A stretch of DNA of 41,696 nt, from IMG/VR virus record IMGVR_UViG_3300028394_000138, positions 1 to 41,696 of that record; one strand, 5' to 3'. Of the stretch, positions 1 through 41,696 are shown one piece after another. Every line of letters begins with the position of its first letter. Positions within the stretch are counted from its first letter, which is position 1. Origin of the DNA: a virus. A program made the translations under genes and the position numbers. The notes beneath the pieces are model-generated. The model saw only the letters and a list, made by a program, of their open reading frames with translations, did no database searches and was not told the DNA's origin.

Positions 1-558
1 AATCAATCGAAGCATTAGATCCCGAAGGCAAGAAGTATCTAGTTGAGACCGAGGTCGAATACAATGGAATGAAAGCCCATATAGATTTATTCATTCCTGA
101 AACTGGTGCAGTCGTTGACTGGAAGACAACTAAGATTAAGAACCTTAGTTACTTCCCATCGAAGAACCAGCGTTGGCAAGTTCATACATATGGCTACTTG
201 TTGGAGAAAAACGGTTACAAAGTTAAGACCGTTAACTTGTGTGCCATAGCCCGGGATGGTGATGAACGAGATGTAAAGGTTCACTCTGAAGACTATGATC
301 CAGCGATTGCTGAAGAAGCATTGGCTTGGCTCGAGAGTATTAAGAGTGCAGCCGATGCACCTGAACCTGAAAAGGATGCCAGCTACTGTCAGTTCTATTG
401 TAAGTTCTACGACTCTTCTGGGGAGTTGGGTTGTACTGGACTAAAAAAAGAACTGAACAAAACCTCGGAAGTCGAGATCGAAGATACTGAGGTGGACAAC
501 AATGCCTTGTTGTTCTTACAAATAGGAAACCAGATCGATGATCTGGAAGCGAAGCGTG
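1..558. repeat. Imperfect terminal repeat, left copy
   Basis: Bases 1-558 align without gaps to 41139-41696 (constant offset 41138), with about 18 substitutions counted by eye. The repeat lies inside the Cas4-like exonuclease gene. It shows that the window is one full turn of a circular or circularly permuted genome of about 41.1 kb. An exact repeat would be the usual assembly overlap. The divergence points to strain variation, or less likely to a true partial gene duplication. Most changes are silent, which is what coding sequence under selection would show. Confidence 0.85.
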
Positions 559-749
559 AGAGTCTTCGAGCTTCACTCGAAGGCATCTTCGGTAGGACAC
601 GAAGTGGGGTCGACATTAGTTGGACTACTGTCGCAGGTCGTGCATCTATCGATGAGAAGGAAGTAGAGAAACTCTTGGGCTTCGTACCTAAAAAACCAGT
701 CGGCAAAGAATCAGTCCGACTCAACATCAAACACATAAAGGAGAAATAA
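1..749 (+). CDS. Cas4/RecB-like PD-(D/E)XK exonuclease, C-terminal part
   Basis: This is the 5'-truncated continuation of the gene that starts at 40931. The frame is open from base 3, and the ATG at 69 is internal (residue 93 of the joined 318-residue protein). The nuclease core is visible: HIDLF supplies the first acid (D98), VVDWKT supplies D109-x-K111, and a Q-rich helix RWQVHTYGY follows. Near the C-terminus is a YCQFYCKFY...LGC cluster that, with an N-terminal Cys, resembles the [4Fe-4S] site of Cas4/AddB-type nucleases. The family processes DNA ends, typically 5'-3' on single strands, and phage copies serve replication and recombination. It is followed by AAGGAG and the next gene one base later. 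The family call is strong; the in vivo role is inference. Confidence 0.85.
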   Translation, partial: SIEALDPEGKKYLVETEVEYNGMKAHIDLFIPETGAVVDWKTTKIKNLSYFPSKNQRWQVHTYGYLLEKNGYKVKTVNLCAIARDGDERDVKVHSEDYDPAIAEEALAWLESIKSAADAPEPEKDASYCQFYCKFYDSSGELGCTGLKKELNKTSEVEIEDTEVDNNALLFLQIGNQIDDLEAKRESLRASLEGIFGRTRSGVDISWTTVAGRASIDEKEVEKLLGFVPKKPVGKESVRLNIKHIKEK

Positions 750-750
750 G

Positions 751-1158
751 ATGGCCGAACTAGGCTTTCAAGTATCAACAAAGACAAACGATGGAACAAT
801 CTTTGTCATTGCAGATGCAACATATCAAGGCTTCTCACAGAAATTAGCAGAAGCTTTAGATCCAAGTGGTGCCGAGTCACTACTACAAGCCATGGCTAAC
901 GCCTTTAGTGGCTCTCAACCAATGACCACACAAGCGATTGCACAGTCATTCAATGCAACCGTAATCACGCCACCACAAGATGCATGGGGTCAGCCAGCGA
1001 ATGCTGCCCCTACTAACGGCCCAGTATGTAAGCATGGAGAAGGAGCCAAGTTAGTTCCTGCTGGAACTGCCAAAGCTTCTGGAAAGCCTTATCGTGCTTT
1101 CTATGCTTGCTCACGACCACAGGGCCAGCAATGCGACTTCCGAGCAAACGCTTCTTAA
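751..1158 (+). CDS. Zn-ribbon protein, possible ssDNA-binding partner
   Basis: This 135-residue protein has the start ATG one base after the exonuclease stop and a good AAGGAG site. The N-terminal 80 residues are unrecognised and fairly rich in Ala and Gln. The C-terminus carries C93-x-H95 and C120-x7-C128 around a GKPYRAFYAC core, the look of a small zinc ribbon of the GRF/topoisomerase-tail type that binds nucleic acid. Tight coupling to a Cas4-like nuclease suggests that it works on the same DNA, perhaps as a single-strand binder, but I cannot name the family. The zinc site is visible; the function is inference. Confidence 0.6.
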   Translation: MAELGFQVSTKTNDGTIFVIADATYQGFSQKLAEALDPSGAESLLQAMANAFSGSQPMTTQAIAQSFNATVITPPQDAWGQPANAAPTNGPVCKHGEGAKLVPAGTAKASGKPYRAFYACSRPQGQQCDFRANAS

Positions 1159-1436
1159 TCTCGTTGGTGAGGCAGGGTAAACCAAAATACCCTGCCTTTA
1201 CCGGCACCGAAGCTTGTGCTTCTATCGGAAACGAACACTTCTGCACAGAGGAAAGAGACTTCACTCATTACGAAACACTTCGTAATGTATGTGCAAGTTG
1301 TCCACTATTAGAAGATTGTTTCAACTGGGCATTACATAATGAAGACTTCCATTTTTGGGGAGGAACTTCTGCAATAGAACGGAGAAGGATCCGTGAAGAA
1401 TTGAAACTAAAAAGATTGAGGAGTATTGCTGCATAA
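1107..1436 (+). CDS. whiB: WhiB-family Fe-S transcriptional regulator
   Basis: The WhiB hallmarks are present: a first Cys (C37), then C62-x2-C65-x5-C71, then the FWGG turn (83-86) followed by a basic ERRRIREELKLKR tail. These bind a [4Fe-4S] cluster, contact the primary sigma factor and bind DNA, and the family is specific to Actinobacteria and their phages. As drawn, the gene overlaps its upstream neighbour by 52 bases without a clear ribosome site. The TTG at 1164 or GTG at 1167 lie after that neighbour's stop and would give about 89-90 residues, so the true start is open. Position 46 has an additional Cys where Phe is common. Probable job: redirecting host transcription during infection. 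Confidence 0.9.
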   Translation: MLTTTGPAMRLPSKRFLISLVRQGKPKYPAFTGTEACASIGNEHFCTEERDFTHYETLRNVCASCPLLEDCFNWALHNEDFHFWGGTSAIERRRIREELKLKRLRSIAA

Positions 1437-2290
1437 TGTTGAACTTACTGCAAGCGGTTCACAGCACAAGCTCCTCTGCTAAACCCTTACCGGATGTATG
1501 GGCTGGACTTAGACAGCATGGTATGCGATTCCGTCAGTCACAGTTGTGTCTTATCGCAGGTCAACCAAACTCAGGTAAGAGTTTGATGGCGTTGGTATAC
1601 GCCTTGAAGACAGGAGTTCCGACTCTTTACTTCTCGGCGGATACCGACCCCATTACTCAGATGTTTAGAACAGTTGCAGGTTTGACTGGACTACCACAGC
1701 AACAAGTTGAAACATACTTGGATGCAGATTCACATTACTTCGATCCATTGTTGAATGAAAGAGGCTCACATATTAAGTGGGTCTTTGATCCATCACCAGA
1801 CATTGATGCAATCGAGCTAGAGATCCTCGCTTATGGCGAGGTCTATGGCATGGCACCTGCATTGATTGTCATTGATAACTTAATGAACTGTGTATCTGTT
1901 ACCGGTGAAGAGTGGTCAGGTATTCGTGCCATCATGTCAGAGCTGCACCATGTGGCTCGTAAGACTGGTGCTTGTGTCCTTGCACTAACTCACATGAGTG
2001 AGGCAGGAACTGGAGATCCAAAGATGCCAGCACCTCGCCGAGCAATACTCGGTAAGGCATCACAACTTCCATCGATGATCTTATCTATTGCAATGAACCC
2101 AGAGTTCCAAGAGTTCAGGGTTGCAGCAGTTAAGAATAGATTCGGTGAACACTCAGCAGATGCATCTAATTATGTAACACTAGGTATCGATGCATCACGA
2201 GTTCAGATAGTGGACAGAGATGTTCAGGGCATGGCCGATCTAAGACCGGGGGTGAACTTCGTTGGACTCCAAGCAATCTCGGGCCAATAA
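1436..2290 (+). CDS. DnaB-like / RecA-fold helicase ATPase
   Basis: This 284-residue protein is one RecA-fold domain: Walker A GQPNSGKS at residues 42-49, Walker B LIVIDN near residue 145, and a later LALTHMSE segment like the sensor strand of DnaB/RadA proteins. It lacks the N-terminal primase-interacting domain of bacterial DnaB, as many actinophage helicases do. The start overlaps the WhiB stop as TAATG, so translation is probably coupled. Given the primase close by, it is most likely the replicative helicase. A RadA-like recombination ATPase is the alternative. Confidence 0.8.
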   Translation: MLNLLQAVHSTSSSAKPLPDVWAGLRQHGMRFRQSQLCLIAGQPNSGKSLMALVYALKTGVPTLYFSADTDPITQMFRTVAGLTGLPQQQVETYLDADSHYFDPLLNERGSHIKWVFDPSPDIDAIELEILAYGEVYGMAPALIVIDNLMNCVSVTGEEWSGIRAIMSELHHVARKTGACVLALTHMSEAGTGDPKMPAPRRAILGKASQLPSMILSIAMNPEFQEFRVAAVKNRFGEHSADASNYVTLGIDASRVQIVDRDVQGMADLRPGVNFVGLQAISGQ

Positions 2291-2639
2291 AAGAAAGGGT
2301 GCAACATGGGAGACAGATCTTGTTGAGTATTTCAGGGAGAAGCAATTCAATCCTGTTGAAAGACTAAGACTCTCAGGCACTAGCGATGAAGGTGACCTAT
2401 GGTTATGGGCACCGGACATCCAAAGCTTTATCGTAGTCGAGGCAAAGAATGAGAAGTCATTCAAGCTTGGGCCATGGGTAGAGGAAGCAAGTATTGAAGT
2501 AAGGAACTGGATGAAGAAAAGAAAGTCTTCGCCAGCGATACCAATCGTTATCGCTAAGCGTAGGCAGCATGGCATAGGTAAGTCGTTTGTAATCATGGAG
2601 TTAGATACATTTACGGAGGTATTAAAATGGAAACAGTAG
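2262..2639 (+). CDS. Holliday-junction-resolvase-like PD-(D/E)XK endonuclease
   Basis: The PD-(D/E)XK layout is visible in 125 residues: E17 in KGATWETDL, D45 in EGDLWLW, and E60-A-K62 in VVEAKNE. This matches Hjc-like resolvases and related phage nucleases that cut branched DNA. The start is TTG at 2262, preceded by a G-rich stretch about 8 bases upstream and overlapping the helicase gene by 29 bases. No in-frame ATG occurs before the conserved core, which supports this start. Its role is probably resolving recombination or replication intermediates before packaging. The exact subfamily is uncertain. Confidence 0.7.
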   Translation: MDSKQSRANKRKGATWETDLVEYFREKQFNPVERLRLSGTSDEGDLWLWAPDIQSFIVVEAKNEKSFKLGPWVEEASIEVRNWMKKRKSSPAIPIVIAKRRQHGIGKSFVIMELDTFTEVLKWKQ

Positions 2640-2818
2640 TAGGGGTATTGATCGTAATTGCAGGTGTTGCTTTGTATCATTTCTTAGAACACTTGTATTA
2701 CACATTCGATGCAAGACTTGAACAGAAGAAAATGGAAAAGCGTATTGAAGAATACAACTCTTACCTTAAGCAGTTGGAACGAACTCAGAAGAAGAAGCCA
2801 GTAAGAAAGACTTACTAA
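2627..2818 (+). CDS. Small single-pass membrane protein
   Basis: These 63 residues consist of an N-terminal hydrophobic helix (about residues 4-20), then a charged, probably helical tail rich in Lys, Glu and Arg. The ribosome site GGAGG is clear, and the gene overlaps its upstream neighbour by 13 bases and touches the next as TAATG. The topology would leave the charged tail in the cytoplasm. No family is recognised. Its position among replication genes might suggest membrane tethering, but that is a guess. Confidence 0.65.
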   Translation: METVVGVLIVIAGVALYHFLEHLYYTFDARLEQKKMEKRIEEYNSYLKQLERTQKKKPVRKTY

Positions 2819-3198
2819 TGGCCGCCGACCCAGAGCTTCTCAAGGCTGTGGTCGAACACTATGGCGGTGAAGTAAGAGAAGGCTATTCAAAGCCGGTTAG
2901 ATGTTGTTTCCATAACGACACTCGAAGGTCTGCTGTTATGAGTACAGACGGAGAGAAAGCAGGACTCTACTTTTGCCACACCTGTGGCATAGGTGGAGAT
3001 GCATACTCATTACTAATGTGGAAAGAAGGGGTGGATTTTCGTGTTGCTTTCGATAGAGCGTCTGACATTGCTAAACGATTTGGCTACGACATATCACAAA
3101 AAGATAAACGAGGAGACGGTCTCTTACCTAAAAGGTCGGGGGTTCAGTCAGGAGCTGGCAAGCGAGCATCTTCTGGGAAGCGTACCAGTCGACTGTGA
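2818..3198 (+). CDS. DNA primase, zinc-binding (CHC2) part, upstream frame
   Basis: Residues 1 to about 95 form a DnaG-type zinc-binding domain: VRCCFHND gives C29 and H32, YFCHTCGIGG gives C53 and C56, followed by the usual DAYSLLM helix. From about residue 95 the reading frame turns into basic, unlike-protein sequence (KDKRGDGLLPKRSG and on), while the natural continuation lies in the +1 frame. The part after 3103 is therefore probably not used, or used only in a truncated product. See the frameshift-site entry. The zinc domain is certain; how the two parts are joined is not. Confidence 0.85.
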   Translation: MAADPELLKAVVEHYGGEVREGYSKPVRCCFHNDTRRSAVMSTDGEKAGLYFCHTCGIGGDAYSLLMWKEGVDFRVAFDRASDIAKRFGYDISQKDKRGDGLLPKRSGVQSGAGKRASSGKRTSRL

Positions 3199-3691
3199 CC
3201 CAAGCCATGTCCAATTTATTGGATGGTTATCCATCCCATATCGAGTCGTCAATGGCGTTGCAGGTTTCAAGTTCCGAAGGATCGATGAACTTCCGGGGCC
3301 TAGATACATGGCACCAATGCATCAACCAGCAAGATTGTTCAACGCAGTTGATCTACAAAAGCCTTCGGATACCATTGCAATTTGCGAGGGAGAGTTGGAT
3401 GCAGTCATTGCTAGTCAACTCTTGCCTTCAGTTGGAGTGCCGGGTGTTAAAGCTTGGCGACCACACTTCAATAGATTATTTGGTGGCTATCGAAGAGTCC
3501 TTGTCTTGGCAGACAATGATGATAAGAAAGATGGATCTAATCCGGGAATGGAGTTGGCCGAGAAAGTATTACAAGAGGTCGAACACGCAGAGTTAATACC
3601 TCTACCACTCGGAAGTGATGTAAACTCTATAGTATTAGATGAGGGTTTAGATGGGCTACGAAGGAGATTAGGAATAGATGAGCGTGTATGA
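3041..3691 (+). CDS. DNA primase, TOPRIM part, downstream frame
   Basis: From about base 3104 this frame reads INEETVSYLKGRGFS, the standard primase linker, followed by a TOPRIM domain: ICEGELDAVIA with the catalytic Glu and VLVLADNDD with the metal-binding Asp residues. TOPRIM supplies the polymerising site for RNA primers. The first 18 or so residues of the frame (from GTG 3041) are an off-frame reading of the upstream zinc-domain gene. GTG 3041 does have an AAGGGG about 8 bases upstream, so independent translation is possible. Joined to the upstream frame by a +1 shift, it gives a coherent primase of about 290 residues. Confidence 0.8.
   Translation: MLLSIERLTLLNDLATTYHKKINEETVSYLKGRGFSQELASEHLLGSVPVDCDPSHVQFIGWLSIPYRVVNGVAGFKFRRIDELPGPRYMAPMHQPARLFNAVDLQKPSDTIAICEGELDAVIASQLLPSVGVPGVKAWRPHFNRLFGGYRRVLVLADNDDKKDGSNPGMELAEKVLQEVEHAELIPLPLGSDVNSIVLDEGLDGLRRRLGIDERV
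3097..3106 (+). other. Probable +1 frameshift site in primase
   Basis: Bases 3098-3103 read AAAAAG. In the upstream frame the codons are CAA (3097) AAA (3100) GAT (3103). A lysyl-tRNA on AAA 3100-3102 can re-pair with AAG 3101-3103, moving translation to the downstream frame, whose next codon is ATA at 3104. The joined protein then runs ...GYDISQK-INEETVSYL... without a break in family similarity. Alternatives are a one-base insertion in the A5 run (mutation or assembly error), or two separately translated proteins. Confidence 0.5.
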
Positions 3692-4124
3692 GGATGGAAT
3701 CCGTAGATCCAATGACGATGCAGAGTTTGAAAGAATTGTTGGAGGGGCTAGGCCTAAAAGTCTTAAGCCTAAAGCCAAACCCAGACCCAAGTCAGCCTTT
3801 GGCCCTCGAGATAGTAGTTCAACTGCCGCAGACCCGGTGATGAATCAGTTCGTTGCTGACTCATGGGATGTTATCGATGAGCTTGGTAACTTGCTGATTA
3901 GTAAACAAAGAGACTACGGCCCGGGCAATATCAACAATGCATACGGTGGCCCTATCAATGGGTTGATGGTTCGTATGGGTGATAAGTTTGAAAGACTTAA
4001 GAACTTACTAGCATCTGGTCACACACCACAGCACGAATCCATTGAGGATTCATTCAAAGATCTAGCTAACTACTGCATCATTGCCATGATGGTTACTCGT
4101 GGGAAGTGGCCAGAGAACAAGTGA
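3678..4124 (+). CDS. DUF1599/Nmad1-like nucleotide-associated protein
   Basis: After a variable basic N-terminus (residues 1-60, many Lys, Pro, Ser), the conserved half shows the pattern ISKQRDYGPGNI, then VRMGDKFERLKNLL, then ESIEDSFKDLANYCI. This acid/basic layout is typical of the DUF1599 family (nucleotide modification associated domain 1), often called MazG-like in phage annotations. The family is linked to nucleotide pool or base modification, but the reaction is not settled. The gene overlaps the primase by 14 bases. The family call is fairly good; the function is inferred from association. Confidence 0.65.
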   Translation: MSVYEDGIRRSNDDAEFERIVGGARPKSLKPKAKPRPKSAFGPRDSSSTAADPVMNQFVADSWDVIDELGNLLISKQRDYGPGNINNAYGGPINGLMVRMGDKFERLKNLLASGHTPQHESIEDSFKDLANYCIIAMMVTRGKWPENK

Positions 4125-4222
4125 AGAAATTTTTTTTATTATTATTTGTTGTAATTACATTGATGGCATTAGCCGCCAAGTTTGTGATGGATGCAATCGT
4201 AGAACTTGAGGATGATGAGTGA
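4121..4222 (+). CDS. 34-codon membrane peptide
   Basis: This short frame starts with GTG overlapping the upstream TGA (GTGA) and ends at 4222, overlapping the next GTG start (GAGTGA). It encodes 33 residues: Lys-Lys, a hydrophobic stretch FFLLLFVVITLMALAA, then an acidic tail ending VELEDDE. The topology is a single helix with a positive inside-type N-terminus. The overlaps on both sides and the clean membrane profile favour a real gene. A T8 run covers codons 4-6. No family is recognised. Confidence 0.5.
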   Translation: MKKFFLLLFVVITLMALAAKFVMDAIVELEDDE

Positions 4223-4875
4223 GTTCTGCTGACTATGATCGCTTAGATAGATCCGCAGAACATCTTGAGGATCTACTGCATATATCTGCATCACACATCC
4301 ATCGCAGGTTTGCTGGGTATGTGGAAAGAGAAGATCTGATTCAAGAACTTCGAGTCTATGTTCTCAAGCGACCTCACTTGGCCAAAATGTTAGATGAAGC
4401 TTACGAGGTAAGCAAGGATGAGACTAAGTGGGTAGCAAGGCGGATCATGGCACGATTCCGCAGGACAGTTGAGAAGTATTCAAGGAAAGAGAAGGCTGCA
4501 AAGCTGGGCTATTCAACCGGCGATGAGTTCTTCTACGACACAATAACGATAGCCAAGATGTTGCCAGTTGCATTTGAGTTTGATTCATATGGTGCAGTAA
4601 TGGTTGACAAGGTAGACGATGGCACCCCACGCAAGCCATCAGTTCCAAGTGAGGGTGGCAATATCTTGGCTGTAGTAATTGATATTAGATCTGCAATAGA
4701 TCTGCTACAGGCAGATGAGCAGGTGATGTTACGCAATAGGTATTCCAATAACCCAATGACCCTGTCCGAGATAGCAGAAGAGATGGGCATAAGTGATTCA
4801 ACAGTAGATAGAAAGATTCAAGGCTCACTAAGAAAGATCATCGATCACTTAGGAGGGCCAACGCCTTGGGTCTAA
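4219..4875 (+). CDS. Sigma-factor-like protein (regions 2 and 4)
   Basis: In this 218-residue protein, residues 25-60 (FAGYVEREDLIQELRVYVL) resemble sigma region 2, where the ED-L-QE motif is typical. Residues about 160-215 (DEQVMLRNRY..MTLSEIAEEMGISDSTVDRKIQGSLRKI) form a clear sigma-70 region 4 helix-turn-helix for -35 recognition. The middle is lineage-specific. It probably guides host RNA polymerase to phage late promoters, or acts with WhiB. The GTG start at 4219 overlaps the upstream small frame. A plain HTH regulator is the alternative. Confidence 0.7.
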   Translation: MSSADYDRLDRSAEHLEDLLHISASHIHRRFAGYVEREDLIQELRVYVLKRPHLAKMLDEAYEVSKDETKWVARRIMARFRRTVEKYSRKEKAAKLGYSTGDEFFYDTITIAKMLPVAFEFDSYGAVMVDKVDDGTPRKPSVPSEGGNILAVVIDIRSAIDLLQADEQVMLRNRYSNNPMTLSEIAEEMGISDSTVDRKIQGSLRKIIDHLGGPTPWV

Positions 4876-5342
4876 AGATAGTTCTTGAGAGATACGAAGT
4901 TGTTCTCGCTGCTAACACAGCGATTGAACGCTATGTATCTACGATGAAGAACCAACAGATGCGTGGACTACAGGACATGGATGCATGGCAGAGAATCCTT
5001 CTCGATGTTGATGGTGCCGGTGCTGAGATTGCAGTAGCTAAGTATCTTGGTGTCTACTGGGGTGGTGCCTTCGGTCAAGGTGGTGTAGATATTGAACCCA
5101 ACATCGATGTTAAATACACAAAGCATGAGCAAGGTAGATTGCTTGTTAGACCTGATGCTAAAGATGATGTGAAGTTTGTATTGGTTAGAGGTGGTATGCC
5201 TAACTATGAGCTGATTGGTTGGATCATGGGTGCAGAAGCGAAGAACCCGGAGTGGTTGGACAAACCTGATTGGAAGAGACCAGAGATCTATTGTGTACCA
5301 GAAGAGAACCTAAGAAAATTCAGAGGGAGTTACAATAACTAA
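4866..5342 (+). CDS. Putative PD-(D/E)XK-fold phage protein
   Basis: This 158-residue protein uses a TTG start (GGAGGG 9-14 bases upstream). A nuclease-like pattern can be read: E54 in the helix GAGAEIAVAKYLG, D75 in GGVDI, and D81-V-K83 in NIDVKYTK, followed by a strand-rich VKFVLVRGG and GWIMGAEAK. That order (E, D, D-x-K) fits the restriction-endonuclease-like fold. It might cut DNA or be an inactive structural relative. I do not recognise a named family, so nuclease activity is inference from motif spacing alone. Confidence 0.5.
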   Translation: MGLKIVLERYEVVLAANTAIERYVSTMKNQQMRGLQDMDAWQRILLDVDGAGAEIAVAKYLGVYWGGAFGQGGVDIEPNIDVKYTKHEQGRLLVRPDAKDDVKFVLVRGGMPNYELIGWIMGAEAKNPEWLDKPDWKRPEIYCVPEENLRKFRGSYNN

Positions 5343-5524
5343 TGGCTACATACGAATACAGTTGCAGTAGTTGTGGTGTAAAGGTAGAGATCGAACGCAA
5401 GATGACAGAAGAAGAAGCACCACCTAAGTGTGACTGTGGCTTGATGATGTCTCGAGTGTGGACTCCAACACCTACGGTATTCAAAGCTACCGGTTTCTAT
5501 TCAGTAGAAAATCCAAGGGGATAA
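5342..5524 (+). CDS. FmdB-like zinc ribbon protein
   Basis: These 60 residues begin MATYEYSCSSCG with a second pair C-D-C-G, and end with the TPTVFKATGFYSVE signature seen at the end of FmdB-family proteins (PF09723-type). These are small zinc ribbons sometimes called regulatory; the biochemical function is unknown. It is the last gene of the rightward early operon, overlapping its neighbour as TAATG, and is followed by a terminator hairpin. Confidence 0.75.
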   Translation: MATYEYSCSSCGVKVEIERKMTEEEAPPKCDCGLMMSRVWTPTPTVFKATGFYSVENPRG

Positions 5525-5528
5525 AAAG

Positions 5529-5568
5529 ACTAAGCCCCTCACGGCCTACAGTCCGGAGGGGTCTTAGT
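5529..5568. terminator. Bidirectional terminator between convergent operons
   Basis: An ACTAAG-CCCCTC arm (5529-5540) pairs with GAGGGG-T-CTTAGT (5556-5568), leaving one bulged base. An A5 run lies just left of the hairpin, giving a U-tract for leftward transcripts. The right side ends TTGTATC, a weaker tail for rightward ones. It sits exactly where the rightward early operon and leftward module converge. Confidence 0.75.
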
Positions 5569-5579
5569 TGTATCAGTTT

Positions 5580-5597
5580 AATGCCGCTTACGGCATT
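5580..5597. other. Short perfect hairpin after leftward module
   Basis: AATGCCG (5580-5586), loop CTTA, CGGCATT (5591-5597). It lies 5 bases past the stop of the Rpf-like gene. No T-run follows, so it may help stop transcription or protect the mRNA end together with the neighbouring terminator. Confidence 0.45.
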
Positions 5598-5602
5598 GTC
5601 AA

Positions 5603-6007
5603 CTACTTGCCGTAGTCTTCTTTGAGAAACTTTCCACAGTAAGGCCAAGGCTTAGAGCCACGATCTACATATATGTGTAATGCCACATAGAACTGTTCAA
5701 GCAGGGTGGAATCCTTCGGTTGTTTGCCGCTGTTGCCACCATGAGCAATCCAAGTCCGGGGATACTCGATCTGGAATGCCCCCTGAAACTGTTTGCGTTT
5801 GCCGCTGACGGCGTTGAGCCGACCTGATGATTCACACATGGCTAATTTTTGCCACGATAAAGGTAATTGATCTAACTCTAAGTCTGGAATCTCCACCACT
5901 TTTGCACTTACTTGCTTGGACTTTATCTCGACATGGATAGGGGCGTTTGGGGTCAGCGAAATCGCCAACCCCAAAGCCACCAGTCCGATTATGAATCGGT
6001 GATGCAT
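5603..6007 (-). CDS. Secreted Rpf-like lytic transglycosylase
   Basis: The start at 6007 is chosen because AAGGAGAAG lies just upstream and the peptide then begins with a membrane/signal helix (residues 4-19). Residues 50-134 match the resuscitation-promoting-factor/transglycosylase domain: WQKLAMCESSGR with catalytic E59, a GAFQIEYPRTW strand, and C124 in WPYCGKF able to pair with C58 as in Rpf proteins. It should cleave the glycan strand of peptidoglycan outside the membrane. Rpf domains are typical of Actinobacteria. Being downstream of a two-helix membrane peptide, it may form a second lysis or entry unit away from the CHAP cassette. Confidence 0.8.
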   Translation of the reverse strand: MHHRFIIGLVALGLAISLTPNAPIHVEIKSKQVSAKVVEIPDLELDQLPLSWQKLAMCESSGRLNAVSGKRKQFQGAFQIEYPRTWIAHGGNSGKQPKDSTLLEQFYVALHIYVDRGSKPWPYCGKFLKEDYGK

Positions 6008-6135
6008 TACTTCTCCTTCCACAGTAGGGCTGTTACCAACCCCAGTATCGGTATCGCTATAAGTATCGGTTGTTTCTCTGCTATCCCAACAGGGAGAGTA
6101 AAGAATAAAAGTATTACTAGGAGAAGCCCAATCAT
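6007..6135 (-). CDS. 42-residue two-helix membrane peptide, holin-like
   Basis: ATG at 6135 overlaps the upstream stop (ATGA), and its own TAA overlaps the next ATG (TAATG at 6007). The peptide is MIGLLLVILLFFTLPVG, a short polar turn AEKQP, then ILIAIPILGLVTALL and a Lys-Glu-Lys tail. Two hydrophobic helices around a turn is the layout of small holins. Its place directly before the Rpf-like transglycosylase supports a lysis or wall-access role. The reading frame is convincing; the holin role is inference. Confidence 0.65.
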   Translation of the reverse strand: MIGLLLVILLFFTLPVGIAEKQPILIAIPILGLVTALLWKEK

Positions 6136-6605
6136 AGGCTAACCTCGTCACCAAAGTCCTCGATTGACCACCATTCTTCACCCGAGAATCCAGCTCGAGC
6201 CTCGGAATCTTGTAGCCAATAGAAGACTTTATCGTCATGCGGTAGGTCTGAAGTCTCACCCTCAAACCCATAAGGGATTACCCCAAGAGTGGCAGTTATC
6301 TCTCTCTTACTCTTGTCCTCTTGGTCAGTAATCTCCAGAGTTGCAGAGTAATAAAGCGGAGAGGCAAGAGCCTCGGCTATTACAGGGTTAGTTGTCTCAT
6401 GCTCATTCATAATCCTTAGCGAAGTGCCAAGTCTGGTAGCCATGATGTCTTCTAACTCCATAAGGACAGGGTTACACGATCCAATAGACTCAAAGTTGCC
6501 GTTGATTTCAACAGTTCCATCAAGCCGATTAGATTCTTGGTCTGTATCCCACTCCCAAGTCTTAGTCTCGGTGTCGTAAGTGATGATGAAAGAGTGGCGT
6601 GTCAT
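6132..6605 (-). CDS. Conserved-looking unknown, 157 residues
   Basis: This acidic protein is rich in beta-prone segments (HSFIITYDTETKTWEWD; YYSATLEITD; REITATLGVI) and ends in an acidic tail with a WWSIEDFGDE stretch. The ribosome site AGAGGTG lies 7 bases before ATG 6605. No motif is recognised. It overlaps the 53-residue gene upstream (ATGA) and the membrane peptide downstream (ATGA), so it belongs to the same coupled operon. Confidence 0.65.
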   Translation of the reverse strand: MTRHSFIITYDTETKTWEWDTDQESNRLDGTVEINGNFESIGSCNPVLMELEDIMATRLGTSLRIMNEHETTNPVIAEALASPLYYSATLEITDQEDKSKREITATLGVIPYGFEGETSDLPHDDKVFYWLQDSEARAGFSGEEWWSIEDFGDEVSL

Positions 6606-6763
6606 AGTTGCACCTCTCTTAGCACTCGGACTCTTGGTTCTGGACAGTCTGAGTAAGGTTTCTCGTTGCCTTCATTATCTTCACAAGAACACCAGCCGAA
6701 CTTCATGACCTGAGTCTTGTGAGTAAGTTCCGCTAACTCACCCCATGAGATTGAATCTTCCAT
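6602..6763 (-). CDS. 53-residue unknown with three Cys
   Basis: ATG at 6763 overlaps the upstream TAA, and the TGA at 6602-6604 overlaps the next ATG. The peptide includes WGELAELTHK, then GWCSCED and SDCPEPRVRVL, giving C25-x-C27 and C40. A GGAGG-like site (GAGGTGGAG) lies upstream. The Cys set could bind a metal, but three ligands are too few to assign a fold. Confidence 0.55.
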   Translation of the reverse strand: MEDSISWGELAELTHKTQVMKFGWCSCEDNEGNEKPYSDCPEPRVRVLREVQL

Positions 6764-6957
6764 TACTCCACCTCTTCCACTTCATAGATAGTCGTATCTA
6801 TTGAATAGTTTTTCTCGTAAAAGTTTGGCAACTCTTCGCTGGAAAGTTCGCCTTCCTTTACCTGTTCAATCAGTTTCTTAGCGTGTTCAAGTGAGTCAGC
6901 ATCAAAGCCCCACTTGTTGTCGTATTCCTCATGAACCATGACTACGAATCTAGGCAT
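6763..6957 (-). CDS. 64-residue unknown, acidic
   Basis: The sequence begins MPRFVVMVHEEYDNKWGF and continues with a helix SLEHAKKLIEQVKEG and an acidic end. The alternation of a strand, then a helix, then a strand suggests a small alpha/beta domain. AGAGGTGAAG provides the ribosome site. TAATG overlaps occur at both ends. A similar strand-helix opening (PTYSMEIV...DSEEQAEEKY) is seen in the 63-residue gene at 8054, so the two may be distant relatives. Confidence 0.6.
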   Translation of the reverse strand: MPRFVVMVHEEYDNKWGFDADSLEHAKKLIEQVKEGELSSEELPNFYEKNYSIDTTIYEVEEVE

Positions 6958-7403
6958 TACTTCACCTCTGCCTTCTGTAATTCGTCAATCTTTATTGAAG
7001 CCTCTTTAAGAATTGACTCGAAGATAATCTGGTCAATCGGATAAGTCGCTAAGACTTGTTGAATCAGATCACTAGGGAATCCTTGTAGTCCCAGCTCTTT
7101 TGCGAGTGCCTGTTCTACCTCGAATCCGCAATCTGTTCTGCCACTCTTCTTCTTATCCTCTTCAATCTTCTCTTCGCAGATGTCAAAGAGAGTCTTGTCT
7201 TCAGACTCTTCAATCAGGTCAGCCCAATCAGGGTCAGCAATCTTGTTGCCTTCCGAGTTATACCAATACGAATCCATTCCGTATTCGTGCATCTCACCTC
7301 TGTAGTAGAAAATCTCGCCTTCATACTTCAGGGTCATTCGATACGCTGTCGAGGTCGAGAATGAATCCGCCTCTACAACTTCTAACTTATCGTTTATGTT
7401 CAT
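6957..7403 (-). CDS. 148-residue unknown, first gene after leader copy A
   Basis: Start 7403 is chosen over an in-frame ATG further upstream because it follows the 12-mer leader motif found at two other starts. The protein is acidic, with aromatic-rich strands (YRMTLKYEGEIFYYRGEMHEYG) and a Glu/Lys helix around residues 70-90, and then ALAKELGLQGFPSDLIQQVLATYP. No family is recognised. It heads the downstream part of the leftward module. Confidence 0.6.
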   Translation of the reverse strand: MNINDKLEVVEADSFSTSTAYRMTLKYEGEIFYYRGEMHEYGMDSYWYNSEGNKIADPDWADLIEESEDKTLFDICEEKIEEDKKKSGRTDCGFEVEQALAKELGLQGFPSDLIQQVLATYPIDQIIFESILKEASIKIDELQKAEVK

Positions 7404-7410
7404 TATCTTT

Positions 7411-7476
7411 CTTTCTGTAGGTTGGTTGGTATTCAAGACGAACACCCGAAGAGGCAGGGAGAAGATTCCCCCTGCC
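7411..7476 (-). promoter_or_regulatory. Leader element copy A: 12-mer plus hairpin
   Basis: Read on the minus strand, ACCTACAGAAAG (7422 down to 7411) ends 7 bases before ATG 7403. Some 30 bases further upstream is a 7-bp hairpin, GGCAGGG/CCCTGCC (7453-7459 with 7470-7476). The same combination precedes the genes starting at 8553 and 9258. The AGAAAG part may act as a weak ribosome site. The conserved 5' half is not explained by that. Confidence 0.65.
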
Positions 7477-7486
7477 CTATCGGCTA

Positions 7487-7654
7487 CTAATCTTTCAGTT
7501 GCGTTAGGTCAATCATGTGAGTCGCTGTCTTGCTTTCTTCAGCGTTATGCCTATCGGTAATCCACCACTCTAAGCCTTCAAGTCTTGTTGCCAAGTCGTG
7601 ATTCGCTAAGGGATCACTAGAATAAATTACGACCCATGTCTTATGAACTGTCAT
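7487..7654 (-). CDS. 55-residue unknown
   Basis: ATG 7654 follows GAGGGGGTGAAGTA, a strong ribosome site, and overlaps the upstream TAA. The peptide reads MTVHKTWVVIYSSDPLANHD, then a helix and WWITDRHN, ending in a polar tail. No motif is recognised. It is the last gene before leader copy A. Confidence 0.55.
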   Translation of the reverse strand: MTVHKTWVVIYSSDPLANHDLATRLEGLEWWITDRHNAEESKTATHMIDLTQLKD

Positions 7655-7743
7655 TACTTCACCCCCTCTCGGCACTTATTACAGTCACAATTTGCCACGC
7701 AGATAGGGCAATCAGTAGAGCAATCGCCAGCATGAATAGTCAT
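7654..7743 (-). CDS. 29-residue six-cysteine mini-protein
   Basis: ATG 7743 to TAA 7654-7656, overlapping the next ATG. The peptide is MTIHAGDCSTDCPICVANC then DCNKCREGVK: Cys at 8, 12, 15, 19, 21 and 24. Six Cys in 17 residues suggests a compact metal-binding knuckle. The ribosome site is modest (AGG about 7 bases upstream). Too short for homology by eye, but frame continuity and overlaps with neighbours support translation. Confidence 0.5.
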   Translation of the reverse strand: MTIHAGDCSTDCPICVANCDCNKCREGVK

Positions 7744-7751
7744 AGCCACGC

Positions 7752-7859
7752 CTATGCCTCGCAATCATGACCATAAGCCCACTCTTGCGAGTCGGTGTCA
7801 TCTAATAAGTCGAATACCCGAAAACACTCGGGACACTTAGCCTTAGTCCGAATCTTCAT
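7752..7859 (-). CDS. 35-residue mini zinc-finger-like protein
   Basis: MKIRTKAKCPECFRVFDLL then an acidic stretch and AYGHDCEA: C9-x2-C12 paired with H31-x-C33. This looks like a minimal zinc finger or a truncated zinc ribbon. It begins three bases after the stop of the upstream Cys-rich gene and ends eight bases before the six-Cys peptide, making three Cys-rich small genes in a row. Confidence 0.55.
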   Translation of the reverse strand: MKIRTKAKCPECFRVFDLLDDTDSQEWAYGHDCEA

Positions 7860-7862
7860 TAC

Positions 7863-8054
7863 TTAATCTCCAATCTTCTCGGTGTTGTGATAGCAGTCGT
7901 CACTATCCTCGACAACGCAGTCGCAGTCACCGCCGTTGCCGCAAGGGCAATCGCCGCCGTTAAAATAAATGTCGTATTTTTCCTCGGCTTGTTCTTCCGA
8001 GTCGGCAGTAATCATCAGGGTTTGGGTCACTATCTCCATGCTATAGGTTGGCAT
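7863..8054 (-). CDS. 63-residue acidic Cys-rich protein
   Basis: Start 8054 follows AGGGGGGAAG and overlaps the upstream TAA. The first half (MPTYSMEIVTQTLMITADSE) is strand plus helix. The second half is GGDCPCGNGGDCDCVVEDSDDC, with five Cys and many Asp and Gly, a likely metal-binding loop. An in-frame ATG ten codons upstream lies inside the neighbouring gene and is rejected. Function unknown. Confidence 0.6.
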   Translation of the reverse strand: MPTYSMEIVTQTLMITADSEEQAEEKYDIYFNGGDCPCGNGGDCDCVVEDSDDCYHNTEKIGD

Positions 8055-8224
8055 TACTTCCCCCCTTCTTCTGGAAAGTAACACTCGAGAGATGACTCGA
8101 AGCAGTATCTATCCCCGACCCAATTCACATGATCCAAACCCCAAAGGATTAGACCAAGGAGAAGCAGGGCATTTATTCCAAGCGATAGGGCGAACAGAAT
8201 CTCGCCTCTCTTGTTTAGTTTCAT
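8054..8224 (-). CDS. 56-residue single-pass membrane protein
   Basis: ATG 8224 overlaps the upstream TGA (ATGA), and its TAA overlaps the next ATG. MKLNKRGE is a basic N-terminus, followed by the helix ILFALSLGINALLLLGLILWGL and a tail with two Cys (C41, C48). By the positive-inside rule the tail should be outside the cytoplasm. Function unknown; a superinfection or membrane-modifying role is possible. Confidence 0.6.
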   Translation of the reverse strand: MKLNKRGEILFALSLGINALLLLGLILWGLDHVNWVGDRYCFESSLECYFPEEGGK

Positions 8225-8553
8225 AGACCGAATTCACTTTCGACAGAAAGAAGCTCCGAGACGAAAGCCTCGCAATCTAGGGGGCGGTTAGACCACTCGA
8301 CCAAAGCCTCACCGAGTTTAGACATCTCGACATAACCGAGAGAGTCGCTAGGGTCTGACCAGTCTGCAAGAGGTGAGCCAAGATGCTCGGAACTGTAAGC
8401 GACTAGGTCGAGGAACTTTCTGAATGGTTTCATGTCTTGGTAATTACTAGCCCATGAATAGAGGGATTCGATTCCCTCGCAATAAGTGGGGGCGGAATCG
8501 GAAGCCCACGCTAGAGCCCCCACGCTCTTAGGTGTCTTGGTTTCTGTGTTCAT
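8221..8553 (-). CDS. 110-residue unknown, first gene after leader copy B
   Basis: This acidic helical protein contains TYCEGIESLYSWASNYQDMKPFRKFLDLVAYS read in two helices, then an EALVEWSNRP helix. No catalytic motif is visible. The start is 7 bases after the leader 12-mer. Phrases such as NYQDMKPFRKFLDL echo the NDYQDINAFLTLL of the neighbouring 160-residue protein, also expressed from this leader type, so the two may be remote paralogues. Confidence 0.6.
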   Translation of the reverse strand: MNTETKTPKSVGALAWASDSAPTYCEGIESLYSWASNYQDMKPFRKFLDLVAYSSEHLGSPLADWSDPSDSLGYVEMSKLGEALVEWSNRPLDCEAFVSELLSVESEFGL

Positions 8554-8560
8554 GTCTTGC

Positions 8561-8634
8561 CTTTCTGTAGGTGTTGGGTGTTGCAGGGGTTTAGTAACCC
8601 CACTAAAAGGGGCAGAATCCTAAGACCCTGCCCC
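8561..8634 (-). promoter_or_regulatory. Leader element copy B: 12-mer plus two hairpins
   Basis: ACCTACAGAAAG on the minus strand (8572 to 8561) ends 7 bases before ATG 8553. Upstream are a 6-bp hairpin GGGGTT/AACCCC (8586-8591 with 8596-8601) and a 7-bp hairpin GGGGCAG/CTGCCCC (8609-8615 with 8628-8634). On the minus strand the latter is followed by TTTT, so it could also terminate the upstream pair of genes. Confidence 0.65.
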
Positions 8635-8648
8635 CAATAGTGAGACGG

Positions 8649-8789
8649 CTAAGCGGTGACTACCTCAATCCCTGCCCGACTGTAAGCCTTTACCAAGGCG
8701 TTTAGTCGAGTCTTAGAGAGAGGGGCAAAGACCAAGACCTCACCAGTCTCGGAATCTAAAAGAGTCACGAAAGGATTACTTACTCGCAT
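8649..8789 (-). CDS. 46-residue unknown
   Basis: ATG 8789 overlaps the end of the DUF4192-like gene by 14 bases and has GAGGGGGTG upstream. The peptide MRVSNPFVTLLDSETGEVLVF continues with a helix TRLNALVKAYSRAGIEVV. The strand-turn-strand-helix-strand pattern suggests a small folded domain. A hairpin follows within 15 bases. No family recognised. Confidence 0.55.
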   Translation of the reverse strand: MRVSNPFVTLLDSETGEVLVFAPLSKTRLNALVKAYSRAGIEVVTA

Positions 8790-9258
8790 TGACAGACACC
8801 CCCTCGAGGTCTGCAAGACCCTCGGTTACTCGAGGGTGTAACTCGCTACGCATTGAAGCAAAGGCAGCAGGTGGCCACCCTGCCCCAAAGACTCGACCCA
8901 AGAGAGCAGCGAGTGAATTAGCAGGGTCTAACTCTTTCGCCTTGTTTAGATGTGAATCGGTGTCTTCCCGATTCTCGGACTCGTAAGCATAAGCAGACCA
9001 AAGGGCATGAACATGAGCCGATTCCCCACCGATAGCGGTGAGCAAAGTGAGAAAGGCGTTTATGTCTTGGTAATCGTTTAGTGATTGACCAAGAGCCCCG
9101 AGTGCATAATCTCGAATCTGTATCGAGTTAGCGATACCGAGAAAGGCGGTCTTGATGTCTGCCTCTTCAAGAATTGCAGAATCGGCAAAGCGAGAGAGGC
9201 AAAGGTCTAGCGAATTCTTAGCCTCGAGGTGAGTGGGGAATTTAGTTTCTAGTGTCAT
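8776..9258 (-). CDS. DUF4192-like protein, 160 residues
   Basis: Start 9258 is taken because the leader 12-mer lies 11 bases upstream. The C-terminal half (ALWSAYAYESENREDTDSHLNKAKELDP then SLAALLGRVFGAGWPP) resembles the tail of the actinobacterial DUF4192 family, where a helical AL..A...DP..LA.LL pattern is followed by a G..P motif. The N-terminal part is shorter than in bacterial relatives. DUF4192 has no known activity. It is the first gene of the leftward module. The similarity is recalled, not searched. Confidence 0.5.
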   Translation of the reverse strand: MTLETKFPTHLEAKNSLDLCLSRFADSAILEEADIKTAFLGIANSIQIRDYALGALGQSLNDYQDINAFLTLLTAIGGESAHVHALWSAYAYESENREDTDSHLNKAKELDPANSLAALLGRVFGAGWPPAAFASMRSELHPRVTEGLADLEGVSVNASK

Positions 9259-9269
9259 GAGTTGATTCT

Positions 9270-9303
9270 CTTTCTGTAGGTAAAGAGTGGGAGAGATTCC
9301 CAC
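9270..9303 (-). promoter_or_regulatory. Leader element copy C: 12-mer plus hairpin
   Basis: ACCTACAGAAAG on the minus strand (9281 to 9270) lies 11 bases before ATG 9258. A 6-bp hairpin GTGGGA/TCCCAC (9287-9292 with 9298-9303) sits only 5 bases further upstream. No gene precedes it on this strand, so here the hairpin cannot be just an upstream gene's terminator. Confidence 0.65.
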
Positions 9304-9439
9304 CCCCAAAGTGTGACAGAGAGAAGCTCGAGATTCAATGACCAGAGCCCTCGAGTCTTATGGATCACGAGATACCCCTCGACTCTTGAAAGTGGCGTAA
9401 TTCAATGGGTTTAGAGATTCCCAAAGTGTCCGAGATTCC

Positions 9440-9502
9440 CAAAGACCCAAGACCCAAGACCTCGACCAAGACCCCAAGACCCCAAGACCAAGACCCCCAA
9501 GG
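9440..9502 (-). repeat. AAGACC(C) tandem repeat, G-quadruplex-prone on minus strand
   Basis: About eight imperfect units of AAGACC/AAGACCC follow one another. On the minus strand, the transcribed leader of the leftward module, this reads as G-runs (5, 4, 4, 3, 3 and 3 Gs) mostly separated by TCTT. That fits the general pattern for a G-quadruplex. A CTGCCCC repeat follows at 9516-9532. Confidence 0.6.
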
Positions 9503-9771
9503 TCTGCCCGATTCCCTGCCCCTGCCCCTGCCATGCCTAGACCCCTCGACCCCCTGCCCTAGGTCTTAGGCGATTACTTAAACGGCGAACACTTAAAGAG
9601 GCCTAGTTGCCGAGGGTCTGCCCTGCCTCGAGTCTGTCCGACACGCCGTTAAAAGCACTTAACATAATGTTAGTTATCGGCTTAGGGGGGTTAGACACGC
9701 AGGGGGGATAAATTGACCCGAGTGCTTAATAGGGCTGGGGCCCCTGTATATATGTACCCAGAAAAATATTT

Positions 9772-9801
9772 TTGATAGGATCTTGAGTTGTAAAATAGGC
9801 T
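9772..9801 (+). promoter_or_regulatory. Weak candidate promoter for the late operon
   Basis: TTGATA (9772-9777) and TAGGCT (9796-9801) are 18 bases apart and fit a loose -35 and an actinobacterial TANNNT -10 box. The placement upstream of the operator-like palindromes is suggestive. The match is common by chance in AT-rich DNA. Confidence 0.25.
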
Positions 9802-9833
9802 CTGAGCAGGACTTTTACACACAATAGATAGAA

Positions 9834-9849
9834 TGTGATACAAATCACA
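9834..9849. promoter_or_regulatory. CRP/GlxR-type operator, perfect palindrome
   Basis: TGTGA-TACAAA-TCACA is an exact match to the general CRP-family half-sites TGTGA and TCACA with a 6-base spacer. Actinobacteria have cAMP-responsive CRP/GlxR regulators with this site type. It lies in the late control region, about 230 bases before the terminase start. Recognition by a host regulator is inference. Confidence 0.55.
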
Positions 9850-9860
9850 GGGCATAGTGT

Positions 9861-9881
9861 GGGATAAAACCTATTTATCCC
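9861..9881. promoter_or_regulatory. Operator-like hairpin next to a TATA-rich box
   Basis: GGGATAAA (9861-9868), loop ACCTA, TTTATCCC (9874-9881): a perfect 8-bp inverted repeat. Directly to the right is TTATATATAGT, which contains a good -10-like TATAGT (9890-9895). A regulator bound to the palindrome would cover the -35 area of such a promoter. Confidence 0.45.
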
Positions 9882-9902
9882 GGCTTATATATAGTAGGAG
9901 GA

Positions 9903-9951
9903 TAATTACTTGCTAAAGTAATTAGACGACTACCCGGCTCTAGGGAGCCGG
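9903..9951 (+). other. Two consecutive perfect hairpins
   Basis: TAATTACTT/AAGTAATTA (9903-9911 with 9916-9924, loop GCTA) is followed by CCGGCTC/GAGCCGG (9934-9940 with 9945-9951, loop TAGG). The second can also refold, since CTAGGG at 9940 pairs with CCCTAG at 9958. No T-run follows, so these look like leader RNA structure or protein-binding sites rather than terminators. Confidence 0.5.
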
Positions 9952-10055
9952 AGCGAGCCCTAGCGAGCAAAGGCGACCTAGAAGCCCCTAGTAAATGCCC
10001 AGTAGTCTGTTCTTTTTCAGAACCGCTAAACCCAATGAAAAATCTTTGGCGACCA

Positions 10056-10072
10056 CGCCAGCGAAGCTGGCG
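10056..10072 (+). promoter_or_regulatory. Hairpin touching the terminase ribosome site
   Basis: CGCCAGC (10056-10062), loop GAA, GCTGGCG (10066-10072), directly followed by AGGAGAG and the ATG at 10082. A 7-bp GC-rich stem this close to the ribosome site may tune translation of the terminase. Confidence 0.5.
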
Positions 10073-10081
10073 AGGAGAGAT

Positions 10082-11935
10082 ATGAGTAAACAAGAAGAGA
10101 CAGCCAAGATCAAGGCAAAAGTAATCCGTCTGATTACTGAAGGCTGCACAGTCGAAGATGCCATGCGGCAGGTCGGCAGGTCAGCAAAGCTGTGGGATTA
10201 CTACCGTTCCACGGATAAAGAATTCAAAGAGACTGTAGATAAGGTTAGAGCTGCTAGATCAAAGCATGGCCGCATCCAGTCTGAGGAATCCCTTGAGATG
10301 GATTTCCGTACTTTCCGCAAAGAGTATCTAGAAGCAGACACATTCCCACATCAGATGAATATCATCAACCTTCTTGAAGGTAATGACCCTGAGTGGATGC
10401 ATGACTCGATGCAGTATGAAAAGGGTCGACCACAGTATGTGCTGGTCAATGTGCCCCCAGAACACGCCAAGTCCATGACTACCTCGATTGACTATCCGGT
10501 CTACCGGATCTGTATGGATCCCAACATCCGTATCATGATTGTCTCGAAGTCACAGCAGAAGGCAACAGAATTTATCTACGCTATTAAGCAGAGACTGACT
10601 CACCCATCGTGGCAAAAACTGCAACTTGCTTACGCTGCTGGCTCAGGCTTCAAGTCTAAGTCAGCCACATGGCAAGCTACGCAAGTTTACCTCGGAGACG
10701 AACTGCGTGACTCAGACCAGAAGGATCCTACGATTCAAGCAATCGGTATCGGAGGACAGGTATACGGTGCGAGAGCAGACCTGATTATCCTAGACGACTG
10801 TGTGACTATGTCTAACTCCCACGAATACGAAAAACAGATTCGTTGGATTCAGCAGGAAGTCTTAACTCGACTCGGGCCTACCGGCAAGCTTTTAGTTCTT
10901 GGAACTCGAGTAGATTCCATTGATCTCTATAGAGAACTCCGTAACGGTGAACGCTACCCAACAGGTAAATCACCTTGGACATATCTGGCGATGCCAGCAG
11001 TCCTAGAGTTTGCAGAAGATCAGAACAACTGGAAAACACTTTGGCCTAAATCAGACCGCCCTTGGCAGGGCAGCGAAGAAGAGGCAGACGAAGACGGTCT
11101 ATACCCACGCTGGGATGGCAATTATCTATCCATGCGTAGAAGTGCATTAGACCCAAAGACTTGGTCGATGGTTTACCAGCAAGCAGATGTTGATGAAGAC
11201 TCAACCTTCAACATGACTTGCGTTAAAGGTTCCATTGACAGAATGAGAATGATCGGGCCAATCGTTCCGGGCAATCCCGGACACCCCGAGACAGTAGAGG
11301 GTCTCACCATCATCGCAGGGCTTGACCCAGCGATAGTTGGTGATACGGCGGCAGTTGTTGTAGCTGTAGATCGTAGGAGAAAGAAAAGATATATCCTCGA
11401 TGCTGCGACTATAACTAAACCGTCACCGCAAGCCATCCGTGATCTCATCACTACATTTACGGAAAAGTACAAACCATCGGAATGGATGGTTGAACGAAAC
11501 GCCTTTCAGGGTTATCTGACACAGGATGAGAATTTACGGCAATGGTTAGCAAGTCGTGGTGTGCTTCTTAGGGAACACACCACATCTAGAAATAAGTGGG
11601 ATGTTGGATTTGGTGTCGCTGCAATGGCTACCCTATTTGGTAGCGTTGAATCCAATGGTAAGCATCATCGAGATAACTTGATGCACTTGCCTTCAGATAG
11701 ACACGAAGGCATCCGATTACTTATTGACCAGTTAGTAACATGGTCGCCAGAGACTAAGAACAAGACAGACCTTGTTATGGCCCTCTGGTTCTGTGAGATT
11801 AGAGCAAGAGAGATCTGCCAGTTCGGTGAGTATGGCGGAAAGTTCGTACACAATGAATTCCTCACCCGAGCAGATGCCGACAAGCGACAGGTCATCAACC
11901 TTGATGAGTGGGCCGCAGATCGCCGTTTGGCATAA
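10082..11935 (+). CDS. terL: Terminase large subunit with N-terminal HTH
   Basis: Start 10082 has AGGAGAG upstream; an in-frame ATG at 9995 lacks one. Residues 5-45 look like a small-terminase-type helix-turn-helix (TEGCTVEDAMRQVGRSAKLW). The ATPase follows: a Walker-A-like VPPEHAKS, a Walker B LIILDDC, and a coupling segment LVLGTRVD. The C-terminal RNase-H-type nuclease shows GLDPAIVGDTAAVVV with the first Asp, then VERNAFQG and late acidic residues. The 617-residue enzyme cuts and pumps DNA into the prohead. No separate small terminase gene is visible, so the HTH may replace it. Confidence 0.92.
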   Translation: MSKQEETAKIKAKVIRLITEGCTVEDAMRQVGRSAKLWDYYRSTDKEFKETVDKVRAARSKHGRIQSEESLEMDFRTFRKEYLEADTFPHQMNIINLLEGNDPEWMHDSMQYEKGRPQYVLVNVPPEHAKSMTTSIDYPVYRICMDPNIRIMIVSKSQQKATEFIYAIKQRLTHPSWQKLQLAYAAGSGFKSKSATWQATQVYLGDELRDSDQKDPTIQAIGIGGQVYGARADLIILDDCVTMSNSHEYEKQIRWIQQEVLTRLGPTGKLLVLGTRVDSIDLYRELRNGERYPTGKSPWTYLAMPAVLEFAEDQNNWKTLWPKSDRPWQGSEEEADEDGLYPRWDGNYLSMRRSALDPKTWSMVYQQADVDEDSTFNMTCVKGSIDRMRMIGPIVPGNPGHPETVEGLTIIAGLDPAIVGDTAAVVVAVDRRRKKRYILDAATITKPSPQAIRDLITTFTEKYKPSEWMVERNAFQGYLTQDENLRQWLASRGVLLREHTTSRNKWDVGFGVAAMATLFGSVESNGKHHRDNLMHLPSDRHEGIRLLIDQLVTWSPETKNKTDLVMALWFCEIRAREICQFGEYGGKFVHNEFLTRADADKRQVINLDEWAADRRLA

Positions 11936-11943
11936 GGAGAAAA

Positions 11944-13698
11944 ATGCTTTCAGTTCAAGAAGTTGCAGCTAAGGTTGAACGCCTTAAAACACGCAACATG
12001 GATCGTGACCGCCGTATGTCAGATGTTCTTGCTGTCCGTCAAGGTCGTATGCAAGATGTATTCTTCGGTCAGTTCTCAGATGAGTATCCGAAGCCACTCA
12101 TCGCTAACATGGTTGACATTGCAGCTCGTGACCTTGCCGAGGTAACTGCCCCTCTTCCAGCAATTAACTGTGCCTCATCCAACATGACCTCCGATGCAGC
12201 TCGTAAAAAGGCTGAGATTCGTACACGCATTGCCAATCACTATGCCAACAAGTCTGATCTACAACTTCAGATGTATCAGGCAGCAGACTGGTATTACACC
12301 TATGGCTTTGCAGCAGGTATGGTGGAGATTGACTTTGACACTAACAATCCACGCATTCGCATGCTTAATCCATTTGGTCTTTACTTTGAAAAGGATCGCT
12401 TTGGCTCTGTAACCTCTATGGCTCAGATCATTATGTCTGATTCAGAGTCACTATCTGCCCAGTATCCAGAGTATAAAGCTCAGATCAACAGCAAGTATCG
12501 TATGAAGTCTACGATTTCCATGGTTCGCTACCATGATAAGTATCAAGATATGATCTTCTTGCCGGAGTTAGATAACTTAATTCTAGCAAATACCCCTAAT
12601 CTTCTAGGTAAAATCCTTGTAGATGTAGCAGAACGACCAACAGTTGATGGTCAAACTCGTGGTCAGTTCGATGATGTTCTACCAGTTCAGATGGCTAAGG
12701 CACGATTTGCACTTCTACAGCTTGAAGCAGCTAAGAAGTCAGTCAATGCACCTATCGCTATCCCACCAGATGTTCAAGAATTTACCCTTGGGCCAGATGC
12801 TTTGCTTCGATCTAACACACCAGAGAGAATCCGTAGAGTTCCAATCGAACTTCCTAACGGAGTCTTTGCTGAATCACAGGCACTAGAGCGTGAACTCCGT
12901 ATGGGTTCTCGCTATCCTGAAGGCCGAACAGGTCAGATTGATGCATCTATTGTTACAGGTCGTGGCGTTCAAGCCCTTATGGGTGGCTTTGATTCACAGA
13001 TCAAGGCAGCACAGGCAGTCTTTGCTCGCTTCTTTGTAAACCTTATCGGTATTGCATTCTGTGTAGATGAGCAAGTCTTTGGTTCAAACCAGAAAACTAT
13101 TCGTGGATCCGATGATGGAACACCATACGAATTAAAATACACACCATCGAAAGACATCAACGGTGATTACACAGTAGATGTCCAGTATGGTCTCATGGCA
13201 GGACTAGATCCTAACCGTGCTGCAATCTTTGGATTGCAACTTCGTGGAGACAAGTTAATTTCTCGTGACTTCCTCCGCCGCAATCTTCCATTCTCAATCA
13301 ATGTCACACAAGAAGAACAACGAATCGACATCGAAGAACTTCGTGACTCATTAAGAACCGCAGTAGCACAGTACGCAAACGCAATCCCAATGCTTGCTAC
13401 TCAGGGTGGGGATCCAACAGAAGCTGTTAAGAGGCTCGCCGACATCATTGAAGGTCGAGCAAAAGGTCAAGCATTGGAGTCAATCGTTGCTAAAGCGTTT
13501 GCTCCAGTAGAACAACCGGCAGCGACTGCGATGGCCCCCGGTGCTTCGCAATCCCCTATGGGGATTCCGGGAGCGGCCCCGGCTGCCGGTTCCCAAATGG
13601 TATCTGGCCCCGGCCAGTTTTCTCGTAGAACTGATCTAGCACAAGGTGGAACCCCACCGATGGCAGATCTTTTGGCTTCCCTAACTGGGGCAGCTTAA
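11944..13698 (+). CDS. Portal protein
   Basis: A 584-residue protein directly after terminase, with AAGGAG before ATG 11944. It has a long, mixed helix/strand body (ADWYYTYGFAAGMVEIDFD; MLNPFGLYFEKD), central helices, and a low-complexity Ala/Gly/Pro C-terminus typical of phage portals. The portal is the dodecameric ring through which DNA enters and leaves. The call rests on gene order, length and these features. I see no conflicting candidate. Confidence 0.8.
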   Translation: MLSVQEVAAKVERLKTRNMDRDRRMSDVLAVRQGRMQDVFFGQFSDEYPKPLIANMVDIAARDLAEVTAPLPAINCASSNMTSDAARKKAEIRTRIANHYANKSDLQLQMYQAADWYYTYGFAAGMVEIDFDTNNPRIRMLNPFGLYFEKDRFGSVTSMAQIIMSDSESLSAQYPEYKAQINSKYRMKSTISMVRYHDKYQDMIFLPELDNLILANTPNLLGKILVDVAERPTVDGQTRGQFDDVLPVQMAKARFALLQLEAAKKSVNAPIAIPPDVQEFTLGPDALLRSNTPERIRRVPIELPNGVFAESQALERELRMGSRYPEGRTGQIDASIVTGRGVQALMGGFDSQIKAAQAVFARFFVNLIGIAFCVDEQVFGSNQKTIRGSDDGTPYELKYTPSKDINGDYTVDVQYGLMAGLDPNRAAIFGLQLRGDKLISRDFLRRNLPFSINVTQEEQRIDIEELRDSLRTAVAQYANAIPMLATQGGDPTEAVKRLADIIEGRAKGQALESIVAKAFAPVEQPAATAMAPGASQSPMGIPGAAPAAGSQMVSGPGQFSRRTDLAQGGTPPMADLLASLTGAA

Positions 13699-13718
13699 AA
13701 CGCATCTGGAGGTGCAAT

Positions 13719-13865
13719 ATGTTCGGAACAAAAAAAGGTGCAGTAGCCCCAGCAATGGTAAAGGGCCCTATTATGCCAAAAGGTACCCCAAAGGGTAAGT
13801 CTGCAATGCAGAAGCTTGGCGAAACAGGAAAGTCAGCATCAGCATCAGGTAAGAAAGCTAAGTAA
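13719..13865 (+). CDS. 48-residue Lys-rich basic protein
   Basis: GGAGGTG precedes ATG 13719. The peptide MFGTKKGAVAPAMVKGPIMP ends SASGKKAK, with about ten Lys and almost no acid. Similar tiny Lys/Gly/Ala proteins occur at 27440-28024 in this genome. They may bind DNA or fill positions in the head. No family recognised for this one. Confidence 0.6.
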   Translation: MFGTKKGAVAPAMVKGPIMPKGTPKGKSAMQKLGETGKSASASGKKAK

Positions 13866-13886
13866 TAATCTTAGGAGGGCGAGTCA

Positions 13887-14126
13887 ATGTCAGAAGATAA
13901 CTTCGATGAACTCGATGATATGTTTGTATTGGCTCGCCCTGCAAAGAAAATAGATTTTGTTTACGCAGTAGCAGATTTACTATACAAGATAAGTTATTCA
14001 TTCGCAGATTTCTTCTCATTGATAACAAAAGTTATACATTCACATTCTGTTAACGAAGCAAAGAAACAGTATATGTGGGAGAAGATGACCAAAGACATTG
14101 AAAAAATGGAGGCTAAAGATGGCTGA
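13887..14126 (+). CDS. 79-residue unknown
   Basis: TTAGGAGGGC precedes ATG 13887. The acidic start (MSEDNFDELDDMF) is followed by amphipathic helices (VYAVADLLYKISYSFADFFS) and a charged C-terminal helix ending EKMEAKDG. It overlaps the next gene by 8 bases. In this position, after the portal, a head-associated role is possible but unsupported by motifs. Confidence 0.65.
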   Translation: MSEDNFDELDDMFVLARPAKKIDFVYAVADLLYKISYSFADFFSLITKVIHSHSVNEAKKQYMWEKMTKDIEKMEAKDG

Positions 14127-14502
14127 AGGCCCATACATTGGTAGGCAAGCAGCACAATCCATTACCGGTGGAGCATATGGTGACAATCAAGAACTCACTC
14201 AATTACAAACTGCTCCCGGAGTTCCATTAGCAGCAACTGAAACAGGTGCAATGGGTGGGGGAATTGGCCCTATGATCTCAGCACCTGCTATGCCACAGCG
14301 TAATTTTTCTACACCTAATCCAAATGTAGATCAATCTATTACATACGGTGCAGGTTTTGGTGATGGCCCGGGTAATGAAGTATTACCTATTCCACCATCA
14401 GCACCTGATGAAACTGCCACACTTATCCGCCAACTTATTGCCCTATATCCAGATCCAGACTTGGTTCGATTAGGTCAAAGATTAGATTATGAGAAGCGTT
14501 AA
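14119..14502 (+). CDS. 127-residue Pro/Gly-rich virion protein candidate
   Basis: Start 14119 is chosen because GGAGG lies 9 bases before it. The sequence is low in structure for 90 residues (Gly, Pro, Ala, Thr) and ends with a helix ATLIRQLIALYPDPDLVRLG. It overlaps the giant gene as TAATG. Such disordered proteins next to portals often act as head completion or assembly factors; the role is not shown. Confidence 0.6.
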   Translation: MAEGPYIGRQAAQSITGGAYGDNQELTQLQTAPGVPLAATETGAMGGGIGPMISAPAMPQRNFSTPNPNVDQSITYGAGFGDGPGNEVLPIPPSAPDETATLIRQLIALYPDPDLVRLGQRLDYEKR

Positions 14503-17500
14503 TGGCCGGAAAAACCGGAGGCACATTTGGTGCTGGTAGTCTCGGTGCATCGCTAGGATCTATTCCTCAAGAAGGAACAGCAGCTTACGATACATACATA
14601 CAGGCTCAGCAATCTAAGTATTTAAGTCCAGATTTTGCCAAGCAGTTAGCTGCTATGGCTAAGGCATACCCTGCTGCATCTGTCGGATCAGTCATGGGCC
14701 TTACAAAGTCTGGTGCTGTTATCGGTGGTAATACTGCCAATGCTTTGACCACACTTGATGGATCAGCATTACTTGATGCACAGCGTAACGCAGCCATTGC
14801 TGCTGCTGCTAAGTTAAAAGAGCAGAACTCTGCGAAGAAGGGTTCACCTGCTGACTTCTTAGCACCACTTACTCGTACTGCTTTCATGCTTTTATCAACA
14901 CCATTTGAAATGCTAGAAGCCACCGTTCGTAACGGTGTATCTGGCAAGGGTGGCATGAATGTTCTTGATGAGACACAAACAGGGCAAGCTCTTATCAACC
15001 TTTTCAAAACAGGCAAGATTGATGTAGGTACTGGTTTTCTTGGTGCAGATCAAAACTCTGCGGTAGGTAAAGCATTACTTAATGCAAAGATTGCTGCTGG
15101 CCCTACTATGAAGGGTGGAGTTCCTTGGACTTATTCAAGTGGACTTACACAAGCACTATTCGATAACCCAGAGACTAAAGCCGCCAGAACATTCCAAGCG
15201 GTTTCAGGATTCGTTCTTAACCTAGCAGCAGATCCACTTACTTATGTTCCCGGTGTAGGTTTACTTAAGATCGGTAAAGAAGCTGGAAAGGTTGGCGTAA
15301 CACTTCGTGTTGGGCCAAAGGCCGCAGCTCGTGCAGCAGAAGCGAAGGCAGCACCGATCAAGGCTGTGGCTCGTGATGTTGAAGATGTCATGGGTGAAGT
15401 CGGTAAAGTCCGTGCAGAAGCAAGAGCTGCATCTGGCGACATCAATATGCTTGAAGCAGACATAATCAAGCACCAAGATGATCTCAATACTATCGCCGAA
15501 AAGGTAGATAATACATACCAGACTTATTACAAAGCAAAGTCTGAAGCAGATTTATTAGATGCAGAATACGGTCAACTCCGTCAACAGCGTGATGCTTTAA
15601 TCACAGGTCTTAAGACTGCAACTGATACAAAAGGTCAACTTGTAGGTGAGGCTCGTAGAGCTGAAGATCTTATGGCTCACCGTATTGAACTCAATACTGC
15701 TGGTCGTGCAGCAGAGGTTCAAAGCGTTCTTGATGCTAAAGGTTTTGATGAGGTAGTCCGTGCAGGACAAGTCCTTAAAGAGCAAGAACAGTTGGCTCCC
15801 GGACTCATCCACACTCTTGATGAAGCAGCCCTTAAGAAGGGTGATCGTGCAGCCACTCAAGGTATCCGTAATGGAATAGATGCTGTAGTTCGTGTAGCAG
15901 CAAAGCAGAAGCCACGCCTTATCAAGTGGACAGGTCTTATCAAGGCTGGAGATTCACCACAGGCAACTCGTGTATCTAACGAGATTGGTTCTAACCTTAT
16001 TGATATTGGAACTGCTGCTGGTATCCAAGAGTCTAAGTTGCAGACCGTTCTTGATGTAATCGATACACCCGGTGCAACACACGCAGAACTTATTGATTCA
16101 GCAAAGAAAGCTGGACTAACAGAACAACTATTTGCAGCATACGAAAGAGCCGGTATCCAAGGCTTTGAAAATGTTGGTGCAACTCGTGGCATGGGTGGTG
16201 GCGGATACGCTTATTTCCCACGAACAGTAGATCCATTTGATGCAAAGATTTCTGACTTTGGTCGCTTTAAGGCTGATGCTATTAACTCACCTGACATCAA
16301 TGATCTTGGTGTTCAAGCACTTACAACTAAGGGTGCAATTACCCAGCAGGTTACAGGGTTAGTCGAGGGTGCAGCAGCACCTCGTCTTACAGTCATGGAA
16401 CAACTTGCCAACATAAACAGAGATCTTTCCGAAATGGGCAAGGTTACAAAAGGTGTCCAAAAGGAACTCGCCAAGGCTGAAGAAGCTTGGAAGAATAATC
16501 TTAAGTATGTTCAAGATCGAGTTAAGTCTGATGACGAGGCTCGTATGCTTCTTGAAGAGGCTAGAGGTCGCAAGCAACTAGCAATGGAAGCAGAGTTCGG
16601 TCTTATGACCGTAGGTGGTAAGCAGATCCTTGATTACCAGCAAGCTGCTAAAGCATTCTTTGGCCCAATGGGTCAGAACGCTGCAAAGTTTATTGCTGTC
16701 CACTATGGCCCAGAACAATACGATGATCTATGGCGAGCAATGAATGGCAACATCACAGTTGATCTAGCCAAGCGTTTGGCTGCTGCTACTTCTGAAAAAG
16801 AAGTTATGGGATTGCTTGCCGGTGAAGTTGGCCTAGAACTATCTCGTGGAACCAAGGTTGGACTTGCAGCTCAGTCTCGTGCAATCCAGTTCCAGTCAAG
16901 TTTTTATGCACCTAATTCATTGAAGTTACACCATGAACTTTTTGCTAAATACTTACTTGATGCAACAGATCAATCATTATCATTTTTAAGAACTAATAAA
17001 GTAACTGCACCGTTTACACGGTTTGCACCTACTAAGAATCTTATTCACCTAGACGATGTAGATACATTGGTCAAGGAAATGAATGACACTTTGCCATTCC
17101 TTAAGGCATCTCCTGAACTACAGAAGACATCCGTTAAGGCAATGATGGCTGCTACAACCTCGACTGAACGATTCAATGTATTCATTGACACACTCAAGTC
17201 TTTGGTTAAGGAGAAGGCTCCTAACCTAACAGAAGAACAGATCCGTATGCTCAACGATGCGGCCCGAGTATTTAAGAAAGAAGCAGATGCTAACCGAAAG
17301 TTCTTGGCACAAGTTGCTGGCAAGGACATCGGCACACGAGAATTTAAGGTCGCTGGAAAAACCCAGAAGTTCACACAACTGGATCCACTTATTGACTCTC
17401 AACTTGCAAATTTTATCAAGTGGCCTGACATCGATTCAATCCGTCAGCTTACAGGAAAGACAAGAAACCTTTTCTCACAGTCACAAAATGCACAGCAACT

Positions 17501-20411
17501 CAGAACAGTAACTACTGATCTATTCGATTCATTCTTCAAGCAGACAGTTCTCGTAGGTCGTGTTTCATACATCCTACGAAATGTCGGTGATATGCAGGTT
17601 CGTTCATTCCTTGGTGGATCTACAACCTTATTTAATCACCCATTGCAGTTTGCTGCAATGATGATGGCTAACCCAGAGGGTAATGCTATTGCTAAGTATG
17701 CTAGTCGCTGGTCTCGCTTCGATAACACAGTCTTTGGCACAAACTTCAATAAAGCAGTTGAAGAGCTAGATGCAGTTGGCTTTAAGTCAGCAGCACTTGC
17801 AGATGCAGATAAATTTGCCGTAATGATGTCTCGATCTATCGGTGTTGGTATGGGCCAAGGCTCTCGTGGTCTTTCACAGATCCTGCCTACCGGTATGCGT
17901 TTCATTACACCAGAAGAACGAGGATTCAATCGGGCATGGGCCGGAGCAATCCTTCAGTTCCGTGAGTCAGCAATGGCTCGTCTAGTTGCAGGTGGACTCG
18001 ATGGTGGTATCAAGGGTGCAAATGGAAAGATTACTCCTTGGTTCAAAGAAGCAGAATCTTTCATTGCCAAGAAGCAAGCACAAGGTATGGATCTATCTCG
18101 TGATTACGAGAAGTTCATTGTTGACTTTATGTTTGAGACAGAGCAGGGAATCTTGCTTCGTACACAGATTGCCAAGGTTGATGAACTCAATCGTGCATTG
18201 ATGCTTGATGCTAACGAGAACATTGCTCGTCAAGCTATGGAAAATTACTTCAAGGTAGTTACAGAAGGTGTCGATAACCTATCTGGTGGCCGCCGAGAAC
18301 TGCGTGACTTTATTGCCGGTAAGGCAATGGTTGCTGTAGATGGCAAGAGAACTCCCGGATTTAATCCAAAGGGAACTCAGTCAAAGGATGTATGGCTTGC
18401 CAATATCCTTAAGGGATATGTTGATTCAACAGACATCTCAAAGGCTATTGGTCAACTCAAGCTTCCAACAGATGATGTCCGTGCCGTTGCATCCTTCAAG
18501 GGTCAATGGGATCGTGCAGCATCTAAGTTCTTCCAAGTCTCTGCATCGATTGAAAAACGAGCAGCACTTGGCCCAGAGTTTAAGCAGCAATACTGGAACG
18601 GTGTTGCAGAGAACATGAACCTTCTTACCAAGGATGAGGCAGTCAAGATCCTTGCTATCGCTGAGAAGGAACTTCGTGGCGTTAAAGTCTTTGGACTTAA
18701 GGCAGGGTTTGAAAACCCATCATTGGTTCGTATGCGTGAAGCAATCAAGACACTCGATGATCGAGGACTTGCTGCTGACGATATGCATACAATCGCAAAT
18801 AATTTTGCTGCTAATAAAATACAGAAGCTTTACTACGATGCAATGCGACAGAAGCAATATGCAGTTGCAGCTCGTTTAGTGGCTCCTTTCGCAGCAGCGT
18901 GGGGTAACACTATTGCCACATGGAGCAAGTTGATTGGAACAGATGTTGCCAACACCTTCCGCCTACAAGGCAAGGCTCGTACTTACAAGGCTGCTAACGC
19001 TTTTGAATTCTTGACTCATCCAGAGACTGGTGTCATTTACGAATGGACTGGCCAGAACTGGAATGACCCAAGCCAAGGATTTATCTACAAGGATCCAACC
19101 TATGGTGATCCTCGTATGGTTATCCCTCTAGCAGGTAATGCACTTGGCTGGATGCTTTCAACAGCAACCGGTGAAGCAGTTCCAGCAATGCCAACATCGC
19201 TATCGATTCCATCTTTGAACCTTGCGTTCAGCAATGAATTGCTACCGGGTGTAGGCCCTGCTATTCAACTCTCATTGGGCCGAATCATTCAGAGCCAAGA
19301 AGGTTGGGCAGCAGATCAACTTCGTAATGTGATCTATCCATTCGGAGCCCCTGAAGGTAAGACTGGAATTGTCGAGTCATTTACCCCTGCTTGGGCCCAA
19401 CGAGTTCTTTATGGTCTAGGTGTTAACTCATTCGAGGAAAAGAGTATGTCTACTCTTCGACCATTGATGACATACCTTGCATCAACTGGTAACTATGGAG
19501 ACTTTCCACTTGGTGGAGAAGCACAAGCAAAGCTTCTAGAAGATGCAGGTAAGGTCAATCGAGTCCTCGCTTTATGGCGTGGTATCACACAGAATGTGGC
19601 TCCCGGATCTATTGCACCTCAGATTCTTGCTAAGGACAAAGAAGGTGAACTCCATGTTCAGGCTCTTATGTTCAATGACTTCTTGCAGATCCGTGCAAAC
19701 AACCCAGACAGTTATGAAATTGCTGTAGCCAAGTGGGCTGACAAGTATGGCGAGTCAGCACTCTTTGCTCTGGTATCTGGATCTCGTGGTGGTATTACGC
19801 CTACCGGAGATGCATGGAGCTTCTATCAAAACAACCGCAAGGATGCCAATGCCTTGCCAAATGCGTTTGCCCTCTTCTTTCCCGGTGGACAATACTCACA
19901 AGAATTTGCTAAATGGCAAGCACAGCGTGGCCAGCGATTCAAACTATCACCTGCCGAAATGCAGATGGAAGCGGCTCGTTATGTATACACAGCTCGTAAG
20001 GCTAAGTTACAAAGCGATGAGGCTATTGCTATCCAGCAGGGTGCAGATCCAAAGCAAGCCCATCAGGTCTACATGACTCGTAAGGCAGCAATGGATGATG
20101 ACTTTGGTGGACAGCCAGACTTCCGTGCAGCAGGTGTTCCTCGTGAGACACTTGTCAAGGAAGTAACTCAGGCTCTTAGCAACCCTAAGTTTGCTGAAAC
20201 CGAATCAGGTAAGGGCTTGGCTAAGTTCTTACAGGCTCGTGAGTCAGCGTTGAATTCTGTTGCAGAAGCAGGATACAAGACACTTACAGGTAAAGCTGTT
20301 GAAAATGTAGCACAATGGTTAGACCAAACTGCTTACCAGATAATCTCCGAACACCCAGATTTCTCTGTAATGTACTGGCGTGTATTTGCAACAGAGACAG
20401 GAAATAACTAA
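14502..20411 (+). CDS. Giant 1969-residue internal virion/ejection-type protein
   Basis: The longest gene in the window. Residues 1-260 are Ala/Gly-rich with hydrophobic helices (VSGFVLNLAADPLTYVPGVGLL). Residues 290-430 and 640-690 are coiled-coil-like. A long helical body follows, and near residue 1460 begins a WGNTIATWSKLIGTD segment with aromatic-rich stretches. No lytic domain, protease or repeat is recognised. Its place between portal and scaffold, followed by two more large helical proteins and a LysM protein, fits an internal core/ejection complex of a short-tailed phage. A tape-measure role is less likely because no tail-tube genes flank it. Confidence 0.7.
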   Translation: MAGKTGGTFGAGSLGASLGSIPQEGTAAYDTYIQAQQSKYLSPDFAKQLAAMAKAYPAASVGSVMGLTKSGAVIGGNTANALTTLDGSALLDAQRNAAIAAAAKLKEQNSAKKGSPADFLAPLTRTAFMLLSTPFEMLEATVRNGVSGKGGMNVLDETQTGQALINLFKTGKIDVGTGFLGADQNSAVGKALLNAKIAAGPTMKGGVPWTYSSGLTQALFDNPETKAARTFQAVSGFVLNLAADPLTYVPGVGLLKIGKEAGKVGVTLRVGPKAAARAAEAKAAPIKAVARDVEDVMGEVGKVRAEARAASGDINMLEADIIKHQDDLNTIAEKVDNTYQTYYKAKSEADLLDAEYGQLRQQRDALITGLKTATDTKGQLVGEARRAEDLMAHRIELNTAGRAAEVQSVLDAKGFDEVVRAGQVLKEQEQLAPGLIHTLDEAALKKGDRAATQGIRNGIDAVVRVAAKQKPRLIKWTGLIKAGDSPQATRVSNEIGSNLIDIGTAAGIQESKLQTVLDVIDTPGATHAELIDSAKKAGLTEQLFAAYERAGIQGFENVGATRGMGGGGYAYFPRTVDPFDAKISDFGRFKADAINSPDINDLGVQALTTKGAITQQVTGLVEGAAAPRLTVMEQLANINRDLSEMGKVTKGVQKELAKAEEAWKNNLKYVQDRVKSDDEARMLLEEARGRKQLAMEAEFGLMTVGGKQILDYQQAAKAFFGPMGQNAAKFIAVHYGPEQYDDLWRAMNGNITVDLAKRLAAATSEKEVMGLLAGEVGLELSRGTKVGLAAQSRAIQFQSSFYAPNSLKLHHELFAKYLLDATDQSLSFLRTNKVTAPFTRFAPTKNLIHLDDVDTLVKEMNDTLPFLKASPELQKTSVKAMMAATTSTERFNVFIDTLKSLVKEKAPNLTEEQIRMLNDAARVFKKEADANRKFLAQVAGKDIGTREFKVAGKTQKFTQLDPLIDSQLANFIKWPDIDSIRQLTGKTRNLFSQSQNAQQLRTVTTDLFDSFFKQTVLVGRVSYILRNVGDMQVRSFLGGSTTLFNHPLQFAAMMMANPEGNAIAKYASRWSRFDNTVFGTNFNKAVEELDAVGFKSAALADADKFAVMMSRSIGVGMGQGSRGLSQILPTGMRFITPEERGFNRAWAGAILQFRESAMARLVAGGLDGGIKGANGKITPWFKEAESFIAKKQAQGMDLSRDYEKFIVDFMFETEQGILLRTQIAKVDELNRALMLDANENIARQAMENYFKVVTEGVDNLSGGRRELRDFIAGKAMVAVDGKRTPGFNPKGTQSKDVWLANILKGYVDSTDISKAIGQLKLPTDDVRAVASFKGQWDRAASKFFQVSASIEKRAALGPEFKQQYWNGVAENMNLLTKDEAVKILAIAEKELRGVKVFGLKAGFENPSLVRMREAIKTLDDRGLAADDMHTIANNFAANKIQKLYYDAMRQKQYAVAARLVAPFAAAWGNTIATWSKLIGTDVANTFRLQGKARTYKAANAFEFLTHPETGVIYEWTGQNWNDPSQGFIYKDPTYGDPRMVIPLAGNALGWMLSTATGEAVPAMPTSLSIPSLNLAFSNELLPGVGPAIQLSLGRIIQSQEGWAADQLRNVIYPFGAPEGKTGIVESFTPAWAQRVLYGLGVNSFEEKSMSTLRPLMTYLASTGNYGDFPLGGEAQAKLLEDAGKVNRVLALWRGITQNVAPGSIAPQILAKDKEGELHVQALMFNDFLQIRANNPDSYEIAVAKWADKYGESALFALVSGSRGGITPTGDAWSFYQNNRKDANALPNAFALFFPGGQYSQEFAKWQAQRGQRFKLSPAEMQMEAARYVYTARKAKLQSDEAIAIQQGADPKQAHQVYMTRKAAMDDDFGGQPDFRAAGVPRETLVKEVTQALSNPKFAETESGKGLAKFLQARESALNSVAEAGYKTLTGKAVENVAQWLDQTAYQIISEHPDFSVMYWRVFATETGNN

Positions 20412-21202
20412 TGGTTGATCTAAACAAGAATGGAATCGATGATTCCAAGGAAGTTCCAACAGGAACTAATCCTTATGCTGCACCTTCAGTAGGTGGTGCC
20501 AATTCATATCCTGCACAAGGAACTGGCGTATTCCGCCCGGGTGTTGTCTTTACAGATCCTAAGACTGGTAAGAAAACAGATGTAACTGGCAAGATTTATT
20601 CTGCCCTATATCAAGTCTCTGATGCACAGGTTTGGCAGATTCTTGGAGAAAACCTAAAGGCTTTATCAGATCAGAATCAAATTAAAGCTCTTATGATTCA
20701 AGGTGGACAACTTGCGAAGTCTGATTTTCAGACTGCATATTGGGGCAAGGCTGACACAGAAGCGTTTAAGAAACTTCTTGGTGAAGCCAATGCTGATGGT
20801 GGTCGAACATGGCAAGAGAAGTTAGCAGCCATTGGATCTGGTGGTGGAGAACCAAGAACAACAACTCAGAGAGTCTCAAGCATCTCAACCAAAGAAGAAG
20901 CACAAGCAATCGTTCAGAATGCACTTCGTGCAAAACTTGGTCGTGATCCTCGTGATGCTGAATACAATCAACTGCTTCAAACTCTTACATCTGCTGAGAA
21001 GGCTAATCCTTCAATCACTACACAGACACAGACAGCACCGGGTCAATACTCAACTACAACAACTGGAGGCCTATCGATGGTTGGTAAGGGTCAAGTAGTT
21101 GAAAATGCAATTATGGCCAACCCAGAGTTAGAAACAGAAGCAGTCAACAAGACTCTTAATTCATACGGTGATGTTATAGCGAAGATTGCAGGTGTCCGAT
21201 AA
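20411..21202 (+). CDS. 263-residue protein with N-terminal EF-hand-like loop
   Basis: The first residues, DLNKNGIDDSKE (3-14), match a calcium EF-hand/dockerin loop: D3, N5, N7, G8, I9, D11, E14. The rest is Thr/Gln-rich with a helical middle (VSDAQVWQILGENLKALSDQ) and a disordered Ser/Thr stretch near residues 150-225. The gene overlaps both neighbours as TAATG, so it belongs to the same internal-protein block. Calcium binding is inference from the loop. Confidence 0.65.
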   Translation: MVDLNKNGIDDSKEVPTGTNPYAAPSVGGANSYPAQGTGVFRPGVVFTDPKTGKKTDVTGKIYSALYQVSDAQVWQILGENLKALSDQNQIKALMIQGGQLAKSDFQTAYWGKADTEAFKKLLGEANADGGRTWQEKLAAIGSGGGEPRTTTQRVSSISTKEEAQAIVQNALRAKLGRDPRDAEYNQLLQTLTSAEKANPSITTQTQTAPGQYSTTTTGGLSMVGKGQVVENAIMANPELETEAVNKTLNSYGDVIAKIAGVR

Positions 21203-22980
21203 TGGCAGAGACAGTAAAGCCTAAAGGCACTATTGACATCAATGCACTTCTCGAAGCCGAGAAGGCAAGAGCCGCTAAGGCTAAGGCAGAGTCAGAAGCT
21301 GCTGCTAAAGCCAATGCTGCCCGAAAGGCAGCAAGCCAATACGATCAAGCGGTTAAGTTTGTAGTTGGACAGAAGAATGATCGTATACAATCACTCGAGC
21401 AATCTATCGCCGATTCACTATTTGGTATCAATCGTATTGTCAGAAACATGGCATCTAATACTTCTTCACCGGGTGATGAAAGAGAACTTAAGCGTTTAGA
21501 AAAACTTTACAACCAAGCAGTAGAACAACAGAATACTCTTCTTCAAGAAGTGACTGGCCTTACAAAGAATACTGCTAAGTTGGATACGAAGACTGGAAAG
21601 GTAACAGTTGGAACTAAACCAGAGACTACAGCAACTACAGCATCAACAACCGCAACAACTGCTACAACTACTGTTGTAAAATCAACAACATCAGCAGTAG
21701 TTACTTCAACAGCAGATCAAGCAAAAGCAGGTATTAAGCCTGAGACTGCTGCACAGGTAGCAGGTGCAACTGGTGGAAATACCGGAGGCAATACCGGCAG
21801 TAATAAATGGGTTCAAAAAGCAATTATTATTACAAAAGATGGAACTGAGGTTCCAGTAGATTCTAAAGGCAAAGCAAAGAATGGAACTGTTCCTGTAGGA
21901 ACTACCAAGGCTGGATCCGTTATTGATAACACAACAGGATTAACAGCAGATCAGCAAGCCAAGCTTGGCGAGTACGGTAGCAAGTATCTTATTGATTACT
22001 TCAAGGCTAGTTACCCAGACATCTATAACAAGCTTCTTACTATGGCACGAGCAAATGAATCTGCCGCCAATGTTGAAGGATACCTTTCAGGAACTGCTTG
22101 GGCTAAAGATGTCAATCAAAGAACCTTTGCACTTATTGGTGCAGCAGAACTTGCCAATGGTCTTAAGTTAGATCAGGCAACTAAAGATACTTACCGAGAT
22201 CAATACCTTGCCAAAGTCAAGAGCATGGATGAAATTAAGTATGACATTGGTCTAAAGACCATTGCTCAGTTCCAGTTGGATACAGTCAAGCCAGATATTG
22301 CTAACTCTATCCGTGCAGGAAATACTTTTGCTTTAGCTGCTGCTGACTACATCGAGATCTATCGTAAGAACCTTGAGATAGCATCATCTGCTTTTAAGGT
22401 AGATGACAAGAATTTCCAGACACTTCTTATCAGTTCATCTAATATTAGCGACTTCGAGAAGAAGCTTCGCCGGACTGACCAGTATCTATCTCAGCCTAAA
22501 GTTCAGCAACAGATCAATGCCAACAAGATTATGGTTACTACTAAGTATCGTCAGTTTGGGTTATCCCTTACTGCGGCAGCAGCAGATAACCTTGCAAAGA
22601 ATGTTTTCCTTGGAGATACATCCAATGAACAAATTGATGAGAACCTTCGCCAAGAAGCGGTTAAGTTGTTCCCAGCATTCCGTGATCGTATCCTTAATGG
22701 AGAATCACCACTATCTATTGCAAGCCCTTATATCGGTGCAATCTCTCGTATCCTTGAAGTACCAGAAGGTTCATTAGATCTAGAGGATGCAACTGTTCGT
22801 AAAGCAATGATTGGTTCAACAACAACTGTTGGAGACAAGACATCGTCAACAGTCACTCCATTGTGGCAGTTCGAGCAAGACCTATACAAAGACAGCCGTT
22901 GGCAATACACAGCCAACGCAAGAGCTAAAGCCGACAGCATCTTAGTTGATGTCGGTTCAAGATTCGGAGTGATTCCATAA
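21202..22980 (+). CDS. 592-residue helical internal virion protein
   Basis: Residues 14-60 are an Ala/Lys/Glu coiled coil and 60-120 another helical stretch. Residues 130-170 form a nearly pure Thr/Ala/Ser/Val linker. The C-terminal 330 residues are helical with regular Asp/Lys/Tyr. No enzyme motif is visible. Size, composition and order suggest a partner of the 1969- and 503-residue proteins in the ejection core. Confidence 0.65.
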   Translation: MAETVKPKGTIDINALLEAEKARAAKAKAESEAAAKANAARKAASQYDQAVKFVVGQKNDRIQSLEQSIADSLFGINRIVRNMASNTSSPGDERELKRLEKLYNQAVEQQNTLLQEVTGLTKNTAKLDTKTGKVTVGTKPETTATTASTTATTATTTVVKSTTSAVVTSTADQAKAGIKPETAAQVAGATGGNTGGNTGSNKWVQKAIIITKDGTEVPVDSKGKAKNGTVPVGTTKAGSVIDNTTGLTADQQAKLGEYGSKYLIDYFKASYPDIYNKLLTMARANESAANVEGYLSGTAWAKDVNQRTFALIGAAELANGLKLDQATKDTYRDQYLAKVKSMDEIKYDIGLKTIAQFQLDTVKPDIANSIRAGNTFALAAADYIEIYRKNLEIASSAFKVDDKNFQTLLISSSNISDFEKKLRRTDQYLSQPKVQQQINANKIMVTTKYRQFGLSLTAAAADNLAKNVFLGDTSNEQIDENLRQEAVKLFPAFRDRILNGESPLSIASPYIGAISRILEVPEGSLDLEDATVRKAMIGSTTTVGDKTSSTVTPLWQFEQDLYKDSRWQYTANARAKADSILVDVGSRFGVIP

Positions 22981-24491
22981 TGGCAGATACAGTAAAAGTA
23001 AAAGCCGGCGATACATTATCAGCGATTGCTAAGGCAAATAAGACTAGCGTTGCAGCTATTGCTGCTGCTAATCCACAGATTACAGACCTTAATGCAATCA
23101 AGCCTAAACAAATTATCAATTTGCCAGCAACTACTCCAACTAAAACATCAACCAATATTTATGCTGGAGGTGTAACTGGTGGAGCAAATCCTTTTTCTGC
23201 TGGTTCAGGTGTTGATACCACCACTCTTGCTGGAATCAATAAAGCATCTGGTTTCACTCCTTCAGTTACACCAGTAACTGCACCAACAGATAATCCACCT
23301 GCCGGTAAAACAGAAGTTTCTCGAGTAACTAATAAAGATGGCACAATTACTATTACATATAGTGATGGAACTACAGAGACCACAGGAACTCCAACTGGCA
23401 AAAAAGCAACTCGTACTTACTACTCAGGATCAGGTGCCAACCGTATTCAAATTACTGAATACGATGATGGAACTACAGATCAGATTCCCGCCCCAGAAGC
23501 GGCAGCAGGTCTTTCAGCAGATGATGTAAATAAACTTATTCAAGCTGCTGTTGCTAATCAAAATGCAGAATTCCAGAAGATGCTTGCTGCACAACAGAAG
23601 CAACTTGAGACTGCCAAGGCAGAGCAGGTTGCAGCCCAGCGTAAGTCAGCATTTGATGTTATCCGTGAGAAGTTTACTTCAATGGGCATCAAGGATGTTG
23701 GTGACGATATTGCCGCAATCTTTGCTGGCAAAGGCACAGATCGTTTTGGTAAGGCATTTGATGAGATTCCTACAACTTCAGAAGGTTTCTATCTTCAGTT
23801 GATTAACACCAAATCTTACTACGAACGCTTTGGTAGTGTTAACGAGGCTCGTTTGAAGCAGGGCTATAAGGCACTAGATGAGAAAACAATCGTTGGAATG
23901 GAAGATGAATACCAGAAGGTATTAACTTCATACAATATGCCAACAGGTTTCTACGATCAGACAACAGACTTCCAATCTTTCCTAAAGAACAACCTCACCA
24001 ATGTCGATGTTGCAAACATCATTCAGGCATATCGTGATTTTGTAACAACAGGCACAGATTCCAATGTTCGTAAGCAACTTAAGGATCTATACGGTATTGG
24101 TGACGAAGCCCTTACTGCATACATGATTGACCCAACAAAGGGTCAGGGAATCCTTGAACAGATTGCTGGAAAGAATATGAATACAGCAGCAGCTCTTATC
24201 GAAGGTCTAACAGCAGAACAAGCCAATATGGCTCAGACTTATGGTGCAGGATCACTTGGATACGGACAGCAACGCCAGAAGTATTCACAGGTTCAGCGTG
24301 AACTCCAGACAACTGGAAACCTTGCTGCTATCTATGGTGAGAACTTCGGAGCCAAGGAAGCAATCGCTGCCGAGTTCGGTGGAGATGTCCAAGCACAGGC
24401 ACAAGCAGCACGAATTAAGGCAACAGGTCAAGCAGCATTCGGTGGCACAAGTGGTCTTGGATCTAAGGCACTAAGAACTAAAACAGTTTAA
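22980..24491 (+). CDS. LysM-domain virion protein
   Basis: Residues 5-49 are a clear LysM module: VKVKAGDTLSAIAKANKTS, then AANPQITDLNAIKPKQIINL. LysM binds the glycan backbone of peptidoglycan. A Thr/Pro/Gly linker with short threonine repeats (to about residue 170) leads to a coiled coil (residues 190-225) and a helical C-terminus. As the last of the large internal proteins it could anchor the ejection machinery in the host wall. The domain is certain; the location in the particle is inference. Confidence 0.8.
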   Translation: MADTVKVKAGDTLSAIAKANKTSVAAIAAANPQITDLNAIKPKQIINLPATTPTKTSTNIYAGGVTGGANPFSAGSGVDTTTLAGINKASGFTPSVTPVTAPTDNPPAGKTEVSRVTNKDGTITITYSDGTTETTGTPTGKKATRTYYSGSGANRIQITEYDDGTTDQIPAPEAAAGLSADDVNKLIQAAVANQNAEFQKMLAAQQKQLETAKAEQVAAQRKSAFDVIREKFTSMGIKDVGDDIAAIFAGKGTDRFGKAFDEIPTTSEGFYLQLINTKSYYERFGSVNEARLKQGYKALDEKTIVGMEDEYQKVLTSYNMPTGFYDQTTDFQSFLKNNLTNVDVANIIQAYRDFVTTGTDSNVRKQLKDLYGIGDEALTAYMIDPTKGQGILEQIAGKNMNTAAALIEGLTAEQANMAQTYGAGSLGYGQQRQKYSQVQRELQTTGNLAAIYGENFGAKEAIAAEFGGDVQAQAQAARIKATGQAAFGGTSGLGSKALRTKTV

Positions 24492-24652
24492 GTAACAGGG
24501 TGATTGGCAATCATCCGGGTTCGAGACCCGGACACCCACTCCATCTCTAGAAATGCCGGAACTTGAGATGAGTATAAACCCGGAAGTTGGAGCCAATGCA
24601 TTTCCCCGATTGCATTGCGGCCAGCGACTAACATGAAAAGGGAGTAGGACAA
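24492..24652 (+). other. Structured intergenic region before scaffold gene
   Basis: A 161-base gap inside an otherwise tightly packed operon. It holds a tRNA-like element (24498-24543) and a second hairpin CAATGCA/TGCATTG (24594-24600 with 24611-24617). A 27-codon frame (24553-24636) exists but has no ribosome site and is probably not a gene. RNA processing between internal-protein and capsid genes would explain the structure. Confidence 0.55.
24498..24543 (+). ncRNA. tRNA-like element, incomplete
   Basis: CCGGG-TTCGAGA-CCCGG (24515-24531) is a perfect tRNA T-arm with the TTCRA loop. Before it, GGTGA-TTGGCAA-TCATC (24499-24515) can form an anticodon-type arm with a 7-base loop (anticodon position GGC). 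Alternatively GGGTG (24498-24502) pairs with CACCC (24533-24537) as a 5-bp acceptor-like stem. The end reads TCCA. There is no D-arm, no variable loop and no full acceptor stem, so it is not a normal tRNA. It may be a tRNA relic or a mimic that recruits tRNA-processing enzymes. Confidence 0.4.
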
Positions 24653-25126
24653 ATGTCCAATTACGAACTGGAAGAGGATGACTTCGAACTTGATTCGAAC
24701 GATGTTCTCGGACAACTACGCAAGGCCAATAAGGCAAAAGAAAAGCAACTGAAAGAAATTCAGGAAGAGCTTTCCAATTTGCGTAAAGAAAAACGAGAGA
24801 GAACTATCTCAGAAGTCCTTACAGCTCGAGGAGTGAATCCGAAGATTTCGGCTTTCATTCCACAGGACATCGACCTCACGGAGGAATCGTTGTCGTCATG
24901 GCTTACTGAATACGGAGATGTATTCGGTGTGTCACAACCAAACCAATCAAATCCAGCAATACCAGAAGGTTTTGTAGATAGCTACAAAAAGGCTCAAGCA
25001 ACTGTAGATGGCGGCATTAGTGCTGATCGCGAACAGATGATTCAAGCCCAGATGGATGAGGCCGCTGCAAAGGGGCCTGAAGCATTGAAGCAGTTATTTT
25101 CAGATCTTGGTAAAGCTGGGTACTAA
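24653..25126 (+). CDS. Scaffolding protein
   Basis: 157 acidic residues: a disordered acidic start, a coiled coil (residues 22-60, RKANKAKEKQLKEIQEELSN), a conserved ISEVLTARGVNPKISAFIP segment and a helical C-terminus. This is the standard actinophage scaffold layout, directly before the capsid gene. The scaffold guides prohead assembly and then leaves or is degraded. The ribosome site GGGAGTAGG is present. Confidence 0.8.
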   Translation: MSNYELEEDDFELDSNDVLGQLRKANKAKEKQLKEIQEELSNLRKEKRERTISEVLTARGVNPKISAFIPQDIDLTEESLSSWLTEYGDVFGVSQPNQSNPAIPEGFVDSYKKAQATVDGGISADREQMIQAQMDEAAAKGPEALKQLFSDLGKAGY

Positions 25127-25147
25127 CCCAGAAAGGCGGTGCCGTAA

Positions 25148-26071
25148 ATGGCAACCACTCAAATCTCTGGTGTAGGCAACCTCGTAGTCAATGCATATGA
25201 CACATATGTAAGAGCTGCACTCCGCTCACTTCCTGTCATGCGTTCAGTCGCAGATGTACGACCAGTAGCCCTCACCAACCCGGGAACTACTCTCAAGTTT
25301 GCAGTTTATGCTAACTTGTCAGCAGCAACCACAGCATTAACAGAAACATCTGATGTAACACCAGTTGCATTGGCAAACCCATCACAGGTAACAGTTACTG
25401 TTACTGAATACGGTAATGCTGTTGAGCAGACAGAGAAGGTCAACATGGCCACATTCTCTTCTATCGACACCATGATCGGTGATGCAATCGCTTACAACGC
25501 TGCTGATACTTTGGATCAGCTTGTTGCAACAGCACTAACATCTGGATCAGTAGTTAAGTACGGTGGAAGCCGTACATCAACAGCTACTCTTACAGCTACA
25601 GATGTTCTTTCAACAACAATGCTTCGTAAGGCACAGACAGCACTTCTTGAGGCTAACGCTCAACCTCGTGTTGGTGACCTTTACACATTGTTCATCCACC
25701 CACGCCAAGCTTATGACCTTCGGGCAGAGACTGGTTCAGGCGGATTTGTGGACATCCACAAATACACAACTGAAAATGTTGGCAACCTTCTTACAGGCAC
25801 CATTGGTGTTCTTGAGGGCTTCCAAGTTGTTCAGACATCTCGTGTTCCATCAACCACTTCAGGTGCATCTTCAGCTACTGTTTACTCAGCAGTTGCAGTC
25901 GGTAAGGAAGCTCTTCTTGAGGCTAATGTTTACGATGTGCAAACAGTCGTAGCACCTCAGATCGACATCCTTCGCCGTAAGTCAGCACTTGGCTGGAAGT
26001 ACTTCGGTGGCTGGGGCATCTTCCGTGATGCAGCAGTTTGCCGTTTGGAAACAGGCGGATCTAGCCTCTAG
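25148..26071 (+). CDS. Major capsid protein, HK97 fold
   Basis: A 307-residue protein with the Ala/Thr/Val-rich composition and sequence pattern of HK97-fold capsids, closest in feel to the N4-gp56 family: an early YDTYVRAALRSLPVM helix, an E-loop-like VTEYGNAVEQTEKVN, a GDLYTLFIHPRQAYDLR spine region and a C-terminal YFGGWGIFRDAAV strand. It follows the scaffold gene and is followed by a strong hairpin. The most abundant virion protein is expected from this gene. Confidence 0.85.
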   Translation: MATTQISGVGNLVVNAYDTYVRAALRSLPVMRSVADVRPVALTNPGTTLKFAVYANLSAATTALTETSDVTPVALANPSQVTVTVTEYGNAVEQTEKVNMATFSSIDTMIGDAIAYNAADTLDQLVATALTSGSVVKYGGSRTSTATLTATDVLSTTMLRKAQTALLEANAQPRVGDLYTLFIHPRQAYDLRAETGSGGFVDIHKYTTENVGNLLTGTIGVLEGFQVVQTSRVPSTTSGASSATVYSAVAVGKEALLEANVYDVQTVVAPQIDILRRKSALGWKYFGGWGIFRDAAVCRLETGGSSL

Positions 26072-26084
26072 TAGGTCATTAGTT

Positions 26085-26112
26085 GAGGGGGGCAGGGCAA
26101 CCTGCCTCCCTC
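26085..26112 (+). terminator. Hairpin after the capsid gene
   Basis: GAGGGGGGCAGG (26085-26096), loop GCAA, CCTGCCTCCCTC (26101-26112): 12 pairs with one G-T. It is followed by TCTATTAAC, a weak U-tract. It probably trims transcript levels after the capsid gene, or protects the capsid mRNA 3' end. Confidence 0.65.
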
Positions 26113-26131
26113 TCTATTAACAAGGAGAATC

Positions 26132-26443
26132 ATGGCAACATATACTTTTTACCCACCGCAGGTAATGGAAGGTTATCCATTGGCTGACAAGTGGTGGCGT
26201 AGAGTTGTATCCCAGCGAGGGGTAGCCGTGCTTATCAATGATGGTGTTATGTCTTTGGCTCGAGCAGTCACAGAAGATGAACTAAGGGATTACGATTATG
26301 TATTCCTTGGTGGGCGAGGTCACATAGTGAACGAGGCTACAAAGGTTATTCTTGTAGCACAAGGCTTTCCAATCAGAACTCAGGCTCAAGCCGACTCTGA
26401 TTCCAACATAGCCCATAACGGATTTTTAGTGGAGATAGTTTAA
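26132..26443 (+). CDS. 103-residue unknown, after capsid
   Basis: CAAGGAGAATC precedes ATG 26132. The protein opens MATYTFYPPQVMEGYPLADKW and has strands and loops (RVVSQRGVAVLINDGVM; YDYVFLGGRGHIV). It reads like a compact beta-rich domain and could be a head decoration or completion protein, but no family is recognised. Confidence 0.65.
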   Translation: MATYTFYPPQVMEGYPLADKWWRRVVSQRGVAVLINDGVMSLARAVTEDELRDYDYVFLGGRGHIVNEATKVILVAQGFPIRTQAQADSDSNIAHNGFLVEIV

Positions 26444-26715
26444 TGGGATGCAGAACAGGTTGCCCTACTCAGGATCATGAAAACTGGGGTGAGTGCTTGA
26501 AGCAATCAGGCCTACAGGTAAATACCGGTGATGCTAACAGTTCCAAGATGATGCCTCAGAAGAAGTGGGATGCAGAGTTAAACGCATACCAGTCTGCAAT
26601 CAGCCAAGGTATTGAACCAGCGACAACAAACATGAAGGATATTCGTGGGGCAGTCGAAATAAGTAACTTAGCCGGTAAGGCATTCGACTCAACCACCAAC
26701 TCGTTTAAGGACTAA
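26443..26715 (+). CDS. 90-residue protein with N-terminal Cys cluster
   Basis: It begins MGCRTGCPTQDHENWGECLK (C3, C7, C18), a pattern I recall from small actinophage virion-cassette proteins. The rest is polar and helical (WDAELNAYQSAISQGIEPATT). TAATG overlap with the upstream gene. The Cys set plus His12 could bind zinc. Function unknown. Confidence 0.6.
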   Translation: MGCRTGCPTQDHENWGECLKQSGLQVNTGDANSSKMMPQKKWDAELNAYQSAISQGIEPATTNMKDIRGAVEISNLAGKAFDSTTNSFKD

Positions 26716-26717
26716 GC

Positions 26718-27440
26718 ATGACAACCATTATTGGAATCCAAGGTAAAGGTTGGGGATTGATTGCCGCAGATTCTTTGATAGTGGGTGGAGATCAAAAGTT
26801 CATAGCCTCTGGCATGGACAAGGTAGTAGAAAAAGGCGAGTATGTAATTGCCTTTGCTGGCGATGCAATCGCCGGGGATATAGCCCTACACAGTTGGAAT
26901 GCTCCTAAGATTCCACGAGGTGTGAACCTAGATAAATTTATGATGACAGATTTACTGCCATCACTTAAGCAAGCATACGCAGACTATGGATACGATCCAT
27001 CGCCAAAGACTGCTGATAATGATCCTAAAGATGGTGCAGGTTTCGATGCATTGATCTGCCTTCGAGGAAAGCTTTATCAAATTGATAATGACTTTACTTG
27101 GGTAAGAGATGATCGTGGGATATACGGAGTTGGATCCGGCAGTTCATATGCACTTGGTGCATTGGCCAGAGCCACACTATCCCCAACGAATACAAGAACA
27201 GCAGCTAATGAAGCTCGTAAGGCAATAGAGATTTCCATCTCGTTTGACATAAACAGCGGTGGGAAAGTCAAAGTCATCACTCAAAGGGAGAAGCAAATGT
27301 CAGTTAAAGGCGAGAAGTACAAGTCAGCAGCAGCAATGAAGAAGCACGAGAAGTCAGAAGGCCCAGCAATGCGTAAGAAGGAATATGGCTCTAAGGCAAA
27401 GATGAAGTCAATGCCAAAGAAAATGGGCAAGAAGAAGTAA
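26718..27440 (+). CDS. HslV/proteasome-like Ntn-hydrolase with Lys-rich tail
   Basis: Residues 2-190 follow HslV closely: MTTIIGIQGKGWGLIAADS supplies the nucleophile Thr2 (exposed when Met is removed) and D18, and GMDKVV supplies K35, matching the Thr1/Asp17/Lys33 set of HslV. Further matches are YVIAFAGDAIAGD, FDALICLRGKLYQID, IYGVGSGSSYALGA and ARKAIEISISFD. HslV and proteasome beta subunits form barrel proteases. Residues 195-240 are a Lys-rich tail (about 18 Lys) not found in HslV. No HslU-type ATPase gene is near. The position in the capsid cassette suggests a head-maturation protease or a packaged enzyme; that role is inference. Confidence 0.8.
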   Translation: MTTIIGIQGKGWGLIAADSLIVGGDQKFIASGMDKVVEKGEYVIAFAGDAIAGDIALHSWNAPKIPRGVNLDKFMMTDLLPSLKQAYADYGYDPSPKTADNDPKDGAGFDALICLRGKLYQIDNDFTWVRDDRGIYGVGSGSSYALGALARATLSPTNTRTAANEARKAIEISISFDINSGGKVKVITQREKQMSVKGEKYKSAAAMKKHEKSEGPAMRKKEYGSKAKMKSMPKKMGKKK

Positions 27441-27610
27441 TGAAGCCAGCAAAGATCAAGAAGGTTATGAAGGAGTTCAAATCAGGAACTCTTCACTCAG
27501 GATCTAAAAAGGGCCCTGTAGTTAAATCTCGCAAGCAAGCAGTTGCTATTGCGATGTCAGAGGCAGGAATGTCCAAGAAGGGCAAGAAGAGTGGCGGAAA
27601 GAAAAAGTAA
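27440..27610 (+). CDS. DUF6496-like 56-residue basic protein
   Basis: KVMKEFKSGTLHSGSKKGP then VVKSRKQAVAIAMSEAGMSK is the signature of the DUF6496 family of small phage proteins, here with a Lys-rich tail (KKGKKSGGKKK). TAATG overlap with the protease gene. These proteins are common in phage structural regions; their task is unknown, and the strong positive charge suggests DNA contact. Confidence 0.7.
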   Translation: MKPAKIKKVMKEFKSGTLHSGSKKGPVVKSRKQAVAIAMSEAGMSKKGKKSGGKKK

Positions 27611-27866
27611 ACCAGACTCTCGCCTAAAGGCGGCGGGTGTATCAGGTTTTAATAAGCCAAAGAAAACTCCATCACACCCAACGAAATCTCATGTTGTGGT
27701 TGCAAAAGTTGGAGACAAGGTGAAGACAATTCGCTTTGGGCAACAGGGTGTATCTGGAGATAAAACTCCAACAGCACGACAGAAATCATTCAAAGCTCGT
27801 CATGCTAAGAACATTGCCAAGGGCAAAATGTCAGCAGCCTATTGGGCAGATAAGGTGAAATGGTGA
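27591..27866 (+). CDS. 91-residue conserved basic phage protein
   Basis: The GTG start at 27591 is the only in-frame start that yields the conserved core without a long off-frame leader; it overlaps the DUF6496 gene by 20 bases. The core SRLKAAGVSGFNKPKKTPSH, then VKTIRFGQQGVSG and SFKARHAKNIAKGKMSAAYW, is a recognisable small phage family near structural genes. Strongly basic, about a quarter Lys and Arg. Function unknown. Confidence 0.7.
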   Translation: MAERKSKPDSRLKAAGVSGFNKPKKTPSHPTKSHVVVAKVGDKVKTIRFGQQGVSGDKTPTARQKSFKARHAKNIAKGKMSAAYWADKVKW

Positions 27867-28024
27867 AAAAGAAAACAGCATTCTGGGATAAGAAAAATCC
27901 TAATAAGAAATCTACTCCATTGACTCCATCACAGAAAGCAAAGGCTAAGGCTGCTGCTAAGAAGGCTGGAAGACCATATCCAAATTTAGTAGATAACGCA
28001 GCAGCAAAGAGAAAGGCTAAGTAA
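27860..28024 (+). CDS. 54-residue Lys/Ala-rich basic protein
   Basis: ATG 27860 (or GTG 27863) overlaps the upstream stop, and the TAA overlaps the next ATG. The peptide is MVKKKTAFWDKKNPNKKST, then TPSQKAKAKAAAKKAGRPYP, ending AAAKRKAK. Histone-tail-like composition. It is the last of four consecutive Lys-rich coding segments. Confidence 0.65.
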   Translation: MVKKKTAFWDKKNPNKKSTPLTPSQKAKAKAAAKKAGRPYPNLVDNAAAKRKAK

Positions 28025-28293
28025 TGGCACTCGGTACCAATGGAAGCACACTCCACGCAGAACTCAATCGTCTTGCTAATGGTGGCACCTATCCTGCTAT
28101 TCAGTCATATGTTGGTGCAGCTTTAGCTGCAAACACTTGGGCTGGAACTACAGGACTTAGCGTTGTTGGTGCCTTAAATGTCAAGGCTGGTAACACTAGG
28201 CCTAACTACAAAGACCTTCGTGGGGTCTGTAATCAACTTGGTGGAACTACTGATAAGGCTGCGGCGGCAGCCTTGAGAGCAAGGACTTCATGA
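28024..28293 (+). CDS. 89-residue unknown structural candidate
   Basis: Neutral, Ala/Gly/Asn/Thr-rich: LHAELNRLANGGTYPAIQSY, then ALAANTWAGTTGLSVVGALN. The composition suits a small virion protein. TAATG overlap upstream, ATGA overlap downstream. No family recognised. Confidence 0.6.
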   Translation: MALGTNGSTLHAELNRLANGGTYPAIQSYVGAALAANTWAGTTGLSVVGALNVKAGNTRPNYKDLRGVCNQLGGTTDKAAAAALRARTS

Positions 28294-29195
28294 CAACAAC
28301 ATTTAGTGGACTTATAGAACGAGTCCTCGGGCAGATCCAGAGTTATGGGGCCCAACAGGAAACCGCTACTTGGATTAACCAATCAGGCGGAATAGCATCA
28401 ACCACAGCCACAGACTTCATAGTCAACGAGACTGCCCAGATGGGTCGTGGCATCATCGAGGTTGGCTCTGAACTGATGTATGTAGATCGTACAGATAACC
28501 TAACAAAGCAGGTCTACCTTGCCCCTTGGGGTAGGGGTTTCAGAGGCACTACAGCCTCTACAGCAGCCAACGAGACCAAGGTGGTCATAGCCCCTCAATA
28601 CCCACGCTTCATGGTTAAACAGGCTATTAACGACACAATTCAGGCTGTCTATCCAGAACTCTTTGGAGTAGGCACACACACTTTTAGTTTTAACTCAGCC
28701 GTTACTGCTTACTCACTTCCGGCTACTGCCGACTATGTTCTCAATGTTAAGTGGCAGACTATTGGCTCAACCAAGGAATGGCTCAATGTCCGTAGGTATG
28801 ACACAGACAAGACTGCCAACACCACAGTATTTGCCAATGGCAAGACCATCAATATCTTTGACATGATTGATCCGGGCAGAACTGTTCAGGTTATCTATGC
28901 CAAGGCTCCATCAGTTCTTTCTGCTGAGACTGACATCTATGAAACAGTAACTGGTCTTCCAGCATCTACTATTGATGTGATTACTTATGGAGCCATTGCT
29001 AGACTTATCGTTGGTTCAGATGCTGCACGAATTCCTAACCAGACAGTAGAAGCAGACATGATGGATCAATCCAAGCCAATCGGTAGCGGTGCATCCGTTG
29101 CACGATTCTATCTTGGTTTATACCAGCAACGACTACAGCAAGAAGCTGCTGGCCTTCGAGATCTTTATCCACCCCGACTCCACTATACGAGGTAA
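28290..29195 (+). CDS. Putative neck/connector or tail-adaptor protein
   Basis: 301 residues: MTTTFSGLIERVLGQIQSYG helix, a beta-rich middle (RGIIEVGSELMYVDRTD; QVYLAPWGRGFRGT), a YPRFMVKQAINDTIQAVYPEL helix and a long C-terminal helix region. The mixed layout and gene order (after capsid, before fibres) suit a head-to-tail adaptor. I cannot name a family, so the role rests on position and fold impression. Confidence 0.5.
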   Translation: MTTTFSGLIERVLGQIQSYGAQQETATWINQSGGIASTTATDFIVNETAQMGRGIIEVGSELMYVDRTDNLTKQVYLAPWGRGFRGTTASTAANETKVVIAPQYPRFMVKQAINDTIQAVYPELFGVGTHTFSFNSAVTAYSLPATADYVLNVKWQTIGSTKEWLNVRRYDTDKTANTTVFANGKTINIFDMIDPGRTVQVIYAKAPSVLSAETDIYETVTGLPASTIDVITYGAIARLIVGSDAARIPNQTVEADMMDQSKPIGSGASVARFYLGLYQQRLQQEAAGLRDLYPPRLHYTR

Positions 29196-29198
29196 CCA

Positions 29199-31001
29199 AT
29201 GGCCCAGAAAAGATACTACGCCTCAACAGCAAAACAGGCATCGCTATCAACAGGTATCGATAGTACTGTTTTATCCATCACGCTTGACCTAGTAACAGGT
29301 TTCCCAAGCAACTATCCTTACACCTTGGTTATCGATCCAGATACCAACAAAGAAGAACTTATTACCGTTACTGCATCCGGTGGTGGAACAACACTTACTG
29401 TAACTCGTGGTTCCGATTCCACAACAAATGTGGCTCACTCTGCTGGTGCAACGGTTCGCCATGTTGTTTCTGGTCAAGACTTTAACGAGTTCTCTGCTCA
29501 CATTGGATCTGTTGCTACACCTACAACAGCAGGTGTCCACGGAGTAACTGGCAATGTTGTTGGCACAACAGACTCACAGACACTTACCAATAAAATTCTT
29601 ACATCACCAACTATTGACGGTGATGGAATTTACTTTGAAGGTGCAACTGCTGATGCTTTTGAAACAAAGCTTACAGTTGTAGAGCCAACAGCAGATCGAA
29701 CAATCACTCTTCCCAATGCCACAGGCACAGTAACTCTTGATGGAGTTGCATCAACCCTTACATCTAAGACAATCACAAGCGGAACCTTGGGTTCTGATCT
29801 TGCTGCTGGAACCTACAAAATTACAGGTCTTGGAACTCCATCTGCTAATACAGATGCAGCAACTAAATCTTATGTAGATACAGCAGTAGCCAATGTGGTT
29901 GCTTCTGCTCCAGCAGCACTTGATACTCTTAATGAGTTGGCAACAGCTCTTGGTAATGATGCATCATTCTCAACTACCGTAGCTACATCCATTGGAACTA
30001 AAGTTGCCAAGGCTGGCGATTCTATGACCGGTGCCTTATCAATGGGTACTAATAAAATTACATCCCTTGGAACACCTACTGCATCTACAGATGCTGTCAA
30101 TAAAACTTATGTAGATACTCTATTTGGATCGACTACATCAGCCGCTGCTAGTGCAACTGCTGCTGCAACCTCAGCAACAAGTGCTTCGACCTCAGCAACC
30201 TCTGCTGCTACTTCTGCTACTTCAGCAGCTAACTCTGCAACAGCAGCCGCAACTTCGGCTTCATCTGCAAGCACTTATGCAAGTTCAGCGGCATCAACCT
30301 ATTCATCTTTGATTGATGTTACTGGTGCTGGTCTTGTTCGTGATATGGGTGATATAACAACAGCAGATACAACATCTACCACATATATCAATATTGCTAC
30401 TGTTGCTGCATCAGCAGCAAGTTCTGCCTCTGCTGCATCTACATCAGCTTCATCGGCATCGACTTCTGCTACATCGGCTGCTACCTCAGCATCTAGTGCA
30501 AGCACATCAGCATCAAGTGCTTTGACCTCCGCTACATCGGCAACTACAAGTGCAACTTCTGCTGCAACATCTGCATCTTCTGCTGCTACAAGTGCAACGG
30601 CAGCAGCAACGAGTGCTTCTAGTGCTTTGACTTCTGCAAGTTCTGCACTTACATCGCAGACATCTGCAACTACAAGTGCATCTTCAGCTTCAACTTCTGC
30701 CACAAGTGCAGCAACTTCGGCAACATCAGCAGCCACATCGGCTACTGCTGCTGCCACTTCTGCATCAAGTGCATCAACAAGTGCCTCATCGGCACTTACA
30801 TCTCAGAGTGCTGCTGCAACATCAGCAACATCTGCATCTACATCAGCATCTTCTGCGGCCACTTCAGCCACCTCGGCGGCTAATAGTGCAACCACAGCAG
30901 CTTCCTATATTCCTTCTCAAACAGGGAATTCAGGATATTTCTTAACAACAAACGGAACAGCCGCTTCTTGGGCTTCCTTAGCAGATTGGGGAACGATCTA
31001 A
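29199..31001 (+). CDS. Tail fibre with Ala/Ser/Thr repeat shaft
   Basis: 600 residues. The N-terminal 110 are beta-rich and may attach to the virion. Residues 115-330 have fibre motifs (TNKILTSPTIDG; GDSMTGALSMGTNKITSLGTP, twice as a related GTP...AxxKSYVDT pattern). Residues about 310-580 are almost only Ala, Ser and Thr (SATSAATSA and variants), broken once near residue 370 by a normal sequence. This is the usual long trimeric phage fibre shaft. Out-of-frame reading frames over this repeat are artefacts. Confidence 0.85.
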   Translation: MAQKRYYASTAKQASLSTGIDSTVLSITLDLVTGFPSNYPYTLVIDPDTNKEELITVTASGGGTTLTVTRGSDSTTNVAHSAGATVRHVVSGQDFNEFSAHIGSVATPTTAGVHGVTGNVVGTTDSQTLTNKILTSPTIDGDGIYFEGATADAFETKLTVVEPTADRTITLPNATGTVTLDGVASTLTSKTITSGTLGSDLAAGTYKITGLGTPSANTDAATKSYVDTAVANVVASAPAALDTLNELATALGNDASFSTTVATSIGTKVAKAGDSMTGALSMGTNKITSLGTPTASTDAVNKTYVDTLFGSTTSAAASATAAATSATSASTSATSAATSATSAANSATAAATSASSASTYASSAASTYSSLIDVTGAGLVRDMGDITTADTTSTTYINIATVAASAASSASAASTSASSASTSATSAATSASSASTSASSALTSATSATTSATSAATSASSAATSATAAATSASSALTSASSALTSQTSATTSASSASTSATSAATSATSAATSATAAATSASSASTSASSALTSQSAAATSATSASTSASSAATSATSAANSATTAASYIPSQTGNSGYFLTTNGTAASWASLADWGTI

Positions 31002-31561
31002 TGCCATTCGCATTCCAACGCCGTAGAGGAACTACGGCACAACACGCATCCTTTACAGGACTACTGGGCGAATTGACAGTAGATACTGATAAGGACACAG
31101 TAGTAGTACATGATGGATCCTTAGCAGGTGGATACCCACTTGCTCGTGAAAAAGGTGGAACACTTACTGACACAGTTATTCGAGGACTAGAAGAAGATGT
31201 CAATGTTGTAGCTTCTGCTGCAACTGGAACAATCAACTTAAATGTTGAGACTGCATCTATCTGGTACTACACATCTAACGCAACAGCAAACCATACACTT
31301 AACATTCGATACAGCTCTAGCGTATCTCTTAATACAGCTTTGGCTGTTGGCGATGCCATGACTGTAGTCTGGCTTAATACCAATGGAACTACTGCTTATT
31401 ATCCAAGCACAATCCAGATTGATGGAACTACTGTAACCCCAAAGGTTCCAGCAGCAATTACGGCTGGTAACGCATCATCTATTGATGCATATTCATTTAC
31501 AATTATTAAGACAGCATCAGCAACATTTACAGTTCTTGAAACACAAACCAAGTTTGCCTAA
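31001..31561 (+). CDS. Receptor-binding protein with Mtd_N-like domain
   Basis: Start 31001 overlaps the fibre stop (TAATG). Residues 1-50 (QRRRGTTAQHASFTGLLGEL, then VDTDKDTVVVHDG, then GGYPLAREKG) match the N-terminal domain of the phage major tropism determinant and related fibres, which mounts the protein on the tail. The remaining 130 residues are a beta-rich domain (IWYYTSNATANHTLNIRYSS) probably facing the host. No diversity-generating retroelement is present. Confidence 0.75.
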   Translation: MPFAFQRRRGTTAQHASFTGLLGELTVDTDKDTVVVHDGSLAGGYPLAREKGGTLTDTVIRGLEEDVNVVASAATGTINLNVETASIWYYTSNATANHTLNIRYSSSVSLNTALAVGDAMTVVWLNTNGTTAYYPSTIQIDGTTVTPKVPAAITAGNASSIDAYSFTIIKTASATFTVLETQTKFA

Positions 31562-31576
31562 TAAGGAGATCTAAAA

Positions 31577-33346
31577 ATGCCACTTATCAGTACATTAGCA
31601 GGAGGCTCGGCTAGAGGCTTGGGCGGTATGATAACTTTCGGAGCTGCTGGTTTATCCGTTGACTACCTTGTAGTTGCTGGTGGTGGCGGTGGTGGAGGAG
31701 CAGGTGGTGGAGGTGGAGGTGGAGGATATAGATATCTTAATTCAACTTTTGCCTTAGCAACTACATACACAATTACTGTCGGAGCAGGCGGAGCAGGCGG
31801 CACAGGTTCAACAAGAACAAAAGGAACAAAAGGTATTGATTCATCAGTTATAGGTGGAGCAATTTCTGCTACTGCAACTGGTGGTGGTCTTGGCTCAGGA
31901 TTTAATGAAAATACTCCTGCATCAACATTTAATGGTGGTTCAGGCGGCGGTGGTGCAAATTCTGCAGGTTCAGGACAATACATTGCTGGCGGTGCTGGAA
32001 ACCAAGGAAGTTATACACCAAATGAAGGACAAGATGGTGGTCGCGGTTATCGTACCAACTCAGGATATAATGCTACAGGCGGTGGTGGTGGGCAAGGTGG
32101 CGCTGGTCAAGACGGCGGCGGCACAGGTTCAACTCCAGTAGCAGGAAACGGTGGTGCTGGTGGAGCAAACTCTATTTCAGGTTCATCTGTAACTTATTCT
32201 GCCGGTGGTAAAGGAACTGCAGAAATTGGTGCAAATACAGTAGGTGCTGCTGGAGCAACAAATACAGGCACAGGCGGTGGTGCTGGTGGTGGTATTGATA
32301 TGAATTCTAATGGTGGCGCTGGCGGATCAGGTATTGTTATAGCCAGTTACTCAGGCACTACAACAAAAGCATTTGGTGGAACAATAACCACATCAGGTGG
32401 AAATACAATCCATACATTTACTTCTGATGGATCTTTTGTTACTGCTCTTCCTAAAGCAACAGGTGGAACAATTAAATTCTCAAGTGGATATTTTTATCAC
32501 ACATTTACATCAGATGGAACATTTACTCCTACATCTACTTTAACTGCTGATTACTTGGTAGTTGCAGGTGGTGGTGGAGCAGCAGCAGGTGGCGGAGGTG
32601 CAGGAGGACTTCGTTCAACAATTTCGCCTACTGGTGGAGGTGGAACTGTAGAGTCAACAGTATCTTTGACATCAGGAACTGCTTACACAATTACAATCGG
32701 CAACGGTGGAACTGGTGCAAATCCAACCTCTGCAACACAAGATGCAACACAAGGTGGAACTTCATCTATTGCTGGTTCAGGATTAACAACTATTAGTTCT
32801 ACTGGTGGTGGTCGTGGTTCAACCTATGGCGGTGGAACTGGTGCTGACGGTGGAACTGGTGGTTCTGGTGGCGGTGCTATAGCCGTTGGTGTTGTTGGTA
32901 GTTCTTTTGCAGGTGGAAGTCCAACAACTAATCAAGGTTATGCAGGTGGTTCTTCAACCGTTGGCGGTAGTGCAACTGGAACATACTGGGGTGGTGGAGC
33001 AGGCGGTGGAGCAGGAGCCGTTGGAACAGGCGGAACTTCTTGGAAAGGTGGAACAGGTTCTTGTGCTGGCGGAAACGGTGGAGCAGGTGTAGCAATTTCT
33101 ACTTGGGCTACTCCAACAGGAACAGGTGTATCAACTTATTACGCAGGTGGTGGTGGTGGTGGAGCCGAAGCCAACTCTATTGGTGGTGCTGCTGGTGCAG
33201 GTGGTGGTGGTAAAGGAAGAAATGACTCACAATCACAAACCGCAGGAACTGCAAATACTGGCGGCGGTGGTGGTGGAGGCGGCCCGGGTCAGGGTAATGG
33301 TTCAGCAGGCGGTTCAGGTATAATCATAATCCGTTATGCAGTCTAA
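31577..33346 (+). CDS. Glycine-rich fibre/adhesin protein
   Basis: 589 residues in two similar halves, each with SVDYLVVAGGGG or TADYLVVAGGGG, then a Gly-rich run, then strand pairs such as TYTITVGAGGAGG and AYTITIGNGGTG. Gly-rich loops of this sort form polyglycine-II-type tips in phage fibre adhesins. The internal duplication (about residues 28-290 and 325-589) is visible. Likely a host-surface-binding tip. RBS AAGGAG precedes ATG 31577. Confidence 0.75.
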   Translation: MPLISTLAGGSARGLGGMITFGAAGLSVDYLVVAGGGGGGGAGGGGGGGGYRYLNSTFALATTYTITVGAGGAGGTGSTRTKGTKGIDSSVIGGAISATATGGGLGSGFNENTPASTFNGGSGGGGANSAGSGQYIAGGAGNQGSYTPNEGQDGGRGYRTNSGYNATGGGGGQGGAGQDGGGTGSTPVAGNGGAGGANSISGSSVTYSAGGKGTAEIGANTVGAAGATNTGTGGGAGGGIDMNSNGGAGGSGIVIASYSGTTTKAFGGTITTSGGNTIHTFTSDGSFVTALPKATGGTIKFSSGYFYHTFTSDGTFTPTSTLTADYLVVAGGGGAAAGGGGAGGLRSTISPTGGGGTVESTVSLTSGTAYTITIGNGGTGANPTSATQDATQGGTSSIAGSGLTTISSTGGGRGSTYGGGTGADGGTGGSGGGAIAVGVVGSSFAGGSPTTNQGYAGGSSTVGGSATGTYWGGGAGGGAGAVGTGGTSWKGGTGSCAGGNGGAGVAISTWATPTGTGVSTYYAGGGGGGAEANSIGGAAGAGGGGKGRNDSQSQTAGTANTGGGGGGGGPGQGNGSAGGSGIIIIRYAV

Positions 33347-33359
33347 CCAAGGAGATAAA

Positions 33360-33557
33360 ATGACAGTAACTAAGATTAAAGAAACCAAGCCAACACAATG
33401 CTTCTCATACGAAGTTAATATGTTGGTTCACATCATTGCAGACGATGAGGCAACCGCTAAGTCTCAGTTAGATGAAAAAGGTGGCATTGTCACTAAGCGT
33501 GATGTCAAGTTAGTAAATACGGTAACGCTTTACGGAGAAGATAAGGACAATAAATAA
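33360..33557 (+). CDS. 65-residue unknown tail-region protein
   Basis: AAGGAGATAAA precedes ATG 33360. The peptide has strand-helix-strand order: CFSYEVNMLVHIIADDEATA, KSQLDEKGG, KLVNTVTLY. A small alpha/beta fold is likely. TAATG overlap with the next gene. No family recognised. Confidence 0.6.
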   Translation: MTVTKIKETKPTQCFSYEVNMLVHIIADDEATAKSQLDEKGGIVTKRDVKLVNTVTLYGEDKDNK

Positions 33558-33901
33558 TGGCACATTGGGCTAAGGTAGAAGATGGTGTAGTAACTCAGGT
33601 TAATGTGGTTGAGGATGATTTTCTCCAAGCAAACCCTGATCGCTACACAGGCACTTGGATCAAGACTTCATATAACACAATCGGTGGAGTTCACACTTTA
33701 GGTGGAACCCCATTGAATAAGAACTATGCAGGCATTGGATATACATGGGATGGCATAGGCTTTGCAGCCCCACAGCCATACCCATCATGGATTCTTAATA
33801 CAGAATCTTATCTATGGGAAGCACCTACTCCATACCCAACAGATGGCAAAAGATATAAATGGGATGAAGACACAACCTCTTGGGTTGAAGTAACAGAATA
33901 G
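33557..33901 (+). CDS. Conserved phage tail-region protein (cyanophage-type)
   Basis: MAHWAKVEDGVVTQVNVVED, then WIKTSYNTIGGVH, NYAGIGYTWD and a C-terminal LWEAPTPYPTDGKRYKWDE. I recognise this as a short protein recurring in the tail regions of aquatic phages, notably cyanophages. Its exact role is not established; fibre assembly or a virion component is assumed. Its presence supports an aquatic origin. Confidence 0.7.
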   Translation: MAHWAKVEDGVVTQVNVVEDDFLQANPDRYTGTWIKTSYNTIGGVHTLGGTPLNKNYAGIGYTWDGIGFAAPQPYPSWILNTESYLWEAPTPYPTDGKRYKWDEDTTSWVEVTE

Positions 33902-33982
33902 TTTGAAACAGGGGCAGTTTAGAAAGTGTCCTCGCCCAATGTCATAAGTAAGAACTTTCATAATTCCCCATAAGGAGACAGC

Positions 33983-35986
33983 GTGGTATTAAAGCAGTCT
34001 AAATCCCCGGATATTACGGAGACAGTCATTGTCGACCTCACAGGTCGAAGCTCTCAATACTACGATCCAAACACTTATGCCTTTGATGTGGCTATTGGTG
34101 GTCTGCCATTCCTTTTGAATGTGAATGACACAACCCCATACCGTAGATCTACTGCTCGATGGAAGTATGAGCGTGTTGACCAAGCTCGTGAACCGGGTGA
34201 GCAGACTCTCGACTCAGGTCTTTGGGTTCGATCTCAAACATCATTCCACCTTGGTGAAGGTGTCCAGTATCAAGAAGCACTAGAAGGTAACGCAGAACAA
34301 TTACGCTTCCGTTACTTCACAGGGCAAGGCATTGACCCATGGACTCCGGGGCAGATCTCTTTACTTAAAGATACAAGCAAGATTTTCCCAGCAGCAACCA
34401 ACTCATCTGGAAGAGTAATATCATTACCTGCCACTATTAGTGGAACAGATTATGTATTGCACATTGATTGTGCAGCAGCAGGTTCAACAGCAGTTCGTGT
34501 TGCTAGAGTGGCAGCAGATGGAACAGCCACCTCACTCATCCTTGGATCTGCTTTATCTACTGAGATCTTAGCGGCAGAGACAGATGGAACTACACTCTAT
34601 CTTGCCACCGCTACATACATCTATGATTACGATCTAACTGCCGCAAGTCCAACACTTCATACTCACTATCACATCAATACTGCCAACGCTACAAGCGTTG
34701 TCTTACAGTATGTAAAGAACCGCATCATGGCTGGTGTTAGTTATGTAACTGGCACTACACCAGTAGCGGCAGTATATGAACTTCCTTTTGCCGGTGGCCA
34801 TGCTGGATCACATACAAACCTTTCTGCTATTACATCAGTAGCCAACACAACTACTGTTCCAGTAGGTTGGATTTGGTCTGACATAGCTGAAGGTCGTGGT
34901 GCAATCTATGTGGCTGGCTATGCTGGAGATAAGTCTGCAATCTTTAAGATTGCCCCTGACTCAACTGGTGCCTTGGGTGCTGCCGTATCAGTAGCAGACA
35001 TCCCTCGAGGTGAGACAGTTCGATCACTCTTTGGATACCTCGGAACCTATCTTGCTATCGGAACATCTCGTGGTGTTCGTATTGCAGCTATTGCAGATGA
35101 TGCAACTATTGTCTATGGCCCATTGATTTTTAATACAACTAACCCAATCCTTGGCTTTGCAGCTAGAGACTCTTACATCTATGCAGGTGTCAAGGCTGGT
35201 ATTGGTGGTGCCTCTGGTATTTACCGAATCTACCTTGGACAACTACTTGATGATGGAACTTATCCATACGCAACAGACATTGTTGCTACTGGAACTACCG
35301 GATCAGTAGATGCTTTGGGATTCTTCCCTACATCAGCACAACTATTTTTCTCTGTGTATGCAAGTGGAACATGGTTGCAACACGCAACTAACCTTGTATC
35401 AGAAGGAACTCTTCAGACAGCAATCGTTAACTGGGGAACCTTGGAAAAGAAAGCATGGAAGCGTGTCCGTGTTGAAACCGGAACCCTTAATGGAAACATT
35501 GAAATCTATGCAGATGCTAATGAAGGCCGTACTCAGATTACAACCTTGACTACTGGCAACTCATACAATACAGACTTCGATCTATCTGCTGCCTATGCAT
35601 CAACTCAAGTCAATGGGCAGTTAGCTTTTACCTTGTATCGCAATGCAGATAGTGCAACTACTGGTGCAATCATGAAGGGTTATGCCATCAAGGCTATCCC
35701 TAGCCCTACTAGATCACGCCTTATCCAGCTCCCATTGATGTGTTATGACTTTGAATCAGACCGCCGTAACACTCGTTACGGAACTTTGGGTGGAGCTAAG
35801 TATCGCCTGTCAGCTTTAGAGACTGTTGAATCAGAAGGTGCAACAGTTCTTGTTCAAGACTTTACATCCGGTGAAAACTTCGATGCTGTTATCGAAGAGA
35901 TTGCCTTTACAAGAATGACCCCACCATCTGGAAACAATGAGAACTTCGGTGGAATCATTACCATTACTATGAGAACGGTAGTCTGA
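33983..35986 (+). CDS. Large beta-rich tail protein
   Basis: 667 residues from GTG 33983, with TAAGGAGACAGC upstream. The middle (residues 120-480) shows repeated four-strand units of about 45 residues (TLYLATATYIYDYDL; AIYVAGYAGDKSAIFKI; YLAIGTSRGVRIAAI; YIYAGVKAGIGGASGIYRI), as in a beta-propeller. The C-terminal part is another beta domain (ETGTLNGNIEIYADANEG). Probably a tail-tip or baseplate protein. The short gap before it (33902-33982) holds only the ribosome site. Confidence 0.65.
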   Translation: MVLKQSKSPDITETVIVDLTGRSSQYYDPNTYAFDVAIGGLPFLLNVNDTTPYRRSTARWKYERVDQAREPGEQTLDSGLWVRSQTSFHLGEGVQYQEALEGNAEQLRFRYFTGQGIDPWTPGQISLLKDTSKIFPAATNSSGRVISLPATISGTDYVLHIDCAAAGSTAVRVARVAADGTATSLILGSALSTEILAAETDGTTLYLATATYIYDYDLTAASPTLHTHYHINTANATSVVLQYVKNRIMAGVSYVTGTTPVAAVYELPFAGGHAGSHTNLSAITSVANTTTVPVGWIWSDIAEGRGAIYVAGYAGDKSAIFKIAPDSTGALGAAVSVADIPRGETVRSLFGYLGTYLAIGTSRGVRIAAIADDATIVYGPLIFNTTNPILGFAARDSYIYAGVKAGIGGASGIYRIYLGQLLDDGTYPYATDIVATGTTGSVDALGFFPTSAQLFFSVYASGTWLQHATNLVSEGTLQTAIVNWGTLEKKAWKRVRVETGTLNGNIEIYADANEGRTQITTLTTGNSYNTDFDLSAAYASTQVNGQLAFTLYRNADSATTGAIMKGYAIKAIPSPTRSRLIQLPLMCYDFESDRRNTRYGTLGGAKYRLSALETVESEGATVLVQDFTSGENFDAVIEEIAFTRMTPPSGNNENFGGIITITMRTVV

Positions 35987-36186
35987 TGTCGGCTATGGAC
36001 TGGGCAGCATTTACAGTATCTATCCTTGCAATCATTGGCGGCTTTGCTGCTGGTATTCGATGGATGGTTATCCACTATTTACAAGAACTTAAAACCAATG
36101 GTGGCTCAAGCCTCAAGGATCAGGTCAATGCCCTACAAATAAAGGTAGACTTGATCTATGACATCATCACAGCCAAGCGAAAGTAA
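35986..36186 (+). CDS. 66-residue membrane protein
   Basis: One transmembrane helix (about residues 6-24, AAFTVSILAIIGGFAAGI), then WMVIHYLQEL and a short coiled coil ([18 protein letters not shown]). The TGATG overlap with the tail gene couples translation. This shape resembles small holin or lysis-accessory proteins and some tail-membrane proteins. It lies about 2.1 kb before the main lysis cassette. Confidence 0.6.
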   Translation: MSAMDWAAFTVSILAIIGGFAAGIRWMVIHYLQELKTNGGSSLKDQVNALQIKVDLIYDIITAKRK

Positions 36187-36763
36187 CTACCCTAACTGGT
36201 TTAACATTGCGGCCAAGGGTTACTTTGCCGAATACCTAGAAGAGTTCAAGGGTAAACCAAACCTTCACTTTTTACAGATAGGTGTCTATACCGGTGATGC
36301 CAGCTTATGGCTGATGCAGAACATACTTACTGACAAGAGTTCCATCCTTACGGATGTTGATACTTGGCAGGGATCTGATGAAGAGATCCACCATGAGATG
36401 GACTTCTCAGATGTTGAGAGAGTCTACGATGAGAAGTTAAAAGAATTTTCTAATGTAATTAAATGCAAGATGGAAAGCCATAAGTTCCTTGCCAACAGCG
36501 ATGATAAAGAGATCTACGATTTCATATACATCGATGGAGATCACACAGCACAAGCAGTATTTATAGATGCCAGCCTAGCGTGGAAAGCACTTAAACCCGG
36601 TGGGATTATGGCATTCGATGATTATTTATGGGAGCTAGATGCCCCAATCAATATGCGGCCACAAGCTGCTATTGATCTATTCATTATTCTAATGAAAGAC
36701 CACTTAACTTTAATAGGAACAGGTTCACAAATATGGATAAGAAAAGAGTTAGAAACCTACTAG
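36158..36763 (+). CDS. Class I SAM-dependent methyltransferase
   Basis: The Rossmann-type motif I reads [15 protein letters not shown], the acidic strand LTDVDTW follows, then [18 protein letters not shown] and [14 protein letters not shown]. This is the Methyltransf_24 layout found in sugar- and small-molecule methyltransferases. With the glycosyltransferase-like gene at 40168 it may modify glycans. The start at 36158 overlaps the previous gene by 29 bases; later starts are possible. Confidence 0.75.
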
Positions 36764-38307
36764 CAGTACTCTTTTTAACTTTCGGAACATCACTATGGTT
36801 TATACCTGAATCTCATGCAGAGCAAACAGGGCCAGCAACAATTACTTGTGCTAAAGAAGATGGCACTCAACGAACTGCAAATGTTGGTTGGGATAACTCA
36901 CAAACATTCTTTCAAGGTAAAGGTGATATTGCTGCCCTTTACTGCACCGGTGGATTCTCCGGTGGCTATCCAATCTTTGTATCTACATCAGTTCCTGATG
37001 GCCCACTTCGTTATTACAATGGAATAACTCCTACACCTTCTCCGACTCCGGAAGCTTCTCCATCTCCAAGTCCAACACCGATTCCAACTGAGACTGCAAC
37101 TCCTTCAAATGTTCCTGCGACTGAGCCAAGTCCAACTCCAAGCCCTGTAGCCTCGCCTTCTGTGGAGCCGACCCCTGAACCCAGCCCACAACCAAGCCCG
37201 ACACAAACCCAAACACCATTGCCAACACCAACGCCGACTGTGGATCCATCGCCTACTCCTTCTCAAACAGAAACACAAACAGCAACCCCAGTAGTAAGCC
37301 AGTCACCAATCCCACAACCAACCCCCACTCCAGAGCAGCCAAGTCCAACACCGACACCACAGCCGCTACCCACACCAGTATTAACGCCAGCAGTAGAGCC
37401 TTCACCAATACCTTCACCTACACCCACCCCGGTTCCAGAACCTCAACCTGTTCCTCAACCTGTACCAGATCCGGTACCAATGCCAGAACCGGTGCCTCTT
37501 CCTCAGCCAGTTCCTCTTCCTCAACCAACCCCACTTCCAGAGCCAGTTCCAGTACCTCAGCCCGAACCTGTGCCATCTCCTGAGCCGTTACCCGAACCAC
37601 CTGCTCCAGAGCCTGAACCACCAGCTCCAGAACCCGAAGCAATTCCGGATCCTGCCCCTGTGCCAGAGCCTGAGCCAGAGCCTGTTCCAACTCCTGCTCC
37701 CGAGCCAGAGGTAGTTCCTGATCCACCAGCTCCTGAACCGGAACCTGAACCTCCATTACCTGAACCACTTCCTCAACCTGAACCCCCTGCTATCGAACCT
37801 GATCCTCCAATGGTAGCAACGGAAGAATCAACACCGGAAGAACGACAGGCTATTGCAGAAAATATAATTGCAGAGGCTGTTGCCTCTGGTGAGAATGTAA
37901 CAGCAGAAGCATTGGCTGAAGCTGGCATTACATATGCCGACCTTCCACCTGAAACTCCGGTTGAAGTAAGACAAGATGCCAATGGTAACGAAGTAGTTAT
38001 TACTGCTGAAGTAGCTGCTGCACTTGTGTTATTAGAAAGCCCAGCAGAACTTATCTCTGCCATCTTCGATGATCCTGCTCAGGCCTTGCTTGCTATCACA
38101 AGTATTGGTGCTGACATGAGTGATGAAGAAAGAGCAGAGTCAGAAAAGATTATTGTTGCCTCGGTTATCGCAGGACAAGCAGCAGTAACAGCCGCCGGTA
38201 TGGCGGCATCCTCTACAACCAGAACCCCCTCTGGTGGTGGATCTACAGGTGGCGGCGGAGCCGCATCGGGTAGAGAAAGCAAAAGTGTAAGGAGAAGAAA
38301 ACCTTGA
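36733..38307 (+). CDS. Secreted Pro-rich spacer protein
   Basis: Residues 1-29 are a signal peptide (KKRVRN, a hydrophobic core LLAVLFLTF, cleavage after SHA). Residues 30-95 are a small domain with two Cys. Residues about 97-345 are a Pro-x spacer, first Thr/Ser-Pro then Pro-Glu rich, long enough to span a cell wall. Residues 350-470 are helical and acidic, followed by a hydrophobic stretch [18 protein letters not shown] and a Gly/Ser-rich end with RRRKP. The protein is probably exported into or through the host envelope, or attached to it. No LPXTG signal is visible. Confidence 0.7.
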
Positions 38308-38477
38308 AGAACTTCTTTAGAGATATGTTGGATCAGCTATGGACACTACTTGGCATGGGTATTGCATGGGTAGTTCTTGATGGTTCAGCAAAGCAGATCG
38401 TAGGTATCGCCATCTGGGGAACACTCCTTGCATGGTGCATTAGCTACCCAATTCGTAACCCAAAGGATGATGAATAA
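38304..38477 (+). CDS. 57-residue holin-like membrane protein
   Basis: The TTG start at 38304 overlaps the upstream stop (TTGA) and has TAAGGAG about 10 bases before it. [21 protein letters not shown] then [24 protein letters not shown] gives two hydrophobic helices, with a charged C-terminus NPKDDE. The TAA overlaps the next ATG. First gene of the lysis cassette; a holin or holin partner is likely. Confidence 0.65.
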
Positions 38478-38719
38478 TGGATACATTCAAAAGCATTCTC
38501 TCAAGAATCGTTGCAGTAATCGCAGCAGAATCATTGGGAGTAATCGGTGCAGGTTCACTTGTAGGTATTGAGGTATGGCAAGCAGCCGTACTGGCAGGTG
38601 CCTTGGGTGCAGCACGAGTACTGGAAGCTCTAGCTCGATTCTATCTAGCAGACGGAACACTATCAGCCGAAGAAATCAACGAAGCATTTGCTAAGGTTGA
38701 TAAGAAAGCGAGTGCATGA
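38477..38719 (+). CDS. Holin-like protein, 80 residues
   Basis: Two hydrophobic segments: RIVAVIAAESLGVIGAGSLV and WQAAVLAGALGAARVLEALA, followed by an acidic/polar C-terminal helix (AEEINEAFAKVDKKA). This is similar to actinophage holins that sit next to the endolysin. ATGA overlap with the endolysin start. Holins time lysis by opening the membrane. Confidence 0.7.
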   Translation: MDTFKSILSRIVAVIAAESLGVIGAGSLVGIEVWQAAVLAGALGAARVLEALARFYLADGTLSAEEINEAFAKVDKKASA

Positions 38720-39231
38720 TGGGTCAAAGAGCAGACTTCATTACAGTAGCAAAGGGTGAACTCAATGTAATTGAGGGCCCTAAAGATAACGAGACCAAGT
38801 ATGGAGCCTTTACTAAGGCAAACTTCCTACCTTGGTGTGGCTCATTCGTAAACTGGTGTGCCAACGAAGTTGGCTTGAAGATCCCTAACTGTGTATCCAC
38901 AGTAGCCGGAGCCTCAGCCTTCATGAAGAAGAATCAATGGGAGAAGGCAAGCGATGAAGCGACCCCTCTACCCGGAGACATCGTGTTCTTTGACTTCCCG
39001 AACGATGGAGTAGATCGAATCTCTCATGTCGGTATCGTGGTCAAGGACAATGGCGATGGTACTGTTACTTGTGTCGAAGGCAACACAGCCCCAGACAAAA
39101 AGGGTGACCAACGCAATGGTGGACAAGTCTGCCTGAAGGTTCGTGCCTTCAAAAAGAAGAATGGTTCCAAGCTACGCAGATCACAAGCCGTGACAGTCGT
39201 TGGCTTTGGTAAGCCAGTCTTTAAGTCATAA
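38716..39231 (+). CDS. CHAP-domain endolysin
   Basis: 171 residues with the CHAP/NlpC-P60 core: catalytic C41 in LPWCGSFVNWC, H104 in ISHVGIVV and an acidic VEGN motif near residue 120. A GDIVFFDF strand lies between, as usual. It is an amidase or peptidase cutting peptidoglycan stem peptides. No separate wall-binding domain is evident; the basic C-terminal KKKNGSKLRRSQ may bind the wall. Start at ATG 38716 or the next ATG. Confidence 0.88.
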   Translation: MMGQRADFITVAKGELNVIEGPKDNETKYGAFTKANFLPWCGSFVNWCANEVGLKIPNCVSTVAGASAFMKKNQWEKASDEATPLPGDIVFFDFPNDGVDRISHVGIVVKDNGDGTVTCVEGNTAPDKKGDQRNGGQVCLKVRAFKKKNGSKLRRSQAVTVVGFGKPVFKS

Positions 39232-39250
39232 GTCCAAAGGAGGACTAAGT

Positions 39251-39460
39251 ATGAAGATCAACATATTCATGAAGAACCCAGCCGCATGGGCTGGTCTCAT
39301 TCAGGCATTGGTAGCAGTAGTTGCAACCTATGCAGACATTCCACAGGAAGCAATCTTGGCTTTCATTGCAGCAGCTACAGGACTTTCTTTGAAGGCTCAG
39401 AAGATCGAGAATGAAAAGACATTGGCAGCTCTGTATACAGATCCAGAAGATGCAGACTAA
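39251..39460 (+). CDS. Second holin-type membrane protein, 69 residues
   Basis: AAAGGAGGAC precedes ATG 39251. Helices WAGLIQALVAVVATYAD and EAILAFIAAATGLSL, then a charged tail (KAQKIENEKTLAALY). Last gene of the late operon. A holin/antiholin pair with the gene at 38477 is plausible. Confidence 0.65.
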   Translation: MKINIFMKNPAAWAGLIQALVAVVATYADIPQEAILAFIAAATGLSLKAQKIENEKTLAALYTDPEDAD

Positions 39461-39479
39461 AACTTAATAGTAACTAGAT

Positions 39480-39508
39480 GGGGCCCCTTCGGGGGCCCCT
39501 CTTTTTTT
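39480..39508 (+). terminator. Strong intrinsic terminator of the late operon
   Basis: GGGGCCCC (39480-39487), loop TTCG, GGGGCCCC (39492-39499), then TC and seven Ts. Perfect stem with a stabilising tetraloop and U-tract. Confidence 0.95.
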
Positions 39509-39510
39509 GT

Positions 39511-39712
39511 GCCACAAAACTACACCGGCAGAGGAGCAAGAAGAAATGCCCCCCTACCCCCCATAAAAATTATGGTGGTTAGGTGCTACACCGTATAGTG
39601 TCGCCTTGAAGTTTCTGCCCCACCTCTTGCGAGGTAGCCGGACAATATCACGACACTCCGAGCTTCGCAAAATGTACGAATGCTTGTCAGTCCTGTGTGT
39701 CACACTTATGCC
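39511..39712 (+). promoter_or_regulatory. Early-operon promoter region, weak signals
   Basis: About 200 bases between the late terminator and the first early gene. It has two small perfect hairpins: CCATAA/TTATGG (39561-39566 with 39570-39575) and ACCTC/GAGGT (39622-39626 with 39631-39635). A TATAGT box lies at 39594-39599 without a good -35. TTGTCA near 39684 lies 16 bases before TTATGC, which sits just before ATG 39713. The early promoter must be here, but no candidate is strong. Confidence 0.35.
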
Positions 39713-40072
39713 ATGAACGAGAAACTCATAGAGGTCGACACGATTTATGCACAAATGTCCGAGTTCTCTGATCGTTCATTCCGCCCTCATCCATGGGTAA
39801 TGGGATTTTCCTATAGCAATGAGGGAGCAGTATCTGTATGGTGGGATCACGCTTACGAGTCGACTAAGTATCAGCTCGCAAAGTTTGATCTTGTAGATTG
39901 GATGCATGAAAAAAATTTCATGGCAGACACAATGGTTAACCTAGTTCCATTGCCCGAGGAAAAGAATTTAATCTTGCCCGGTGTAATGATTATCTGGAAA
40001 CCACTCGATGGAGATGCGAAGATCTCCGAACTGGCAGAGCAATACATTAAGGGGCTACAGAATGTTGCTTAA
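39713..40072 (+). CDS. 119-residue unknown, first early gene
   Basis: Start MNEKLIEVDTIYAQMSEFSD (39713) is taken over an in-frame ATG at 39680 because the longer form adds an unlikely leader. There is no clear ribosome site, so the message may be leaderless, as is common in Actinobacteria. The sequence has Trp-rich strands (VMGFSYSNEGAVSVWWDHAY) and MIIWKPLDG. No family recognised. First-expressed phage genes are often host-takeover factors. Confidence 0.6.
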   Translation: MNEKLIEVDTIYAQMSEFSDRSFRPHPWVMGFSYSNEGAVSVWWDHAYESTKYQLAKFDLVDWMHEKNFMADTMVNLVPLPEEKNLILPGVMIIWKPLDGDAKISELAEQYIKGLQNVA

Positions 40073-40217
40073 AGATTTTTACATAGATCAATTTACAAAG
40101 AAGATTAAAGCTATTGAACCTCCACCAACAACTGAATACAATCAGGGATTAGTAGATGGCTTAGAGTATGCAATCAAAATTATGCAAGATGAAAGGTCAC
40201 CAGTTGCCACACAGTAG
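40062..40217 (+). CDS. 51-residue unknown
   Basis: ATG 40062 overlaps the upstream gene by 11 bases. MLLKDFYIDQFTKKIKAIEP then TEYNQGLVDGLEYAIKIMQD: one or two amphipathic helices. The pattern xNxGLxxGLxYAI occurs in small phage proteins, but I cannot name it. It overlaps the glycosyltransferase-like gene. Confidence 0.5.
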   Translation: MLLKDFYIDQFTKKIKAIEPPPTTEYNQGLVDGLEYAIKIMQDERSPVATQ

Positions 40218-40938
40218 CAAAGAAACTTTATCAATCTCATGGTGTGACAACGGTGTGACTGATGGCAAGTTCACAGAAGGACTTGTATACACGATGCTTA
40301 TGGCACACACAGTTGGTGTGCCTATCAACAATGCAATGAGAGTCAAGGGTAATCAGATCTCTCGTCAGCGTATGCAGTTGTTCGATCTATGGGCAGACCA
40401 ATCTAAAACTGACTGGCTGCTTTGGGTTGATTCAGATATTGTGCTGACTAAAGAAGTCCTCAAGACTCTATGGGATGCAGCAGATAAGGTCTCACGACCT
40501 GTTGTATCTGGCGTATACTTTGTCTGGAAAGACAGCGTTGGAAACCTTCCGGTTCCAATGCCTACCATCTTCAAAGAAGGTAGAAATAAATACGAAGTTG
40601 AATACATACATCCACTACCAGAGAATGAAATCATTCCGATTGATTCTGCTGGCTTTGGTTGTGTGTTGATGCACAAGTCAATCATCCCTAAACTAAGGGA
40701 GAAGTTCCCGGAAAAAAGTTTCTTCCACGAGAATGATCTTACGGAAGATAAGTTTATTGGCGAAGATATTATCTTCTTCAATCTACTGAAAGAAACAGGG
40801 ATCCAAGCCTATGCCCATACCGGTGCATTGGTTACGCATATGAAGACTTTTCCTTTTGATATTTCTTACTATGCACTTTTCTGGACAGCGTATAATCAGG
40901 TGCAAGAAAATATGAAAGAGGGTAAAGCAGATGAGTGA
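40168..40938 (+). CDS. Glycosyltransferase-like protein (GT-A type)
   Basis: The central DWLLWVDSDIVLTKEVLKTL contains a DSD (D-x-D) metal/sugar-nucleotide site, preceded by an ISRQRMQLFDLWADQS helix, as in GT-A-fold transferases. AGFGCVLMHKSI and an ED-I-FF segment near the end (GEDIIFFNLL) complete the pattern. It may glycosylate phage DNA, virion or host surface. Start uncertain: ATG 40168 or ATG 40189, neither with a good ribosome site. The stop overlaps the nuclease start by 8 bases (ATGAGTGA). Confidence 0.75.
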   Translation: MQSKLCKMKGHQLPHSSKETLSISWCDNGVTDGKFTEGLVYTMLMAHTVGVPINNAMRVKGNQISRQRMQLFDLWADQSKTDWLLWVDSDIVLTKEVLKTLWDAADKVSRPVVSGVYFVWKDSVGNLPVPMPTIFKEGRNKYEVEYIHPLPENEIIPIDSAGFGCVLMHKSIIPKLREKFPEKSFFHENDLTEDKFIGEDIIFFNLLKETGIQAYAHTGALVTHMKTFPFDISYYALFWTAYNQVQENMKEGKADE

Positions 40939-41696
40939 GATCAAGGATCTACTTATCCAAGTTCTACGAGCTAAGGATGCAAGCAAATCTCGTAGCACTC
41001 AGGTGCAGATAGGGCCATCAGAACTTGGTGGCTGTTCACGCAAGGTTTGGTTTCGGTTAAATGGACAAGCCGAAACTAACGACAACGAACTCAAACTAGC
41101 AGCCATCATGGGAACGGCCATCCATGCAGAGATTGAGAAATCAATCGAAGCTTTGGATCCGGATGGTAAGAAGTATCTAGTTGAGACCGAAGTCGAATAC
41201 AATGGAATGAAAGCCCATATAGATCTATTCATTCCTGAAACTGGTGCAGTCGTTGACTGGAAGACAACTAAGATTAAGAACTTAAGTTACTTCCCATCGA
41301 AGAACCAGCGTTGGCAAGTTCATACATATGGCTACCTGTTGGAGAAGAACGGTTACAAAGTTAAGACTGTTAACTTGTGTGCCATAGCCCGGGATGGTGA
41401 TGAACGAGATGTAAAGGTTCACTCTGAAGACTATGATCCAGCGATTGCTGAAGAAGCATTGGCTTGGCTCGAGAGTATTAAGAACACAGCCGATGCACCT
41501 GAACCTGAAAAGGATGTCAGCTACTGTCAGTTCTATTGTAAGTTCTACGACTCTTCTGGGGAGTTGGGTTGTACTGGACTAAAAAAAGAACTGAACAAAA
41601 CCTCGGAAGTCGAGATCGAAGATACTGAGGTGGACAGCAATGCCTTGCTGTTCTTACAAATAGGAAACCAGATCGATGATCTGGAAGCGAAGCGTG
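40931..41696 (+). CDS. Cas4/RecB-like exonuclease, N-terminal part (runs off end)
   Basis: ATG 40931 begins the gene whose end lies at 1-749. Residues 28-42 (GPSELGGCSRKVWFR) supply the first Fe-S Cys (C35), GTAIHAEIE supplies the conserved His (H65), then D98 and D109-x-K111 follow. The gene is cut at the window edge after about 255 codons. Compared with the left copy, this end has a few amino-acid changes (for example NT for SA and V for A before the Cys cluster). Joined across the ends, the protein is 318 residues. Confidence 0.85.
   Translation, partial: MSEIKDLLIQVLRAKDASKSRSTQVQIGPSELGGCSRKVWFRLNGQAETNDNELKLAAIMGTAIHAEIEKSIEALDPDGKKYLVETEVEYNGMKAHIDLFIPETGAVVDWKTTKIKNLSYFPSKNQRWQVHTYGYLLEKNGYKVKTVNLCAIARDGDERDVKVHSEDYDPAIAEEALAWLESIKNTADAPEPEKDVSYCQFYCKFYDSSGELGCTGLKKELNKTSEVEIEDTEVDSNALLFLQIGNQIDDLEAKR
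41139..41696. repeat. Imperfect terminal repeat, right copy
   Basis: Partner of bases 1-558, same orientation. The substitutions are unevenly spread: six fall in the first 60 bases and only two in the last 150. A gradient like this fits recombination between strains or mixed reads near the assembly break. Confidence 0.85.

Follow-up and report, generated by a model that had tools for sequence, protein, structure and literature searches.

A module of fourteen small leftward genes (g1 to g14) in a freshwater phage, whose kin are cultured phages of abundant lake actinobacteria, on balance probably forms an accessory operon of three coupled chains, each headed by a dedicated 5′ leader RNA that acts post-transcriptionally and doubles as a recombination junction. 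The window, meaning the whole 41,696-nucleotide stretch that was analysed, carries three copies of this leader. Ca. Planktophila, the host of the nearest cultured phages, is among the most abundant freshwater bacterial groups, and to our knowledge little is known about gene control in such phages. A strongly covarying, repeated RNA leader that matches no family among the Rfam 15 covariance models is a testable handle on the expression and exchange of accessory genes, and a covariance model of it can help to locate and delimit such modules, including the genes of 29–60 residues that gene callers tend to miss.

Organization of the module

All fourteen open reading frames (5603–9258) are present where the first-pass annotation had put them, give or take a few bases, and all lie on the minus strand. 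Nine of the 14 products are shorter than 65 residues, in keeping with its estimate of at least half. The features are as follows.

9310..9994, no strand assigned: divergent non-coding region from g1 to the terminase gene, CRP-type palindrome at 9834-9849
9259..9340, minus strand: Leader 1, HP2 ~9307-9283, box CCTACAGAAAG 9280-9270, start 9258
8776..9258, minus strand: g1, 160 aa, TPR-like, weak DUF4192 match, pN/pS 0.53-0.74
8649..8789, minus strand: g2, 46 aa, pN/pS 0.16-0.38
8554..8648, minus strand: Leader 2, HP1 8641-8602, HP2 8601-8586, box 8571-8561, start 8553
8221..8553, minus strand: g3, 110 aa, PHROG 33275 (function unknown)
8054..8224, minus strand: g4, 56-aa membrane protein, anchor, 46/53 modules
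7863..8054, minus strand: g5, 63 aa, DUF7296 (sub-threshold)
7752..7859, minus strand: g6, 35 aa, Cys-pair protein, pN/pS 0.10-0.19
7654..7743, minus strand: g7, 29 aa, Cys-rich, pN/pS 0.02-0.31
7487..7654, minus strand: g8, 55 aa, anchor, 52/53 modules
7404..7486, minus strand: Leader 3, HP1 7482-7447, HP2 7446-7428, box 7421-7411, start 7403
6957..7403, minus strand: g9, 148 aa, cargo
6763..6957, minus strand: g10, 64 aa, cargo
6602..6763, minus strand: g11, 53 aa, cargo, relative also in phage F5
6132..6605, minus strand: g12, 157 aa, cargo, 12 protein relatives
6007..6135, minus strand: g13, 42 aa, two hydrophobic stretches, anchor, 52/53 modules, holin-like by appearance only
5603..6007, minus strand: g14, 134 aa, signal-anchored Rpf/transglycosylase domain, anchor, 52/53 modules
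5531..5570, no strand assigned: U-tract hairpin between converging operons, probable terminator

From g1 to g14, the junctions measure −14, +95, −4, −1, +3, +8, −1, +83, −1, −1, −4, −4 and −1 nt. TAATG or ATGA overlaps are found at eight of the 13, so that the overlaps themselves stand while the earlier wording, "almost every" stop and start, was too broad. The 95-nt gap (g2/g3) and the 83-nt gap (g8/g9) divide the block into three chains, g1-g2, g3-g8 and g9-g14. Open reading frames cover 95.7% of the block, compared with 55.5% (maximum 78.6%) in 60 dinucleotide shuffles, and the eight overlapping junctions compare with 1.1 (maximum 3) in the same shuffles and none on the opposite strand. Coupling alone does not distinguish the module, because one-base stop/start overlaps are habitual throughout the phage (shared bases 1436, 5342, 14502, 20411, 21202 and 22980).

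Codon-usage scoring of the tiny against the structural genes discriminated poorly, and selection in relatives was used instead. Purifying selection, whose absence the first-pass annotation had named as grounds for abandoning these frames, is evident for 13 genes compared with their relatives (pN/pS 0.02–0.76, mostly below 0.5), and the low range covers even the genes of 29 and 35 residues. The relatives of g12 share 38–97% identity with it at the protein level, while a search among phage records for a DNA match of the region gave none.

Only g14 passes a Pfam cut-off among the 14 products (PF06737, Rpf/Transglycosylase-like; 43.3 bits, cut-off 27), and its catalytic Glu59, in a CES motif, is invariant in relatives and aligned with the CES of RpfC. 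Together with g13 it makes up the most constant pair of genes in the module, and the two resemble partners in lysis or wall remodelling. The match of g1 to DUF4192 (PF13830) reaches 21.4 bits, below the cut-off of 27.8, and covers the C-terminal third only; six of six g1 relatives match DUF4192 (best E 3.7e-7), and no g1 relatives were found in host genomes (one scan of genome contigs) or in phage records. The predicted fold of g8, made with 33 relatives, was uninformative (pLDDT 62.6).

A repeated leader before each chain

Both inter-chain gaps and the stretch before g1 are occupied by leaders that the first-pass annotation overlooked. The plan consists of two adjacent hairpins, HP1 and HP2, about 6 unpaired nt, the box CCUACAGAAAG, with a Shine-Dalgarno (SD) sequence as its 3′ half, and the start codon; at g3 in this phage the spacer between HP2 and the box is 14 nt, compared with the usual ~6. 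The genome has three exact copies of the box, against an expectation of 0.025, and every copy lies 7–11 nt ahead of a chain-head ATG. Leader 1 is present although no gene precedes g1, and its plan is repeated in about 26 relatives; only HP2 is clear in this phage, with a separate HP1 clear in several relatives.

A covariance model built from the leader 3 site, which as the training sequence scores 89.8 bits, recovers the other two leaders of the window (leader 1, 24.0 bits, E 2e-5; leader 2, 20.3 bits) and detects further copies in relatives, where the element recurs within the module. Fold z-scores are −2.6, −3.5 and −4.1 for leaders 1, 2 and 3. In raw gene calls, CCTA lies upstream of 67 of the 102 starts that follow a gap of at least 45 nt, compared with 33 of 370 coupled starts.

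Pairing at the RNA level

Comparison across relatives, made at two independent sites, shows that the hairpins are RNA of the leftward transcript. In leader 3 (30 relatives), 96.5% of cells are paired, compared with 88.5% when shuffled, and double changes occur in 12 of 21 pairs. In leader 2 (26 relatives), where the CCTA inside the HP2 stem spoiled per-sequence folding in some rows and covariation is claimed for HP1 only, 97.4% of HP1 cells are paired, compared with 79.4% when shuffled, with 64 double-change cells against 19. Wobble pairing is strand-asymmetric, with 188 G.U cells against 16 A.C cells on the mRNA strand.

Two simple functions for the hairpins were rejected. HP1 as an intrinsic terminator lacks a U tract: in all 56 sequences, only 3–4 T stand in the following 8 nt, and these overlap the next stem. 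Sequestration of the SD sequence, or a switch, fails because the longest complement to the box upstream is about that of shuffles (mean z −0.3 for leader 3, and only slightly better, 0.7, for leader 1). Complements of 8–11 nt are found in five relatives (L106, L109, L117, L121 and L124), and on this comparison the box is not generally sequestered.

Conserved anchors and exchanged cargo

Across 53 non-identical modules, three genes recur in 52 and a fourth in 46, while the other ORF families (148 families in all, some of them false) are patchy. By this count the near-universal anchors are g4, g8, g13 and g14, and the remaining genes are swapped cargo. Together with the pN/pS values, this bears out the earlier description of the small genes as mostly variable accessory genes under purifying selection. 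About ten modules without the element after g8 are also without the cargo behind it.

Relationships among the modules show that hairpin types are exchanged between phages independently of the flanking genes. The rho between the hairpin part and its flanks is 0.13–0.21, and the start region follows the downstream gene (p 0.002), whereas HP1 does not (p 0.08). One case of hairpin exchange, L104, comes from a single metagenome contig.

Proposed role of the leader

The leader would act post-transcriptionally. It would let ribosomes load separately onto each chain at points where no upstream gene can be coupled to it, and may also insulate or stabilise the mRNA of the chain. The CCUA box probably serves as the recognition site of a factor from the host or the phage. 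Because the same kind of element stands at every cassette border, it may also be a recombination junction, which would place imported cargo genes under a working start signal. The anchors would then include the likely lysis or wall-remodelling pair, with the other genes as exchangeable cargo. A few coupled genes in relatives have the box without hairpins, which counts against this explanation. A broader and distinctly tentative proposal is that actinophages have a novel class of mobile RNA start cassettes, defined by tandem hairpins and a CCUA box; such a cassette would be read by a putative trans-acting factor, license translation of the chain behind it and move between phages by recombination.

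The first-pass annotation suggested a host-takeover or anti-defence role for the block, for which we find no positive support. An island chiefly of this kind, with incidental leaders, would fit the patchy small cargo under purifying selection, as seen in phage accessory regions generally, but the constant genes resemble wall or membrane functions, and none of 43 cargo-family representatives matched a known anti-defence family in Pfam (the matches were GP88, DUF7447, DUF7249 and weak ones). A PHROGs scan of these representatives and the window genes likewise gave only matches of unknown function for the cargo and none to anti-defence, both libraries being general ones rather than dedicated to anti-defence. 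We regard such an island as unlikely as a general account, while it could hold for some cargo alongside the leader explanation.

The remaining alternatives concern the leader itself. Cleavage of the operon transcript into stable mRNAs at RNase sites (RNase III type, as between the T7 early genes) would suit an HP1 that is long, nearly perfect, located in inter-chain gaps and, in two of the three leaders, immediately preceded by a stop codon; such sites leave the constant CCUA box unexplained, and at 13–16 bp HP1 is below the usual substrate length unless stacked on HP2, which makes this reading improbable. Slightly less probable still is a cis-acting antitermination RNA like HK022 put, whose nascent hairpins bind RNA polymerase for read-through of a long operon. 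The tandem hairpins of ~60 nt with a 0-nt junction do resemble the two-stem putRNA (PMC9378689), and the first chain begins with one leader copy. However, a single put copy works over 10 kb, whereas here 2–4 copies stand at chain heads, and put has no start-codon box, while here the box by the start codon is constant and the stem sequences vary widely. Least probable is that the element works at the DNA level, as a cassette of promoter and terminator in the manner of T4 PeSL or cluster K ESAS: repeated intergenic cassettes, a plastic region and signs of exchange would all agree with it, but a −10 hexamer (TANNNT) is missing in 29 of 30 leaders (one has it), HP1 is without a U tract and the wobble pairing is strand-asymmetric.

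Comparison with known systems

The leader resembles the start-associated sequence (SAS) of cluster K phages and T4 PeSL but fails the defining tests of either. Like SAS, it is a short asymmetric repeat in one orientation a few nt before ATG, which overlaps the SD sequence yet is conserved beyond it, and it precedes non-structural genes that are set off by gaps longer than 50 nt, in some cases with an inverted repeat upstream. The three exact boxes lie 7–11 nt before ATG, compared with 3–7 or 3–9 bp for SAS, and the 13-bp SAS consensus GGGATAGGAGCCC was not found in the window with up to 2 mismatches. ESAS has 17-bp inverted repeats and a SigA-like promoter without RNA pairing, whereas the hairpins here show RNA-level covariation and carry no −10. 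The leader also bears on the role of start-associated sequences in actinophages, since its pairing is clearly at the RNA level, unlike in cluster K. As cited in other papers, the PeSLs of T4 (Arbiol 2010; Comeau 2014) are likewise repeated intergenic stem-loops in plastic regions with proposed gene shuffling; they consist of an early promoter and a stem-loop terminator, whereas here there is neither −10 nor U tract and a box precedes the start instead. HK022 putRNA, which brings about antitermination through the zinc-binding domain of RNAP β′, shares two adjacent stem-loops of ~60–70 nt in an early-type phage transcript (PMC9378689), but the leaders here occur in several copies, by start codons, with stem sequence that is not conserved.

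The nearest cultured relatives are the Planktophila phages LanE43-AprE7 and -AprF5 (PMC10202952), whose terminase is 49% identical to that of this phage and which, like it, carry WhiB and a sigma factor. The block had been put forward as an undescribed system, and this holds for a part that the first-pass annotation did not see: the module itself has an equivalent in F5, a series of tiny leftward genes, located between the replication and terminase genes, that ends in a signal-peptide transglycosylase-like protein, while the RNA leader is the undescribed part, for which we found no published description. The hits of the covariance model in E7/F5 (17.9 bits, E 0.03) were rejected, as the hairpin lies ahead of an apparent structural gene, and neither g8 nor the tandem-hairpin leader was found in the F5 module. 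F5 has a different start-associated repeat, GACAGGAGAA, in 8 exact copies, 6 of them inside its module.

Organization and conservation of the small-gene module

All fourteen leftward tiny ORFs placed at window 5603-9303 by the first-pass annotation are present (g1 to g14), and as a gene chain they are far beyond chance, with 8 overlaps of one or four bases and a coverage of 95.7%, against maxima of 3 and 78.6% in 60 dinucleotide shuffles. The accompanying claim of chain coupling holds in part: the overlaps exceed chance, but just 8 of the 13 junctions are coupled, and gaps of 95 and 83 nt split the block into the chains g1-g2, g3-g8 and g9-g14. One-base stop/start overlaps are likewise common elsewhere in this virus record of 41,696 bases. 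The same genes are carried by relatives found through the terminase. A lack of purifying selection there had been named beforehand as evidence against the genes; pN/pS (Nei-Gojobori counts) is 0.02-0.76, mostly <0.5, for the 13 genes that have counterparts in this set, and g12 has n = 12 relatives, so the genes are not refuted. Among the most constrained are g7 (29 residues) and g6 (35 residues).

Across 53 non-identical modules, g8, g13 and g14 each occur in 52 and g4 in 46, while about 148 ORF families are predicted, including 64 singletons, some of them presumably false ORFs. The g14 product, which matches PF06737 above cut-off and resembles the RpfC structure (E 2.5e-8), is a signal-anchored Rpf-type transglycosylase. 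Together with g13, a protein of 42 residues with two hydrophobic stretches, it would probably form a unit for lysis or wall remodelling. The CHAP protein encoded at window 38716-39231 is a second probable wall hydrolase. The block had also been proposed as a possible anti-defence system, which gained no support, as no cargo family of the module matched a known anti-defence protein in Pfam and PHROGs scans of 43 cargo representatives.

Among phage records, the closest terminases (49%) are those of LanE43-AprE7 and LanE43-AprF5, the first phages of Ca. Nanopelagicales to be brought into culture (PMC10202952). Like them, the window phage encodes WhiB and a protein with sigma-70 region 4, and we infer its host from this kinship.

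A structured leader at the chain heads

An exact CCTACAGAAAG box occurs three times in the genome (0.025 expected), each copy 7-11 nt upstream of the ATG of a chain head (g1, g3 or g9) and downstream of hairpins. At the site between g8 and g9 (the g8 site), the first hairpin, HP1 (modelled with 13 bp), is followed immediately by the second, HP2 (8 bp), in 30 distinct relatives, in which 96.5% of cells are paired, compared to 88.5% when shuffled and 44-55% in slid controls, and double changes occur at 12 of 21 pairs. HP1 upstream of g3, a separate site that was aligned separately, is paired in 97.4% of cells (control, 79.4%) and has 64 double-change cells (control, 19) in 26 relatives. On the mRNA strand, G.U cells outnumber A.C cells (188 vs 16), a bias that RNA transcribed leftward would show and a DNA palindrome would not. 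The same plan is seen upstream of g1 in about 26 relatives, where no gene precedes it, and thus the element is a 5′ leader, more than a 3′ end. Ranked by stability among all 60-nt folds of the minus strand, two of the leaders come second and third.

A covariance model trained on the g8 site alone recovers both remaining leaders of the window, with 24.0 and 20.3 bits, the next-best match in the window being 11.8 bits, leaving aside the antisense of a true site. Of 12 large records from close relatives, 11 have sense-strand matches, usually two or three per record, and those inspected lie upstream of small-gene starts within the module. Phages further removed (L034, L057, L044) have a few candidates with weaker scores, and an Rfam search with the leader gave no match.

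Exchange of hairpin segments

Across 30 loci, 7 families account for the gene downstream of the g8 leader; the start region follows this family (p 0.002), while HP1 shows no such tracking (p 0.08). How similar two loci are in the hairpin part says little about how similar they are in the flanks (rho 0.13-0.21 for pairwise identity), and the distribution of the three main hairpin types among the loci is largely independent of the flanks. In one relative, L104, g8 and the next gene resemble those of L103 (96% and 90%), whereas HP1 and the 5′ arm of HP2 are 100% L084-like and 55% L103-like. This double switch inside 49 nt is hard to explain by misassembly, but it is seen in a single contig.

Proposed mechanism and alternatives

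The simplest reading of these sequences would be coupling inside chains combined with a leader-driven start at chain heads. Genes within a chain would begin translation by coupling and, at the heads, where coupling is impossible, the leader would supply an accessible ribosome site, with CCUA and the SD kept single-stranded downstream of protective or insulating hairpins. Since CCUA is conserved beyond the SD, a trans-acting factor that reads it is suggested.

Less probably, the leader could act as an antitermination element or an RNase processing site, or as a promoter or terminator. A promoter was rejected, with TANNNT in the 30 nt upstream of the box in just 1 of 30 leaders, as was HP1 as a classic terminator, with 3-4 T among the 8 nt 3′ of HP1 in 56 of 56 sequences; a U-tract hairpin does stand at the module's own end. 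General sequestration of the box by upstream sequence was not found. At the g1-homologue site of five relatives (L106, L109, L117, L121, L124), 8-11 nt of sequence similar to CUUUCUGU, located upstream of HP2, are complementary to the ACAGAAAG box, and a switch through CUUUCUGU/ACAGAAAG pairing is possible, limited to this subgroup.

Other folds and non-coding surroundings

5927-5986 (-): within the beginning of the g14 coding sequence; no 60-nt fold of the minus strand is more stable
9438-9497: non-coding, upstream of g1; short degenerate direct repeats of CCAAGACC type
9834-9849: CRP/GlxR-type palindrome TGTGA-N6-TCACA, sole copy in the window, in the divergent gap between module and terminase
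26085-26115 (+): hairpin that separates the probable major capsid gene from the following gene; no 60-nt fold of the plus strand is more stable

The palindrome, exact or with an outer base off, lies within 1.5 kb upstream of TerL in 41 of 55 terminase relatives, including E7 and F5; N6 varies, and the copies are mostly within a conserved block ending in TTATATATAGTAGG. Divergent promoters controlled by the host CRP family would be a good guess. A capsid-side hairpin similar to that of the window is found in E7 and F5 (L082:18774, L083:32187).

Comparison with known systems

Phage F5 has a parallel leftward tiny-gene module (L083 11603-16044, -) with its own start-associated repeat, GACAGGAGAA, repeated upstream of starts; this module encodes staphylococcal-nuclease-like and transglycosylase-like proteins. 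Closest to the leader in place and layout are the start-associated SAS/ESAS repeats of cluster K, although their sequence is different and, unlike the leader hairpins, they lack support for RNA pairing. The PeSL elements, cassettes of T4, share with the leader a proposed role in plastic regions, and the putRNA of HK022 (PMC9378689) has the same two-stem anatomy as the leader.
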